Shown: positions 1-53,217 of the stretch, in pieces
Numbering within the stretch: the stretch's first letter is position 1
How the letters are laid out: each line of letters begins with the position of its first letter
Assembly (NCBI GenBank): GCA_028571455.1
Contig: JAPVVG010000216.1
Location: forward strand, 1 to 53,217
Origin: Desulfobacteraceae bacterium
GTDB lineage: Bacteria; Desulfobacterota; Desulfobacteria; Desulfobacterales; ETH-SRB1
DNA: 53,217 bases
Direction of reading: 5' to 3'
Translations under genes and position numbers: made by a program
Notes under the pieces: model-generated
What the model was told of the DNA's origin: nothing
The model's database searches: none
What the model saw: only the letters and a program-made list of their open reading frames with translations

Positions 1-122
1 AAAGATTTTTTAGCTGAATATTTAGCTATACATTTTGAGATATTAAATGACGAATCACGAAAGCTTACCATATCCGCAAATGCTTTGGAAGTGAGCGCTC
101 TTATAGAAAGGATTGCGAGAGC

Positions 123-1340
123 ATGGGTATAATAGTACAAAAATTTGGCGGCACTTCAGTAGCCGATCTTGAGCGTATCCGTAATGTAGCAAAGCGGGTC
201 GCAAAAACCTTTGACCAGGGCAATGACGTAGTCGTTGTACTTTCAGCCATGGCAGGTGTCACAGACAGCCTGATCAACATGGCAAATCAGGTTGCTGTTT
301 CACCGGATAAGCGCGAGCTGGATGTTTTGCTGGCCACAGGTGAGCAGACAACCGCAGCTCTTCTGGCGATGACCTTACAATCAATGGGCTATCCGGCTAA
401 ATCCATATTAGGGTATCAGGCAGAAATTATTACCAACCGCAATTATGGCGGCGCCCGTATCATTCAAATAGGAGCAGATCGTATAAAGAAGCTTATTGAA
501 AAACGCAATATAGTAGTGATTGCAGGATTTCAGGGATGTGACCAGGAAGGCAACATAACGACTCTTGGACGTGGCGGCTCAGACACATCTGCTGTGGCAA
601 TAACTGCGGCGCTTAATGCGGACAAATGTGAAATATTTACAGATGTGGACGGCATATATACTGCGGACCCCAATATCTGCGAGAAGGCAAGAAAGCTCAG
701 CGCAATTTCTTATGATGAAATGCTTGAAATGTCAGGACTTGGCGCCAAGGTATTGCAGATTCGATCTGTTGAATTTGCCAAAAAATATAATATTCCTGTG
801 CATGTAAGATCATCGTTCGGCGAGGAGGAAGGTACAATGGTTGTTAATGAAGATTCTGTTATGGAACGTCTAATCGTATCAGGTATAACTCACAGTAAAG
901 ATGCCGCCCGTATAACCCTGAAAAAGGTTCCGGATCAACCCGGGGTAGCTGCAAAGATTTTTTCACCCGTTGCTGACGCTAAAATACTGGTGGATATGAT
1001 TATTCAGAATACCCGCGCCCAAGGGCTGACCGACCTTACATTTACTGTTTCAAAAAAGGATTTCAGGAAGGCGCTGGAAATAGAAAAGCAGGTGGCAGAG
1101 GAGATCGGGGCTGAAAAGGTATTTGGCGACGAAAATATCGCAAAGGTATCTGTTACCGGCGTTGGGATGAGGAGCCATTCAGGAGTAGCGTCAAAGATGT
1201 TTGCGACTCTGGCTGACGAAAATATTAATATCCTTATGATAAGCACATCAGAAATTAGGATTTCCTGTATAATAGAAGAAAAGTATGCTGAGCTGGCTGT
1301 GCGTGTTCTTCACAGCGCATTTGGGCTGGATAAAGATTAG
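123..1340 (+). CDS. lysC: Aspartate kinase
   Basis: [16 protein letters not shown]-terminus and C-terminal ACT domains; full-length 405 aa ORF. Confidence 0.96.
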
Positions 1341-1475
1341 AGGGACGGAGGTCAGAGGTCAGAGCTCTGAGGTCAGAGATCGGAGGTCGGAGATCGGAGG
1401 TCAGAGAACCAATAACCCTGAACTTCAAAATCTTCGTGCGCTTCGTGGTAAAAAAGCAGGGCTGGAGAATAAAAA

Positions 1476-2786
1476 ATGGTAACATTTAAGTCTCTTTGTT
1501 CGGGTAAGGATAAGATTGCCGTAATAGGTCTGGGGTATGTAGGGCTTCCTTTGGCTGTCGGCATGTCGAAACATTTTGAAGTGATCGGGTATGATCTTAA
1601 ATCTGATAGAATTAAGGAGCTTGAGTCCGGCTTTGACCGGACAATGGAAGTTTCAAAGGAGGCTCTGCGCGATGCAAAGATACTGTTTACAAGCAAACCT
1701 GAAAATCTTTCTTTAAGCAGGCTTATTGTCGTTGCCGTGCCTACCCCGATCGACGGGCATCGCATTCCGGATTTAAGCCCGCTTTGCGGGGCTTCGGCAA
1801 CTGTCGGCAGATACATGCGGAAAGGGTCATGCATAGTGTTTGAATCTACAGTATATCCAGGCGCCACAGAAGAGGTTTGCCTCCCCATTCTAAAGAAGGA
1901 GTCAGGGTTTAAGTATGGCGCTGATTTTACGGTAGGCTATTCGCCGGAACGTATAAACCCTGGGGATAAGAAGCATTCATTTGAAAACATAGTAAAGATC
2001 GTTTCAGGATCTAATCAGGATACGACCAGGCTTTTATCCGATGTTTACGGAAGGGTGGTAAAGGCCGGGATACATCCTGTTTCTTCGATCAAGGTGGCTG
2101 AAGCGGCAAAGGTTATTGAGAATACGCAAAGGGATATAAATATAGCCCTTGTCAATGAGCTTGCGATGATTTTTCATAAAATGGGAATAGATACTGAGGA
2201 GGTTCTTGAGGCTGCGGGGACAAAATGGAACTTTCTTCCATTTAGGCCCGGTCTTGTCGGAGGGCACTGCATAGGGGTTGATCCCTACTATTTGACCTTT
2301 AAGGCTGAGTCGCTTGGGTACCATCCTGAAATGATATTAGCCGGCCGCAGGATAAACGACTGCATGGGCAAATATGTAGCGGAGCAGACCGTAAAGCTGC
2401 TTGTGCTGGCGGGGAAACGGATTAAGGACATAAAGGTTGCCGTCTTAGGGGTTACTTTCAAAGAAGATATACCGGATATCAGAAACAGCAAGGTAGTGGA
2501 TATAGTAGATGAGCTTAAAACTTACGGGATTAAAGTTTTGGTGCACGACCCTCTTGCAGATGCCAAAGAGGTTAAAAAATATTACAGGCTTGACCTGCAA
2601 AACATGAAGACCCTTGAAGGGGTTGATGCAGTTATAGTAACGGTTAGGCACAGGCTTTATAAGGAGCTTGGCCTCTCAAAAATTGCCGGTTTATGCCAGG
2701 GCAAAGCGCCTATTGTTATAGATGTTAAAGGGGCCTTTAGTCAGAATGAGGCAAAAAAAATGAATATAACATACTGGAGGCTTTAG
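1476..2786 (+). CDS. Nucleotide sugar dehydrogenase (UDP-N-acetyl-D-galactosamine/glucosamine dehydrogenase, TviB/WbpA-like)
   Basis: IAVIGLGYVGLPLAV Rossmann motif, GGHCIGVDPYYLT catalytic motif. Confidence 0.92.
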   Translation: MVTFKSLCSGKDKIAVIGLGYVGLPLAVGMSKHFEVIGYDLKSDRIKELESGFDRTMEVSKEALRDAKILFTSKPENLSLSRLIVVAVPTPIDGHRIPDLSPLCGASATVGRYMRKGSCIVFESTVYPGATEEVCLPILKKESGFKYGADFTVGYSPERINPGDKKHSFENIVKIVSGSNQDTTRLLSDVYGRVVKAGIHPVSSIKVAEAAKVIENTQRDINIALVNELAMIFHKMGIDTEEVLEAAGTKWNFLPFRPGLVGGHCIGVDPYYLTFKAESLGYHPEMILAGRRINDCMGKYVAEQTVKLLVLAGKRIKDIKVAVLGVTFKEDIPDIRNSKVVDIVDELKTYGIKVLVHDPLADAKEVKKYYRLDLQNMKTLEGVDAVIVTVRHRLYKELGLSKIAGLCQGKAPIVIDVKGAFSQNEAKKMNITYWRL

Positions 2787-2794
2787 CCCGAATA

Positions 2795-3109
2795 TTATAA
2801 TAAAAATTTAACTAAATCGGTTAGATGTTTAAACTCGGCTTCCGAATATTTATTATTCTTATATTTAATAAGAAGATGTTTTATGCGACTTGTATGACCT
2901 GATATTATTTCAATTTTTGACTGTGGAACCTTTAGAACATTTGCCAGATATTTTATACACATCCTGTTTGCAGCTCCATTTACAGGTGGGGCTGTGAGTT
3001 TGATTTTAATCGCATTATCATAAATACCTGCTATCATATTTTTTGAAGCCCTTGGTTGAATAAACACTTTAAATATAATGCCTTTAGTATTTTTATTTAT
3101 AAACAACAT
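2795..3109 (-). CDS. DUF167/YggU family protein
   Basis: VFIQPRASKNMIAGIYDNAIKIKLTAPPVNGAANRMCIKYLA typical of DUF167. Confidence 0.88.
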   Translation of the reverse strand: MLFINKNTKGIIFKVFIQPRASKNMIAGIYDNAIKIKLTAPPVNGAANRMCIKYLANVLKVPQSKIEIISGHTSRIKHLLIKYKNNKYSEAEFKHLTDLVKFLL

Positions 3110-3118
3110 TTTCTAATT

Positions 3119-3215
3119 GAAGCTCCCCGTAGCAAGCTGCGGGGAGCTTCGACCGTAAGGAAGTTTGCTATTTTCAGATTCGCTCGCTAACCCCGCAGCT
3201 TGCTGCGGGGTTAGC
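3119..3215. repeat. Pair of REP-like palindromes
   Basis: gaagctccccgtagcaagctgcggggagcttc (3119-3150) and gctaaccccgcagcttgctgcggggttagc (3186-3215). Confidence 0.8.
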
Positions 3216-3230
3216 GCTCGCTTTTGCGGT

Positions 3231-4697
3231 TCAAACAGCTTCTTTAACATCAAACCGTTTAATATTATTAATAATACTGGTTGACGAGACATTTTTTGTA
3301 ATAGGAATAAGCGCTACCCTTCCGCCGCACCTCTCAACAAGCTGTCTCCCTATAACATCTTCAAATATATAATTACTGCCCTTTGTGAGTATATTTGGAC
3401 GAATAATCTCAATCATTTTATTAAGTTGTTTTGAAGAAAACACCACAACATAATCAACAGAATCTAAAGCGCTTAAGATACTTATCCGCTCTTTTTCGCT
3501 GATTATCGGTCTTCCGGGCTCCTTAAGGCTGCTTACAGACTCATCGTCATCAATAGCAACAATAAGCACATCTCCAAGCTTTTTTGAGGCGGAAAGAAGC
3601 ATAATATGACCTGCATGTAAAAGATCAAAACAACCGTTTGTCAGCACAATTTTTTTATTGTCGGCTTTAAGTTTCAGCACAACGGCCGGAAGTTCTGAAA
3701 AAGATATATGTTTGTTTGAGGCGTAATCACAACCAGGCGTCAAAGCCGATAAAAGTTCATTTTTTGACACAGTTGACGTCCCAACCTTGCTCACCACAAT
3801 GCCCGCCGCTGTATTAGCAATAGACGCTGCTTTTACAAATGAGGCTCCTGAAGCAATTGCAAGCCCCAGGACGGCGATTACCGTATCTCCCGCTCCCGAC
3901 ACGTCGAAAACCTGCTTTGACTGAGCGGTGATATAATAAGGTTTTTTGTCCTCAAATAAAACCATCCCATCCTTGCCGCATGTAATAAGAAGATTTTCTA
4001 TTTTTACATTTTCAAGGATGCTGTTTCCGGCTTTAATTAAGGTTGGTTCGTCGACAATCTCTATTCCAGAGGCAAGGGCTGCTTCCTTTTTGTTTGGTGT
4101 AAGCAAAGAAACACCTGAATATTTTGAAAAATCACGCCCTTTTGGATCAACGATAGTCCGCATGGGCGGATTATGTTTTTTTATAATAGACGTCAGCGAG
4201 TTAAGCAAAGCCGCTGTAATTAACCCCTTGCCATAATCAGAAATTAATACCAGGTCCACATCAGGTATTACACGCTCAATATAATTTAATATAAAATCAA
4301 AGGTTTGTTGGGATACATCTTTTTTTGTTTCCCTGTCGATTCTAAGCACCTGTTGGTTGCCGGAAATAATTCTCGTTTTTCTGGTTGTGGGTCTTTCCGG
4401 CTCCACAACAACCCCCTCGGCATTAACACCAAGCTCGTTTAATTTTGTGAGCAAAAGATGTCCATATCTATCCGAACCTATTACCCCGGCCATTGAAACC
4501 TTTGCTCCAAGCGCTACAAGGTTGTTGGCGACGTTTCCGGATCCACCCAGGGTATAATTTTCTTCTTTAACCGAAACAACCTGGACCGGCGCTTCCGGAG
4601 ATATCCGGTCAACATCACCCCATAAGTATTCATCGATCATTAAATCTCCGACAACAAGGAGATTGCATTTTTCAAATTTTGAAATATCAAAATCCAT
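3231..4697 (-). CDS. hldE: Bifunctional heptose-7-phosphate kinase / heptose-1-phosphate adenylyltransferase
   Basis: PfkB-type kinase (GGSGNVANNL, DVSGAGDTV) fused to nucleotidyltransferase (TNGCFDLLHAGH); likely start MDFDISKF within the longer ORF. Confidence 0.93.
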   Translation of the reverse strand: MDFDISKFEKCNLLVVGDLMIDEYLWGDVDRISPEAPVQVVSVKEENYTLGGSGNVANNLVALGAKVSMAGVIGSDRYGHLLLTKLNELGVNAEGVVVEPERPTTRKTRIISGNQQVLRIDRETKKDVSQQTFDFILNYIERVIPDVDLVLISDYGKGLITAALLNSLTSIIKKHNPPMRTIVDPKGRDFSKYSGVSLLTPNKKEAALASGIEIVDEPTLIKAGNSILENVKIENLLITCGKDGMVLFEDKKPYYITAQSKQVFDVSGAGDTVIAVLGLAIASGASFVKAASIANTAAGIVVSKVGTSTVSKNELLSALTPGCDYASNKHISFSELPAVVLKLKADNKKIVLTNGCFDLLHAGHIMLLSASKKLGDVLIVAIDDDESVSSLKEPGRPIISEKERISILSALDSVDYVVVFSSKQLNKMIEIIRPNILTKGSNYIFEDVIGRQLVERCGGRVALIPITKNVSSTSIINNIKRFDVKEAV

Positions 4698-4731
4698 ATT
4701 TAATTTTTTAGCCACAGACACACACAGACTT

Positions 4732-5160
4732 TTATTGGCCTGTTTGGGAAGCGGAGGCTATATAATTTTTCAAAAGATCTGTCAGAAAATCGGGTGGTCG
4801 CACCACACGGCCATCGCTATTAACGAAGGCGTGTTTTGTATATCCTGTTACAAGAATCTTTTTACCGTTTTCATTAAATATACGATAATCAAACTTCATA
4901 CCGCCTTTAATGTTTGTATCAACGGAGGTTTCAATAATTATAATATCATCATATTGAGCCGGAGATAAAAACTTGCAATAAACTTCGGATACAGGCAGAA
5001 AAACACCCTTTGTTTCAATGGCTTTATAAGTTAAACTCAACGACCGAAACAATTCCGCCCTGCCTATTTCAAACCAGCGCAAGTAGTTTGCATGATAAGC
5101 TATACCCATTTTATCCGTGTCGCCGTAAATGACCCGGTATGTTGTTTTATGTGTAATCAT
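4732..5160 (-). CDS. YbgC-type acyl-CoA thioesterase
   Basis: YRVIYGDTDKMGIAYHANYLRWFEIGR hotdog thioesterase motif. Confidence 0.9.
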   Translation of the reverse strand: MITHKTTYRVIYGDTDKMGIAYHANYLRWFEIGRAELFRSLSLTYKAIETKGVFLPVSEVYCKFLSPAQYDDIIIIETSVDTNIKGGMKFDYRIFNENGKKILVTGYTKHAFVNSDGRVVRPPDFLTDLLKNYIASASQTGQ

Positions 5161-5293
5161 ATCCTAAAAAAACAATCGCATCTCTTTAATTATTAGATTG
5201 CTTCGTCGTTGCATTCCTCGCAATGACTTAAAAAAATGACTCTCCCAAATTTCCACTTTCCAATTTCAAGTTTCAAGCCTCGCCATGGCAGGG

Positions 5294-5893
5294 CTACAGT
5301 ATTTTCTGGATTATATTTTTAAGCTGGTCATAGCTATATGAAACCAAAAGCTCCGGGAATTCGTTTTTTACATTGTCCGGAGGCCGGAACAGGATGCCTG
5401 TGTCAGCCTCTTTGAGCATGGTTATATCATTATAGGAGTCGCCAAACGCTATTATTTTATAATTGAGGTTTTTTAAGGCAAGCACAGCCTTGCGCTTGCC
5501 GTCATTTAGCCGGATATTATATCCGGCAATATATCCGTCAGGGTCTATTGATAGAGAGTTGCAAAAAAGGGTTGGCCAGCCCAGCCTTTTCATTAAAGGC
5601 CCTGCAAACTCAACAAATATATCCGAAAGGATTATTAGCTGGGTCTGTGATTTGAGCCACTCCAGAAAATCCACCGCCCCATCAAGTGGATTTATGGAAT
5701 CGATAACACCCATTATGTCTTTAAGCTTGAGCCGATTTTCGCGAAGGATGTCAAGCCGTTTTTTCATCAAAACGTCATAGTCGGATATATCGCGGGTTGT
5801 CAGTCTTAGCTCCTTGATACCGGTCTTTTCAGCCACCTGTATCCACATTTCAGGAACAAAAACACCTTCTAAATCTGAACAGACAATATACAT
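5294..5893 (-). CDS. thrH: ThrH-type phosphoserine phosphatase / homoserine phosphotransferase
   Basis: MYIVCSDLEGVFVPEMW HAD motif with ThrH-specific context; directly downstream of hom on the same strand; start trimmed from the ORF-track start, which overlaps hom. Confidence 0.88.
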   Translation of the reverse strand: MYIVCSDLEGVFVPEMWIQVAEKTGIKELRLTTRDISDYDVLMKKRLDILRENRLKLKDIMGVIDSINPLDGAVDFLEWLKSQTQLIILSDIFVEFAGPLMKRLGWPTLFCNSLSIDPDGYIAGYNIRLNDGKRKAVLALKNLNYKIIAFGDSYNDITMLKEADTGILFRPPDNVKNEFPELLVSYSYDQLKNIIQKIL

Positions 5894-5906
5894 CTTACCT
5901 CTTTTA

Positions 5907-7223
5907 TCAAATATGGTTATCGGTTTCTTCGACCCGTATGAGAACCGGTTTATTGCTGACAATATCAAGGGTTTCTATCTCGGATAAAGCCATTTTAACA
6001 TCACTTTCCTTTGCAAGGTGAGTTAGAATTACAATAGGAACCGAGCCAATCGATTTGCGTCCTTTTTGGTGCACGGATTTTATGCTGATGCCACGATTGC
6101 CTAAGATACCCGATATTTTAGACAAAACTCCCGGACGATCTACAGCGGAGAACCTGAAGTAGTAATTGGTAAAGATATCGTCAACCGGCATAATCGGAAT
6201 TTTTCTTATACTTTCCATCTGGTAGGACAACAATGGAACTCTTCCCCTTGTGCCGGACAAAAGGTTGCGTGCCAGATCCACTATATCTCCCACAACCACG
6301 CTGGCTGTGGGCATCATCCCCGCGCCAAGGCCGTAAAGCATCATGTCGCCGATAGCATCGCCCGAAATTGTAATTGCATTCAAAGGGCCGTTTACGTTTG
6401 ATAGCTGGTTGTCAAAAGGTATCATTGCAGGATGCACCCTTGCTTCAACCTCTTTTCCGCTGTTTTTACTTATAGCCAAAAGCTTTATCCTGTACCCGAA
6501 TTGATTGGCAAAATCGATATCCATGGGGGTAATTTTTGATATTCCTTCAATATAGATATCATTCAAATTAATTTCCATACCATATGCAATAGAGTTTAAT
6601 ATGGTTAGTTTATGCGCTGTATCTATTCCCTCCACATCCAGCGAGGGATCTGCTTCTGCAAAGCCTTTGGCCTGCGCCTCAGACAGGGCTGCTTCAAATG
6701 TAATCCCATCATATGTGCTTTTTGACAGAATATAGTTACATGTGCCGTTTAATATGCCGATCATCGATTTTATGCGGTCACCAACCAGAGACTCCCTAAT
6801 CGACTTTATAACCGGCATACATCCGCCTACACTCGCCTCAAAACTAAGATCAATCCCCTTTGCGTAAGCAGCTTTGAAAAGGATGTTGCCCTGGGCGGCA
6901 AGAAGGGCCTTGTTTGCGGTTACGATCTGTTTGCCATTATCAATTGCCCTTAAGATAAGCTCCTTTGCAATTTCAACCCCGCCGATCATCTCGACAATTA
7001 TATCTATTTGCGGATCGTCAACCACCTTTCGGGCATCGGTTACCAGGACTCCCTCATCAAACTTGATCTTCCTGTCCCTTTTTATATCGATATCCGCGAC
7101 ATGTTTTAATGACAGTGACGCCCCGACCCGGGAGGCAAGAAGGTCTTTGTTTTCAATCAGAATTTTTGCAACACCGGTGCCTACGGTGCCGCATCCAAGC
7201 AAACCGATATTAATTTGTTTCAT
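5907..7223 (-). CDS. hom: Homoserine dehydrogenase
   Basis: INIGLLGCGTVGTGV NAD-binding, GILNGTCNYIL motif, C-terminal ACT domain. Confidence 0.96.
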   Translation of the reverse strand: MKQINIGLLGCGTVGTGVAKILIENKDLLASRVGASLSLKHVADIDIKRDRKIKFDEGVLVTDARKVVDDPQIDIIVEMIGGVEIAKELILRAIDNGKQIVTANKALLAAQGNILFKAAYAKGIDLSFEASVGGCMPVIKSIRESLVGDRIKSMIGILNGTCNYILSKSTYDGITFEAALSEAQAKGFAEADPSLDVEGIDTAHKLTILNSIAYGMEINLNDIYIEGISKITPMDIDFANQFGYRIKLLAISKNSGKEVEARVHPAMIPFDNQLSNVNGPLNAITISGDAIGDMMLYGLGAGMMPTASVVVGDIVDLARNLLSGTRGRVPLLSYQMESIRKIPIMPVDDIFTNYYFRFSAVDRPGVLSKISGILGNRGISIKSVHQKGRKSIGSVPIVILTHLAKESDVKMALSEIETLDIVSNKPVLIRVEETDNHI

Positions 7224-7234
7224 ATTACTTGTAC

Positions 7235-8401
7235 CTACAATATTTTTTTGATTCCCCTTACAGCCTGGTTTATGCGCATCTTGTTTTCAATAAGCGCAAA
7301 ACGGACGTATTCATCACCATATTCGCCGAAACCCAGACCTGGAGAAACGGCTACCTGAGCCTCTTTAATCAGAAATTTGGAGAATTCCACCGAACCCATT
7401 TTTAAATATTGATCAGGAATTTTTCCCCACACAAACATAGTTCCCTTTGGGCTCCTTATGTTCCACCCAATGCGATTTAGGCCGGATATCAGAGTATCTC
7501 TTCGTTCTTTATAAGTATTACATATATTTTTAACGCAGTCTTGAGGGCCGTTTAAGGCTATAATGGATGCAATCTGAATCGGCTGAAAAATTCCATAGTC
7601 AAGATAGCTTTTTATTCTGCGCAGGGCGCCCACCATTTCTCTGTTTCCAACACAAAAACCGACCCTCCAGCCTGGCATGCTGTAGCTTTTTGAAAGAGAA
7701 ATAAATTCTACTCCGACGTCTTTAGCGCCTTTTACCTGTAAAAAACTGGGCGCTTTATAACCGTCAAAAACAAGATCTGCATAAGCAAGATCGTGGATTA
7801 TCATGATATTATGTTCCTTTGCATAATCCACAATTTTTTCAAAAAACTCGAGGTTTACAACCTCTGTGGTAGGATTGTGAGGGTAACTGATAATTAAAAG
7901 CTTTGGTCTTGGCCACGTTTGTCTTGTAGCGTTCATCAAGTCTTCAAAGAAATCTGAATCCGGCCCTACAGGTATTCCTCTTACATCACCTCCGGCAATA
8001 ATTGCTGAGTATGGATGGATCGGGTAGGTTGGATTCTGGGCAAACACTACATCGCCAGGTCGGATTGTAACAAGCACGAGATGAGATATTCCTTCTTTGG
8101 CGCCTATTGTAACTATTGCCTCGCTGTTATGGTCTATATTCACATCAAATCGGCGTTTATACCAATCCGAAATAGCCATTCTAAGCTTTGTAATACCCAT
8201 GGATGCAGAATATCGATGATTGTGTGGTTTTTGAGCCGCTTCGATTAGTTTGTCAACGATATGCTTTGGGGTGGGAAGATCAGGATTGCCCATGCCAAGA
8301 TCTACAATATCCTCGCCGGCATGTCTTGCGTCCATCTTTATCTTGTTGACGATTGTAAACACATAAGGTGGCAAACGATCTAACCGTGCAAATTTTTTCA
8401 T
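7235..8401 (-). CDS. Class I aminotransferase (alanine transaminase/AlaA-like)
   Basis: [22 protein letters not shown]-lysine motif, [10 protein letters not shown]. Confidence 0.9.
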
Positions 8402-8810
8402 AAAAACAACCTCGTAAAAATAAATATTTAGATTTTTGTTAAGCTACAACACAAAGAACTTTATGTCAAAAAAATTGTTTTGACTTTCAGCCCAAATCGT
8501 TTTAATTTTTAATTGGTTGCACTCAAGTTTCGCACCCTTAATTTCTATTAATGTCAAAGCAGTAAAGGGCTGAATTCAATATGAGATGCATCGCTGACAG
8601 GCACAAAGGAAATATAACGTACTTAATTTATACAGTATCTCAAGCACTGTCCCATGTTTGTATATTGGTGCCGTTTTCGAAGTTACAGGCATGATATTTT
8701 GCTTTAAAAATTTATTTCGGCCCTTACTGTTTAAAGCTTTTGATAAACAAAAAGGGTGTGAAACTTGAGGTTATATATTAATGTTAGGATGATTTTGTCG
8801 GGAGATAAAT

Positions 8811-9854
8811 ATGAATAAGCCCTTAACCTATGCCGATGCAGGCGTAGATATTGACAAGGCCAACAACCTTGTTGAGACCATAAAAAAGATTGTAAAACAG
8901 ACGCCTAAAACCGGTGTTATAAGTGAAATAGGAGGTTTTGGAGGGCTTTATTCGCTTAACCTTGCAAATGTGGACAGCCCTGTTCTTGTAAGCTCAACAG
9001 ACGGAGTTGGAACCAAGCTTAAAATAGCATTCATGATGAATAAACATGACACGGTTGGAATCGATCTTGTAGCCATGTCTGTAAACGATATCGCTGTGCA
9101 AGGCGCCAAGCCACTGTTTTTTCTTGATTATTTGTCAATGGGGAAGCTAAACACAGAAATTATCATAGAAATCATCAAGGGAATCGCGGAGGGTTGTAAG
9201 CAGGCGAATTGCGCTTTAATAGGCGGCGAAACAGCGGAAATGCCGGGGTTTTATAAAGCAAATGAATATGACCTGGCAGGTTTTGCTGTCGGCATAGTTG
9301 ATAACAGTAAGATAGTTGACGGATCTGAAATGCATGTCGGTAATAAGGTTATTGGAATAGCGTCAAGCGGTCTTCACAGCAATGGATATTCTTTGGCGCG
9401 GAAGATCTGTTTTGATATTTTGAAGCTGAAAATCGACGATTATGTTCCTGAGATTGGCCGCACAGTAGGTGAAGAGCTTCTTATGCCGACAAAAATATAT
9501 TCGGCAACTACTTATCGTATAAGTAAGGGTTTGCCCATACATGGGTTTGCCCATATTACAGGCGGAGGTATTGAAGACAATCTTCTTCGGATTATACCAA
9601 AAGGATGCAATATTGTGATGTACAAGGAAAGCTGGGATGTGCCCCCTGTGTTTTCTTTTTTGCAGAATGCCGGCAACATATCAGACAAGGAAATGATGCG
9701 TACTTTTAATAATGGAATAGGGATGATAGCGGTTGTGCCGGAAAATGTAGCACAGGAGATGGTGGAGCAGCTTAGCGCTCTGAAAGAGAAAGGCTTTATA
9801 ATAGGGGAAGTTGTTGAAAGAAAAAAATCAGATAGGCGTATCAAGTGGGTTTAG
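8811..9854 (+). CDS. purM: Phosphoribosylformylglycinamidine cyclo-ligase
   Basis: MNKPLTYADAGVDIDKAN, STDGVGTKLKIA, GGETAEMPG. Confidence 0.96.
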   Translation: MNKPLTYADAGVDIDKANNLVETIKKIVKQTPKTGVISEIGGFGGLYSLNLANVDSPVLVSSTDGVGTKLKIAFMMNKHDTVGIDLVAMSVNDIAVQGAKPLFFLDYLSMGKLNTEIIIEIIKGIAEGCKQANCALIGGETAEMPGFYKANEYDLAGFAVGIVDNSKIVDGSEMHVGNKVIGIASSGLHSNGYSLARKICFDILKLKIDDYVPEIGRTVGEELLMPTKIYSATTYRISKGLPIHGFAHITGGGIEDNLLRIIPKGCNIVMYKESWDVPPVFSFLQNAGNISDKEMMRTFNNGIGMIAVVPENVAQEMVEQLSALKEKGFIIGEVVERKKSDRRIKWV

Positions 9855-9940
9855 GAGAATAGCTTGATATTACGTAAAATCCGTAAATATTTATTAGACT
9901 TCATGAACTGGATAGCAAAAGGTTACAAAGATAAATCCTT

Positions 9941-12352
9941 TTGCCCGACCTGAAAATTGAAGCCACCCAGCGCCAGGAGGCGCAAATAATATGGCTACAT
10001 TCCATGTCTCCGTTATCCAATTGTATTTGTAGCGAAATGCATCACAATCCTTCCACATCTTTGCGTTATATTATCCCCTGCCTGTCTCTTATCTTCATCA
10101 TTATGATTGCAACCGCGGTGGTTTCTTTTGCACAGAGCAATGAACGGCTGTTTGATGATGATCCTGCCGAGCCGTGGCATATTACTGCCGATGAAATAAG
10201 CTTTGATAAAAAAACCGATCAACATATCGCAAAAGGAAATGTCGTCATAACCAAGAAGGACAAAAGGCTTACAGCCGATTTTGTTCGTTTTGACCATAAA
10301 ACCATGGAGGTGCTGGCTATCGGCCATGTGATAATGACGGCAGGTGAGGATATACTTGTCGGCGATAAGATGGAGATGGATCTGGAGGCTGAAATCGGAA
10401 CAGTATATAATGGAACAGTATTTATTAAAGAAAACCATTTTTATATAAAAGGGGATAAGATACAAAAAACAGGAAAAGACTCTTATGCCGTCGGCAAAGG
10501 CAGTTTTACAACATGTGATGGCGATTATCCGGCATGGAAAATAACAGGGAGAAACCTGAAGGTTACCGTAGAAGGATATGGCTTCGTTAATCACGCGGCT
10601 CTTTGGGCAAAAAGGGTTCCTGTGTTGTACACGCCCTTTTTGGTTTTTCCTGTAAAGCTAAAGAGACAGTCCGGCCTTTTGCCGCCACAAATAGTATATT
10701 CAAAGCGGAAATGGGAGGAATACATACAGCCTTTTTACTGGGCTATTAACGAAAGTTCGGATGCAACCTTATATTACCACCATATTGGACGCAGGGGAGA
10801 CAAAATAGGTTTTGAATACCGCTATGTTTTAGATGAAAAGTCAAAAGGGACTTTAATGTATGACTTTTTGCAAGACAGGAAGGTAGATAATGGCACGCTG
10901 GAATCGAGCGAAGAATGGGGATATACGGATGTCAGTGGGCTCAGGCCCAATTCCGACCGATACTGGTTCAGGATGAAACATGATCAGGCGCTGCCTTCCG
11001 GTTTTACCGCAAAACTGGACATAGATATTGTCAGCGATCAGGATTACCTGCACGAATTTAAGGACGGATATACGGGGTTTGATACAACCGATAGATATTT
11101 TAACAAAAACTTTGGCCGGGACCTTGACGAGTATGATGATTCGACAAGGGTAAACAGTTTGAGCATAAACAAGAGCTGGTCACAATTCAGCCTTAATGCC
11201 GAAACCCGCTGGTATGATAATGTCATAAACCGTCGCTGGAAGGAAACGGATACAACCATACAGATGCTGCCGGTTGTTGATTTTAGTGCATCCAAGCAGC
11301 AGATATTCGGCACCCCTTTTTATTTTGACCTTGATTCCGAATATACATATTTTTACAGAGAAGATGCTTCAAGGGCTCACCGGATGGATGCGTACCCAAG
11401 ATTGTATTTGCCCTTAAAGTTCAAACACTACCTGTTTTTTGAACCGTCTGTCGGGTTTCGGGAAACAGCCTGGTATTTTGACAAAGAGGAATATAGCTCC
11501 TCTGACAAGGCAACACTTTACAGGGAAATGTATGATATCAAAATAGACCTTTCTTCAAACATTTATAGAATATACAATCTGCAAACAAGCTGGATTAATA
11601 AGATAAAGCATGCAATAACACCACAGGTAATATATCAATATATACCAGGAAAGGATCAAAGCAATAAATATCCCCAGTTTGATGCTATTGATAATATTGC
11701 GAGAACAAACCTTGTAACATATTCTTTGACAAATATTTTTACATCAAAATCGCAGATGCAGAGCACAAAAAAGGACAATCAGGATCAAAGCAACAAAGAT
11801 CAAAGCGACAACTATACCTATAACCAGTTTTGCCGCTTAAAGCTGGAGCAGAGTTATGACATTAACGAAGCAAAAGAGGACAACCCGTCCAATTGGGCAA
11901 ATCAAAAGGAAAAGAGGCCTTTTTCTACAATCTATGGTGAGATAGAGATAGATCCTGTCCAATATGTTTCTGCGCAGGCAGATGCCACATGGTGTCAATA
12001 TGATAGTCTGGTTAAATCACGCAACATTGCGGTAACATTATCCGATAAACGCGGAGACAGGTTCTTTGTTGAACACAGATATACCTATAACTCGAGCGAA
12101 TCCATTTATACAGATATGAGCCTGGTAGTATCAGACCAGCTAAAGGTATATGCTGATTATGAGCGAAATCTTTACGGCAGTCAGGATATAAAAAGAGGCA
12201 TTGGATTTTTGTACAAGGCCCAGTGCTGGTCCATAGATTTTAACTACACACACGAAGATAATGACAGGAAATATGCATTTATAATTAATCTTTACGGGAT
12301 CGGAGAGTTCGGCAGAAACATAGTGGGGCGCATAATGGAAGAGCCGCTGTAA
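9941..12352 (+). CDS. lptD: LPS-assembly protein LptD
   Basis: OstA/LptA-like N-terminal domain (WHITADEISFDKKTDQHIAKGNV) plus beta-barrel; real start may be internal (near 10037, before a signal peptide). Confidence 0.88.
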   Translation: MPDLKIEATQRQEAQIIWLHSMSPLSNCICSEMHHNPSTSLRYIIPCLSLIFIIMIATAVVSFAQSNERLFDDDPAEPWHITADEISFDKKTDQHIAKGNVVITKKDKRLTADFVRFDHKTMEVLAIGHVIMTAGEDILVGDKMEMDLEAEIGTVYNGTVFIKENHFYIKGDKIQKTGKDSYAVGKGSFTTCDGDYPAWKITGRNLKVTVEGYGFVNHAALWAKRVPVLYTPFLVFPVKLKRQSGLLPPQIVYSKRKWEEYIQPFYWAINESSDATLYYHHIGRRGDKIGFEYRYVLDEKSKGTLMYDFLQDRKVDNGTLESSEEWGYTDVSGLRPNSDRYWFRMKHDQALPSGFTAKLDIDIVSDQDYLHEFKDGYTGFDTTDRYFNKNFGRDLDEYDDSTRVNSLSINKSWSQFSLNAETRWYDNVINRRWKETDTTIQMLPVVDFSASKQQIFGTPFYFDLDSEYTYFYREDASRAHRMDAYPRLYLPLKFKHYLFFEPSVGFRETAWYFDKEEYSSSDKATLYREMYDIKIDLSSNIYRIYNLQTSWINKIKHAITPQVIYQYIPGKDQSNKYPQFDAIDNIARTNLVTYSLTNIFTSKSQMQSTKKDNQDQSNKDQSDNYTYNQFCRLKLEQSYDINEAKEDNPSNWANQKEKRPFSTIYGEIEIDPVQYVSAQADATWCQYDSLVKSRNIAVTLSDKRGDRFFVEHRYTYNSSESIYTDMSLVVSDQLKVYADYERNLYGSQDIKRGIGFLYKAQCWSIDFNYTHEDNDRKYAFIINLYGIGEFGRNIVGRIMEEPL

Positions 12353-12370
12353 CGGAGCTTGGGCTATTAG

Positions 12371-12898
12371 ATGGAAATAAAACAGATTAATCGCCTGTGG
12401 TATGTTCTGCATACGAAAAGCAGGTTCGAGAATGTAGTTAATGACGCTCTGGTCAAAAAATCGTTTGAGGTTTTCCTGCCAAAAATCCTGGTAAAAAGTA
12501 AGCGCCGTGACAGACGGTTAATGATAAGGGCACCTCTTTTCCCTGGTTACCTGTTTTTAAAAACCGTCCTGCAATCCCACGAATATATTGAGATTTTAAA
12601 GACAGGCGGGGCTGTCCGTTTAATCGGCAACAAAGAAGGGCCCATCCCTGTTGCCACCGAGACCATTGAGTCGCTTAAAATTATGGTGGCGGGAGACAAC
12701 AGAGTTTTAACCGGCGCCCGTTTCAAAAAAGGGGACCCTGTTACGGTGGTTTACGGCCCGTTTACAGGGTTGACCGGAACCTTTGTCCGATACAGGGGCA
12801 AAGAGAGAGTCGTCGTTGCTATCGAAGCCCTTAGACAGTTTGCCGCAGTGGATGTGAGCGAAGATGATGTTGAAAAGCTCCCAAAAATATTGTTATAA
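12371..12898 (+). CDS. NusG-like transcription antitermination protein (UpxY/RfaH-like)
   Basis: RLWYVLHTKSRFENVVNDAL NGN domain and KOW-like GDPVTVVYGPFTGLTG. Confidence 0.88.
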   Translation: MEIKQINRLWYVLHTKSRFENVVNDALVKKSFEVFLPKILVKSKRRDRRLMIRAPLFPGYLFLKTVLQSHEYIEILKTGGAVRLIGNKEGPIPVATETIESLKIMVAGDNRVLTGARFKKGDPVTVVYGPFTGLTGTFVRYRGKERVVVAIEALRQFAAVDVSEDDVEKLPKILL

Positions 12899-12957
12899 CC
12901 GCTTGACTTCTTAACGAGTTTTTGTTTAATAGTCTTATGCTGAAGACATTAAACGGC

Positions 12958-13160
12958 GAGACCTTTGAAAAACGTTCAATTTTGTTCAAGTTCAAGCCTG
13001 CCTGTGCGTTGCACGCAGACAGGGAAGGCGAAAATATGAGCGCTGATGCTTCACTTCGTGTAACCGCAGGAATACATTGAGTATTTTGAGGATTGAAATT
13101 TGAGTCTGATCCGCCAAAGCACTCTGGCGGAGGCAAAAGGGAGCGTTTTGCAAAGGTCTC
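12958..13160. mobile_element. MITE-like element, GAGACCTTTG-end family, copy 1
   Basis: TIR GAGACCTTTGAAAAACG / CGTTTTGCAAAGGTCTC; flanked by exact 5-bp duplication ACGGC (12953-12957 and 13161-13165). Confidence 0.8.
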
Positions 13161-13188
13161 ACGGCAGGTATTGCAAAAAGGAGGGTAT

Positions 13189-13464
13189 ATGAATAAACTG
13201 GAGATTATTTCCGCCTTAAAAACCGAGGCTAATATCTCAAAATCGGATGCCACAAGGGTGGTTCAAATATTTTTTGATTCTATGCAGGATGCCCTGGTGC
13301 AGGGAGAAAGGGTTGAAATTCGCGGGCTGAGCAGCTTTTTTGTAAAAGAGTACAAGGCATATACCGGCAGAAATCCAAAGACAGGTGAAAAGGTTCTGAT
13401 AAAGCCCAAAAAGCTCCCGTTTTTTAAGGCCGGAAAAGAATTGAAAGACAGGGTAGATAATTAA
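13189..13464 (+). CDS. HU/IHF family DNA-binding protein
   Basis: KSDATRVVQIFFDSMQDALVQGERVEIRGLSSFFVKEYKAYTGRNPKTGEKV; start with RBS aaggaggg. Confidence 0.93.
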   Translation: MNKLEIISALKTEANISKSDATRVVQIFFDSMQDALVQGERVEIRGLSSFFVKEYKAYTGRNPKTGEKVLIKPKKLPFFKAGKELKDRVDN

Positions 13465-13468
13465 ATTT

Positions 13469-14515
13469 GTGTCCAAATTTGCGGTAATAATAGATCAAAA
13501 AAAGCCGATACAACTTTTAACTGCCTTTTTACAACACGGTACTATTCCTAACGCCCTTCTTTTTACAGGCATGGAAGGGGTTGGCAAACGCACTACAGCC
13601 ATGATGTTTGCCATGGCATGTAACTGTCTGAGCAAAGAGCCATGGAGCTTTTTTCAGGGCAAAAACCAGGCAACAAAAGACCGGACCTGTTATTGCAAAG
13701 CATGTGTGAAAATCCGATCAGGAAATCATCCTGATATCATACAGGTTAAACCGTCAGGCGCCTATATCAAGATCGCTCAAATACGTTCTTTGCGTGATAT
13801 TCTTGCCATGAAACCTTACGAGGCAAGGATGCGTGTTGTAATAATATCAGATGCCAGGGCAATGAACCCTTCGGCCGGCAATGCGCTGCTCAAGGTTCTT
13901 GAGGAACCACCTGGTCGGACCATTCTGATACTTACCACCATACAGTCGTCTGATCTCCTCCCCACAATTGTTTCACGCTGTCAGCATATCAGATTTAACC
14001 CAATTTCCTGCAAGAGCCTGGAAGATATTCTGGTTGACAAAGAGGGGCTTGATTATGATGATGCAAAAATAATTGCGACTCTGGCAAAAGGGAGTTTGTC
14101 TAAAGCCCTTTCAATGGTTAAGCCTGACAACCGTGTAAGCTGGATAAACCGGCGCAGTTGGCTTATAAAAACTTTAAGCCTTGATATGCCCGGCCAACTG
14201 TCAAGACAACCGGTCGTTTCTTTTTTGGCTTTTGCAGCAGAGTTATCAAAAAACAAGGAAACCCTGCAAGATTCTCTGGATGTGATTAAATCCTGGCTGA
14301 GAGACGTTATTGTATATAAACACTGTCCCGAGAAAATTATAAACAAGGATTTGATTGACAACATTCAACATGCTTCACAAAAACTTGCGACAAGAGAGCT
14401 GATAGCAAAAATTGAAGCTATCCGGACAGCACAGAAAGGGATTAAGGCCGGCGCTAATTTAAGGTTGACTTTAGAAGCGATGGTAATGCAGCTTGCGTAT
14501 GAACCACAAAATTGA
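13469..14515 (+). CDS. holB: DNA polymerase III subunit delta'
   Basis: NALLFTGMEGVGKRTTA Walker A, Cys-rich zinc module, GNALLKVLEEPPG. Confidence 0.9.
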   Translation: MSKFAVIIDQKKPIQLLTAFLQHGTIPNALLFTGMEGVGKRTTAMMFAMACNCLSKEPWSFFQGKNQATKDRTCYCKACVKIRSGNHPDIIQVKPSGAYIKIAQIRSLRDILAMKPYEARMRVVIISDARAMNPSAGNALLKVLEEPPGRTILILTTIQSSDLLPTIVSRCQHIRFNPISCKSLEDILVDKEGLDYDDAKIIATLAKGSLSKALSMVKPDNRVSWINRRSWLIKTLSLDMPGQLSRQPVVSFLAFAAELSKNKETLQDSLDVIKSWLRDVIVYKHCPEKIINKDLIDNIQHASQKLATRELIAKIEAIRTAQKGIKAGANLRLTLEAMVMQLAYEPQN

Positions 14516-14560
14516 ATAACAGAAATTTATAAACTCAAAACACCTGAAATTACAGTTAGT

Positions 14561-14672
14561 GATTTTTAGCCTTTAGCAGTTAGCCTTTAGCAGTTAGCCT
14601 TTAGCTTAGTGATCGGTTCAAGGTTCAATGGCTAAGAGCTAACCGCTAATGGCTAATAGCTTTTTCATAAAT
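14561..14672. repeat. Heptamer iteron array (AGCAGTT/AGCCTTT ... GCTAAT), inverted arrangement
   Basis: tttagcctttagcagttagcctttagcagttagcc ... ggctaagagctaaccgctaatggctaatagc. Confidence 0.85.
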
Positions 14673-14744
14673 GTTCACATTAGGTAAATAAGTTTAAAAC
14701 TATTGCCAGTATTGAAAAAAATACTTTTCGGACAGGCGCTAATT

Positions 14745-15539
14745 ATGGCAAAGATTGTAAGGGTAAGATTTAAGTCTTTTGGCAAGGCTTACGATTTTGA
14801 CAGCGGCGCATTTGTGCTTAGCTGCGGAGATCATGTGATTGTAGAAACAGAGCAGGACCTTTGTTTTGGAACGGTTGCGGCGCCTCCCGCGTTGCGTGAT
14901 GAACGGTTATCGGCCAGGCCGCTTAAAAAGGTGTTTCGTCTGGCTAATGAAAAAGATTTCAAGCAGCGAGAGAAAAACCTTGAAAAAGAAAAATCGGCCC
15001 GAGCATTCTGCATTAAATGCGTCAATGAGCTAAAGCTGAAGATGAATCTGTTTGTTGTTGAAAGCTCCTTTGATGGCAGCAAACTAACCTTTTTTTTCAC
15101 GGCTGAGGGTCGTGTCGACTTTCGTCAACTCGTTAAAATGCTGGTCAACCAGTTAGGGGTCAGGATTGAGATGAGACAGGTTGGAATACGCAATCAGGCC
15201 AAGATGACCGGCGGCATTGGAAGATGTGGACGACCAGTCTGTTGCTCCTTGTTCATGAATGCGTTTGAGCCGGTTTCCATACGTATGGCAAAGGACCAGA
15301 ATCTGTCGCTTAATCCAACAAAAATTTCCGGCCTGTGCGGCCGGCTGATGTGCTGTCTTGCATATGAATATGAAACATACAGGGAGCTTAAGAAAAGGTT
15401 TCCAAAGATTGGAAAAATAGTGAAAACTGCAAGCGGAAAGGGCAAGGTGATGCGACACAACGTAATACGCAATCGTTTGACAATACAGATGGATGAGGGT
15501 CGGGAGATAGAATTGGCGTTAGATGATATTATAACCTAA
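14745..15539 (+). CDS. PSP1 domain protein (RicT-like)
   Basis: Cys-rich GGIGRCGRPVCCSLF...GLCGRLMCCLAYEYETY PSP1/RicT motif. Confidence 0.92.
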   Translation: MAKIVRVRFKSFGKAYDFDSGAFVLSCGDHVIVETEQDLCFGTVAAPPALRDERLSARPLKKVFRLANEKDFKQREKNLEKEKSARAFCIKCVNELKLKMNLFVVESSFDGSKLTFFFTAEGRVDFRQLVKMLVNQLGVRIEMRQVGIRNQAKMTGGIGRCGRPVCCSLFMNAFEPVSIRMAKDQNLSLNPTKISGLCGRLMCCLAYEYETYRELKKRFPKIGKIVKTASGKGKVMRHNVIRNRLTIQMDEGREIELALDDIIT

Positions 15540-15714
15540 ATTGAGCGATTTTTTACTCGATCTGCGCCGATCTCTTGCGCATAAAGGCTTTACAAAAATC
15601 CTCAACATATCCATGGGTATGCCTGCGGTTTTTGCAAATCCTTATGCATCAAGATTTCAACACATATCTTCGCAAAAAATTGCTTAACTTAGGTATAAAG
15701 GAACAGGAGAGAAA

Positions 15715-19926
<4,212 letters not shown>

Positions 19927-19976
19927 GTGACTACTCAGGTGAATAGACTGAAGGCTGAAGGCTTTTAGGGGAGCGT

Positions 19977-22900
19977 ATGCTGTCAACGAAAATCCAAACA
20001 ATTATTTCCAGAGGAATCAAGAGGTTAGGGTTGTGGAAAGCAAATAACAGCTTGATTCCTAACATATATTTTGGAAGGCACATAGCCTGTGTTCCGGACA
20101 ATTCGGTTGTCTTTTTTCCGTGCAGTGAAAATATTCTTTTTTGTGGATTTGCAGGAATTGTTTCCTTTAAAAACAGCAAACAGACGGGCGGTTGTGTTGA
20201 CATAGCCCTGCTGGAGGATATGGTCAAAAGGGTTGAATCTTGCGGTTACGACAATTGCATAAAAAACCAATATGTTCTTGATGCAGATTATCTTGGCGGC
20301 AAAAAACATATCACTTCCCTGGTAAAGTCGGTTAAGTCGTTAAAGGAACCGGATCTATTTTATGATATATTCATAAACAAATCGATTCAAGACAGCCTTT
20401 CCAAACTTGCCGATCAGTTTTCATGTGTTATTGATGCGGAGTCAAAAGCGCTTGCAGAAAATATGGGATACCTTGATTCCGGCGCGGTAAATATTATGTC
20501 CCGGAGCATCGAGAGCCTCAGGGATATTGAATGGTGCATTACAAGGGAGATAACAGGGAACATACGAAAAATAAAAAAGTTGATTCCTGTTACTGCCGAG
20601 CCTCCTGCTGTTTCCTCTTTCATTGTCTTTAAAAAAATAAATGCCGTTTTAAACAGCACAGATCGTCTCGAGGTAAGAGGACGGGACTCGGCAGGTGTTT
20701 CTTTGTTGTTTATTCTTGGCGGAAATGAATTTAAACGTTTTAATGAAGAAATCGGCAAAGCAGGTCTATATGACCGGCTTAGAGAGCGATCTGATCATAA
20801 GGTTCTTCTCAACAACAGTATCAGCATACACGAGAGTGTCACTGCAGACGGAAACAAAAAGGCGGCAATCGCTTTTACATATAAGATTGCCGCTGAAATA
20901 GGCAACCTCGGAGATAATGTTAAATTTTTACGCGGGCAGGTCGCAGGCGATTTGATTTTGCATAAACTGATATCTTTTTCCCACTTATATCATACTGTTT
21001 CGGCACATACCCGCTGGGCTTCGATGGGCGTTATCAGCGAGCCCAACTGTCATCCGGTAGATAATAGAACTTTAAACAACTCTGGGGAAGAAAGGGGCAT
21101 AATCCATGTCTGTTTTAACGGTGATATAGACAATTATATGGATCTGAAAAGCAAATATGAAGCCGAGGCCGGTTTAATACATAAAGAGATTACAACCGAC
21201 ACCAAGATCATACCGCTTTGGATAGACAGATATATTCAGCAGGGCTTTGATGTGGAAGAGTCGTTCCGTCTTGCTGCCTGCGATTTCGAGGGTTCTCATG
21301 CCATATGCATGCATACAGACCTTGCCCCAGGCAAGCTTTTTCTTGCGCAAAAGGGAAGCGGCCAGACCATATTTATAGGCATGGCAAACGATTTCTACAT
21401 GCCTACATCAGAGGCATATGGATTTATTGAGGAGACCTCTAATTATATTAAGATGAACGAAAGAAAGGAAACAGATAGTGTAAACAGCAAAACAAGCGGT
21501 CAAATCATTATCTTAGATCAGGCATCTGCCGGGGGCTTAGGCGGTATAAAGGCGATGTTTTATGACGGCACACAGGTTGAACTTGAAGAAAAGGACATAA
21601 AACACAGCGATATTACATCAAGAGACATAGACCGCCAGGGTTTTCCTCATTATTTTTTAAAAGAAATTATGGAATCTCCGGATTCTGTGGAAAAAACCCT
21701 TCAGAATCGCTGGAAAATAAAAGACAGGGATAGCAAAATCTATGAAATAATACTTGAAGAAAGCGTCTTGTCGCAATCAATACAAAAAGCGCTGGTAAAT
21801 AACAAAATAAAGCGAATCTTTTTCGTAGGTCAGGGCACCGCAGGGGTAGCAGCGATGGTATGCGCCGACATCCTGAATTACTACCTGGAAGACCTGACTC
21901 TGCTTGTCAGTGCCATGAAAGCATCTGAGCTAAGCGGGTTTAAGCTTAATGATCATACCAATGCAGCCGGCATGGAAGATACTCTTGTTGTCGCTATAAC
22001 CCAATCAGGAACAACAACAGACACAAATTGCGCCATGGATATGGTGAAACAGCGCGGCGCCCACACCCTTGCCATCGTAAACAGGAGGGATTCGGATATA
22101 ACTTTCAAGGTGGACGGCGTGATGTACACCAGCACCGGCAGGGACATTGAGATGTCTGTTGCCTCAACAAAGGCATTCTATTCACAGATAGTAGCCGGCG
22201 CCATTTTAGGCCTTTATATTGCTTCCCTGAAAGGACGCAGAAATGACGCATTTGTCACAGAGGAGATAAAACAATTAACAACGCTTCCTTCGTGTATGAG
22301 AGCGATCCTTGCCATGAGAGAGCAAATCGGCATGTCTGCACAAAGGCTTGCCGTGAAGAAAACGCACTGGGCGGTCGTAGGCAGCGGTCCCAACAAGGCC
22401 GCGGCAGATGAAGTCAGGATAAAATTGAGCGAACTTTGCTATAAGACCATTTCATCCGATTTTGTTGAGGACAAAAAACACATCGATCTTTCCTCGGAAC
22501 CGCTGATTATTATTTGCGCAGCAGGGACAGGGGTGAGCGTGCTTGGCGATATCGTGAAGGATGCTGCAATATTCCAGTCGCACAAGGCAACTTCCGTAGT
22601 AATAGCTGACGAGGGCGAAAACAGATTTGATAACTATGCCGCCGATGTTTTCCATGTTCCAAGGGTTAACAGCCATCTTGCGCCGATTGTAAACACCCTG
22701 GTCGGACATATATGGGGTTATTATGCTGCTCTTGCCATCAATGAAGGCTCAAGATTCATGTATAATTTTAATACGGAGATACAAAGCCTGATAGATGATC
22801 ATACGGCAAAAGGGATGGATGTTTACGAGGTAATACTTGAAAAATCATTTAGAGAGAGAATTGCGCAGTTCTACACTGAATTTAGAAAAAAACTGCAAAA

Positions 22901-23735
22901 CAGTTTTCCCTATGCCATGGGGTTTGAATCAGCATCCGATTTGATTCTTTTGCTGAAATATCTGTCCGGAAGGCTGCCTGTATCAGATTTTGAGATCGAT
23001 TTCGGCATAAAGGGAACCCCTCTTAACATGTTAAGCAGGCTTTTCAGGTGCCTTGGAGATTCGATAAACAGCATGGCCCGTCCTGTGGATGCGATCAAGC
23101 ACCAGGCCAAGACGGTTACGGTCGGAACAAGCCGAATCAGCGAAAGAATAGAGGGAATATTATTTGAGGCTCTTACGACGTATCATTTAAATCTTTCACA
23201 ACTGATCAATAAAAATATAGTAGTGCTGAAAAATCTGCAGGATATTGTTGCAGGCATTGAAGGATCCATCCTTTACAAGATTAGCAGCCTGAACCTTCTT
23301 GGCGAACCCACGGATGAGACAATAATAGAAATAACGAGTAAAGAAGGTACGCTATCCGACATTCCATCCCGCGTGGAAAAGGATATAATTCTTAAAGGGA
23401 CCAAAAGAATCATTGTGCGGGAAGGAAATGTCTATATAGGCATAGGGAGGCAGGATGACCGCAGCATTATTATTATTCCCGTCCTTTCAGCTTCTCATGC
23501 CACTCCGAATATGCTCGAATATCTGCTTTTGTTGCACATCTCCTTTAAGGAAAATATTTCCACCTCCACAAAGATAAGAGCCCTTGGCGGAAAGTATGAG
23601 CGAATAAAGAACATTGTGCAGGAAAGCAGCGTTGTATGGGATGAGAAATATATCGAACTGGTTGATATGCGGAGCCTTTTTGGAATATCAGCCGAAAAAA
23701 TAAGCGAAATCATTGTTGCCAGTATAGGCGGCTGA
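19977..23735 (+). CDS. Giant GlmS-like protein: GATase_2 plus two SIS domains, with N-terminal leader, ~150-aa insertion and ~205-aa C-terminal extension
   Basis: CGFAGIV, RGRDSAGV, AHTRWASMG, FNGDIDN (GATase); ITQSGTTTDT, SVASTKAF (SIS); KLSE...KKH and AKTVTVG (isomerase active site); 1252 aa versus ~609 aa for E. coli GlmS. Confidence 0.85.
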   Translation: MLSTKIQTIISRGIKRLGLWKANNSLIPNIYFGRHIACVPDNSVVFFPCSENILFCGFAGIVSFKNSKQTGGCVDIALLEDMVKRVESCGYDNCIKNQYVLDADYLGGKKHITSLVKSVKSLKEPDLFYDIFINKSIQDSLSKLADQFSCVIDAESKALAENMGYLDSGAVNIMSRSIESLRDIEWCITREITGNIRKIKKLIPVTAEPPAVSSFIVFKKINAVLNSTDRLEVRGRDSAGVSLLFILGGNEFKRFNEEIGKAGLYDRLRERSDHKVLLNNSISIHESVTADGNKKAAIAFTYKIAAEIGNLGDNVKFLRGQVAGDLILHKLISFSHLYHTVSAHTRWASMGVISEPNCHPVDNRTLNNSGEERGIIHVCFNGDIDNYMDLKSKYEAEAGLIHKEITTDTKIIPLWIDRYIQQGFDVEESFRLAACDFEGSHAICMHTDLAPGKLFLAQKGSGQTIFIGMANDFYMPTSEAYGFIEETSNYIKMNERKETDSVNSKTSGQIIILDQASAGGLGGIKAMFYDGTQVELEEKDIKHSDITSRDIDRQGFPHYFLKEIMESPDSVEKTLQNRWKIKDRDSKIYEIILEESVLSQSIQKALVNNKIKRIFFVGQGTAGVAAMVCADILNYYLEDLTLLVSAMKASELSGFKLNDHTNAAGMEDTLVVAITQSGTTTDTNCAMDMVKQRGAHTLAIVNRRDSDITFKVDGVMYTSTGRDIEMSVASTKAFYSQIVAGAILGLYIASLKGRRNDAFVTEEIKQLTTLPSCMRAILAMREQIGMSAQRLAVKKTHWAVVGSGPNKAAADEVRIKLSELCYKTISSDFVEDKKHIDLSSEPLIIICAAGTGVSVLGDIVKDAAIFQSHKATSVVIADEGENRFDNYAADVFHVPRVNSHLAPIVNTLVGHIWGYYAALAINEGSRFMYNFNTEIQSLIDDHTAKGMDVYEVILEKSFRERIAQFYTEFRKKLQNSFPYAMGFESASDLILLLKYLSGRLPVSDFEIDFGIKGTPLNMLSRLFRCLGDSINSMARPVDAIKHQAKTVTVGTSRISERIEGILFEALTTYHLNLSQLINKNIVVLKNLQDIVAGIEGSILYKISSLNLLGEPTDETIIEITSKEGTLSDIPSRVEKDIILKGTKRIIVREGNVYIGIGRQDDRSIIIIPVLSASHATPNMLEYLLLLHISFKENISTSTKIRALGGKYERIKNIVQESSVVWDEKYIELVDMRSLFGISAEKISEIIVASIGG

Positions 23736-23738
23736 ACA

Positions 23739-24016
23739 TATTAAAAGATGAACGTCCAATCCGCCAAAGGGCTCTGGCGGAAACATTGAACGTCGAACGC
23801 CGAATAATGATGTCGCTACGCTCCTCAAATTATTCCAACATCGAATGAAAAAACAAACACCAAATGAGAAACAAAGGTTCAGGGTTCAGGGGTTCAGCTC
23901 GAAACTTGAAACTCGCAACCAGCAAAAATCTCCGACCTCTGACCTCCGACCTCTGTTTCTTCATCTTTTCCCATTCAACGTTCGATGTTGGACGTTCGAT
24001 GTTCGATGTTCATTTT
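23739..24016. repeat. Nested iteron region: octamer family (GAACGTCC/AACATCGA) arms around TTCAG- and CTGACCT-type heptamers
   Basis: gatgaacgtcc...cattgaacgtcgaacg at left, cattcaacgttcgatgttggacgttcgatgttcgatgttc at right (inverted), heptamers between. Confidence 0.7.
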
Positions 24017-24043
24017 TTTCAGTCCCTCCTGGGCAAAAACAAC

Positions 24044-24772
24044 TTAGCGTTTATGCCCCTGACCTCCGACCCCCATTGTCTTTAAGAGAGCATCTTTTTC
24101 TTTTTCAGTTAGATAGCGCCAGGTTCCTGCGGCAAGCCTTCCAAGCCTTATATTTGCAACCCTTACCCTCTTTAAGCTAATGACATGGTTTCCTGTTTTT
24201 CCGGCCATGCGGCGTATCTGTCTGTTTTTGCCCTCTTTCAGCACAACCCTAAACCGTTTTGGGGAAATTCTTTTTGTTTCCGCGGGCCTGGTTTTTGTTC
24301 CCATCATCGGCATACCCTGTTCCATGTTCAGGAGAGCCCTGTCTGTCATGGGGTTTGCCACTGTTACTTCATATTCTTTTTCGTGGTCAAAGGAAGGATG
24401 GGAAAGCCTGTGATGCAGCCTCCCATCATTTGTTAAAAGCAAAAGCCCTGTTGAATCTTTGTCAAGACGTCCCACCGGATAAACGCGCCTGGAAATATCC
24501 AGAAGGTCGAGCACAATCTTATCGCCTGGTTGCCTGCAGCTTGTGACATAGCCCTTGGGTTTATTTAGCGCTATATAAACCAGATCCTGCTTAATTACAG
24601 CCGGCTTTCCCTTAATTTCCACTCTATCTTTTTCAGGATCGACCTTTGTGCCGAGCCTGGTGACAACCTTGCCGTTAACCCTTACAAGGCCGGCAGTAAT
24701 ATATTTTTCTCCATGTCTTCTGGAACAGAGTCCCGCCATTGAGAGAAATTTTTGCAATCGCATCAATGCCAT
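24044..24772 (-). CDS. rluB: 23S rRNA pseudouridine synthase (RsuA/RluB family)
   Basis: S4 domain MRLQKFLSMAGLCSRRHGEK, YPVGRLDKDSTGLLLLTNDG. Confidence 0.92.
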   Translation of the reverse strand: MALMRLQKFLSMAGLCSRRHGEKYITAGLVRVNGKVVTRLGTKVDPEKDRVEIKGKPAVIKQDLVYIALNKPKGYVTSCRQPGDKIVLDLLDISRRVYPVGRLDKDSTGLLLLTNDGRLHHRLSHPSFDHEKEYEVTVANPMTDRALLNMEQGMPMMGTKTRPAETKRISPKRFRVVLKEGKNRQIRRMAGKTGNHVISLKRVRVANIRLGRLAAGTWRYLTEKEKDALLKTMGVGGQGHKR

Positions 24773-24834
24773 ATTTGGTAACCGTTCACGATTTTTTTAT
24801 TGAGCTATTACGATTGCAGCGTGATTGATCGATA

Positions 24835-25137
24835 GTAACCGCTCACAGTTCACAGTTTTTTATTGATTGCTCTTCTGTTTTTTTCAACCGGGAACTGATA
24901 ACTGTGAACTGTGAACCATGAACGTTGAACCGCTCAACTTAGGTTTATATCTCCGATCTCTGACTTCCGACTTCCGACTTCTGACTTCCGACTTCTGACC
25001 TCCGATCTCTGACCTCCGATCTCTGACCTCCGATCTCTGACTTCCGTCCTCTGACTTCTGACTTCTGACTTCTGACTTCTGACTTCTGACTTCTGACTTC
25101 TGACTTCTGATCTCTGACTTCCGTCCTCCGTCCCTAC
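24835..25137. repeat. Composite iteron region: TTGAACC/AACTGTG heptamers (inverted) followed by long CTGACTT/CCGATCT heptamer array
   Basis: ctcacagttcacagtt / aactgtgaactgtgaac inverted pair; (ctgactt)n heptamers ~24950-25130. Confidence 0.85.
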
Positions 25138-26318
25138 GATCTGTAATCAGCATTTATCTTAATATAATCAATGGAGAAATCGCAGGTAAAAACCGAGGAA
25201 AATCCCTTGCCCTGATGAAGATCGATTAACACGGTAAATTCAGGTTTTTTGAGTACCTTTGTTGACGCGGCTTCAGCGGCTTTTCCGCATCCCAAACCGT
25301 TTTTAACCATCATAATATCATCAAAGAAGATATCAATCTTATCAGGATTAATAGGAACATCGGCTCTGCCTGCTGCTGCAATAATTCTTCCCCAGTTTGC
25401 GTCTTCTCCGAAAAAGGCTGTTTTTACAAGATTTGAATTTGCCACAATGCCGGCGATTTTATAGGCGTCTGTGTCTGATAGCGCCCCCTTTACGACAATT
25501 TCGACCAGCTTTGTTGCCCCCTCTCCGTCTTTCACTATTTTTTTTGCAAGGCTTGTCAGGACATTATCGAGCATGTTTTGAAATAAATGATTATGGGAAG
25601 AACTTGTCATTGTTGCTTTTGACAAACCGTTTGCCATGATAATAACAGTGTCATTTGTGCTCATGTCGCCGTCAATGGTTATTCTGTTAAAGGATCGTTT
25701 GGTTGCACTATTAAGGGATTTGTGCAGAAATTCGGGCGAAACTTTAAGGTCTGTGCAGACAAAACAAAGCATTGTGGCCATTGATGGGCATATCATGCCG
25801 GCTCCTTTGGCTATGCCGGTTATTGTAAAGGTTTTGCCTTCAATATTTCCCTGGGTGGAAACCATTTTTGGCACAGTATCGGTTGTCATTATGGCTCTGG
25901 CAAGATCGTAAAATCCTTCAGACGCAAGAGCTTTGACAAGGCCGGGAGTTGCGGTCTCGATCTTATTAATCGGTAAAGGCTCGCCAATAACCCCTGTTGA
26001 AGCCACAAGCACCAGCTCTTCGGAAATTCCAAGTTCAGATGCGCAAAGCCTTGCCATGTTTTTTGCATCGTTAATTCCCTGTTTGCCGGTGCAGCAGTTT
26101 GCATTGCCGCTGTTAATAACAACCGCCTGGCAAAGGCCGGACTTTATCCGCTCCCTGTCAAGCAGTATATGTGCACCCTGCACCCTGTTTCTTGTAAACA
26201 CACCGGCTGCATTTGCGGGAACCGTTGAAAAGATCAGCCCCAGGTCCTTTTCGACATTTTTTTTAAGCCCGGATGCAATCCCTGCGGCCTTAAAGCCCGG
26301 GCACAATATTTTTTTCAT
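25134..26318 (-). CDS. argJ: Bifunctional glutamate N-acetyltransferase/amino-acid acetyltransferase
   Basis: KGAGMICPSMATMLCF autoprocessing motif; FGEDANWGRI; start chosen at MKKILCPGFKAAG inside the longer ORF. Confidence 0.95.
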   Translation of the reverse strand: MKKILCPGFKAAGIASGLKKNVEKDLGLIFSTVPANAAGVFTRNRVQGAHILLDRERIKSGLCQAVVINSGNANCCTGKQGINDAKNMARLCASELGISEELVLVASTGVIGEPLPINKIETATPGLVKALASEGFYDLARAIMTTDTVPKMVSTQGNIEGKTFTITGIAKGAGMICPSMATMLCFVCTDLKVSPEFLHKSLNSATKRSFNRITIDGDMSTNDTVIIMANGLSKATMTSSSHNHLFQNMLDNVLTSLAKKIVKDGEGATKLVEIVVKGALSDTDAYKIAGIVANSNLVKTAFFGEDANWGRIIAAAGRADVPINPDKIDIFFDDIMMVKNGLGCGKAAEAASTKVLKKPEFTVLIDLHQGKGFSSVFTCDFSIDYIKINADYRS

Positions 26319-26439
26319 ATTATCCATTTCTCTTAATATTGACATTTAAGATTTTTCCCTTTGGTCGAAATGACAACAAGCAGGGTTTTCATTCAGCCAC
26401 TATATACCATTATTTGTAATGAAAATGCAAAAATTATAT

Positions 26440-26805
26440 GTAGCCGTTCACGGCTTGAAGCTTGAAATTGGAAAGTAGAAATTGGGAAGAGATGAAACGA
26501 GTTTACGAGTTAGATGTTTACAAACTGGCAGAAGCGTTATCAAATATGGTCTATGGTCTGGCACGATTTTGATAAGTGGAACAAAAAGGTTCATTTAAAG
26601 AAACCAAATCATGGTTGCGAAAACTCATCAGAAGAAAAGTTTTATCTGAGTCAAACGCGAGAGAATACAAAGCAATAGTTGAAAAACTCGGCCCCAAATT
26701 GAATGCGTTCATTAACAGTACACGTGCAGCGCAGGCGCTTGCGCCGCGTGAAAGCATGAAGGCCAAATTTCTAATTTCTAATTTCAACGTTCCGTGAATG
26801 CTTAC
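26440..26805. mobile_element. TIR element (GTAGCCGTTCACGG / GTAAGCATTCACGG ends) carrying a decayed four-helix-bundle gene
   Basis: TIRs plus exact 8-bp duplication AATTATAT (26432-26439 and 26806-26813). Confidence 0.8.
26492..26797 (+). pseudogene. S23-type four-helix-bundle protein, decayed
   Basis: MKRVYELDVYKLAEALSNMV, 7-bp duplication frameshift (tatggtctatggtc), HDFDKW, then internal deletion to GSFKETKSWLRKLIRRKVLSESNAREYKAIVEKLGPKLNAFINST. Confidence 0.83.
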
Positions 26806-26877
26806 AATTATATCATTCCAAAAGCCTCGAAAGCTTTTAGTTCAGATGAGCGCATTTTCTGATGAAAGGCATGCAAC

Positions 26878-26998
26878 GAGACCTTTGAATTTTGTCATTT
26901 CGAGGAGTGTCAACGACGAGAAATCTTAATGATTCAAGTCCGTTAAGATTTCTCCCTTCGGTCGAAATGACAAATAACGATGGTTTTTCAAAGGTCTC
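26878..26998. mobile_element. MITE-like element, GAGACCTTTG-end family, copy 2
   Basis: GAGACCTTTGAA / TTCAAAGGTCTC; exact 5-bp duplication GCAAC (26873-26877 and 26999-27003); nested palindrome TGTCATTTCG...CGAAATGACA. Confidence 0.8.
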
Positions 26999-27025
26999 GC
27001 AACGAGAGGAAGGGGGGATAGAAAA

Positions 27026-27063
27026 AAACATGGCAAGCATCGTTTATTATGCTTGCCATGTTT
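27026..27063 (-). terminator. Rho-independent terminator of cytochrome c3 gene
   Basis: Perfect 15-bp stem aaacatggcaagcat/atgcttgccatgttt; T-run follows on minus strand. Confidence 0.85.
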
Positions 27064-27084
27064 GTATTATAAACCTGCTGGTAG

Positions 27085-27549
27085 TTACTTCTTCTTTTTG
27101 GGATGGCACTTTGTACAGGTTGTAGGCGCTGCTTTTGTACCGGTTTTCTTATTGAACTTCTTATGGCAACCCTTGCAGTTGTAGTGAATCGCCTCGGCAT
27201 GGTATTCTAATCTTTGTTTCTTTGTAAGCTTCGGCGCACCCTTTCCCTTTGGTCTTTCACTGGCTATTTTATGGCACTCGATGCAATTCTGGACATTATC
27301 ACCTGCTTTCAGATTATTAAGAGGTTTGTTGTCTGCATCATGGTGACATTCTCCGCAGCCTGCTTTATAATCCTCGATATGCTTCTTATGTGAAAACGTG
27401 ACTATGCTCTTTTTATGCTTAGCATAAGCCTTGTTTTCCATCTTGATCACATCAGGAACAGTAGTGCCAGCATAAATACCGGTTGCAACAAACAGGGCGG
27501 CAATACCAAAAACAGCCATAACTATCAGATATTTTTTACGCATAAACAC
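27085..27549 (-). CDS. Tetraheme cytochrome c3 (class III)
   Basis: Signal peptide and four CxxCH motifs (CGECH, CIECH, CKGCH, CTKCH), SHKKH heme ligand motif. Confidence 0.92.
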   Translation of the reverse strand: MFMRKKYLIVMAVFGIAALFVATGIYAGTTVPDVIKMENKAYAKHKKSIVTFSHKKHIEDYKAGCGECHHDADNKPLNNLKAGDNVQNCIECHKIASERPKGKGAPKLTKKQRLEYHAEAIHYNCKGCHKKFNKKTGTKAAPTTCTKCHPKKKK

Positions 27550-27586
27550 ACTTCACCTCCTTCCGTATATTTATTTACCTAAGATG

Positions 27587-27735
27587 AGCGATTAGCTCTT
27601 AGCAATTAGCTTTTATTATTTCAGGTGGTTATCAGCGATTCGATTTTCACCTTCGCCAACGGGCTCTGGCGGATTGACCTTTAGCAATATATTGAAATTA
27701 TTGTGCTAACTGCTAAAAGCTAACTGCTAAAAGCT
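27587..27735. repeat. Heptamer iteron region (TTAGC.. / GCTAACT GCTAAAA) with nested CCGCCAGAGCCC palindrome
   Basis: gattagctcttagcaattagc ... gctaactgctaaaagctaactgctaaaagc. Confidence 0.75.
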
Positions 27736-27809
27736 TAATTAAGATATTTATCAAGCACAATCGATTTTGTCAATAACAAACAACGTCTGATTATATTAGA
27801 AGTTTTTTG

Positions 27810-28568
27810 CTATTCTGAAACAACCTTATCGCTTTCCTTTGCCTTCTCTTTCCCAAAAACCCTGGCGCCGATTATGCTTATTTCATACAGCAGCATTAAA
27901 GGAACAGCCATCATTATCTGCGTCACAACATCGGGTGGAGTTAAAATAGCAGAGCCTGCAAAAAACAATATTAGCGCATATTTTCTGTTTTTTTTCAAAA
28001 AATCTACAGAAACCAGTCCCAGCTTGGCCAGAAAGGTAATAATAAGCGGAAGCTCAAAAACAAGCCCAAAAGCGAGAAGTAACTTAGCAGAAAAACTTAA
28101 ATATTCTTTCATTGATGGAAGCGGCTGTATGGTTTCAGATGCAAACCCTAAAAAAAACTTAAAACCAAATGGGAAAACAATAAAATATCCAAAGAGCGCC
28201 CCCCCAACAAAGAAAACAGAGGACAAAAAAACTATCGGAACAAGAAGACGCCTTTCTTTTTGATATAACCCGGGAGCAACAAACACCCAGAATTGATATA
28301 GAATAACCGGCGCTGCCAGCATAAGCCCGGACAGCAAAGCAACCTTTAAATAGGTAAAAAAAGCCTCGGGCAGACCCGTAAAAATCAGCTTATCGTCTGC
28401 GCCCATTGCCGATATAAGCGGATGAGATAAGATATCAAATAATTTTTCCTTAAACCCGTATGAAATAACAAATCCTATGCCGATAGCTATAAAACAGGCG
28501 ACAAGACGCTTTCTCAGCTCTTCGAGGTGGCCGGTAAAAGGGATTTTCTCATCCTCATTTTTCTTCAT
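27810..28568 (-). CDS. tatC: Sec-independent protein translocase TatC
   Basis: [14 protein letters not shown], multi-[21 protein letters not shown]. Confidence 0.95.
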
Positions 28569-28899
28569 TTTTTAAAGGTCCTCTATCCTCTTCCTCTTCG
28601 GGCTCCTCTTTGCTTTTTTTATCATTTGAAGATGCCGAGATCTTCTGAGCCTTATCGTCAAGATCAATATTTACATCAACAGCCTCCCTGATATCGTTGT
28701 TCATTTCATCAAAAGTTTTTTTTACATCCGTCAATTCATTATCTACATCTATTGATTCTTTTAATTCACTTGTAGCCTTCTTAAATTCGCGCAAAGCACG
28801 GCCCAGGGATTTCGCAAGATCGGGAAGTTTTTTTGGGCCTAGTACAATAAGGGCTACCGCCAGTATTAAAATCATTTCAGGCATGCCGATGCCAAACAT
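28555..28899 (-). CDS. TatA/TatB family translocase subunit
   Basis: [43 protein letters not shown]; start at internal Met with RBS; overlaps tatC start. Confidence 0.92.
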
Positions 28900-28919
28900 A
28901 TAAATACCTCTAATTATAG

Positions 28920-29218
28920 GTAAACGTTCACAGGTTGCATTTATGCCATACGGAGTTGTTTTGAAAGATGAGCGTCCACTACACATTAAAAGATGAACGT
29001 CCAACATCGAACGTCGAACGTCCAACATCGAATGATGAAATCGCTTCGCTCCGCTAGTTTATAAATTGGCAGAATACCTTATTCGATGTTCATAGCCTTT
29101 TAGCTTTTTCTCGTTCCCACGCTCCTGCGTGGGAATGTATACCATATGGGTTCCCACGCAGGAGCGTGGGAACCAGGGATCCTATAATAAAGTTAACCTC
29201 TGAACCGTGAACGGTTAC
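28920..29218. mobile_element. TIR element (GTAAACGTTCACAGGTT / GTAACCGTTCACGGTTC ends), non-coding
   Basis: TIRs plus exact 8-bp duplication AATTATAG (28912-28919 and 29219-29226); contains octamer iterons and GTTCCCACGC palindromes. Confidence 0.8.
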
Positions 29219-29301
29219 AATTATAGTTACTCGTTACTCTCAACCAGCAATCTTGTGTCTAATACTTATTTTTCAGAAAACTGTCAAGCTTGCCGGCGAC
29301 T

Positions 29302-30570
29302 TTACTCGACCACTCGACCAATCTCCGGCTTCAGAATAAGAAAGTATAATTCCCCTGGATGTTGCATGTGGCCCGCCGCTATTTCAGCATATCTTCCGTT
29401 CCCAAAGAATATATCGCCGCGGCCCGGACCAAGAATTGCCCCTCCGGTATCCTGGTTTAAAACAAACCGATTGCAGTCTTTCCATATATGAATCTTGCCG
29501 GCTCCGTCTATTAGTGGTTTTTTTGTCTTAATAAAGGCCAGAGCGGCCTTTGGAAATATTTTTCTGTCTAATGCTATGGATCTGCCCGGAGTTAATTTGA
29601 CATTGAGACAGCCCAGGGGGCCATCTTTTTCTATTTTGAAAAACACATAACTGGGATTGTAATACAAAACCGTGTCAAGCTCTTCTGGATTATCCCGCAA
29701 ATAGGCTCGAATTTTCTGCATGGACATCTCTGGTCTTGGTATTTTACCCTTTTCAATCAGATATTTTCCTATGCTTCTATACGGCCGGCCGTTTGAGGTA
29801 TGATAATGAACATTAATTGTTTTTCCGTTATCCAGACAAATTTTTCCAGAACCTTGAATCTGAAGAAAAAAGAGGTCAACCCGATCCTTTACCCATGCAA
29901 CAGGCTCGGCCTTGCCTTCAAGACAACCTTCATGCTCAATTTCTCTGCGTTCATGGTAAGGCACAACCTTATTTTCAAAAAATCTTCCGATTATTTTTTT
30001 ATCTGAAAACTTTGGAGAAAACAGCGAAAGATCAATTACAGCCAGATCATCAGGCCATGCGTAAACCGGAAATCTGAATTCATCACTTTGCGTTAGACTG
30101 CCTTCTAATATTGGTTCGTAATACCCTGTAAAAAGAACCTTCCCGGATCCATTACTTCCGCCATTACTTCCACCATTACATCCGATAGACCTGTAAACCA
30201 AAAAATTAGACCTTATAAATCTATTCAAGTCGTGTTTCAATGGTTTTGCCTGAATACAGGTCAGAAAATACTGCAAAGATCTAATCAGATGATCAGCGGT
30301 AAAGCTGTCTTTGCCGAACATGAAACTTTTGTCAGAAGGAACCTGTTTAAGATATGAAATGCTCTTACAGATGCTGTGTTCTAAACCGTCATAAAGCATA
30401 TCATCTGCAAACACGGGATATTCTGATAAAGAAATTCTGGCCAGAGCCGCTTTTCTGATAACAGACGGCTCTTTTTTAACAGCGGCACATCCTCCAACAA
30501 ACAAAACAAATATGATAACAAACCTGCTTATACAATAAAATCGAGTCATGATTTCTTTTTTCTTATTCAC
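29302..30570 (-). CDS. mltA: Membrane-bound lytic murein transglycosylase A
   Basis: VLFTGYYEPILEGS, FFLQIQGSGKICLDNG, 3D domain (VLNQDTGGAILGPGRGDIFFG), lipoprotein-like signal. Confidence 0.93.
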   Translation of the reverse strand: MNKKKEIMTRFYCISRFVIIFVLFVGGCAAVKKEPSVIRKAALARISLSEYPVFADDMLYDGLEHSICKSISYLKQVPSDKSFMFGKDSFTADHLIRSLQYFLTCIQAKPLKHDLNRFIRSNFLVYRSIGCNGGSNGGSNGSGKVLFTGYYEPILEGSLTQSDEFRFPVYAWPDDLAVIDLSLFSPKFSDKKIIGRFFENKVVPYHERREIEHEGCLEGKAEPVAWVKDRVDLFFLQIQGSGKICLDNGKTINVHYHTSNGRPYRSIGKYLIEKGKIPRPEMSMQKIRAYLRDNPEELDTVLYYNPSYVFFKIEKDGPLGCLNVKLTPGRSIALDRKIFPKAALAFIKTKKPLIDGAGKIHIWKDCNRFVLNQDTGGAILGPGRGDIFFGNGRYAEIAAGHMQHPGELYFLILKPEIGRVVE

Positions 30571-30795
30571 TTCTATCTTCTGCTAGATGAAGTTGCCATT
30601 TTACGTTTTTAGAGGATAATTATTTTACCTGCCCCACAATATTGACTTAATAAAAAATACTATGATAAACAAAAATATCATGCAAAATCAAGGCAATTTG
30701 AATGATATATATCTTGATCCAGGTATGTTTAATGATATAAAGGGGTAGTAGCTTGCGGTGAAGAACTAATAATTTTGTTGAACCGGAGAGAATCA

Positions 30796-31338
30796 ATGAG
30801 CCAATATGATATTATTTTAGATGCAACAGATATAGATCGTATAACGACAAGGATCAGCCATGAGATACTTGAAAAGCACAAAGGGGCTGGCAATCTTACG
30901 CTGATCGGTATTCACACACGCGGCGTTTATCTTGCAAAGCGTATTCAGTCCATAATTGTTGGGATCGAAGGGGTTTCAATTCCAACGGGCGATATGGATA
31001 TTACGCTATACCGCGACGACTGGACCAGAATTAGCCATCACCCAATAGTTCAGGCCACAGACATAACATTTTCCGTAGATGGGAAGCAGATCATATTAAT
31101 TGATGATGTTCTGTTTACAGGTCGCACCATAAGGGCGGCAATGGACGCACTTATAGATTTTGGAAGGCCTGACCGTATTGAGCTGGCTGTGCTTGTTGAT
31201 CGAGGGCACAGGGAGCTTCCGATTCAGGCAAATTATGTCGGCAAATTTATTGAAACAAGACTCTCTGAAACGGTAAATGTTTTACTGGCCGAACATGACG
31301 GCAAAGACCAGGTGACTATTGCAAAGCTCTCATCCTGA
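30796..31338 (+). CDS. pyrR: Bifunctional pyr operon regulator/uracil phosphoribosyltransferase PyrR
   Basis: LIGIHTRGVYLAKRI, IILIDDVLFTGRTIRAAMDAL PRPP motif. Confidence 0.95.
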   Translation: MSQYDIILDATDIDRITTRISHEILEKHKGAGNLTLIGIHTRGVYLAKRIQSIIVGIEGVSIPTGDMDITLYRDDWTRISHHPIVQATDITFSVDGKQIILIDDVLFTGRTIRAAMDALIDFGRPDRIELAVLVDRGHRELPIQANYVGKFIETRLSETVNVLLAEHDGKDQVTIAKLSS

Positions 31339-31354
31339 GATTTGATGTAATATT

Positions 31355-31894
31355 ATGAGCACAAGAGAACATCAAAAAAAGGCCCCGAAGAGTGTAAAGG
31401 CAGGCATAATATCGGTTTCAACGACCCGAACAATTGCGGATGATAAAAGCGGCCTCTGGATAAGCAAGCGGGCCAAAAAGGAGGGGCACGAGGTAGTGTT
31501 TCACAGCGTTATTCCGGATGATACCAAAACAATAGCGCAAACCGTCATTGAGGTTATGAGCGATTATAAGCCCAATGTTATTTTGCTTACAGGCGGCACA
31601 GGCATAAGCAGTAAAGACGTTACCATTGAAGCTGTGCGTCCAATGTTTGACAAGGAGCTTACGGCGTTCGGTCCTCTTTTTGCCCAGCTCAGCTTCGAAC
31701 AGATAGATTCTGCCGCCCTTTTATCCCGCGCTACTGCCGGAGTTGTTAAAGGAACCATTATCTTTTGCATGCCGGGAAGCCTCAAAGCATGTAAACTCGC
31801 ATGCAAGGCTCTTATTTTTCCTGAACTCGGACATCTTGTCAAACATGTCTATGAAGACACGCCCATGTCTGAAAAAGAACCATCCTCAGAATAA
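31355..31894 (+). CDS. moaB: Molybdenum cofactor biosynthesis protein MoaB/MogA
   Basis: VILLTGGTGISSKDVTIEAVRPMFDKELTAFGPLF. Confidence 0.92.
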   Translation: MSTREHQKKAPKSVKAGIISVSTTRTIADDKSGLWISKRAKKEGHEVVFHSVIPDDTKTIAQTVIEVMSDYKPNVILLTGGTGISSKDVTIEAVRPMFDKELTAFGPLFAQLSFEQIDSAALLSRATAGVVKGTIIFCMPGSLKACKLACKALIFPELGHLVKHVYEDTPMSEKEPSSE

Positions 31895-31925
31895 TTTAAT
31901 AGTATAGGAATTTCCTTTCCTAAAA

Positions 31926-32115
31926 TAACAAACAACAAATCACAAATATCAAATAAATTACAATGACCAAAATTCAAAATCCCAAACCCGTATATGACCC
32001 AAACCCGCCTGCCGTCCGTCGGGCAGGTTTGAAACTCCAAACATGTTTTGGTTATTGATGCTTGAAATTTGGGATTTATTTGTAATTTGATGCTTGAAAT
32101 TTGGAGTTTTATAAG
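31926..32115. repeat. A/T-rich octamer-like inverted repeat region
   Basis: aacaaatcacaaatatcaaataaa... on left; ttgaaatttgggatttatttgtaatttgatgcttgaaatttgg on right. Confidence 0.65.
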
Positions 32116-32116
32116 T

Positions 32117-32959
32117 TCAAAGCTTTCCGCAATTATCTCCCATAGTTTTATAAAAAAGGGCTTCATCTACGCGCCCCCGTTTCAGGCATCCATTAGCATA
32201 GATTGCGCATTTTTCCTTCAAGGTTTTTATGGCCGCTCTGTATTGCTCCTCTGAAAGCAGGCTGCTTGCAATTATTTTGTTTAGCGCCTTAATCCGGTAT
32301 TTGTCCAGCAAGGGCATCCTTGAAAGCTGATCACTATGTCCGCCGCGCTTTATGATAAGGGGCGTATCTATGAGGTATACAGGATAGCCACAGCTTATCC
32401 TGAGCCACAGATCATAGTCTTCGCATGCGGGCAGGTCTTCATCAAACAGGCCGACTTCATCAAATAGCTCGCGCTTTATCATTACAGCGGAAGGGCTCAC
32501 CATGCACAGATTTAAGGAATGTTCAAAAATCATTCCTGACAACTTCTTGTGTCGCGTTTTTGGGTTGACCCTTACGTTGTTTCTAATCCATATCTCATCA
32601 GTCTGGCAAATCAGGGCGTCATGATTTTTATTAAAAAAATCAACCTGTGTTGATAGCTTGTTCGCCATCCAGAGATCATCCGAGTCAAGAAAGGCGATAA
32701 ACCGGCCGGACGACAGCGCAATCCCCCTGTTTCTTGACGCGCTGACCCCTTTGTTATTCTGACTGAACGCCATAATATTATCCTTATATGAATTCAGGAT
32801 GTCCGGGGTGTTGTCGGTTGAACCGTCATCTATAACAATCAGCTCAAAATCTTCAAAATTTTGGGCCAGGACCGAATCAATGGCCTCTTTAAGTATCCAG
32901 CCGCGGTTGAAAGTCGGGATGATTACACTTACAAGTGGATTTTCTCTTTTTTTGTTCAT
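32117..32959 (-). CDS. Family 2 glycosyltransferase
   Basis: PLVSVIIPTFNRGWILKEAIDSVLAQNFEDFELIVIDDGSTDNT. Confidence 0.94.
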   Translation of the reverse strand: MNKKRENPLVSVIIPTFNRGWILKEAIDSVLAQNFEDFELIVIDDGSTDNTPDILNSYKDNIMAFSQNNKGVSASRNRGIALSSGRFIAFLDSDDLWMANKLSTQVDFFNKNHDALICQTDEIWIRNNVRVNPKTRHKKLSGMIFEHSLNLCMVSPSAVMIKRELFDEVGLFDEDLPACEDYDLWLRISCGYPVYLIDTPLIIKRGGHSDQLSRMPLLDKYRIKALNKIIASSLLSEEQYRAAIKTLKEKCAIYANGCLKRGRVDEALFYKTMGDNCGKL

Positions 32960-33039
32960 TTACAAAATCCATATCATAGGCTACAAAAACTTATCAAATA
33001 TTTTTTCAACCGCAAAGGCAATTGCAGGAAATTTCTTAA

Positions 33040-34335
33040 ATGCATAACATAAAAGAGCTTACGTCGCTTATGAAGGAGCTTGAAGACCAGCTCTCAATCT
33101 GCACGCGTTGCGGGATGTGCCAGGCAGTATGCCCGGTCTTTGCGGAAACAGGCCATGAAGCCGATGTGGCTCGCGGAAAACTGGCGCTTCTTGACGGACT
33201 TGCGCATGAAATGTTCAAAGATCCAGAAGGTGTTTACAAGCGCCTGACCCGTTGTCTTCTTTGCGGCTCCTGTGAGGAAACCTGCCCCAGCCAGGTAAGT
33301 GTCCTGGAAATCTTCTTTAAAGCCCGTATGATCCTTACATCTTTTATGGGGCTTTCTTCAGCGCAAAAGCTGATATTAAGAGGTGTGCTGGCCCATCCTG
33401 AAACCTTTAACCGCTTTTTAGAATGGTCTATATGGGCTCAGAGACTTTTTATTAGACCGGCAGACAAACTTATTGGGACCTCTTGCGCTAGGTTTGCCTC
33501 GCCTTTACTAAGAAATCGTCACTTTATGCCTCTGGCAGGCAAACCGTTTCACAGATTACTGCCGGCTCAGCGCACAGGATCAGGCCATTCAGGCATTGAG
33601 GTGGGATTTTTTGTCGGCTGCCTTACAGACAAAATTTTTCCAGGAGTTGCTCAGACTGTTTGCGATGTTTTGGATCATCATGGAGTGGGCATCTTTATAC
33701 CGGAAGGTCAAGGTTGCTGCGGCCTTCCAGCCCTGACTTCAGGTGACGCAGATACTTTTAAGCGCCTGGTTAGCTTAAATCTTGAAATATTTGAGAAACA
33801 AGAGTTTGATTATCTAATTACATCATGCGCTACCTGCGCTTATACGATAAAAAAGCTATGGCCCATGATGTTTCGCAAAAAAAGATCCGATCTCAAGGAC
33901 AGGATTGAAAAAATGGCGGATAAAACCATGGATATTAATCAATTTCTTGTGTCAAAAGTCGGCATTAAAACCGGAGAGATTAACAGCGATCAACCTATTG
34001 TGATAACCTATCACGACCCGTGCCACCTTTCAAAATCTCTTGGAGTGTCGGCCGAACCCAGGGCGCTCATTAAGGCCAATCCTCGATACTGTTTACAAGA
34101 GATGCCCGAAGCAGACAGGTGTTGCGGGTTTGGCGGAAGCTTTAATTTGCAGCACTATGCTATCTCATCTCAAATCGGAAAGCGGAAATTAGCCAATATC
34201 TTAAGCACAGGATGTTCGATGGTCGCCACCGGATGCCCTGCCTGCATGATCCAGATTTCAGACATGCTTTCCAGGTCGCAAAGCAAAGTTGTTGTTAAAC
34301 ATCCTGTAGAAATCTATGCTGAGACACTAAATTGA
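33040..34335 (+). CDS. GlcF-like Fe-S subunit ((Fe-S)-binding, CCG domains; glycolate/lactate oxidase type)
   Basis: Two CxxCxxCxxxCP motifs; two CCG domains (GCCGLPAL, CCGFGGSFNL). Confidence 0.88.
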   Translation: MHNIKELTSLMKELEDQLSICTRCGMCQAVCPVFAETGHEADVARGKLALLDGLAHEMFKDPEGVYKRLTRCLLCGSCEETCPSQVSVLEIFFKARMILTSFMGLSSAQKLILRGVLAHPETFNRFLEWSIWAQRLFIRPADKLIGTSCARFASPLLRNRHFMPLAGKPFHRLLPAQRTGSGHSGIEVGFFVGCLTDKIFPGVAQTVCDVLDHHGVGIFIPEGQGCCGLPALTSGDADTFKRLVSLNLEIFEKQEFDYLITSCATCAYTIKKLWPMMFRKKRSDLKDRIEKMADKTMDINQFLVSKVGIKTGEINSDQPIVITYHDPCHLSKSLGVSAEPRALIKANPRYCLQEMPEADRCCGFGGSFNLQHYAISSQIGKRKLANILSTGCSMVATGCPACMIQISDMLSRSQSKVVVKHPVEIYAETLN

Positions 34336-34414
34336 TCATTCCGCATTGTTACAGGAGATCCGGAAGATGTGATTTGAAGAGGCGTGGGGTATGGACAGAA
34401 AGTCGATTAAGTCA

Positions 34415-34471
34415 GGAAGAAGCGGACAAATCATTTGCTACAAAAGCGGACAAATCTATTTATTGACAACA
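34415..34471. mobile_element. Possible orphan IS end (IS21-like repeated terminal motif)
   Basis: Two AGCGGACAAATC motifs 24 bp apart followed by ...tgacaaca; no transposase present. Confidence 0.35.
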
Positions 34472-34578
34472 TTGTTTCTTGACAGAATTTGCGTATTTTG
34501 CTAATAATTACAAAATTTATTGTAAACAAGGCAATCTGGGGAAGTTAATATTAATTTTGTAAATTTTGGAGGTTTGAT

Positions 34579-35502
34579 ATGGCAGTTTATATTTTTGGGC
34601 ATAAAAGTCCTGACAGCGATGCCGTGTGTGCGGCCATTGCTCTGGCCGACCTTAAAACCAAGCTTGGTGTAGAATCCGTTCCTGCAATGCAGGGGGATCC
34701 CACTCCTGAGACAAAGTTTATTCTGGACAGATTTGGTTTTAGCGCTCCTGAATTTTTAGGCAGCGGCGCCGGCAAACAGGTTATTCTTGTTGATCATTCC
34801 GACCTTGCTCAGAGTCTTGATGATCTGAAAGAGGCGGAAATTCTTGGGATCGTGGATCATCACAAGCTCGGTGATGTAACCACGTCTAGTCCGCTTGAAG
34901 CATGGATCTGGCCGGTTGGCTGTACCTGTACAGTGATAAAGGCTATGTATGGGTTTTTTGGTGTGGAGATCCCCAAAAACATCGCAGGGATAATGCTTTG
35001 CTCTATCTTAAGCGACACCGTTATCTTTAAGTCAGTCACATGCACAGACCAGGACAAGGAGGCTGCAGAAGCCTTGGGCAAAATTGCCGGTGAGTCTGAT
35101 TTAAAAGCTCTTGGCATGGAAATGTTCACGGTCAAGTCAGCCGTTGAAGGCACCCCCACCAGAGATCTGGTCTTCCGCGACTTTAAGGACTTTAATATGA
35201 GCGGAACTAAAGTTGGGATTGGTCAGCTCGAGGTTGTTGATCTGGCTATTCTGGATGCTGTCAAACCGGCTCTGGCTGAAGAAATCAAGGCAGTCAAGGC
35301 TGAAGAAGGCAGGCATTCTGTTTTTCTTTTGTTGACCGATATCATGAAAGAAGGTTCTGAAATGCTGATAGCGTCTGACGATCCTTCCGTGGTTGAAAAG
35401 GCTTTTGGCGTAGCGCCCAAAGAGAACCAGGTATGGCTGGACGGCGTTATGAGCCGCAAAAAACAGGTTGTTCCCAATTTTGAAAAGGCCTTTGCCGGCT
35501 AA
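34579..35502 (+). CDS. ppaC: Manganese-dependent inorganic pyrophosphatase
   Basis: MAVYIFGHKSPDSDAVCAAIA, LVDHSDLAQS, GIVDHHKLGD (DHH family). Confidence 0.96.
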   Translation: MAVYIFGHKSPDSDAVCAAIALADLKTKLGVESVPAMQGDPTPETKFILDRFGFSAPEFLGSGAGKQVILVDHSDLAQSLDDLKEAEILGIVDHHKLGDVTTSSPLEAWIWPVGCTCTVIKAMYGFFGVEIPKNIAGIMLCSILSDTVIFKSVTCTDQDKEAAEALGKIAGESDLKALGMEMFTVKSAVEGTPTRDLVFRDFKDFNMSGTKVGIGQLEVVDLAILDAVKPALAEEIKAVKAEEGRHSVFLLLTDIMKEGSEMLIASDDPSVVEKAFGVAPKENQVWLDGVMSRKKQVVPNFEKAFAG

Positions 35503-35522
35503 CAGTTTAAACAGTTATCACT

Positions 35523-35565
35523 AAAAGCCTTGCATCTTTTTGCTTTGCATGCAGGGCTTTTTTTT
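35523..35565 (+). terminator. Rho-independent terminator after ppaC
   Basis: aaaagccttgca ... tgcagggctttt followed by T-run. Confidence 0.85.
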
Positions 35566-36298
35566 AATGGTTTTCCTTATAACCAACATACAATACCGCA
35601 ATTCCAAGCGATAATTTTTTCCATCTGACATCTTGAAACCCTGCCTGACGCATGGTTGCGGCAAATGAATAAGGATCTGGAAAATTTTCAACAGAACAGG
35701 GAAGATATTGATATGCCTTTAGATTCTTTGAAAACAGCCATCCTATAACAGGTAGGATTTTTCTAAAATAAAAATGGAACAAAGCCGGCAACAATCCTTT
35801 TTCAGGAAAAGCCAATTCAAGCACAACAAGCATCCCGTTGCTGGTTAACGCGCCATAAAAAATCTGTAAAGCCGACAACTTGTCAATAATGTTCCTGATG
35901 CCGAATGCAATTGTAACAGCGTCAAAGGTTTCTGCTTTAAACGGAAGATTCAATGCGTTTCCGGAAACCAGATGAATATTTGAGCCGGCATGCATATTCT
36001 TTATTTTGTCCCTGGCAAGCATGAGCATGGATGTTGAAAAATCGATTCCATAAACTTTTACAGTCGGCCCTTTTTGCCGCATTATTTCAAGGACAACATC
36101 GCCGGTTCCGCAGGCCACATCCAGCAATGACGCGCCGGCAGGAACTTTTATTTCAGACACCATCATCCTTCTCCAGTAAACATCCTGTCTGCAGCTTAAA
36201 AGACGGTTTAACAGATCGTACCTTGGCGCTATTTGCTCAAACATCTCCTTTACAAAGGGAAGCTCTACATTCTTCATTGACAACCACGCCTTATGCAT
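35564..36298 (-). CDS. ubiE: Demethylmenaquinone/ubiquinone methyltransferase
   Basis: MFEQIAPRYDLLNRLLS, LLDVACGTGDVVLEI, AFGIRNI. Confidence 0.94.
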   Translation of the reverse strand: MHKAWLSMKNVELPFVKEMFEQIAPRYDLLNRLLSCRQDVYWRRMMVSEIKVPAGASLLDVACGTGDVVLEIMRQKGPTVKVYGIDFSTSMLMLARDKIKNMHAGSNIHLVSGNALNLPFKAETFDAVTIAFGIRNIIDKLSALQIFYGALTSNGMLVVLELAFPEKGLLPALFHFYFRKILPVIGWLFSKNLKAYQYLPCSVENFPDPYSFAATMRQAGFQDVRWKKLSLGIAVLYVGYKENH

Positions 36299-36379
36299 TA
36301 TTTTTTTAAGTTAAGTGTATCTATATCATATCAAAAAGGCTGTGACAACATGAGAGCCGTAAAAATATCGGGAAGCTAA

Positions 36380-37495
36380 ATGACTGCTAAACGTGATTAC
36401 TATGAAATTCTTGGTATAAGCCGCAATGCTTCTGAAGGTGAAATAAAGGCTGCTTACCGCAAACTGGCCCTTAAATACCATCCTGACAGAAACCCTGGCG
36501 ATAAAACAGCGGAAGAAAGTTTCAAAGAGGCTGCCGAAGCCTATGAAGTGCTTCATGACCCCCAGAAGCGCAATATTTATGATCAGTATGGGCACCAGGG
36601 CATTGAAGGAACCGGTTTTTCCGGTTTTGGTGGTTTTGACGATATTTTTTCAAGTTTTGGAGACATTTTTGAAGATTTTTTCGGATTCAGAACATCAACA
36701 GGCTCCAGGACAAGAGTGCAGAGAGGGGCGGATCTTCGTTATAATTTAAACTTAAGCTTCATGGAAGCGGCCTTTGGGACAGACACGGAAATAAATATTG
36801 AAAAGATGGAGGTGTGCCCAACATGCAACGGCAATACTTGCGAACCTGGCACACAGCCGGAAACCTGCAGACGCTGTGGCGGCACAGGCCAGATCTCCAG
36901 GTCTCAAGGTTTTTTTACAGTAAGGACTACCTGTCCGACATGCCGCGGCCAGGGCCAGTACATACCTCATCCATGCTCTCATTGCAATGGGGCAGGGCAG
37001 GTGATGGTCGCTAAAAAGGTTTCTGTTAAAATACCGGCAGGTGTGGATTCAGGCTCCAGACTTCGTCTGACAGGCGAAGGAGAGGCTGGGCTTTACGGTG
37101 GCCCTTCCGGAGATCTTTATGTTTTTATTAGTGTGGAATCCCATGAATTTTTCGAACGCAACAATACGGACGTTATATGCCGGGTGCCGATATCATTTAT
37201 ACAGGCCGCGCTTGGGGATAAAATAATGGTACCAACATTAAACAATGAAAAGAGGCTCGAAATCCCCAAAGGCACACAGGCTGGCGATATATTGCGTTTT
37301 CCAGGACTTGGCATACCCTCTCTCAGGCACGGCAGACGCGGCGACCAGATAATGCAGATTATCATTAATACACCCACCAATCTTTCCAAGAAACAGGAAG
37401 AGCTTCTCAAGGAATTTGCAAAACTCGAATCAAGCAAGTTATCGACAAAATTAAAAAATATGTTCAAAAGCGTTCACACAAGAGCTTCCGGATAA
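36380..37495 (+). CDS. dnaJ: Chaperone protein DnaJ
   Basis: J domain HPDRNPGD, four CxxCxGxG zinc motifs. Confidence 0.97.
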
Positions 37496-37504
37496 ACAAA
37501 AAAG

Positions 37505-37611
37505 ATAGCCGTTCACGGCTTGAAACTTGAAATTGGAAATTGGGAAGAACAGTACAAAAGCATGAAGGCCAAATTTCTAATTTCTAATTTCAACGTTCCG
37601 TGAACGCTTAC
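37505..37611. mobile_element. Internally deleted copy of the GTAGCCGTTCACGG TIR element
   Basis: tagccgttcacggcttgaaacttgaaattgg ... gcatgaaggccaaatttctaatttctaatttcaacgttccgtgaacgcttac; near-perfect 8-bp duplication caaaaaag/caataaag. Confidence 0.75.
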
Positions 37612-37625
37612 CAATAAAGGCAATC

Positions 37626-38000
37626 ATGTTTGAGTTAAAGGTTATAACCCATTTTGCAGCAGCCCATCGGCTCAAAATGGTAGCAAAAAAATGTGAGAAT
37701 ATGCATGGTCACAACTGGAAGATTGAGGTTTGTGTGGGAGGTAAAAGATTAAACAACTCCGGAGTTATAATTGATTTCGGAAAGATAAAGAGGTATGTTG
37801 CCGAAATTACCGCAAAGCTTGACCACAGCGTCCTCAATGAACTTGATTGTTTTCGTGATAACAATCCATCGTCTGAAAATATTGCCCTTTATATTGCCAA
37901 AGAACTGCAGTCGATAATAAAAGACAACGACATAAAAGTTACAAGTGTAACAGCATGGGAATCAGAGGATGCGTGCGCAACTTACAAGCTCATCCCTTGA
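37626..38000 (+). CDS. queD: 6-carboxytetrahydropterin synthase family
   Basis: [28 protein letters not shown] zinc/active-site motif. Confidence 0.92.
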
Positions 38001-38519
38001 AATGATTGCAGAAACATCACGCACCTGTTTGCGGATATTTTTAATACCCCCTTCCTGGCGATCAACCAGTATTACAGCCTTAACCACGTTCAGGCCTTCA
38101 GATCTTGCACGCTCAATCGCCTTGATCGTCGAGCCTCCTGTTGTAACCACGTCATCTATTATCACGACCCTGTCGCCAGGTTTTACATCACCTTCGATCC
38201 ACCTGACAATGCCGTGATCTTTCCTGGTCTTGCGTATTGAAAAGGCATTTATTGGTTTTTGATTTAATTCAGAGGCAAAAGCGGTCGCGACGGCAATAGG
38301 ATCTGCGCCAAATGTAAGCCCGCCGATTGCCGCAACATTTAGATCTTTAATGGCATCAAACACAAGGTGACCGATTAAAAACATGCCTCTTGGGCTCAGA
38401 GTGGTTGGTTTGCAATTAACATAAAAACAACTCATGCTACCTGAAACGAGTTTAAAGGTCGGTTTATCACTATATTTAAAAGATTTTCGACAAAGGATTT
38501 CAACGAGTTCCTGTTTCAT
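37962..38519 (-). CDS. pyrE: Orotate phosphoribosyltransferase
   Basis: [30 protein letters not shown] motif; RK(D)HG loop; start MKQELVEIL. Confidence 0.94.
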
Positions 38520-38574
38520 GGCCTGTATCCTCATTTTTTAAGTAGTTGTTGATTTTAGGGCAATTATAAGATAA

Positions 38575-38629
38575 AAAACCTCCACTGAACTGGAAGAAGC
38601 CTGTTTATGGGATTCAGCGGAGGTTTTGA
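38575..38629 (-). terminator. Terminator-like hairpin in pyrE leader (candidate attenuator)
   Basis: minus strand AAAACCTCCGCTGAA...TTCAGTGGAGGTTTTTT ~55 nt upstream of pyrE start. Confidence 0.7.
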
Positions 38630-38677
38630 GTTTTGAGTAAGGAAAACTGGAAACAGCACTCCCTAACCTCAAAAAAT

Positions 38678-38707
38678 ATAATACCATAAAAAATTAATTT
38701 TGGTCAA
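38678..38707 (-). promoter_or_regulatory. Sigma70-like promoter for pyrE leader
   Basis: minus strand TTGACC-18 bp-TATTAT. Confidence 0.6.
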
Positions 38708-38720
38708 TCTAAAAAAGGAG

Positions 38721-38934
38721 GTAACCGTTCACAGGTTCAGGGTTATTTTTCTTGGAGCGCCGCGCTAACTGCTATGCACCAATATTTTCAAATCGAAGAT
38801 TGTTAGCAGTTAGCTTTTAGCAGTTAGCTTTTAGCAGTTAGCTTTTAGCAGTTAGCCTTTAGCTAAGAGCTAACAGCTAATGGCTAATAGCTTTATCCTG
38901 AACCTCTGAACCTTGAACCTTGAACCGTAAGTAC
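38721..38934. repeat. Nested inverted iteron element: TTCAGG/TTGAACC outer arms, TTAGCAG/GCTAAT inner arms
   Basis: gtaaccgttcacaggttcaggg ... (gttagcagttagcttttagcagttagctttta) ... gagctaacagctaatggctaatagc ... cctgaacctctgaaccttgaaccttgaacc. Confidence 0.8.
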
Positions 38935-39003
38935 TAAATGAAATCGGAGTTTATTATTCAATAAATCACCCCTTAATTAGCAAAGATTTACGAGGTCTAT
39001 ACA

Positions 39004-40350
39004 ATGCATTTTAACGAGCCTTGCTGTAAATTGTTAATTCTTTTAGTAATGATTGGTCATTTTCTGGTTTTCCCCTGCCTTGCCAAAGCTGATGAAGCCG
39101 AAGAGGTCTTTACTCTTGAACAAACAATCAGGCAGGCAATAAAGGCCAATCTCGGGCTTAAGTCCTCCAGAGAGGATATAAATGCCGCTTCTTTCGCCAA
39201 GCTGAAACAACGAACCAATTTTTTTCCAACCCTGGGCGCAATCTATAGATACAATCGTAATTACGAAGAGCAAACTACGGCGGCCGATGGTGTAACGGTT
39301 CCAAAAAACAAGTATACCCTTACAGGCACATTCACCCAGCCTGTATTTACAGGGTTTTCCCTTATTAACAAATATAAGATTGCGGGCTTTAGTCTCGACC
39401 TTGCGCGGCTTAATGAAAAGACTACCCGGCAGGCGGTTGTTTTTGAAGCAAACAAAGTATATTTTAATCTATTAAAGGCGCAAAAGCTGGCGGCAATTGC
39501 AAGAGAAGCGGTTACGCAGATTTCGGCTCACAAAGATGTGGCAAAAAATTTCTATGAGGTCGGAATGACCCCTTTAAACGATTTGTTGAAAGCTCAGGTT
39601 GAACTGGCCAATGCACGCCAGGATTTTATTGTTGCTCAAAACAACCTGGAAACAGCAAAATCGAATTTTAATATTTTGTTGCGCAGGAAAATTAACGCCC
39701 CTGTTAAACTCAAGGATATTATTGATTATTGTTTTTTTGAAAAGAAAATCGATTTTTGCTTTGATATGGCTGAAAAAAACCGTCTAGAAATAAAAGCGGC
39801 CGAGCTGCAGGTTGAAATTGCACAAAAAGAGTTAAAGCTTGGGAAAACAGACTATTATCCATCAATAACATTGCAAGGTAATTATTATAAAGTTGGGACC
39901 GATTTTGATGCTGATGGTGGAGACGGGATAAGCGATCCTGATAGTTGGGATATTACAGCCACAGCTTCATGGAATTTCTGGGAATGGGGCAAAACCAGAT
40001 ACGGCGTAAAGGAAAAACTAAGCGCCCTTGCACAGGCTCGATATCAACAGGACGAAATTATCGACGATATTCATCTCGAGGTAAAACAGGCATACCTTAA
40101 AACCAAAGAATCTGAACAAAATATTATGGCTGTAAAAAAAGCCATTGAACAGGCCAGAGAAAATTTCAGAATCAGCGAAGAGCGCTATAAAGAACAGATG
40201 GACACTTCAACAGATGTCCTGGATGCACAAACGCTTCTTTCCAGAACCATGACTAATTATTACAATGCGTTATATGATTTAAAAATATCAAAAGCCTATC
40301 TGTATTGGGCAATGGGCCGGACGGACGAGGTTGAGACTGGCTTAGAATGA
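39004..40350 (+). CDS. TolC family outer membrane efflux protein
   Basis: Signal peptide, repeated coiled-coil OEP domains, FTLEQTIRQAIKANLGLKSSRE. Confidence 0.9.
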   Translation: MHFNEPCCKLLILLVMIGHFLVFPCLAKADEAEEVFTLEQTIRQAIKANLGLKSSREDINAASFAKLKQRTNFFPTLGAIYRYNRNYEEQTTAADGVTVPKNKYTLTGTFTQPVFTGFSLINKYKIAGFSLDLARLNEKTTRQAVVFEANKVYFNLLKAQKLAAIAREAVTQISAHKDVAKNFYEVGMTPLNDLLKAQVELANARQDFIVAQNNLETAKSNFNILLRRKINAPVKLKDIIDYCFFEKKIDFCFDMAEKNRLEIKAAELQVEIAQKELKLGKTDYYPSITLQGNYYKVGTDFDADGGDGISDPDSWDITATASWNFWEWGKTRYGVKEKLSALAQARYQQDEIIDDIHLEVKQAYLKTKESEQNIMAVKKAIEQARENFRISEERYKEQMDTSTDVLDAQTLLSRTMTNYYNALYDLKISKAYLYWAMGRTDEVETGLE

Positions 40351-41027
40351 TTGACAAAAATGACAAAAGTGCAATAATTTTGATGTTCCATGTCCACAAG
40401 AAGTACGGCTCAAAAAAGGCTTTAATCAATATAAACCTCGACGTGTCCAAAAATGAATTCCTTTTTATCACCGGCCCCAGCGGGGCAGGCAAATCCACCC
40501 TGCTGAAGCTCCTTTATCTTGGAGAATCTGTATCAGAGGGGCAGATATTAATCGACGGAATGAATCTTTCCAGAATTTCCCGCAAACGAATTCCGCTTTT
40601 AAGACGAAAGTTAGGGATAATATTCCAGGATTACAAGCTGATACCCACGAAAACCGTATTTGATAATGTTGCTTTAGTGCTTGAGGCAATGGGTAAAAAA
40701 AGGCAGTTTGTCCAGAAAAAGGTAAACAGCGTGCTGAGAACGGTAGGAATGGAAAGCAGGTTTAATGCCCTGCCTCAAAGCCTATCAGGCGGAGAACAGC
40801 AAAGAATTGCTGTAGCCAGGGCGGTTGTAGGAGCGCCTAAGATAATTTTAGCTGATGAACCAACCGGCAGCCTTGACTCAGAATCGGCCGGCGTTATCTT
40901 TGATCTTCTTAAAGGGTTCCACACGCGAGGAGGTACACTCATTGTCGCAACCCACGACAAGGAATTGATACGCAAAACAGGCTGCAGGGCAATCCATCTT
41001 AAAGAGGGGCGTCAGGTTTCGAAGTAA
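40347..41027 (+). CDS. ftsE: Cell division ATP-binding protein FtsE
   Basis: GPSGAGKSTLLKLLY, LSGGEQQRIAVARAVV, ABC ATPase followed by ftsX. Confidence 0.94.
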   Translation: MIDKNDKSAIILMFHVHKKYGSKKALININLDVSKNEFLFITGPSGAGKSTLLKLLYLGESVSEGQILIDGMNLSRISRKRIPLLRRKLGIIFQDYKLIPTKTVFDNVALVLEAMGKKRQFVQKKVNSVLRTVGMESRFNALPQSLSGGEQQRIAVARAVVGAPKIILADEPTGSLDSESAGVIFDLLKGFHTRGGTLIVATHDKELIRKTGCRAIHLKEGRQVSK

Positions 41028-41905
41028 TGATTCTTTTTTTTAAAAGGGCTATTTATGATATCCGAACCAACAGATTTCTGAATGCAGTCACAATTATTAC
41101 AATATCTCTGTCAATACTTATAGTCAGCTCTCTTGTTCTTTTTTTTGTCAATGCAAACGACTATATGAATTCCTGGAAAAAGGGAATAAAAATAATAGCA
41201 TACCTCAAACCGGATATAGGTAAAGCAAACCTTGTTGATATAAAAAGCAAAATTCAGGGGCTCTATGGGGTTGCCGAGGCCGAGTTCATATCAAAAGAGG
41301 AGGCTATGAAGCGACTTAGAGAACAGATAAAACGGCAATCTTCCCTTCTTGATGGTCTCAATGAGAACCCACTTCCCGATGCCTTTGAAATCCGTCTTAC
41401 AGGGCAGTCTTCAAACAGTGAAAAAATTGAAAATCTGGCGGTTCAGCTTGAATCACTTCCCGAAATAGATGATGTTGAATATGGCCAGAGATGGATCGGA
41501 CGATTTGTTAAGGTCTTTGAGCTGTTCAGATTAACAGGATATGCTATGAGCGGTATTTTCTTCATAGCCGCTGTCTTTATCGTGGCCAACACTATCAGAC
41601 TTGTTATCTATTCGAGACGTGAAGAGATTGAAATAATGCGTCTAATTGGAGCTTCCGACCGATTTATCAAAGCCCCTTTTTACATTGAAGGCATTATCCA
41701 GGGTGCGCTCGGAGGTATTATCGGGCTTGCCGCATTATTTGCTGCTTTTTTCTATATATCAACCAGTGTTGAACATGGTCTGTCTTCCGATTTGTTACAT
41801 ATCAGGTTTTTTCCGCTCAGGCTATCCATCACAATAATATTGTGCAGCATGCTTGTTGGATGGTTAGGGTGTTTTATTTCTCTAAGACAATTTTTAAAAG
41901 AATGA
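41027..41905 (+). CDS. ftsX: Cell division protein FtsX
   Basis: Permease-like four-TM protein, RLIGASDRFIKAPFYIEG motif. Confidence 0.93.
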   Translation: MILFFKRAIYDIRTNRFLNAVTIITISLSILIVSSLVLFFVNANDYMNSWKKGIKIIAYLKPDIGKANLVDIKSKIQGLYGVAEAEFISKEEAMKRLREQIKRQSSLLDGLNENPLPDAFEIRLTGQSSNSEKIENLAVQLESLPEIDDVEYGQRWIGRFVKVFELFRLTGYAMSGIFFIAAVFIVANTIRLVIYSRREEIEIMRLIGASDRFIKAPFYIEGIIQGALGGIIGLAALFAAFFYISTSVEHGLSSDLLHIRFFPLRLSITIILCSMLVGWLGCFISLRQFLKE

Positions 41906-41943
41906 TGGTTGTGTAATAAATCGAATTTCAAAGAATAAGCCAC

Positions 41944-43368
41944 GTGAAAAATTCTCATTTTATATCGCTTATTTTTATAATTTTTATTGGTGCCGGCATT
42001 ATGGTGCTTTTGCATTCTGATGCGGCAATCGGTTTTCAATCAAATGAAACAGGCATTGTAACCGCGTCAAGGCTTAATGTGCGACCGGAACCGGGAACCA
42101 ATAAGCCTCCAATAAAGATACTTAAAAAAGGGGCAAAGGTTACAATTTTAACGCGCCACAATAACTGGCTTAAAATCCAGCATGATGGTCAGATCGGTTA
42201 TGTTAGATATCGGAAGAATTATATTCGGATTGCCTGCGACAAAACAGTTGAGAACCTGAGCGATGTTGACGCTAAAATCAAAACAGCCAGACAAAAGGCA
42301 AAAGATATTAGCCGCAAACTGGAAAAAAAGGGAGCCGAAGTTCAGACCTTTGCCGAAAAGGAGGTTGCTATTATTGACAGTTTAAATAAGGCAGACCTTG
42401 GTCTAAACATTGCCAGAAAGCGTGTTTCAGTCTTGCGATCCGAACTCGCCTCACTTGAAACAGACATTCAGGAAGCAACTAATGGATTCAATGACCTCCG
42501 GAAAAGGATTAAAACAAGCGAAGATTATGCATCCAATCGCTTGATCGCTACCTATAAATTAAACATGATTGGTAAAATGAGCGTTCTTGCCTCAGTTGAA
42601 TCGATCAACGATTTTTTTCAACGTAAAATCGTTATGGACCAGATTCTCGCTCATGACGAAAAAATCTGGGAAAAGCTTGTAAAAAACAGGCATAGGCAAA
42701 AGCGGCTGCTGAACAGAATGGATGTTCAAAAAACAAAAAAGCTTTTGCTTGAAACAGACTTAAACAAACAAATCGACATTATGTCTAATGAAAATGAAAA
42801 ACGCTCAAAGCTCCTTGTCGATATACAAAGCAAAAAAAAGCTTGGATTAGCCGCCATTGAAGCATTAAAACAGACAGCAGCCGCTCTGGATCGGACTATC
42901 CAATCCTTTGGCCAATCCTTTACACCGACATCTAACAAGGTTAAAAAAATATCATCCGGAGTTTTTAGCTCATTTAAGGGGTTGCTTAAAATGCCTGTTA
43001 AGGGTAAAATAATATGTTTTTTTGGCCGACATACAAACAGCCAAAGCAAAACAGTAAATTTCAAAACAGGTATTGATATTAAAGCCGACAGAGGCGAACC
43101 CATATATTCGGTATATGACGGACAGATACTTTACTCCAGATGGTTTAAAGGTTATGGGAACATGATTATTATAGATCATGGAAATCATTTCTACACGCTC
43201 TATGCACATGCTGAAGAACTCTTTAAGGCAAAGGGCGATTATGTTGAGGCTGGTGAAGTTATTGCCACGGTTGGCGATACAGGTTCAATGATCGGCCCTA
43301 AACTTTATTTTGAGCTTCGCCATCACGGAAAACCGGTTAACCCGCTTGAGTGGCTACTAAAAGGTTAG
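41944..43368 (+). CDS. envC: EnvC-like M23 peptidase with SH3 and coiled-coil domains
   Basis: SH3 N-terminus, coiled coil, GIDIKADRGEPIYSVYDGQILYSRWFKGYGNMIIIDHGNHFYTLYAH. Confidence 0.9.
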   Translation: MKNSHFISLIFIIFIGAGIMVLLHSDAAIGFQSNETGIVTASRLNVRPEPGTNKPPIKILKKGAKVTILTRHNNWLKIQHDGQIGYVRYRKNYIRIACDKTVENLSDVDAKIKTARQKAKDISRKLEKKGAEVQTFAEKEVAIIDSLNKADLGLNIARKRVSVLRSELASLETDIQEATNGFNDLRKRIKTSEDYASNRLIATYKLNMIGKMSVLASVESINDFFQRKIVMDQILAHDEKIWEKLVKNRHRQKRLLNRMDVQKTKKLLLETDLNKQIDIMSNENEKRSKLLVDIQSKKKLGLAAIEALKQTAAALDRTIQSFGQSFTPTSNKVKKISSGVFSSFKGLLKMPVKGKIICFFGRHTNSQSKTVNFKTGIDIKADRGEPIYSVYDGQILYSRWFKGYGNMIIIDHGNHFYTLYAHAEELFKAKGDYVEAGEVIATVGDTGSMIGPKLYFELRHHGKPVNPLEWLLKG

Positions 43369-43421
43369 AATAAATTAAAAAATAGCAACAGTTATGCCAC
43401 TAAGGTACAACGGCCTGTAAG

Positions 43422-43482
43422 TAGTCGAGTAGTCGAGTAGTCAGCCACTCGACCAATTTCCCACTCGACAACTCGACCAATA
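43422..43482. repeat. Octamer iterons AGTCGAGT / ACTCGACC in inverted arrangement
   Basis: agtagtcgagtagtcgagtagtc...cactcgaccaatttcccactcgacaactcgacc. Confidence 0.85.
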
Positions 43483-43499
43483 TCAAAAGGAGCAACTAT

Positions 43500-44843
43500 A
43501 TGACAATAAAGAAAAAACAAAACATTAAACTTTGGTTCGTGATGATAATCGCCTTAATATTCTGGTCAATTGGGACCGGATTTTACCACGATCTTTCAGC
43601 GAACAGCGATGAGACATACAAAGGGCTTAAACTGTTTTCCGATGTCATTGAGCTGGTTGAAAAAAACTATGTTGATGAGGTTGACACAAAAAAATTAATT
43701 CAAAAGGCTGTTCAGGGAATGGTAAGCAGCCTCGACCCTCATTCTGCATTGCTTCCGCCCGAGGCTTTTGAAGAGTTGCAGATCGGGACCCATGGTGAAT
43801 TTGGCGGCATCGGTATAGTTATAACCATGCAAAAAGGGGTTATTACCGTTATATCCCCCATTGAAGGGACACCTGCTTACAAGGCAGGAATAAAGGCCGG
43901 AGATAAAATTATCAAGGTGGACGGGGAATTAACCAGGGATATGATGCTCTGGGAAGCTGTTAAGAAGATGAGAGGTCCGAAAGGAGAGAAGGTAGTTATA
44001 ACAATAATAAGGAAGGGAGCATTAAAACCGATAGATTTCGAGCTGATTCGTGATATTATTCCGATTATAAGCGTAAAATCGTTTGTTTTGCAACCCGGAT
44101 ACGGATACATCTGGATTACTAATTTTCAGGACAACACAACTGACAACCTTAAACTGGCCTTAGCAAAGCTTGAATCCGGCGATGTTCCCTTAAAAGGGCT
44201 TGTTCTCGATCTTCGAGACAATCCGGGCGGACTTCTTAACCAGTCAATTTCGGTGACAGATCTGTTTCTTGAAAAGGGTCAAATCGTATCCATCAAAGGA
44301 CGGCTGGGAAAACATACAAAAATTTTCAGGGCTCATCCAAACAAGATAAAACGGGATTATCCTATTGTTGTGCTGATTAACGGAGGAAGCGCCAGTGCAT
44401 CCGAAATTGTGGCCGGGGCGCTTCAGGATCATAAAAAAGCCATTATCATCGGGACTACCTCTTTTGGCAAAGGATCTGTTCAAACAGTAGAAGCTTTAAG
44501 AGACGGATATGGGCTTAAATTTACAATCGCCAGATATTATACCCCGAGCGGAAGATCTATTCAGGCCCAGGGTATTATACCTGATATAGAGGTAAAACAA
44601 AGAGTTATAGACCGGGAAGAGGATGATGAGGGCCTGATGAAGGAAAAGGATTTAAGAAACCATCTTGAAGCAGAGCCGGATGCAAAAAAAGATGCCGGTG
44701 AAAAAGAGGATACCAGGAAGAAACACAAACATCCTAAGGTTAAATCCATGCATGAATCCCTTACGCTTGAAGGGTTGCTTGAAGACAACCAGGTTATGCG
44801 CGCCCTTGATATCCTTAGAAGTTATAACATTTTAAGCAGTTAA
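43500..44843 (+). CDS. ctpA: Carboxy-terminal processing protease (S41)
   Basis: PDZ GIKAGDKIIKVDG, LVLDLRDNPGGLLNQ, NGGSASASEIVAGALQDHKKAIIIGTTSFGKGSVQT. Confidence 0.95.
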   Translation: MTIKKKQNIKLWFVMIIALIFWSIGTGFYHDLSANSDETYKGLKLFSDVIELVEKNYVDEVDTKKLIQKAVQGMVSSLDPHSALLPPEAFEELQIGTHGEFGGIGIVITMQKGVITVISPIEGTPAYKAGIKAGDKIIKVDGELTRDMMLWEAVKKMRGPKGEKVVITIIRKGALKPIDFELIRDIIPIISVKSFVLQPGYGYIWITNFQDNTTDNLKLALAKLESGDVPLKGLVLDLRDNPGGLLNQSISVTDLFLEKGQIVSIKGRLGKHTKIFRAHPNKIKRDYPIVVLINGGSASASEIVAGALQDHKKAIIIGTTSFGKGSVQTVEALRDGYGLKFTIARYYTPSGRSIQAQGIIPDIEVKQRVIDREEDDEGLMKEKDLRNHLEAEPDAKKDAGEKEDTRKKHKHPKVKSMHESLTLEGLLEDNQVMRALDILRSYNILSS

Positions 44844-45806
44844 ATGACTACAAAAAGAAAGAAAAGAAAAGAAAAGAAAATATTTTCCAGCAAGGATAAA
44901 GCTAAAAAAACCTATTTAAAAAAGGCGATTACAGGGCTGTCCCTGTTGATGCTGCTGGTGCTTGTCGCCGGTTTTCTGGCGCATCACTTATTGTTGCGCA
45001 AACAACCTGTGCAGCCAGCCAAAAAAATTCCAATCCATAAAACACCGGCTTTTAAAACACCTGTCTTTGAAATATATCCCAAAGAGGAAAAGGTGTTACG
45101 CAAGCCGGATTATAAACCAAAGCCTGTGCCAAAAGGTCTGCCAAAAGTGGCAATTATTATAGATGATATTGGATATGAACGAAGGGTTGCTGAAAAATTT
45201 TTAAGCCTTGATGCCGTGCTTACCTTTTCCGTGTTCCCGAACAGCCCTTTCCAGCAAAGAATTATCAGGAAAGCCCGTGCAAAAGGGTTTGAAATCATGC
45301 TTCACCTGCCTATGGAACCTGATGAATATCCTGAGGTTGACCCGGGTCCGGACGCTCTCCTTACATCTATGTCTCCTGATGAACTTATCGATCAGCTCAA
45401 TAAAAACCTGGATGCCGTTCCTTTAATTAAAGGGGTGAACAACCATATGGGTTCAAAAATGACAACCGAATCCACCCGGATGTATCAAATCTTTTCCGTG
45501 CTGAAAAAGAGAGGACTCTTTTTTGTTGATAGTCGCACAACACCTGAAAGCATTTGCAAACCCTCGGCTCGTCTGCTTCAGATTCCCTTTGCTCAACGGG
45601 ATGTCTTTCTTGATCATGTGCAGGAACCTGCTTTTATTCGCAGGCAAATAAAAGAATTGATTCGCATTGCCGAAATTCATGGCACAGCCATAGGAATTGC
45701 GCATCCGCATCTAATCACATATGAGATTTTTCGTGAAGAACTCCCCGAACTTCAAAAAAAAGTACGCCTTGTTCCTGCCTCAAGTATAGTGCAGATCATC
45801 GGTTAG
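44844..45806 (+). CDS. Divergent polysaccharide deacetylase family protein
   Basis: KVAIIIDDIGYERRVAEKFLSLDAVLTFSVFPNSP, HLPMEP, NNHMGSKMT. Confidence 0.92.
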   Translation: MTTKRKKRKEKKIFSSKDKAKKTYLKKAITGLSLLMLLVLVAGFLAHHLLLRKQPVQPAKKIPIHKTPAFKTPVFEIYPKEEKVLRKPDYKPKPVPKGLPKVAIIIDDIGYERRVAEKFLSLDAVLTFSVFPNSPFQQRIIRKARAKGFEIMLHLPMEPDEYPEVDPGPDALLTSMSPDELIDQLNKNLDAVPLIKGVNNHMGSKMTTESTRMYQIFSVLKKRGLFFVDSRTTPESICKPSARLLQIPFAQRDVFLDHVQEPAFIRRQIKELIRIAEIHGTAIGIAHPHLITYEIFREELPELQKKVRLVPASSIVQIIG

Positions 45807-45840
45807 CTCAAATACCAATCACCTGCATAAGGATTAAATA

Positions 45841-46869
45841 ATGAAAACAGGGATTATCGGTCTTCCCGGATCAGGGAAAACAACTATATTTGAAGCATTA
45901 ACCCACAATATAACGGGGCATAAGGGGGAAACCCGTATCAGCACAATCAAGGTGCCTGATAAACGTGTCGACATATTAAGCGATATGTATAAACCCAAAA
46001 AGACTATTTATGCCCAGGTCGCATATTTTTTGCCAGGCTTTCAAGGACACAGCAAAGAAACAGCAAAAGATTATAATATCTGGAATGAAGTAAGAGATTG
46101 TGACGCTTTGATACATGTGGTGCGGAATTTCAGCGGATACGGTTTTAAGCCCCCTGATCTATATAACGATTTTTTCAATTTTGAGCAGGAAATGATTCTT
46201 GCCGATCTTATTGTTGTGGAAAAACGTCTTAAGCGGATTGAATTAGAAAAACAAAGGCACAGAAAAATCGACCAGAAAGGACTTGCTCTTTTAATTGAAT
46301 CCCAAAAAAATCTTGAAAACGAAATCCCTCTTAGAAAAAATCCTGACCTTGCTTCTGCGCCCGCCCTTAAAGGTTTTGCCTTTGTTTCAGCCAAACCCAT
46401 GCTTGTTCTCTTTAATAACGAAGATGATGATGATAGCCTGCCCAATCTGAAAGATATAACTTCAAGGGAAAGTTGCATGATAATAAGGGGGAAATTAGAA
46501 CAGGAGCTTGCCGAGATGTCTGATGAAGAGGCAGAAGATTTTCTTTCAGAATTTAACATCACGGCATCTGCTATGGACAGGGTGATCAGCCAATCATACG
46601 AAGTCCAGGGACTTATATCCTTTTTTACAGTGGGTGAAGATGAGGTGAGGGCATGGACAATAAAGAAAGGAGCTTTTGCGCTTGACGCGGCAGGCATTAT
46701 CCATACAGACATGAAAAAAGGATTCATACGCGCAGAGGTAGTCTCGTATGACGATTTGATAAAGACCGGCACATATCATGAAGCAAGAAAAAAGGGTACA
46801 GTAAGGCTTGAAGGAAAAACCTACGAGGTGCAGGACGGAGATATAATCAACTTCCGCTTTAATGTTTGA
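45841..46869 (+). CDS. YchF/OLA1-like GTP-binding protein
   Basis: MKTGIIGLPGSGKTTIFEALT G1 motif and C-terminal TGS/DUF933 (GFIRAEVVSYDDLIKTGTYHEARKKGTVRLEGKTYEVQDGDIINFRF). Confidence 0.88.
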   Translation: MKTGIIGLPGSGKTTIFEALTHNITGHKGETRISTIKVPDKRVDILSDMYKPKKTIYAQVAYFLPGFQGHSKETAKDYNIWNEVRDCDALIHVVRNFSGYGFKPPDLYNDFFNFEQEMILADLIVVEKRLKRIELEKQRHRKIDQKGLALLIESQKNLENEIPLRKNPDLASAPALKGFAFVSAKPMLVLFNNEDDDDSLPNLKDITSRESCMIIRGKLEQELAEMSDEEAEDFLSEFNITASAMDRVISQSYEVQGLISFFTVGEDEVRAWTIKKGAFALDAAGIIHTDMKKGFIRAEVVSYDDLIKTGTYHEARKKGTVRLEGKTYEVQDGDIINFRFNV

Positions 46870-47117
46870 TGCGCAATACGGAAAACTGACATAAAAGTAA
46901 CTTTTCAATAAGGAACGTGGAATGGAGAATGGGGGTCGGGCCACAGCAACATATTGAGATAATATATAAAACGTTAAAATTTTGCGTTAAATAAGGCCTT
47001 AAATGGCCATTTTTAGGGCCAAAAACACACTTTTAAGAGAAGAGCCCTAATTTTTTTTAGCGGTCGTCATTAAATACCCCCCCCTTGTTATTTGACTCGC
47101 GGCTTACGGAATGCTCC

Positions 47118-47142
47118 TCAGTTTATAAGTTTATATCGTCAA
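47118..47142. repeat. 25-bp direct repeat, left copy
   Basis: tcagtttataagtttatatcgtcaa. Confidence 0.75.
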
Positions 47143-47183
47143 GTAATACCTGTGTGGCCTGCACGGAAGGGAATCGTATTTTT

Positions 47184-47858
47184 TCAGTCGATTTCTCTCC
47201 ACTTCATCAGGATCTGATCGACTGAATCTTTTACCAGGGCTCGTGCATCAAATCTGTCGTACCCTTTTGCAAGAAAGAAATCATATTCTGTCTCAGCATG
47301 TCGAATATGTGCGATTGCAGCCAATTGAATCGCTTGCTTGTCAAAAGATTTGGCGGCTGCGGTACGCCCGATACGGCCACTGTATTTTAGACAAGCGTGT
47401 TCGGCTATGCTCAATTCCCTTCCAGGCGGGCACCCTGGAAAAAGTTTGCATACTTGTTGGGCGAACTGCTTTATGTATTGTTGATCAAGCTCTGCCCGCC
47501 GTGCTGCTGCTCGTTCTACACGAAGCGCTCTAACCTCACTGTCAGCAAGACATTCTTGTTCGGCCTGTTCAAGCGCCTCGACTTCGACAAGAAGACCTTG
47601 TCTTTCATATTGTTTTCGAGCGCGGCTCCACTTTAAAACCACAGCAGATAAGGTTGAATGTTTTCGTGCACGTCGCGTCAGCGCAGCGTTACCGGCCGGC
47701 AAAAATACAAGATGATCAAGGTCGGCGCATGATAGACAGAGCGCTCCTTTGTCTTTGACGAGTGTAATCCAGGCCTTTCGTCCAAGATTTTCATGACACT
47801 CCTCACAACAGGATTCTCTGTTTGATATGAAAACTTTTATATCAAAAGTCTTTTTCAT
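47184..47858 (-). CDS. DUF2293 domain protein
   Basis: FPGCPPGRELSIAEHACLKYSGRIGRTAAAKSFDKQAIQLAAIAHIRHAETEYD. Confidence 0.82.
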   Translation of the reverse strand: MKKTFDIKVFISNRESCCEECHENLGRKAWITLVKDKGALCLSCADLDHLVFLPAGNAALTRRARKHSTLSAVVLKWSRARKQYERQGLLVEVEALEQAEQECLADSEVRALRVERAAARRAELDQQYIKQFAQQVCKLFPGCPPGRELSIAEHACLKYSGRIGRTAAAKSFDKQAIQLAAIAHIRHAETEYDFFLAKGYDRFDARALVKDSVDQILMKWREID

Positions 47859-47973
47859 GTGCTTTTCGCGTTTTGGGGTCTCGTAGTATCGGTGTCAAAA
47901 CTTGCATTGTGGATTAATGCCCAGCAATTAAGCCACTATCGTTTATTAAAACCAAGGACTTATAGGACGCCCC

Positions 47974-47998
47974 TTAGTTTATAAGTTTATATTGTCAA
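47974..47998. repeat. 25-bp direct repeat, right copy
   Basis: ttagtttataagtttatattgtcaa. Confidence 0.75.
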
Positions 47999-48278
47999 AA
48001 AGTAAATATTGATTTTCTTTTGCGATTTATTCACCGCCAATAGCCGTAGAGTTCAGTATTTGTCTAATTTATCGATGATGTTCTCAATGTCGCTAAAAAT
48101 GAAGACTCGACCTTGTGAATCGTCAAGCCTCTTATAAGCGCCCGTTAAATACCTGCCCCCACGCAAAAGTTAGGTTGTTTAGATGTTTCTTAAATTAATA
48201 TTATGGCAATTATTAAACATTTACAAAATAAAGTTTTCGATATATAAACTTACCATTATAATTTAGAGGCGTAAGCAT

Positions 48279-48485
48279 ATGAAAATATATACAATAGGTT
48301 ATGAAGGGTTGAAGCAGAAGGCTTTTTTGGCCTGGTTGCAACGCTATGAAATTAATGTAATCGCTGATGTGCGGCGCCTCCCGTTAAGCCGTAAAAAAGG
48401 TTTCTCAAAAAATAGTTTAAATGAATTGCTTGCCAAAAATAATATCGAATATATCAGTTATCGTGAGCTGGGCACCTCAAAATAG
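48279..48485 (+). pseudogene. Truncated DUF488 protein
   Basis: MKIYTIGYEGLKQKAFLAWLQRYEINVIADVRRLPLSRKKGFSKNSL ... YRELGTSK* ; ends at half the usual length. Confidence 0.7.
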
Positions 48486-49094
48486 ATGTTTCTGCCTCTG
48501 AAAAAAGTCACAGCTCAATATAATAAATATTCAGTTTTTATAGACAGGTTAAAGACACTTTATGCGGCAATGGATCAAAAATACAAAGAGGCTGCTGATT
48601 ACTATGGATTTCATTGCCAGGGCTGTGACGACAATTGCTGCCTCACCCGTTTTTATCATTATACACTTTTAGAATACCTTTATATTTTAGAGGGGTACAA
48701 CACACTTGAACCAGGACGGCAAATTGAAACAAAAAACAGGGCTATGGAGGTATGCAGGAAAACTGATGAGGCTGACGAAAAAGGCATGGCTGTGCGACTC
48801 ATGTGTCCGCTGAATTTTGATGGTTTGTGCATACTATATGACTATCGCCCAATGATATGCAGACTGCACGGCATTCCCCACGAACTACAAAATGCCGATC
48901 ATAGGGTAATGTATAGCCCTGGATGTGAGGCTTTTACAAAACAGATCAAATCAAAGGAATACTATAAGTTTGACAGGACGCCTTTTTATATAAAGATGGC
49001 TGAACTGGAAAGTGAGCTGAAAAAGGCAGGCTGTATTACGCAAAAGTTAAAAATGACTGTAGCAGAGATGCTGGTTGAGGGATTGAGGGATTAA
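48486..49094 (+). CDS. YkgJ-type Cys cluster (Zn/Fe-binding) protein
   Basis: CQGCDDNCC ... CPLNFDGLCILYDYRPMICRLHGIP ... PGC. Confidence 0.8.
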   Translation: MFLPLKKVTAQYNKYSVFIDRLKTLYAAMDQKYKEAADYYGFHCQGCDDNCCLTRFYHYTLLEYLYILEGYNTLEPGRQIETKNRAMEVCRKTDEADEKGMAVRLMCPLNFDGLCILYDYRPMICRLHGIPHELQNADHRVMYSPGCEAFTKQIKSKEYYKFDRTPFYIKMAELESELKKAGCITQKLKMTVAEMLVEGLRD

Positions 49095-49112
49095 GGGATT
49101 GAGGGATTGAAA
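49074..49112. repeat. GATTGAGG octamer array overlapping a CDS 3' end
   Basis: gttgagggattgagggattaagggattgagggattgaaat. Confidence 0.85.
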
Positions 49113-49510
49113 TAATAGTGCTAATTTTTTTGATTATAAATACCATATATAGCGTTTATATAGACATGGCTATCCAGATATAGTTTATGATTCTTTTGGC
49201 ATGTAACTAATTGCAAATTTTGCAATTTTGTTATTTAAAAGTTCTTGACAAGTAAAATGCTAAGTGATATTAAAAACATCTGGAATGAAGCTGAGATATC
49301 TTGCTGATTTTACAGGATATACTCAGTTTAATGATGTTCCATTTTTGTTGATACTTTTGTTAAGAAAATTTCTGTAAATACTATTTAATCCGGCTAAATA
49401 CTTAACTTTTGAGCCGTTATTATGAAGGGAGGTGCAAAAAACATTTAGAAAAAAATTGACTGGAATTTTGCAACAACAATCTTACAAAGCAAAATTAGGA
49501 GGTATGATTA

Positions 49511-49945
49511 ATGCCAAGTTTTGTAATTGATGAAAAATGTGATGGTTGCAAAGGCGGGGACAAAACAGCCTGCATGTACATTTGTCCAAACGACCTTATG
49601 GTCCTGGACCCCAATGCTATGAAGGCTTATAACCAGGAGCCTAACCAGTGCTGGGAATGTTTCTCATGCGTAAAGATTTGCCCCACCCAGGCTATTGAAG
49701 TTAGAGGTTATTCTGATTTTGTGCCTCTGGGAAGCAGTGTAATGCCTATGCTGGGAACCGAAGATGTTATGTGGACCTGCAAGTTTAGAAACGGACTTAT
49801 TAAACGGTTTAAATTCCCGATCCGTACTACTCCTGAAGGCGCCGCCAATGCTTATCCGGATTTAAAAGGAAAAGATCTCGACAGTGAAGTGCTTTCGACG
49901 GAAGAGGCAGATGGGTACACTCTTAAAACACCCCAAACTGTTTAA
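49511..49945 (+). CDS. aprB: Adenylylsulfate reductase beta subunit
   Basis: MPSFVIDEKCDGCKGGDKTACMYICPNDLMVLD and second [4Fe-4S] motif CWECFSCVKICPTQAIEVRGY. Confidence 0.98.
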   Translation: MPSFVIDEKCDGCKGGDKTACMYICPNDLMVLDPNAMKAYNQEPNQCWECFSCVKICPTQAIEVRGYSDFVPLGSSVMPMLGTEDVMWTCKFRNGLIKRFKFPIRTTPEGAANAYPDLKGKDLDSEVLSTEEADGYTLKTPQTV

Positions 49946-50013
49946 AACGGGATGTAGTTTCTGAAGAACCAGTAATTGACAAATTCATGAATTATATTTA
50001 AGGAGGATGCAAT

Positions 50014-51993
50014 ATGGCACTACCAAATAAAGTTTTGGGTGAACTCAAAGCCGTAAAAGATCCGGAAGTCGAAGAACGAGAGGTCGATATTCTGATTGTG
50101 GGCGGCGGAATGGCTGCGACGGGCGCTGCTTTTGAAGCAAAGAAATGGATGTCTGAAGGCCAGACAGTTCTTATGGTTGACAAGGCTTCCCTTGAGCGTA
50201 GTGGCGCTGTTGCCCAAGGATTGTCGGCAATCAACACATATATCGGCGAAAATGCAATTGAGGATTATGTTCGCATGGTTCGCAACGACCTGATGGGAAT
50301 AGTCCGTGAAGACCTTATCTATGACCTTGGGAATCACATCGATGATTCTGTCCATCTGTTTGAAGAATGGGGTCTGCCGATGTGGAAATTGTCAGAAGAC
50401 GGAAAGAACATGGACGGGAAAAAAGGCCTGAAGATGGGTACCTTAAAGTCAGGCGCTACTCCAGTCCGTACCGGCAAGTGGCAGATAATGATTAACGGAG
50501 AATCTTACAAGAGGATCGTTGCCGAAGCCGCCAAGCTGGCTATTGGAGACGAAAATATTCTTGAGCGTGTTTTTATTGTTGAGGTTCTTCTCGAAGCCAA
50601 TAAAGAGAACCAGATTGCAGGCGCTGTCGGTTTTTCCGTGCGTGAAAACAAGGTTTACATCATCAAGTGCAAGACCATGCTGGTAGCCTGTGGCGGCGCA
50701 GTAAATATCTATCAGCCTCGTAGTGTTGGGGAAGGTATGGGCCGTGCATGGTATCCTGTATGGAATGCCGGCTCCACATACACCATGTGTATGAAAGTAG
50801 GCGCCGAGCTTACCATGATGGAAAACCGTTTTACCCCTGCGCGTTTTAAGGATGGTTACGGTCCTGTTGGCGCATGGTTCCTGCTGTTTAAGGCCAAAGC
50901 ATTAAATGGTCTGGGTGAAGCGTTTGCATTCAGCGATGCTGCCAAGGCGGAACTCGAGAAATATGCTCCTTATGGAACTGCCGCGGTTACGCCGACCTGT
51001 CTCAGAAACCACCTGATGCTCGTTGAGATGAAGGAAGGCCGTGGACCTATCATTATGGATACTGTTACGGCTCTTGCCGATCTTGCCGCGAAACTGGACA
51101 AGAAAGAGCTAAAACATCTTGAATCAGAGGCATGGGAAGATTTCTTAGACATGACATGCGGGCAGGCCAACCTGTGGTGTGCACAGAACTGCGAGCCTGA
51201 AAAGAAGAATTCCGAGATTATGCCGACCGAGCCATACCTGCTCGGATCCCATTCCGGTTGCTGCGGTCTCTGGGTTTCCGGTCCGGATCTTGACTGGGTT
51301 CCCGATGCATACAAGATTAAAGCAGCCAATGGCAAAGTTTACAACCGTATGACAACGGTTGACGGTCTGTTTTCCTCTGGTGACGGTGTCGGCGGTTCAG
51401 GTCACAAGTTCTCATCCGGTTCACATGCCGAAGGACGCATGGCAATGAAGGCAATGGTTAGATTTGCACGCGACAACGCTGATTTTGCGCCGGCCCTGAG
51501 CATGTCAAAAGAAGAAATTGTTGATCTGGTTTACAAGCCTGTCAGGACCTACCTTGAGCATTGTGCATATACTACTGCCGTTGATATTAACCCGAATTAT
51601 CTGAAGCCTGAAGGAATGGCTTTCCGGCTAATGAAGGCTACCCACGAATACGGAGCCGGTACAGCTACATTCTATCAGACAAGCAGCAAGAACCTGGAGA
51701 TTGTTATGGATCTGCTCCAGGTAATGCGCGAAGACTGCGAGAAGCTGGCAGCCGGTGATCTTCACGAGCTGATGAGATGCTGGGAAATTTTTCATCGTAT
51801 CTGGACAGTTGAATCCCATCTGCGTCACATCCAGTTCCGCAAAGAGACACGTTATCCCGGATTCTACTATCAGTCTGATTATCCAGGACAGGATGATGCA
51901 AACTGGTTCTGCTTTACGAACTCAAAGTATGATCCAAAAGCCGCAAAATGGGAGATGATGAAGAGGGATTACATCAAGATTATTCCTGATTAA
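50014..51993 (+). CDS. aprA: Adenylylsulfate reductase alpha subunit
   Basis: FAD-binding VDILIVGGGMAATGAAFEA; VRTGKWQIMINGESYK; follows aprB. Confidence 0.98.
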   Translation: MALPNKVLGELKAVKDPEVEEREVDILIVGGGMAATGAAFEAKKWMSEGQTVLMVDKASLERSGAVAQGLSAINTYIGENAIEDYVRMVRNDLMGIVREDLIYDLGNHIDDSVHLFEEWGLPMWKLSEDGKNMDGKKGLKMGTLKSGATPVRTGKWQIMINGESYKRIVAEAAKLAIGDENILERVFIVEVLLEANKENQIAGAVGFSVRENKVYIIKCKTMLVACGGAVNIYQPRSVGEGMGRAWYPVWNAGSTYTMCMKVGAELTMMENRFTPARFKDGYGPVGAWFLLFKAKALNGLGEAFAFSDAAKAELEKYAPYGTAAVTPTCLRNHLMLVEMKEGRGPIIMDTVTALADLAAKLDKKELKHLESEAWEDFLDMTCGQANLWCAQNCEPEKKNSEIMPTEPYLLGSHSGCCGLWVSGPDLDWVPDAYKIKAANGKVYNRMTTVDGLFSSGDGVGGSGHKFSSGSHAEGRMAMKAMVRFARDNADFAPALSMSKEEIVDLVYKPVRTYLEHCAYTTAVDINPNYLKPEGMAFRLMKATHEYGAGTATFYQTSSKNLEIVMDLLQVMREDCEKLAAGDLHELMRCWEIFHRIWTVESHLRHIQFRKETRYPGFYYQSDYPGQDDANWFCFTNSKYDPKAAKWEMMKRDYIKIIPD

Positions 51994-52028
51994 TCAACAA
52001 TTCGACCGCTCAACAGTCGAATAAGCTG

Positions 52029-52061
52029 CCTCCAGGTGTCGCAAGATGCCTGGAGGTTTTT
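52029..52061 (+). terminator. Hairpin terminator between aprA and qmoA
   Basis: cctccaggtgtcgcaagatgcctggagg followed by ttttt. Confidence 0.85.
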
Positions 52062-52178
52062 AATAATTAAGAATGATAAATTTGTAAAGGCGGGATCAAG
52101 GGAGCCATCAAAAATGTTTATTTTCTTTTTACAAATCTTTCATTCTCAAATTTTTTATTCATAATGCGGAGGGATAGC

Positions 52179-53217
52179 ATGGCAGAAGACAAAGCAGCCC
52201 CTGTTAGCGGAAGCATTTTGGTCGTTGGAGGAGGAATAAGCGGATTGACCACATGCCTGGAAGCTGCCGAAGTGGGGTACGAGGTATTCCTGGTCGAGAA
52301 AAATCCTTACCTGGGCGGAAGAGTGGCACAGCTAAATCAATATTTCCCCAAGCTTTGTCCCCCGTCCTGCGGTCTTGAAATTAATTTCAGAAGAATAAAA
52401 GACAATCGAAAAATAAGAGTATTTACACTGGGAGAGGTTGAAAAGGTTGACGGAACACCCGGCAACTATGATGTTACTATCAAGTTAAGCCCGAGGTATG
52501 TTAACGAAAACTGCACCTGCTGCGGGGACTGCGAGGCGGCCTGCGAAACCGAAATTTCCAGTGATTTTAATTTTGGAATGAATAAGATCAAGGGCGCTTA
52601 TCTCCCCTTTGAAATGGCTTTTCCGGCCCGTTATGTGATCTCTCCCGAGATCATCGGGACCGATGACGCCAAGCGGTGTAAGGAAGCCTGTAAATACGAC
52701 GCCGTCGATCTTGACATGCAAGCTAAAACCATTAATCTGAAAGTTGGAGCCATTGTATGGGCTACGGGATGGGAACCGTATGATGCTGCAAAGATAGACA
52801 ATCTGGGCTTTGGCAAGTATCAGAACATCATTACCAATATGATGTTGGAAAGACTGGCATCTCCCAACGGGCCGACAAAGGGACAGATCTTCCGCCCCTC
52901 AGACAGCAAACAGCCGGAAAGCGTAGCCTTTGTTCAGTGCGCGGGATCAAGGGATGAAAATCATCTTACTTATTGTTCCTACATTTGCTGTATGGCTTCA
53001 CTGAAGCATGCCACTTATATAAGGGAGCGGTATCCTGATGCCAAGATCTATATCTTTTATATCGATATTAGAACTCCGGGCTACAAGTATGAAAAGTTTT
53101 ACAAGAAAATTAAAGAAGACAAAAATGTTTTTTTTATAAAAGGCAAGTTTGCAGAGGTCAATGAAAATCCGGATTCCAAAAATATAACAGTGGTTTCAGA
53201 AAATTCTGTCACAGGTG
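52179..53217 (+). CDS. qmoA: Quinone-interacting membrane-bound oxidoreductase subunit A (partial, runs off window)
   Basis: MAEDKAAPVSGSILVVGGGISGLTTCLEAAEVGYEVFLVEKNPYLGGRVAQLNQYFPKLCPPSCGLEINFRRIK; not in ORF track because no stop in window. Confidence 0.95.
   Translation, partial: MAEDKAAPVSGSILVVGGGISGLTTCLEAAEVGYEVFLVEKNPYLGGRVAQLNQYFPKLCPPSCGLEINFRRIKDNRKIRVFTLGEVEKVDGTPGNYDVTIKLSPRYVNENCTCCGDCEAACETEISSDFNFGMNKIKGAYLPFEMAFPARYVISPEIIGTDDAKRCKEACKYDAVDLDMQAKTINLKVGAIVWATGWEPYDAAKIDNLGFGKYQNIITNMMLERLASPNGPTKGQIFRPSDSKQPESVAFVQCAGSRDENHLTYCSYICCMASLKHATYIRERYPDAKIYIFYIDIRTPGYKYEKFYKKIKEDKNVFFIKGKFAEVNENPDSKNITVVSENSVTG

Follow-up and report, generated by a model that had tools for sequence, protein, structure and literature searches.

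Proteins of the S23 type (PF05635) have been known for decades from rRNA inserts, and no function has been assigned to them. The 23S rRNA intervening sequence (IVS) of Coxiella carries GACAGAT heptamers upstream of the S23p open reading frame (ORF) together with a 28-bp stem (PMC4990558), and Avd of the diversity-generating retroelements represents a homologous four-helix-bundle (4HB) family (PMC10053308). Intergenic TAACTGA direct repeats, the origin of which is unclear, were described in Beggiatoaceae in a paper that does not mention four-helix-bundle/S23 genes (PMC4679880). IS66 insertion sequences are characterized by a terminal inverted repeat beginning with GTAAGCG and an 8-bp direct repeat (PMC11946415; PMC3281130). 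Mobile insertion cassettes (MICs) and MITEs have IS-type ends and a target-site duplication (TSD) in common, the former enclosing a passenger gene without a transposase and the latter being internal-deletion derivatives.

Here, we analyzed a 53,217-nucleotide stretch of DNA from a Desulfobacteraceae bacterium, which will be referred to as the window and which contains a short element with a decayed 4HB gene. This element shares with IS66 insertion sequences (PF03050 TnpC) the GTAA-type ends, the 8-bp TSD and, in the case of one IS66 element, an identical 14-bp end motif; unlike them, it comprises 366 bp and contains no transposase, only the 4HB gene being left. It resembles MICs and MITEs in its general organization, whereas the window-type passenger is a PF05635 gene within inverted heptad arrays. 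In the 23S rRNA IVS with S23p of Coxiella and Leptospira, a PF05635-type gene is likewise found in a hairpin closed by inverted repeats. By contrast, the window cassette has IS66 ends and a TSD, and by its location between protein genes (25134-26345 and 27085-27549) and not in a 23S gene it is not a 23S rRNA IVS. The 23S genes assembled for two genomes (G001 and G007) showed no large insert, the 23S of the window's own genome not being assembled. In contrast to Avd systems, the intact cassettes are devoid of a reverse transcriptase, template or variable repeat. The Beggiatoaceae repeats are similar in being intergenic tandem heptads, and a PF05635 gene of a family relative (L263 in genome G008) is flanked by TAACTGA. 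A literature search retrieved no description of a PF05635 cassette with inverted heptad arrays and no paper combining "IS66" and "four helix bundle".

Results and Discussion

The window element (26440-26805) is bounded by imperfect 14-bp terminal inverted repeats (TIRs) and an exact 8-bp duplication of the target, AATTATAT (Table 1). The left end, GTAGCCGTTCACGGCTTGAAG, begins at the first of these positions and the right end, GTAAGCATTCACGG as reverse complement, stops at the last. The 338 bp between the TIRs have GAAATT-type heptads at both margins, which are mutually inverted. The TIRs, the 8-bp duplication and the doubled tatggtc reported in a preliminary description of the locus are all seen in the sequence; its inverted ends are retained here, but they extend over only ~14 bp, the GAAATT-type stretch representing a separate inverted heptad array. 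Compared with the intact 452-bp cassette L085, the window copy has gained a 7-bp duplication and a 28-bp insert and has lost 121 bp between two AGGTTCA copies, by which the internal deletion previously noted in the 4HB gene is now defined. With L085 as reference, the length is accounted for exactly (452+7-121+28 = 366). Another dispersed repeat (TTAAGATTTCTCCCTTCGGTCGAAATGACA type), numerous in the genome and its relatives, is present at 26333-26406 and 26943-26973.

Table 1: Features of the 366-bp element and of further elements in the window.
Feature	Position	Strand	Evidence
Left TSD copy AATTATAT	26432..26439	.	Single octamer at the G005 empty site
Left TIR GTAGCCGTTCACGG, IS66-type end	26440..26453	+	Sequence; end-motif genome count; IS66 element ends
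Left heptad array CTTGAAG CTTGAAA TTGGAAA GTAGAAA TTGGGAA	26454..26488	+	Sequence
Decayed PF05635 4HB ORF, 5' part (MKRVYELDVYKLAE...), from ATG to deletion junction	26492..26593	+	Alignment with intact L085
tatggtc x2, 7-bp tandem duplication, frameshift	26545..26558	+	Sequence; L085 alignment
AGGTTCA junction repeat of the 121-bp internal deletion	26587..26593	+	L085 alignment
Decayed 4HB ORF, 3' part (..ETKSWLRKLIRRKVLSES..KLGPKLNAFINST)	26594..26721	+	L085 alignment
28-bp GC-rich palindromic insert near ORF end, also in copies L039 and L063	about 26722..26750	+	L085 alignment
Right heptad array, inverted; TTGAAAT TAGAAAT TAGAAAT on minus strand	26766..26787	-	Sequence
Right TIR GTAAGCATTCACGG	26792..26805	-	Sequence; end-motif genome count
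Right TSD copy AATTATAT	26806..26813	.	Sequence; G005 empty site
Second copy of the same family, 107-bp internal-deletion derivative, flanks CAAAAAAG/CAATAAAG (7/8)	37505..37611	+	
Element with same end class and different interior, no 4HB, exact TSD AATTATAG	28920..29218	-	

The end motif GTANNCNTTCACGG was found 79 times as an exact match in the 2.93-Mb genome versus 0 times for the reversed-motif control. Among 33 inward-facing end pairs separated by less than 700 bp, the flanking octamers were identical in 11 and agreed in 7/8 positions in three; this frequency of matches of at least 7/8 (14/33) compares with 0.6% among mismatched flanks, and the TSDs consist of 84% A+T. The other 19 pairs are without a good TSD, which counts against the explanation favored below. 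The copies are polar, with one end mostly GTA(G/A)CCGTTCACGGCTTGAAACTTGAAATTGG and the opposite end GTAAGCGTTCACGGAACGTTGAAATTAG, and range in length from 69 to 382 bp as internal-deletion derivatives. A BLAST search with the intact element yielded 109 segments in the genome. Contig ends cut the 5' part of the element on C23 and C69 and its 3' part on C214 and C255, which would be the outcome if the assembly had been interrupted by longer copies. In the congener G005, the orthologous intergenic site is empty and contains one octamer (AATGAAAATGCAAAAACTATATCATTCC); this site, AATGAAAATGCAAAAACTATATCATTCCAACAG, corresponds to the joined flanks, with octamer AACTATAT in place of AATTATAT. The empty site with its single octamer thus agrees with the earlier expectation for syntenic genomes, and the view that the window element is a degenerate member of a small element family with TIRs and TSDs is borne out by the 79 end-motif matches and by the existence of intact copies.

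Such copies were obtained by using the 3' part of the window 4HB protein as query against named genomes, which revealed relatives in Desulfobacterota, Bacteroidota, Neomarinimicrobiota, Verrucomicrobia and Lentisphaerae, among other groups. Both ends together with an exact TSD are present in five cassettes: L085 (452 bp, ACAATTTC), L091 (495 bp, AAAAATTC), L098 (446 bp, AAAAAACT), L103 (493 bp, GAAATATT) and L132 (594 bp, GAAAATAC), the ORF of the last departing from the family frame near its 3' end. These intact 446-594-bp cassettes with a PF05635 (S23/23S-IVP) gene occur in Desulfobacterota, Bacteroidota and Neomarinimicrobiota, and the question raised earlier, whether intact copies contain a full-length 4HB gene, is answered by full-length or near full-length genes. 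The L085 ORF matched PF05635 with 82.6 bits (Pfam cut-off 33.8); the 3' fragment of the window 4HB gene alone gave no match to this family. Between distant intact copies dN/dS was ~0.07-0.15, and this low ratio indicates that the 4HB gene has been under purifying selection. A further type of 4HB protein (GTTAGGCT-type) is distant from the L085-type.

To identify the origin of the ends, IS66-family elements of the same order were screened for theirs. A 2818-bp IS66 element (L224, positions 475-3292; genome G064) has perfect 14-bp GTAACCGTTCACGG ends and the TSD GAATATTA, and encodes TnpC (PF03050) as well as a DruA-like protein (PF14236). A second IS66 copy (L225) has no TSD, and in the window's assembled genome a PF03050 search gave no match and no intact IS66 transposase; both points count against the explanation favored below. 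Searching with the L224 TnpC, however, detected a decayed IS66 relic in the window's own genome (contig C133) with 81% identity over 1428 bp, beginning at base 1 of the end motif. The ends of the window element are of the IS66 class (GTAA..TTCACGG), the left end (GTAGCC..) being one base off GTAA, and the published IS66 traits agree with the window element family. Moreover, the same ends enclose unrelated interiors in the element at 28920-29218 and in L067, a behavior to be expected if a transposase recognises them. Seven of 82 near full-length 4HB genes are bordered by IS66-like ends on either side (0 for the control pattern), and in five of the seven the TSD copies differ by no more than one base. 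One gene with IS66-like ends (L262) falls outside the window subfamily, so that at least two 4HB subfamilies have been captured by these ends.

Several further observations were made on these elements. A 2.2-kb end pair in G064 (L188) was rejected as an autonomous element, as it has no TSD and contains an IS3-like ORF pair. The accessory gene of L224 matches PF14236 DruA, named from the Druantia defence system, and is here part of an insertion sequence. The interior of the 28920-29218 element contains nested GATGTTGGACGTTC heptads and CCCACGCTCCTGCGTGGGA palindromes. A second end class, GTAACTACTCAGG, on L001, L013 and L015 matches another IS66 element (L214); a TSD was found in none of the three, and their classification as IS66 ends is only suggestive.

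Since the ends are those of the IS66 family, are shared with a transposase-encoding element and with unrelated interiors, and accompany only 7/82 of the genes, the 4HB gene is best read as a passenger. In the preliminary description it had been considered as cargo or as a mobility or regulatory factor; the reading as cargo is retained, whereas the ends can no longer be taken as a signature of the 4HB gene. With a probability of roughly 0.87, the window element is a mobile insertion cassette of the non-autonomous IS66 type that carried a 4HB passenger and was reduced to a MITE-like relic. It is not an autonomous 4HB transposon but a MITE-like decay product. New is the PF05635 passenger; the kind of non-autonomous IS66 element is known. 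Independent acquisition of matching ends appears unlikely, judging from the 14-bp match and the same TSD length. An IS66 transposase supplied in trans would have moved the cassette via its 14-bp ends with the 4HB gene riding as passenger, and the copies would afterwards have decayed through slippage between short repeats.

Two other modes of mobility were weighed. The 4HB protein might itself drive the movement of a self-mobilising element with the IS66-like ends as its own, which would suit the finding that intact cassettes encode the 4HB ORF only and that 4HB genes lacking IS66 ends likewise differ in their presence from one related genome to another. Nevertheless, the PF05635 protein is a small helical bundle (that of L085 is related in sequence to PDB 2gsc) in which a domain search found no transposase domain, and identical ends are located on an element with the DDE transposase of IS66. 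Most 4HB genes are without these ends, and many moved copies in which the 4HB gene is mostly lost still have TSDs; altogether, self-mobilisation is very unlikely. Even less probable, to a degree that we hardly consider it, are REP/BIME-like palindromes moved by a Y1 (RAYT) transposase. The GTAG/GTAA foot with its hairpin (CCGTTCACGG) is REP-like, and the tips consist of GTAG plus an imperfect palindrome in paired inverted arrangement, but the match to IS66 ends is perfect, and the 8-bp TSDs and the one-octamer empty site point to a DDE transposase. As the RAYT class inserts without an 8-bp duplication, it was rejected on the TSDs.

The IS66-type cassette accounts for a minority of the 4HB genes. 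Two cassettes without IS66 ends (L005 and L008) occupy intergenic sites in the window's genome, and in other species these sites either lack a cassette or carry another heptad array. Such presence and absence indicates that non-IS66 4HB units also come and go; a clean target duplication was not found at either cassette in the comparison with relatives. At the orthologous sites of L008 (L306, L304, L308), different arrays with signs of nesting are present in different congeners.

4HB genes are typically located between tandem 7- or 8-bp arrays, one upstream and an inverted one downstream. By a fixed criterion, arrays were detected for 55% of the 82 4HB genes, whereas among 197 control ORFs, taken from the same loci and the window, the share was 0.5%. 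Within a gene, the similarity of the upstream array to the reverse-complemented downstream array was 0.46, compared to 0.07 on the same strand, and arrays of genes with less than 40% protein identity showed a similarity of 0.02. Array similarity tracks protein identity with a Mantel r of 0.72 (permutation maximum 0.19) in a sample consisting mostly of relatives of one 4HB subfamily, and with r = 0.42 (permutation maximum 0.19) outside this dominant subfamily. Between phyla, array similarity reached 0.31 at protein identities of at least 65% versus 0.02 below 35%. Array sequence thus follows the protein subfamily rather than the host phylum, which suggests that the 4HB protein recognises the array flanking its gene and probably binds it, as RNA or DNA. 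The correlation supports such recognition but does not prove it, since shared ancestry is not taken into account in the permutation. The arrays together with the ends let the element fold into a single long hairpin enclosing the ORF, with z values of -6.1 for L085 and -2.9 for the window copy. In the window, a long tandem heptad array without a 4HB gene (SEVRSQKSEVRSQ in one frame) extends over 24884-25153 and resembles the GTCGGAGGTCAGAG arrays that flank a 4HB gene of this genome (L004).

For the arrays alone, passive linkage has to be considered, according to which functionless repeats are merely co-inherited with the gene. Array and gene travel together, slippage can homogenise tandem repeats, and some similar 4HB proteins have dissimilar arrays, all of which is in line with this explanation. 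It does not readily explain heptad similarity across phyla well above the baseline, nor that this similarity holds on both sides in inverted orientation, and we regard it as rather unlikely.

Conclusions

The association of array and protein is the more surprising part of the findings, compared to the IS66 cassette. Tentatively, and at somewhat less than even odds, PF05635 proteins may bind their own arrays in a sequence-specific manner, and the gene with its inverted arrays would constitute a widespread class of hairpin cassettes dispersing between genes, sometimes with captured IS66 ends; rRNA IVS and TAACTGA-type heptads would then represent special cases or footprints of this class. The Coxiella IVS heptamers and the TAACTGA repeats, the latter putatively linked to 4HB genes, are possibly such cases of array-flanked 4HB genes.

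IS66-type passengers represent one concrete route for PF05635 genes between sites and perhaps between phyla. The subfamily-specific inverted arrays hint at what the PF05635 protein recognises, and intergenic heptad repeats of unexplained source may have originated from arrays linked to 4HB genes.
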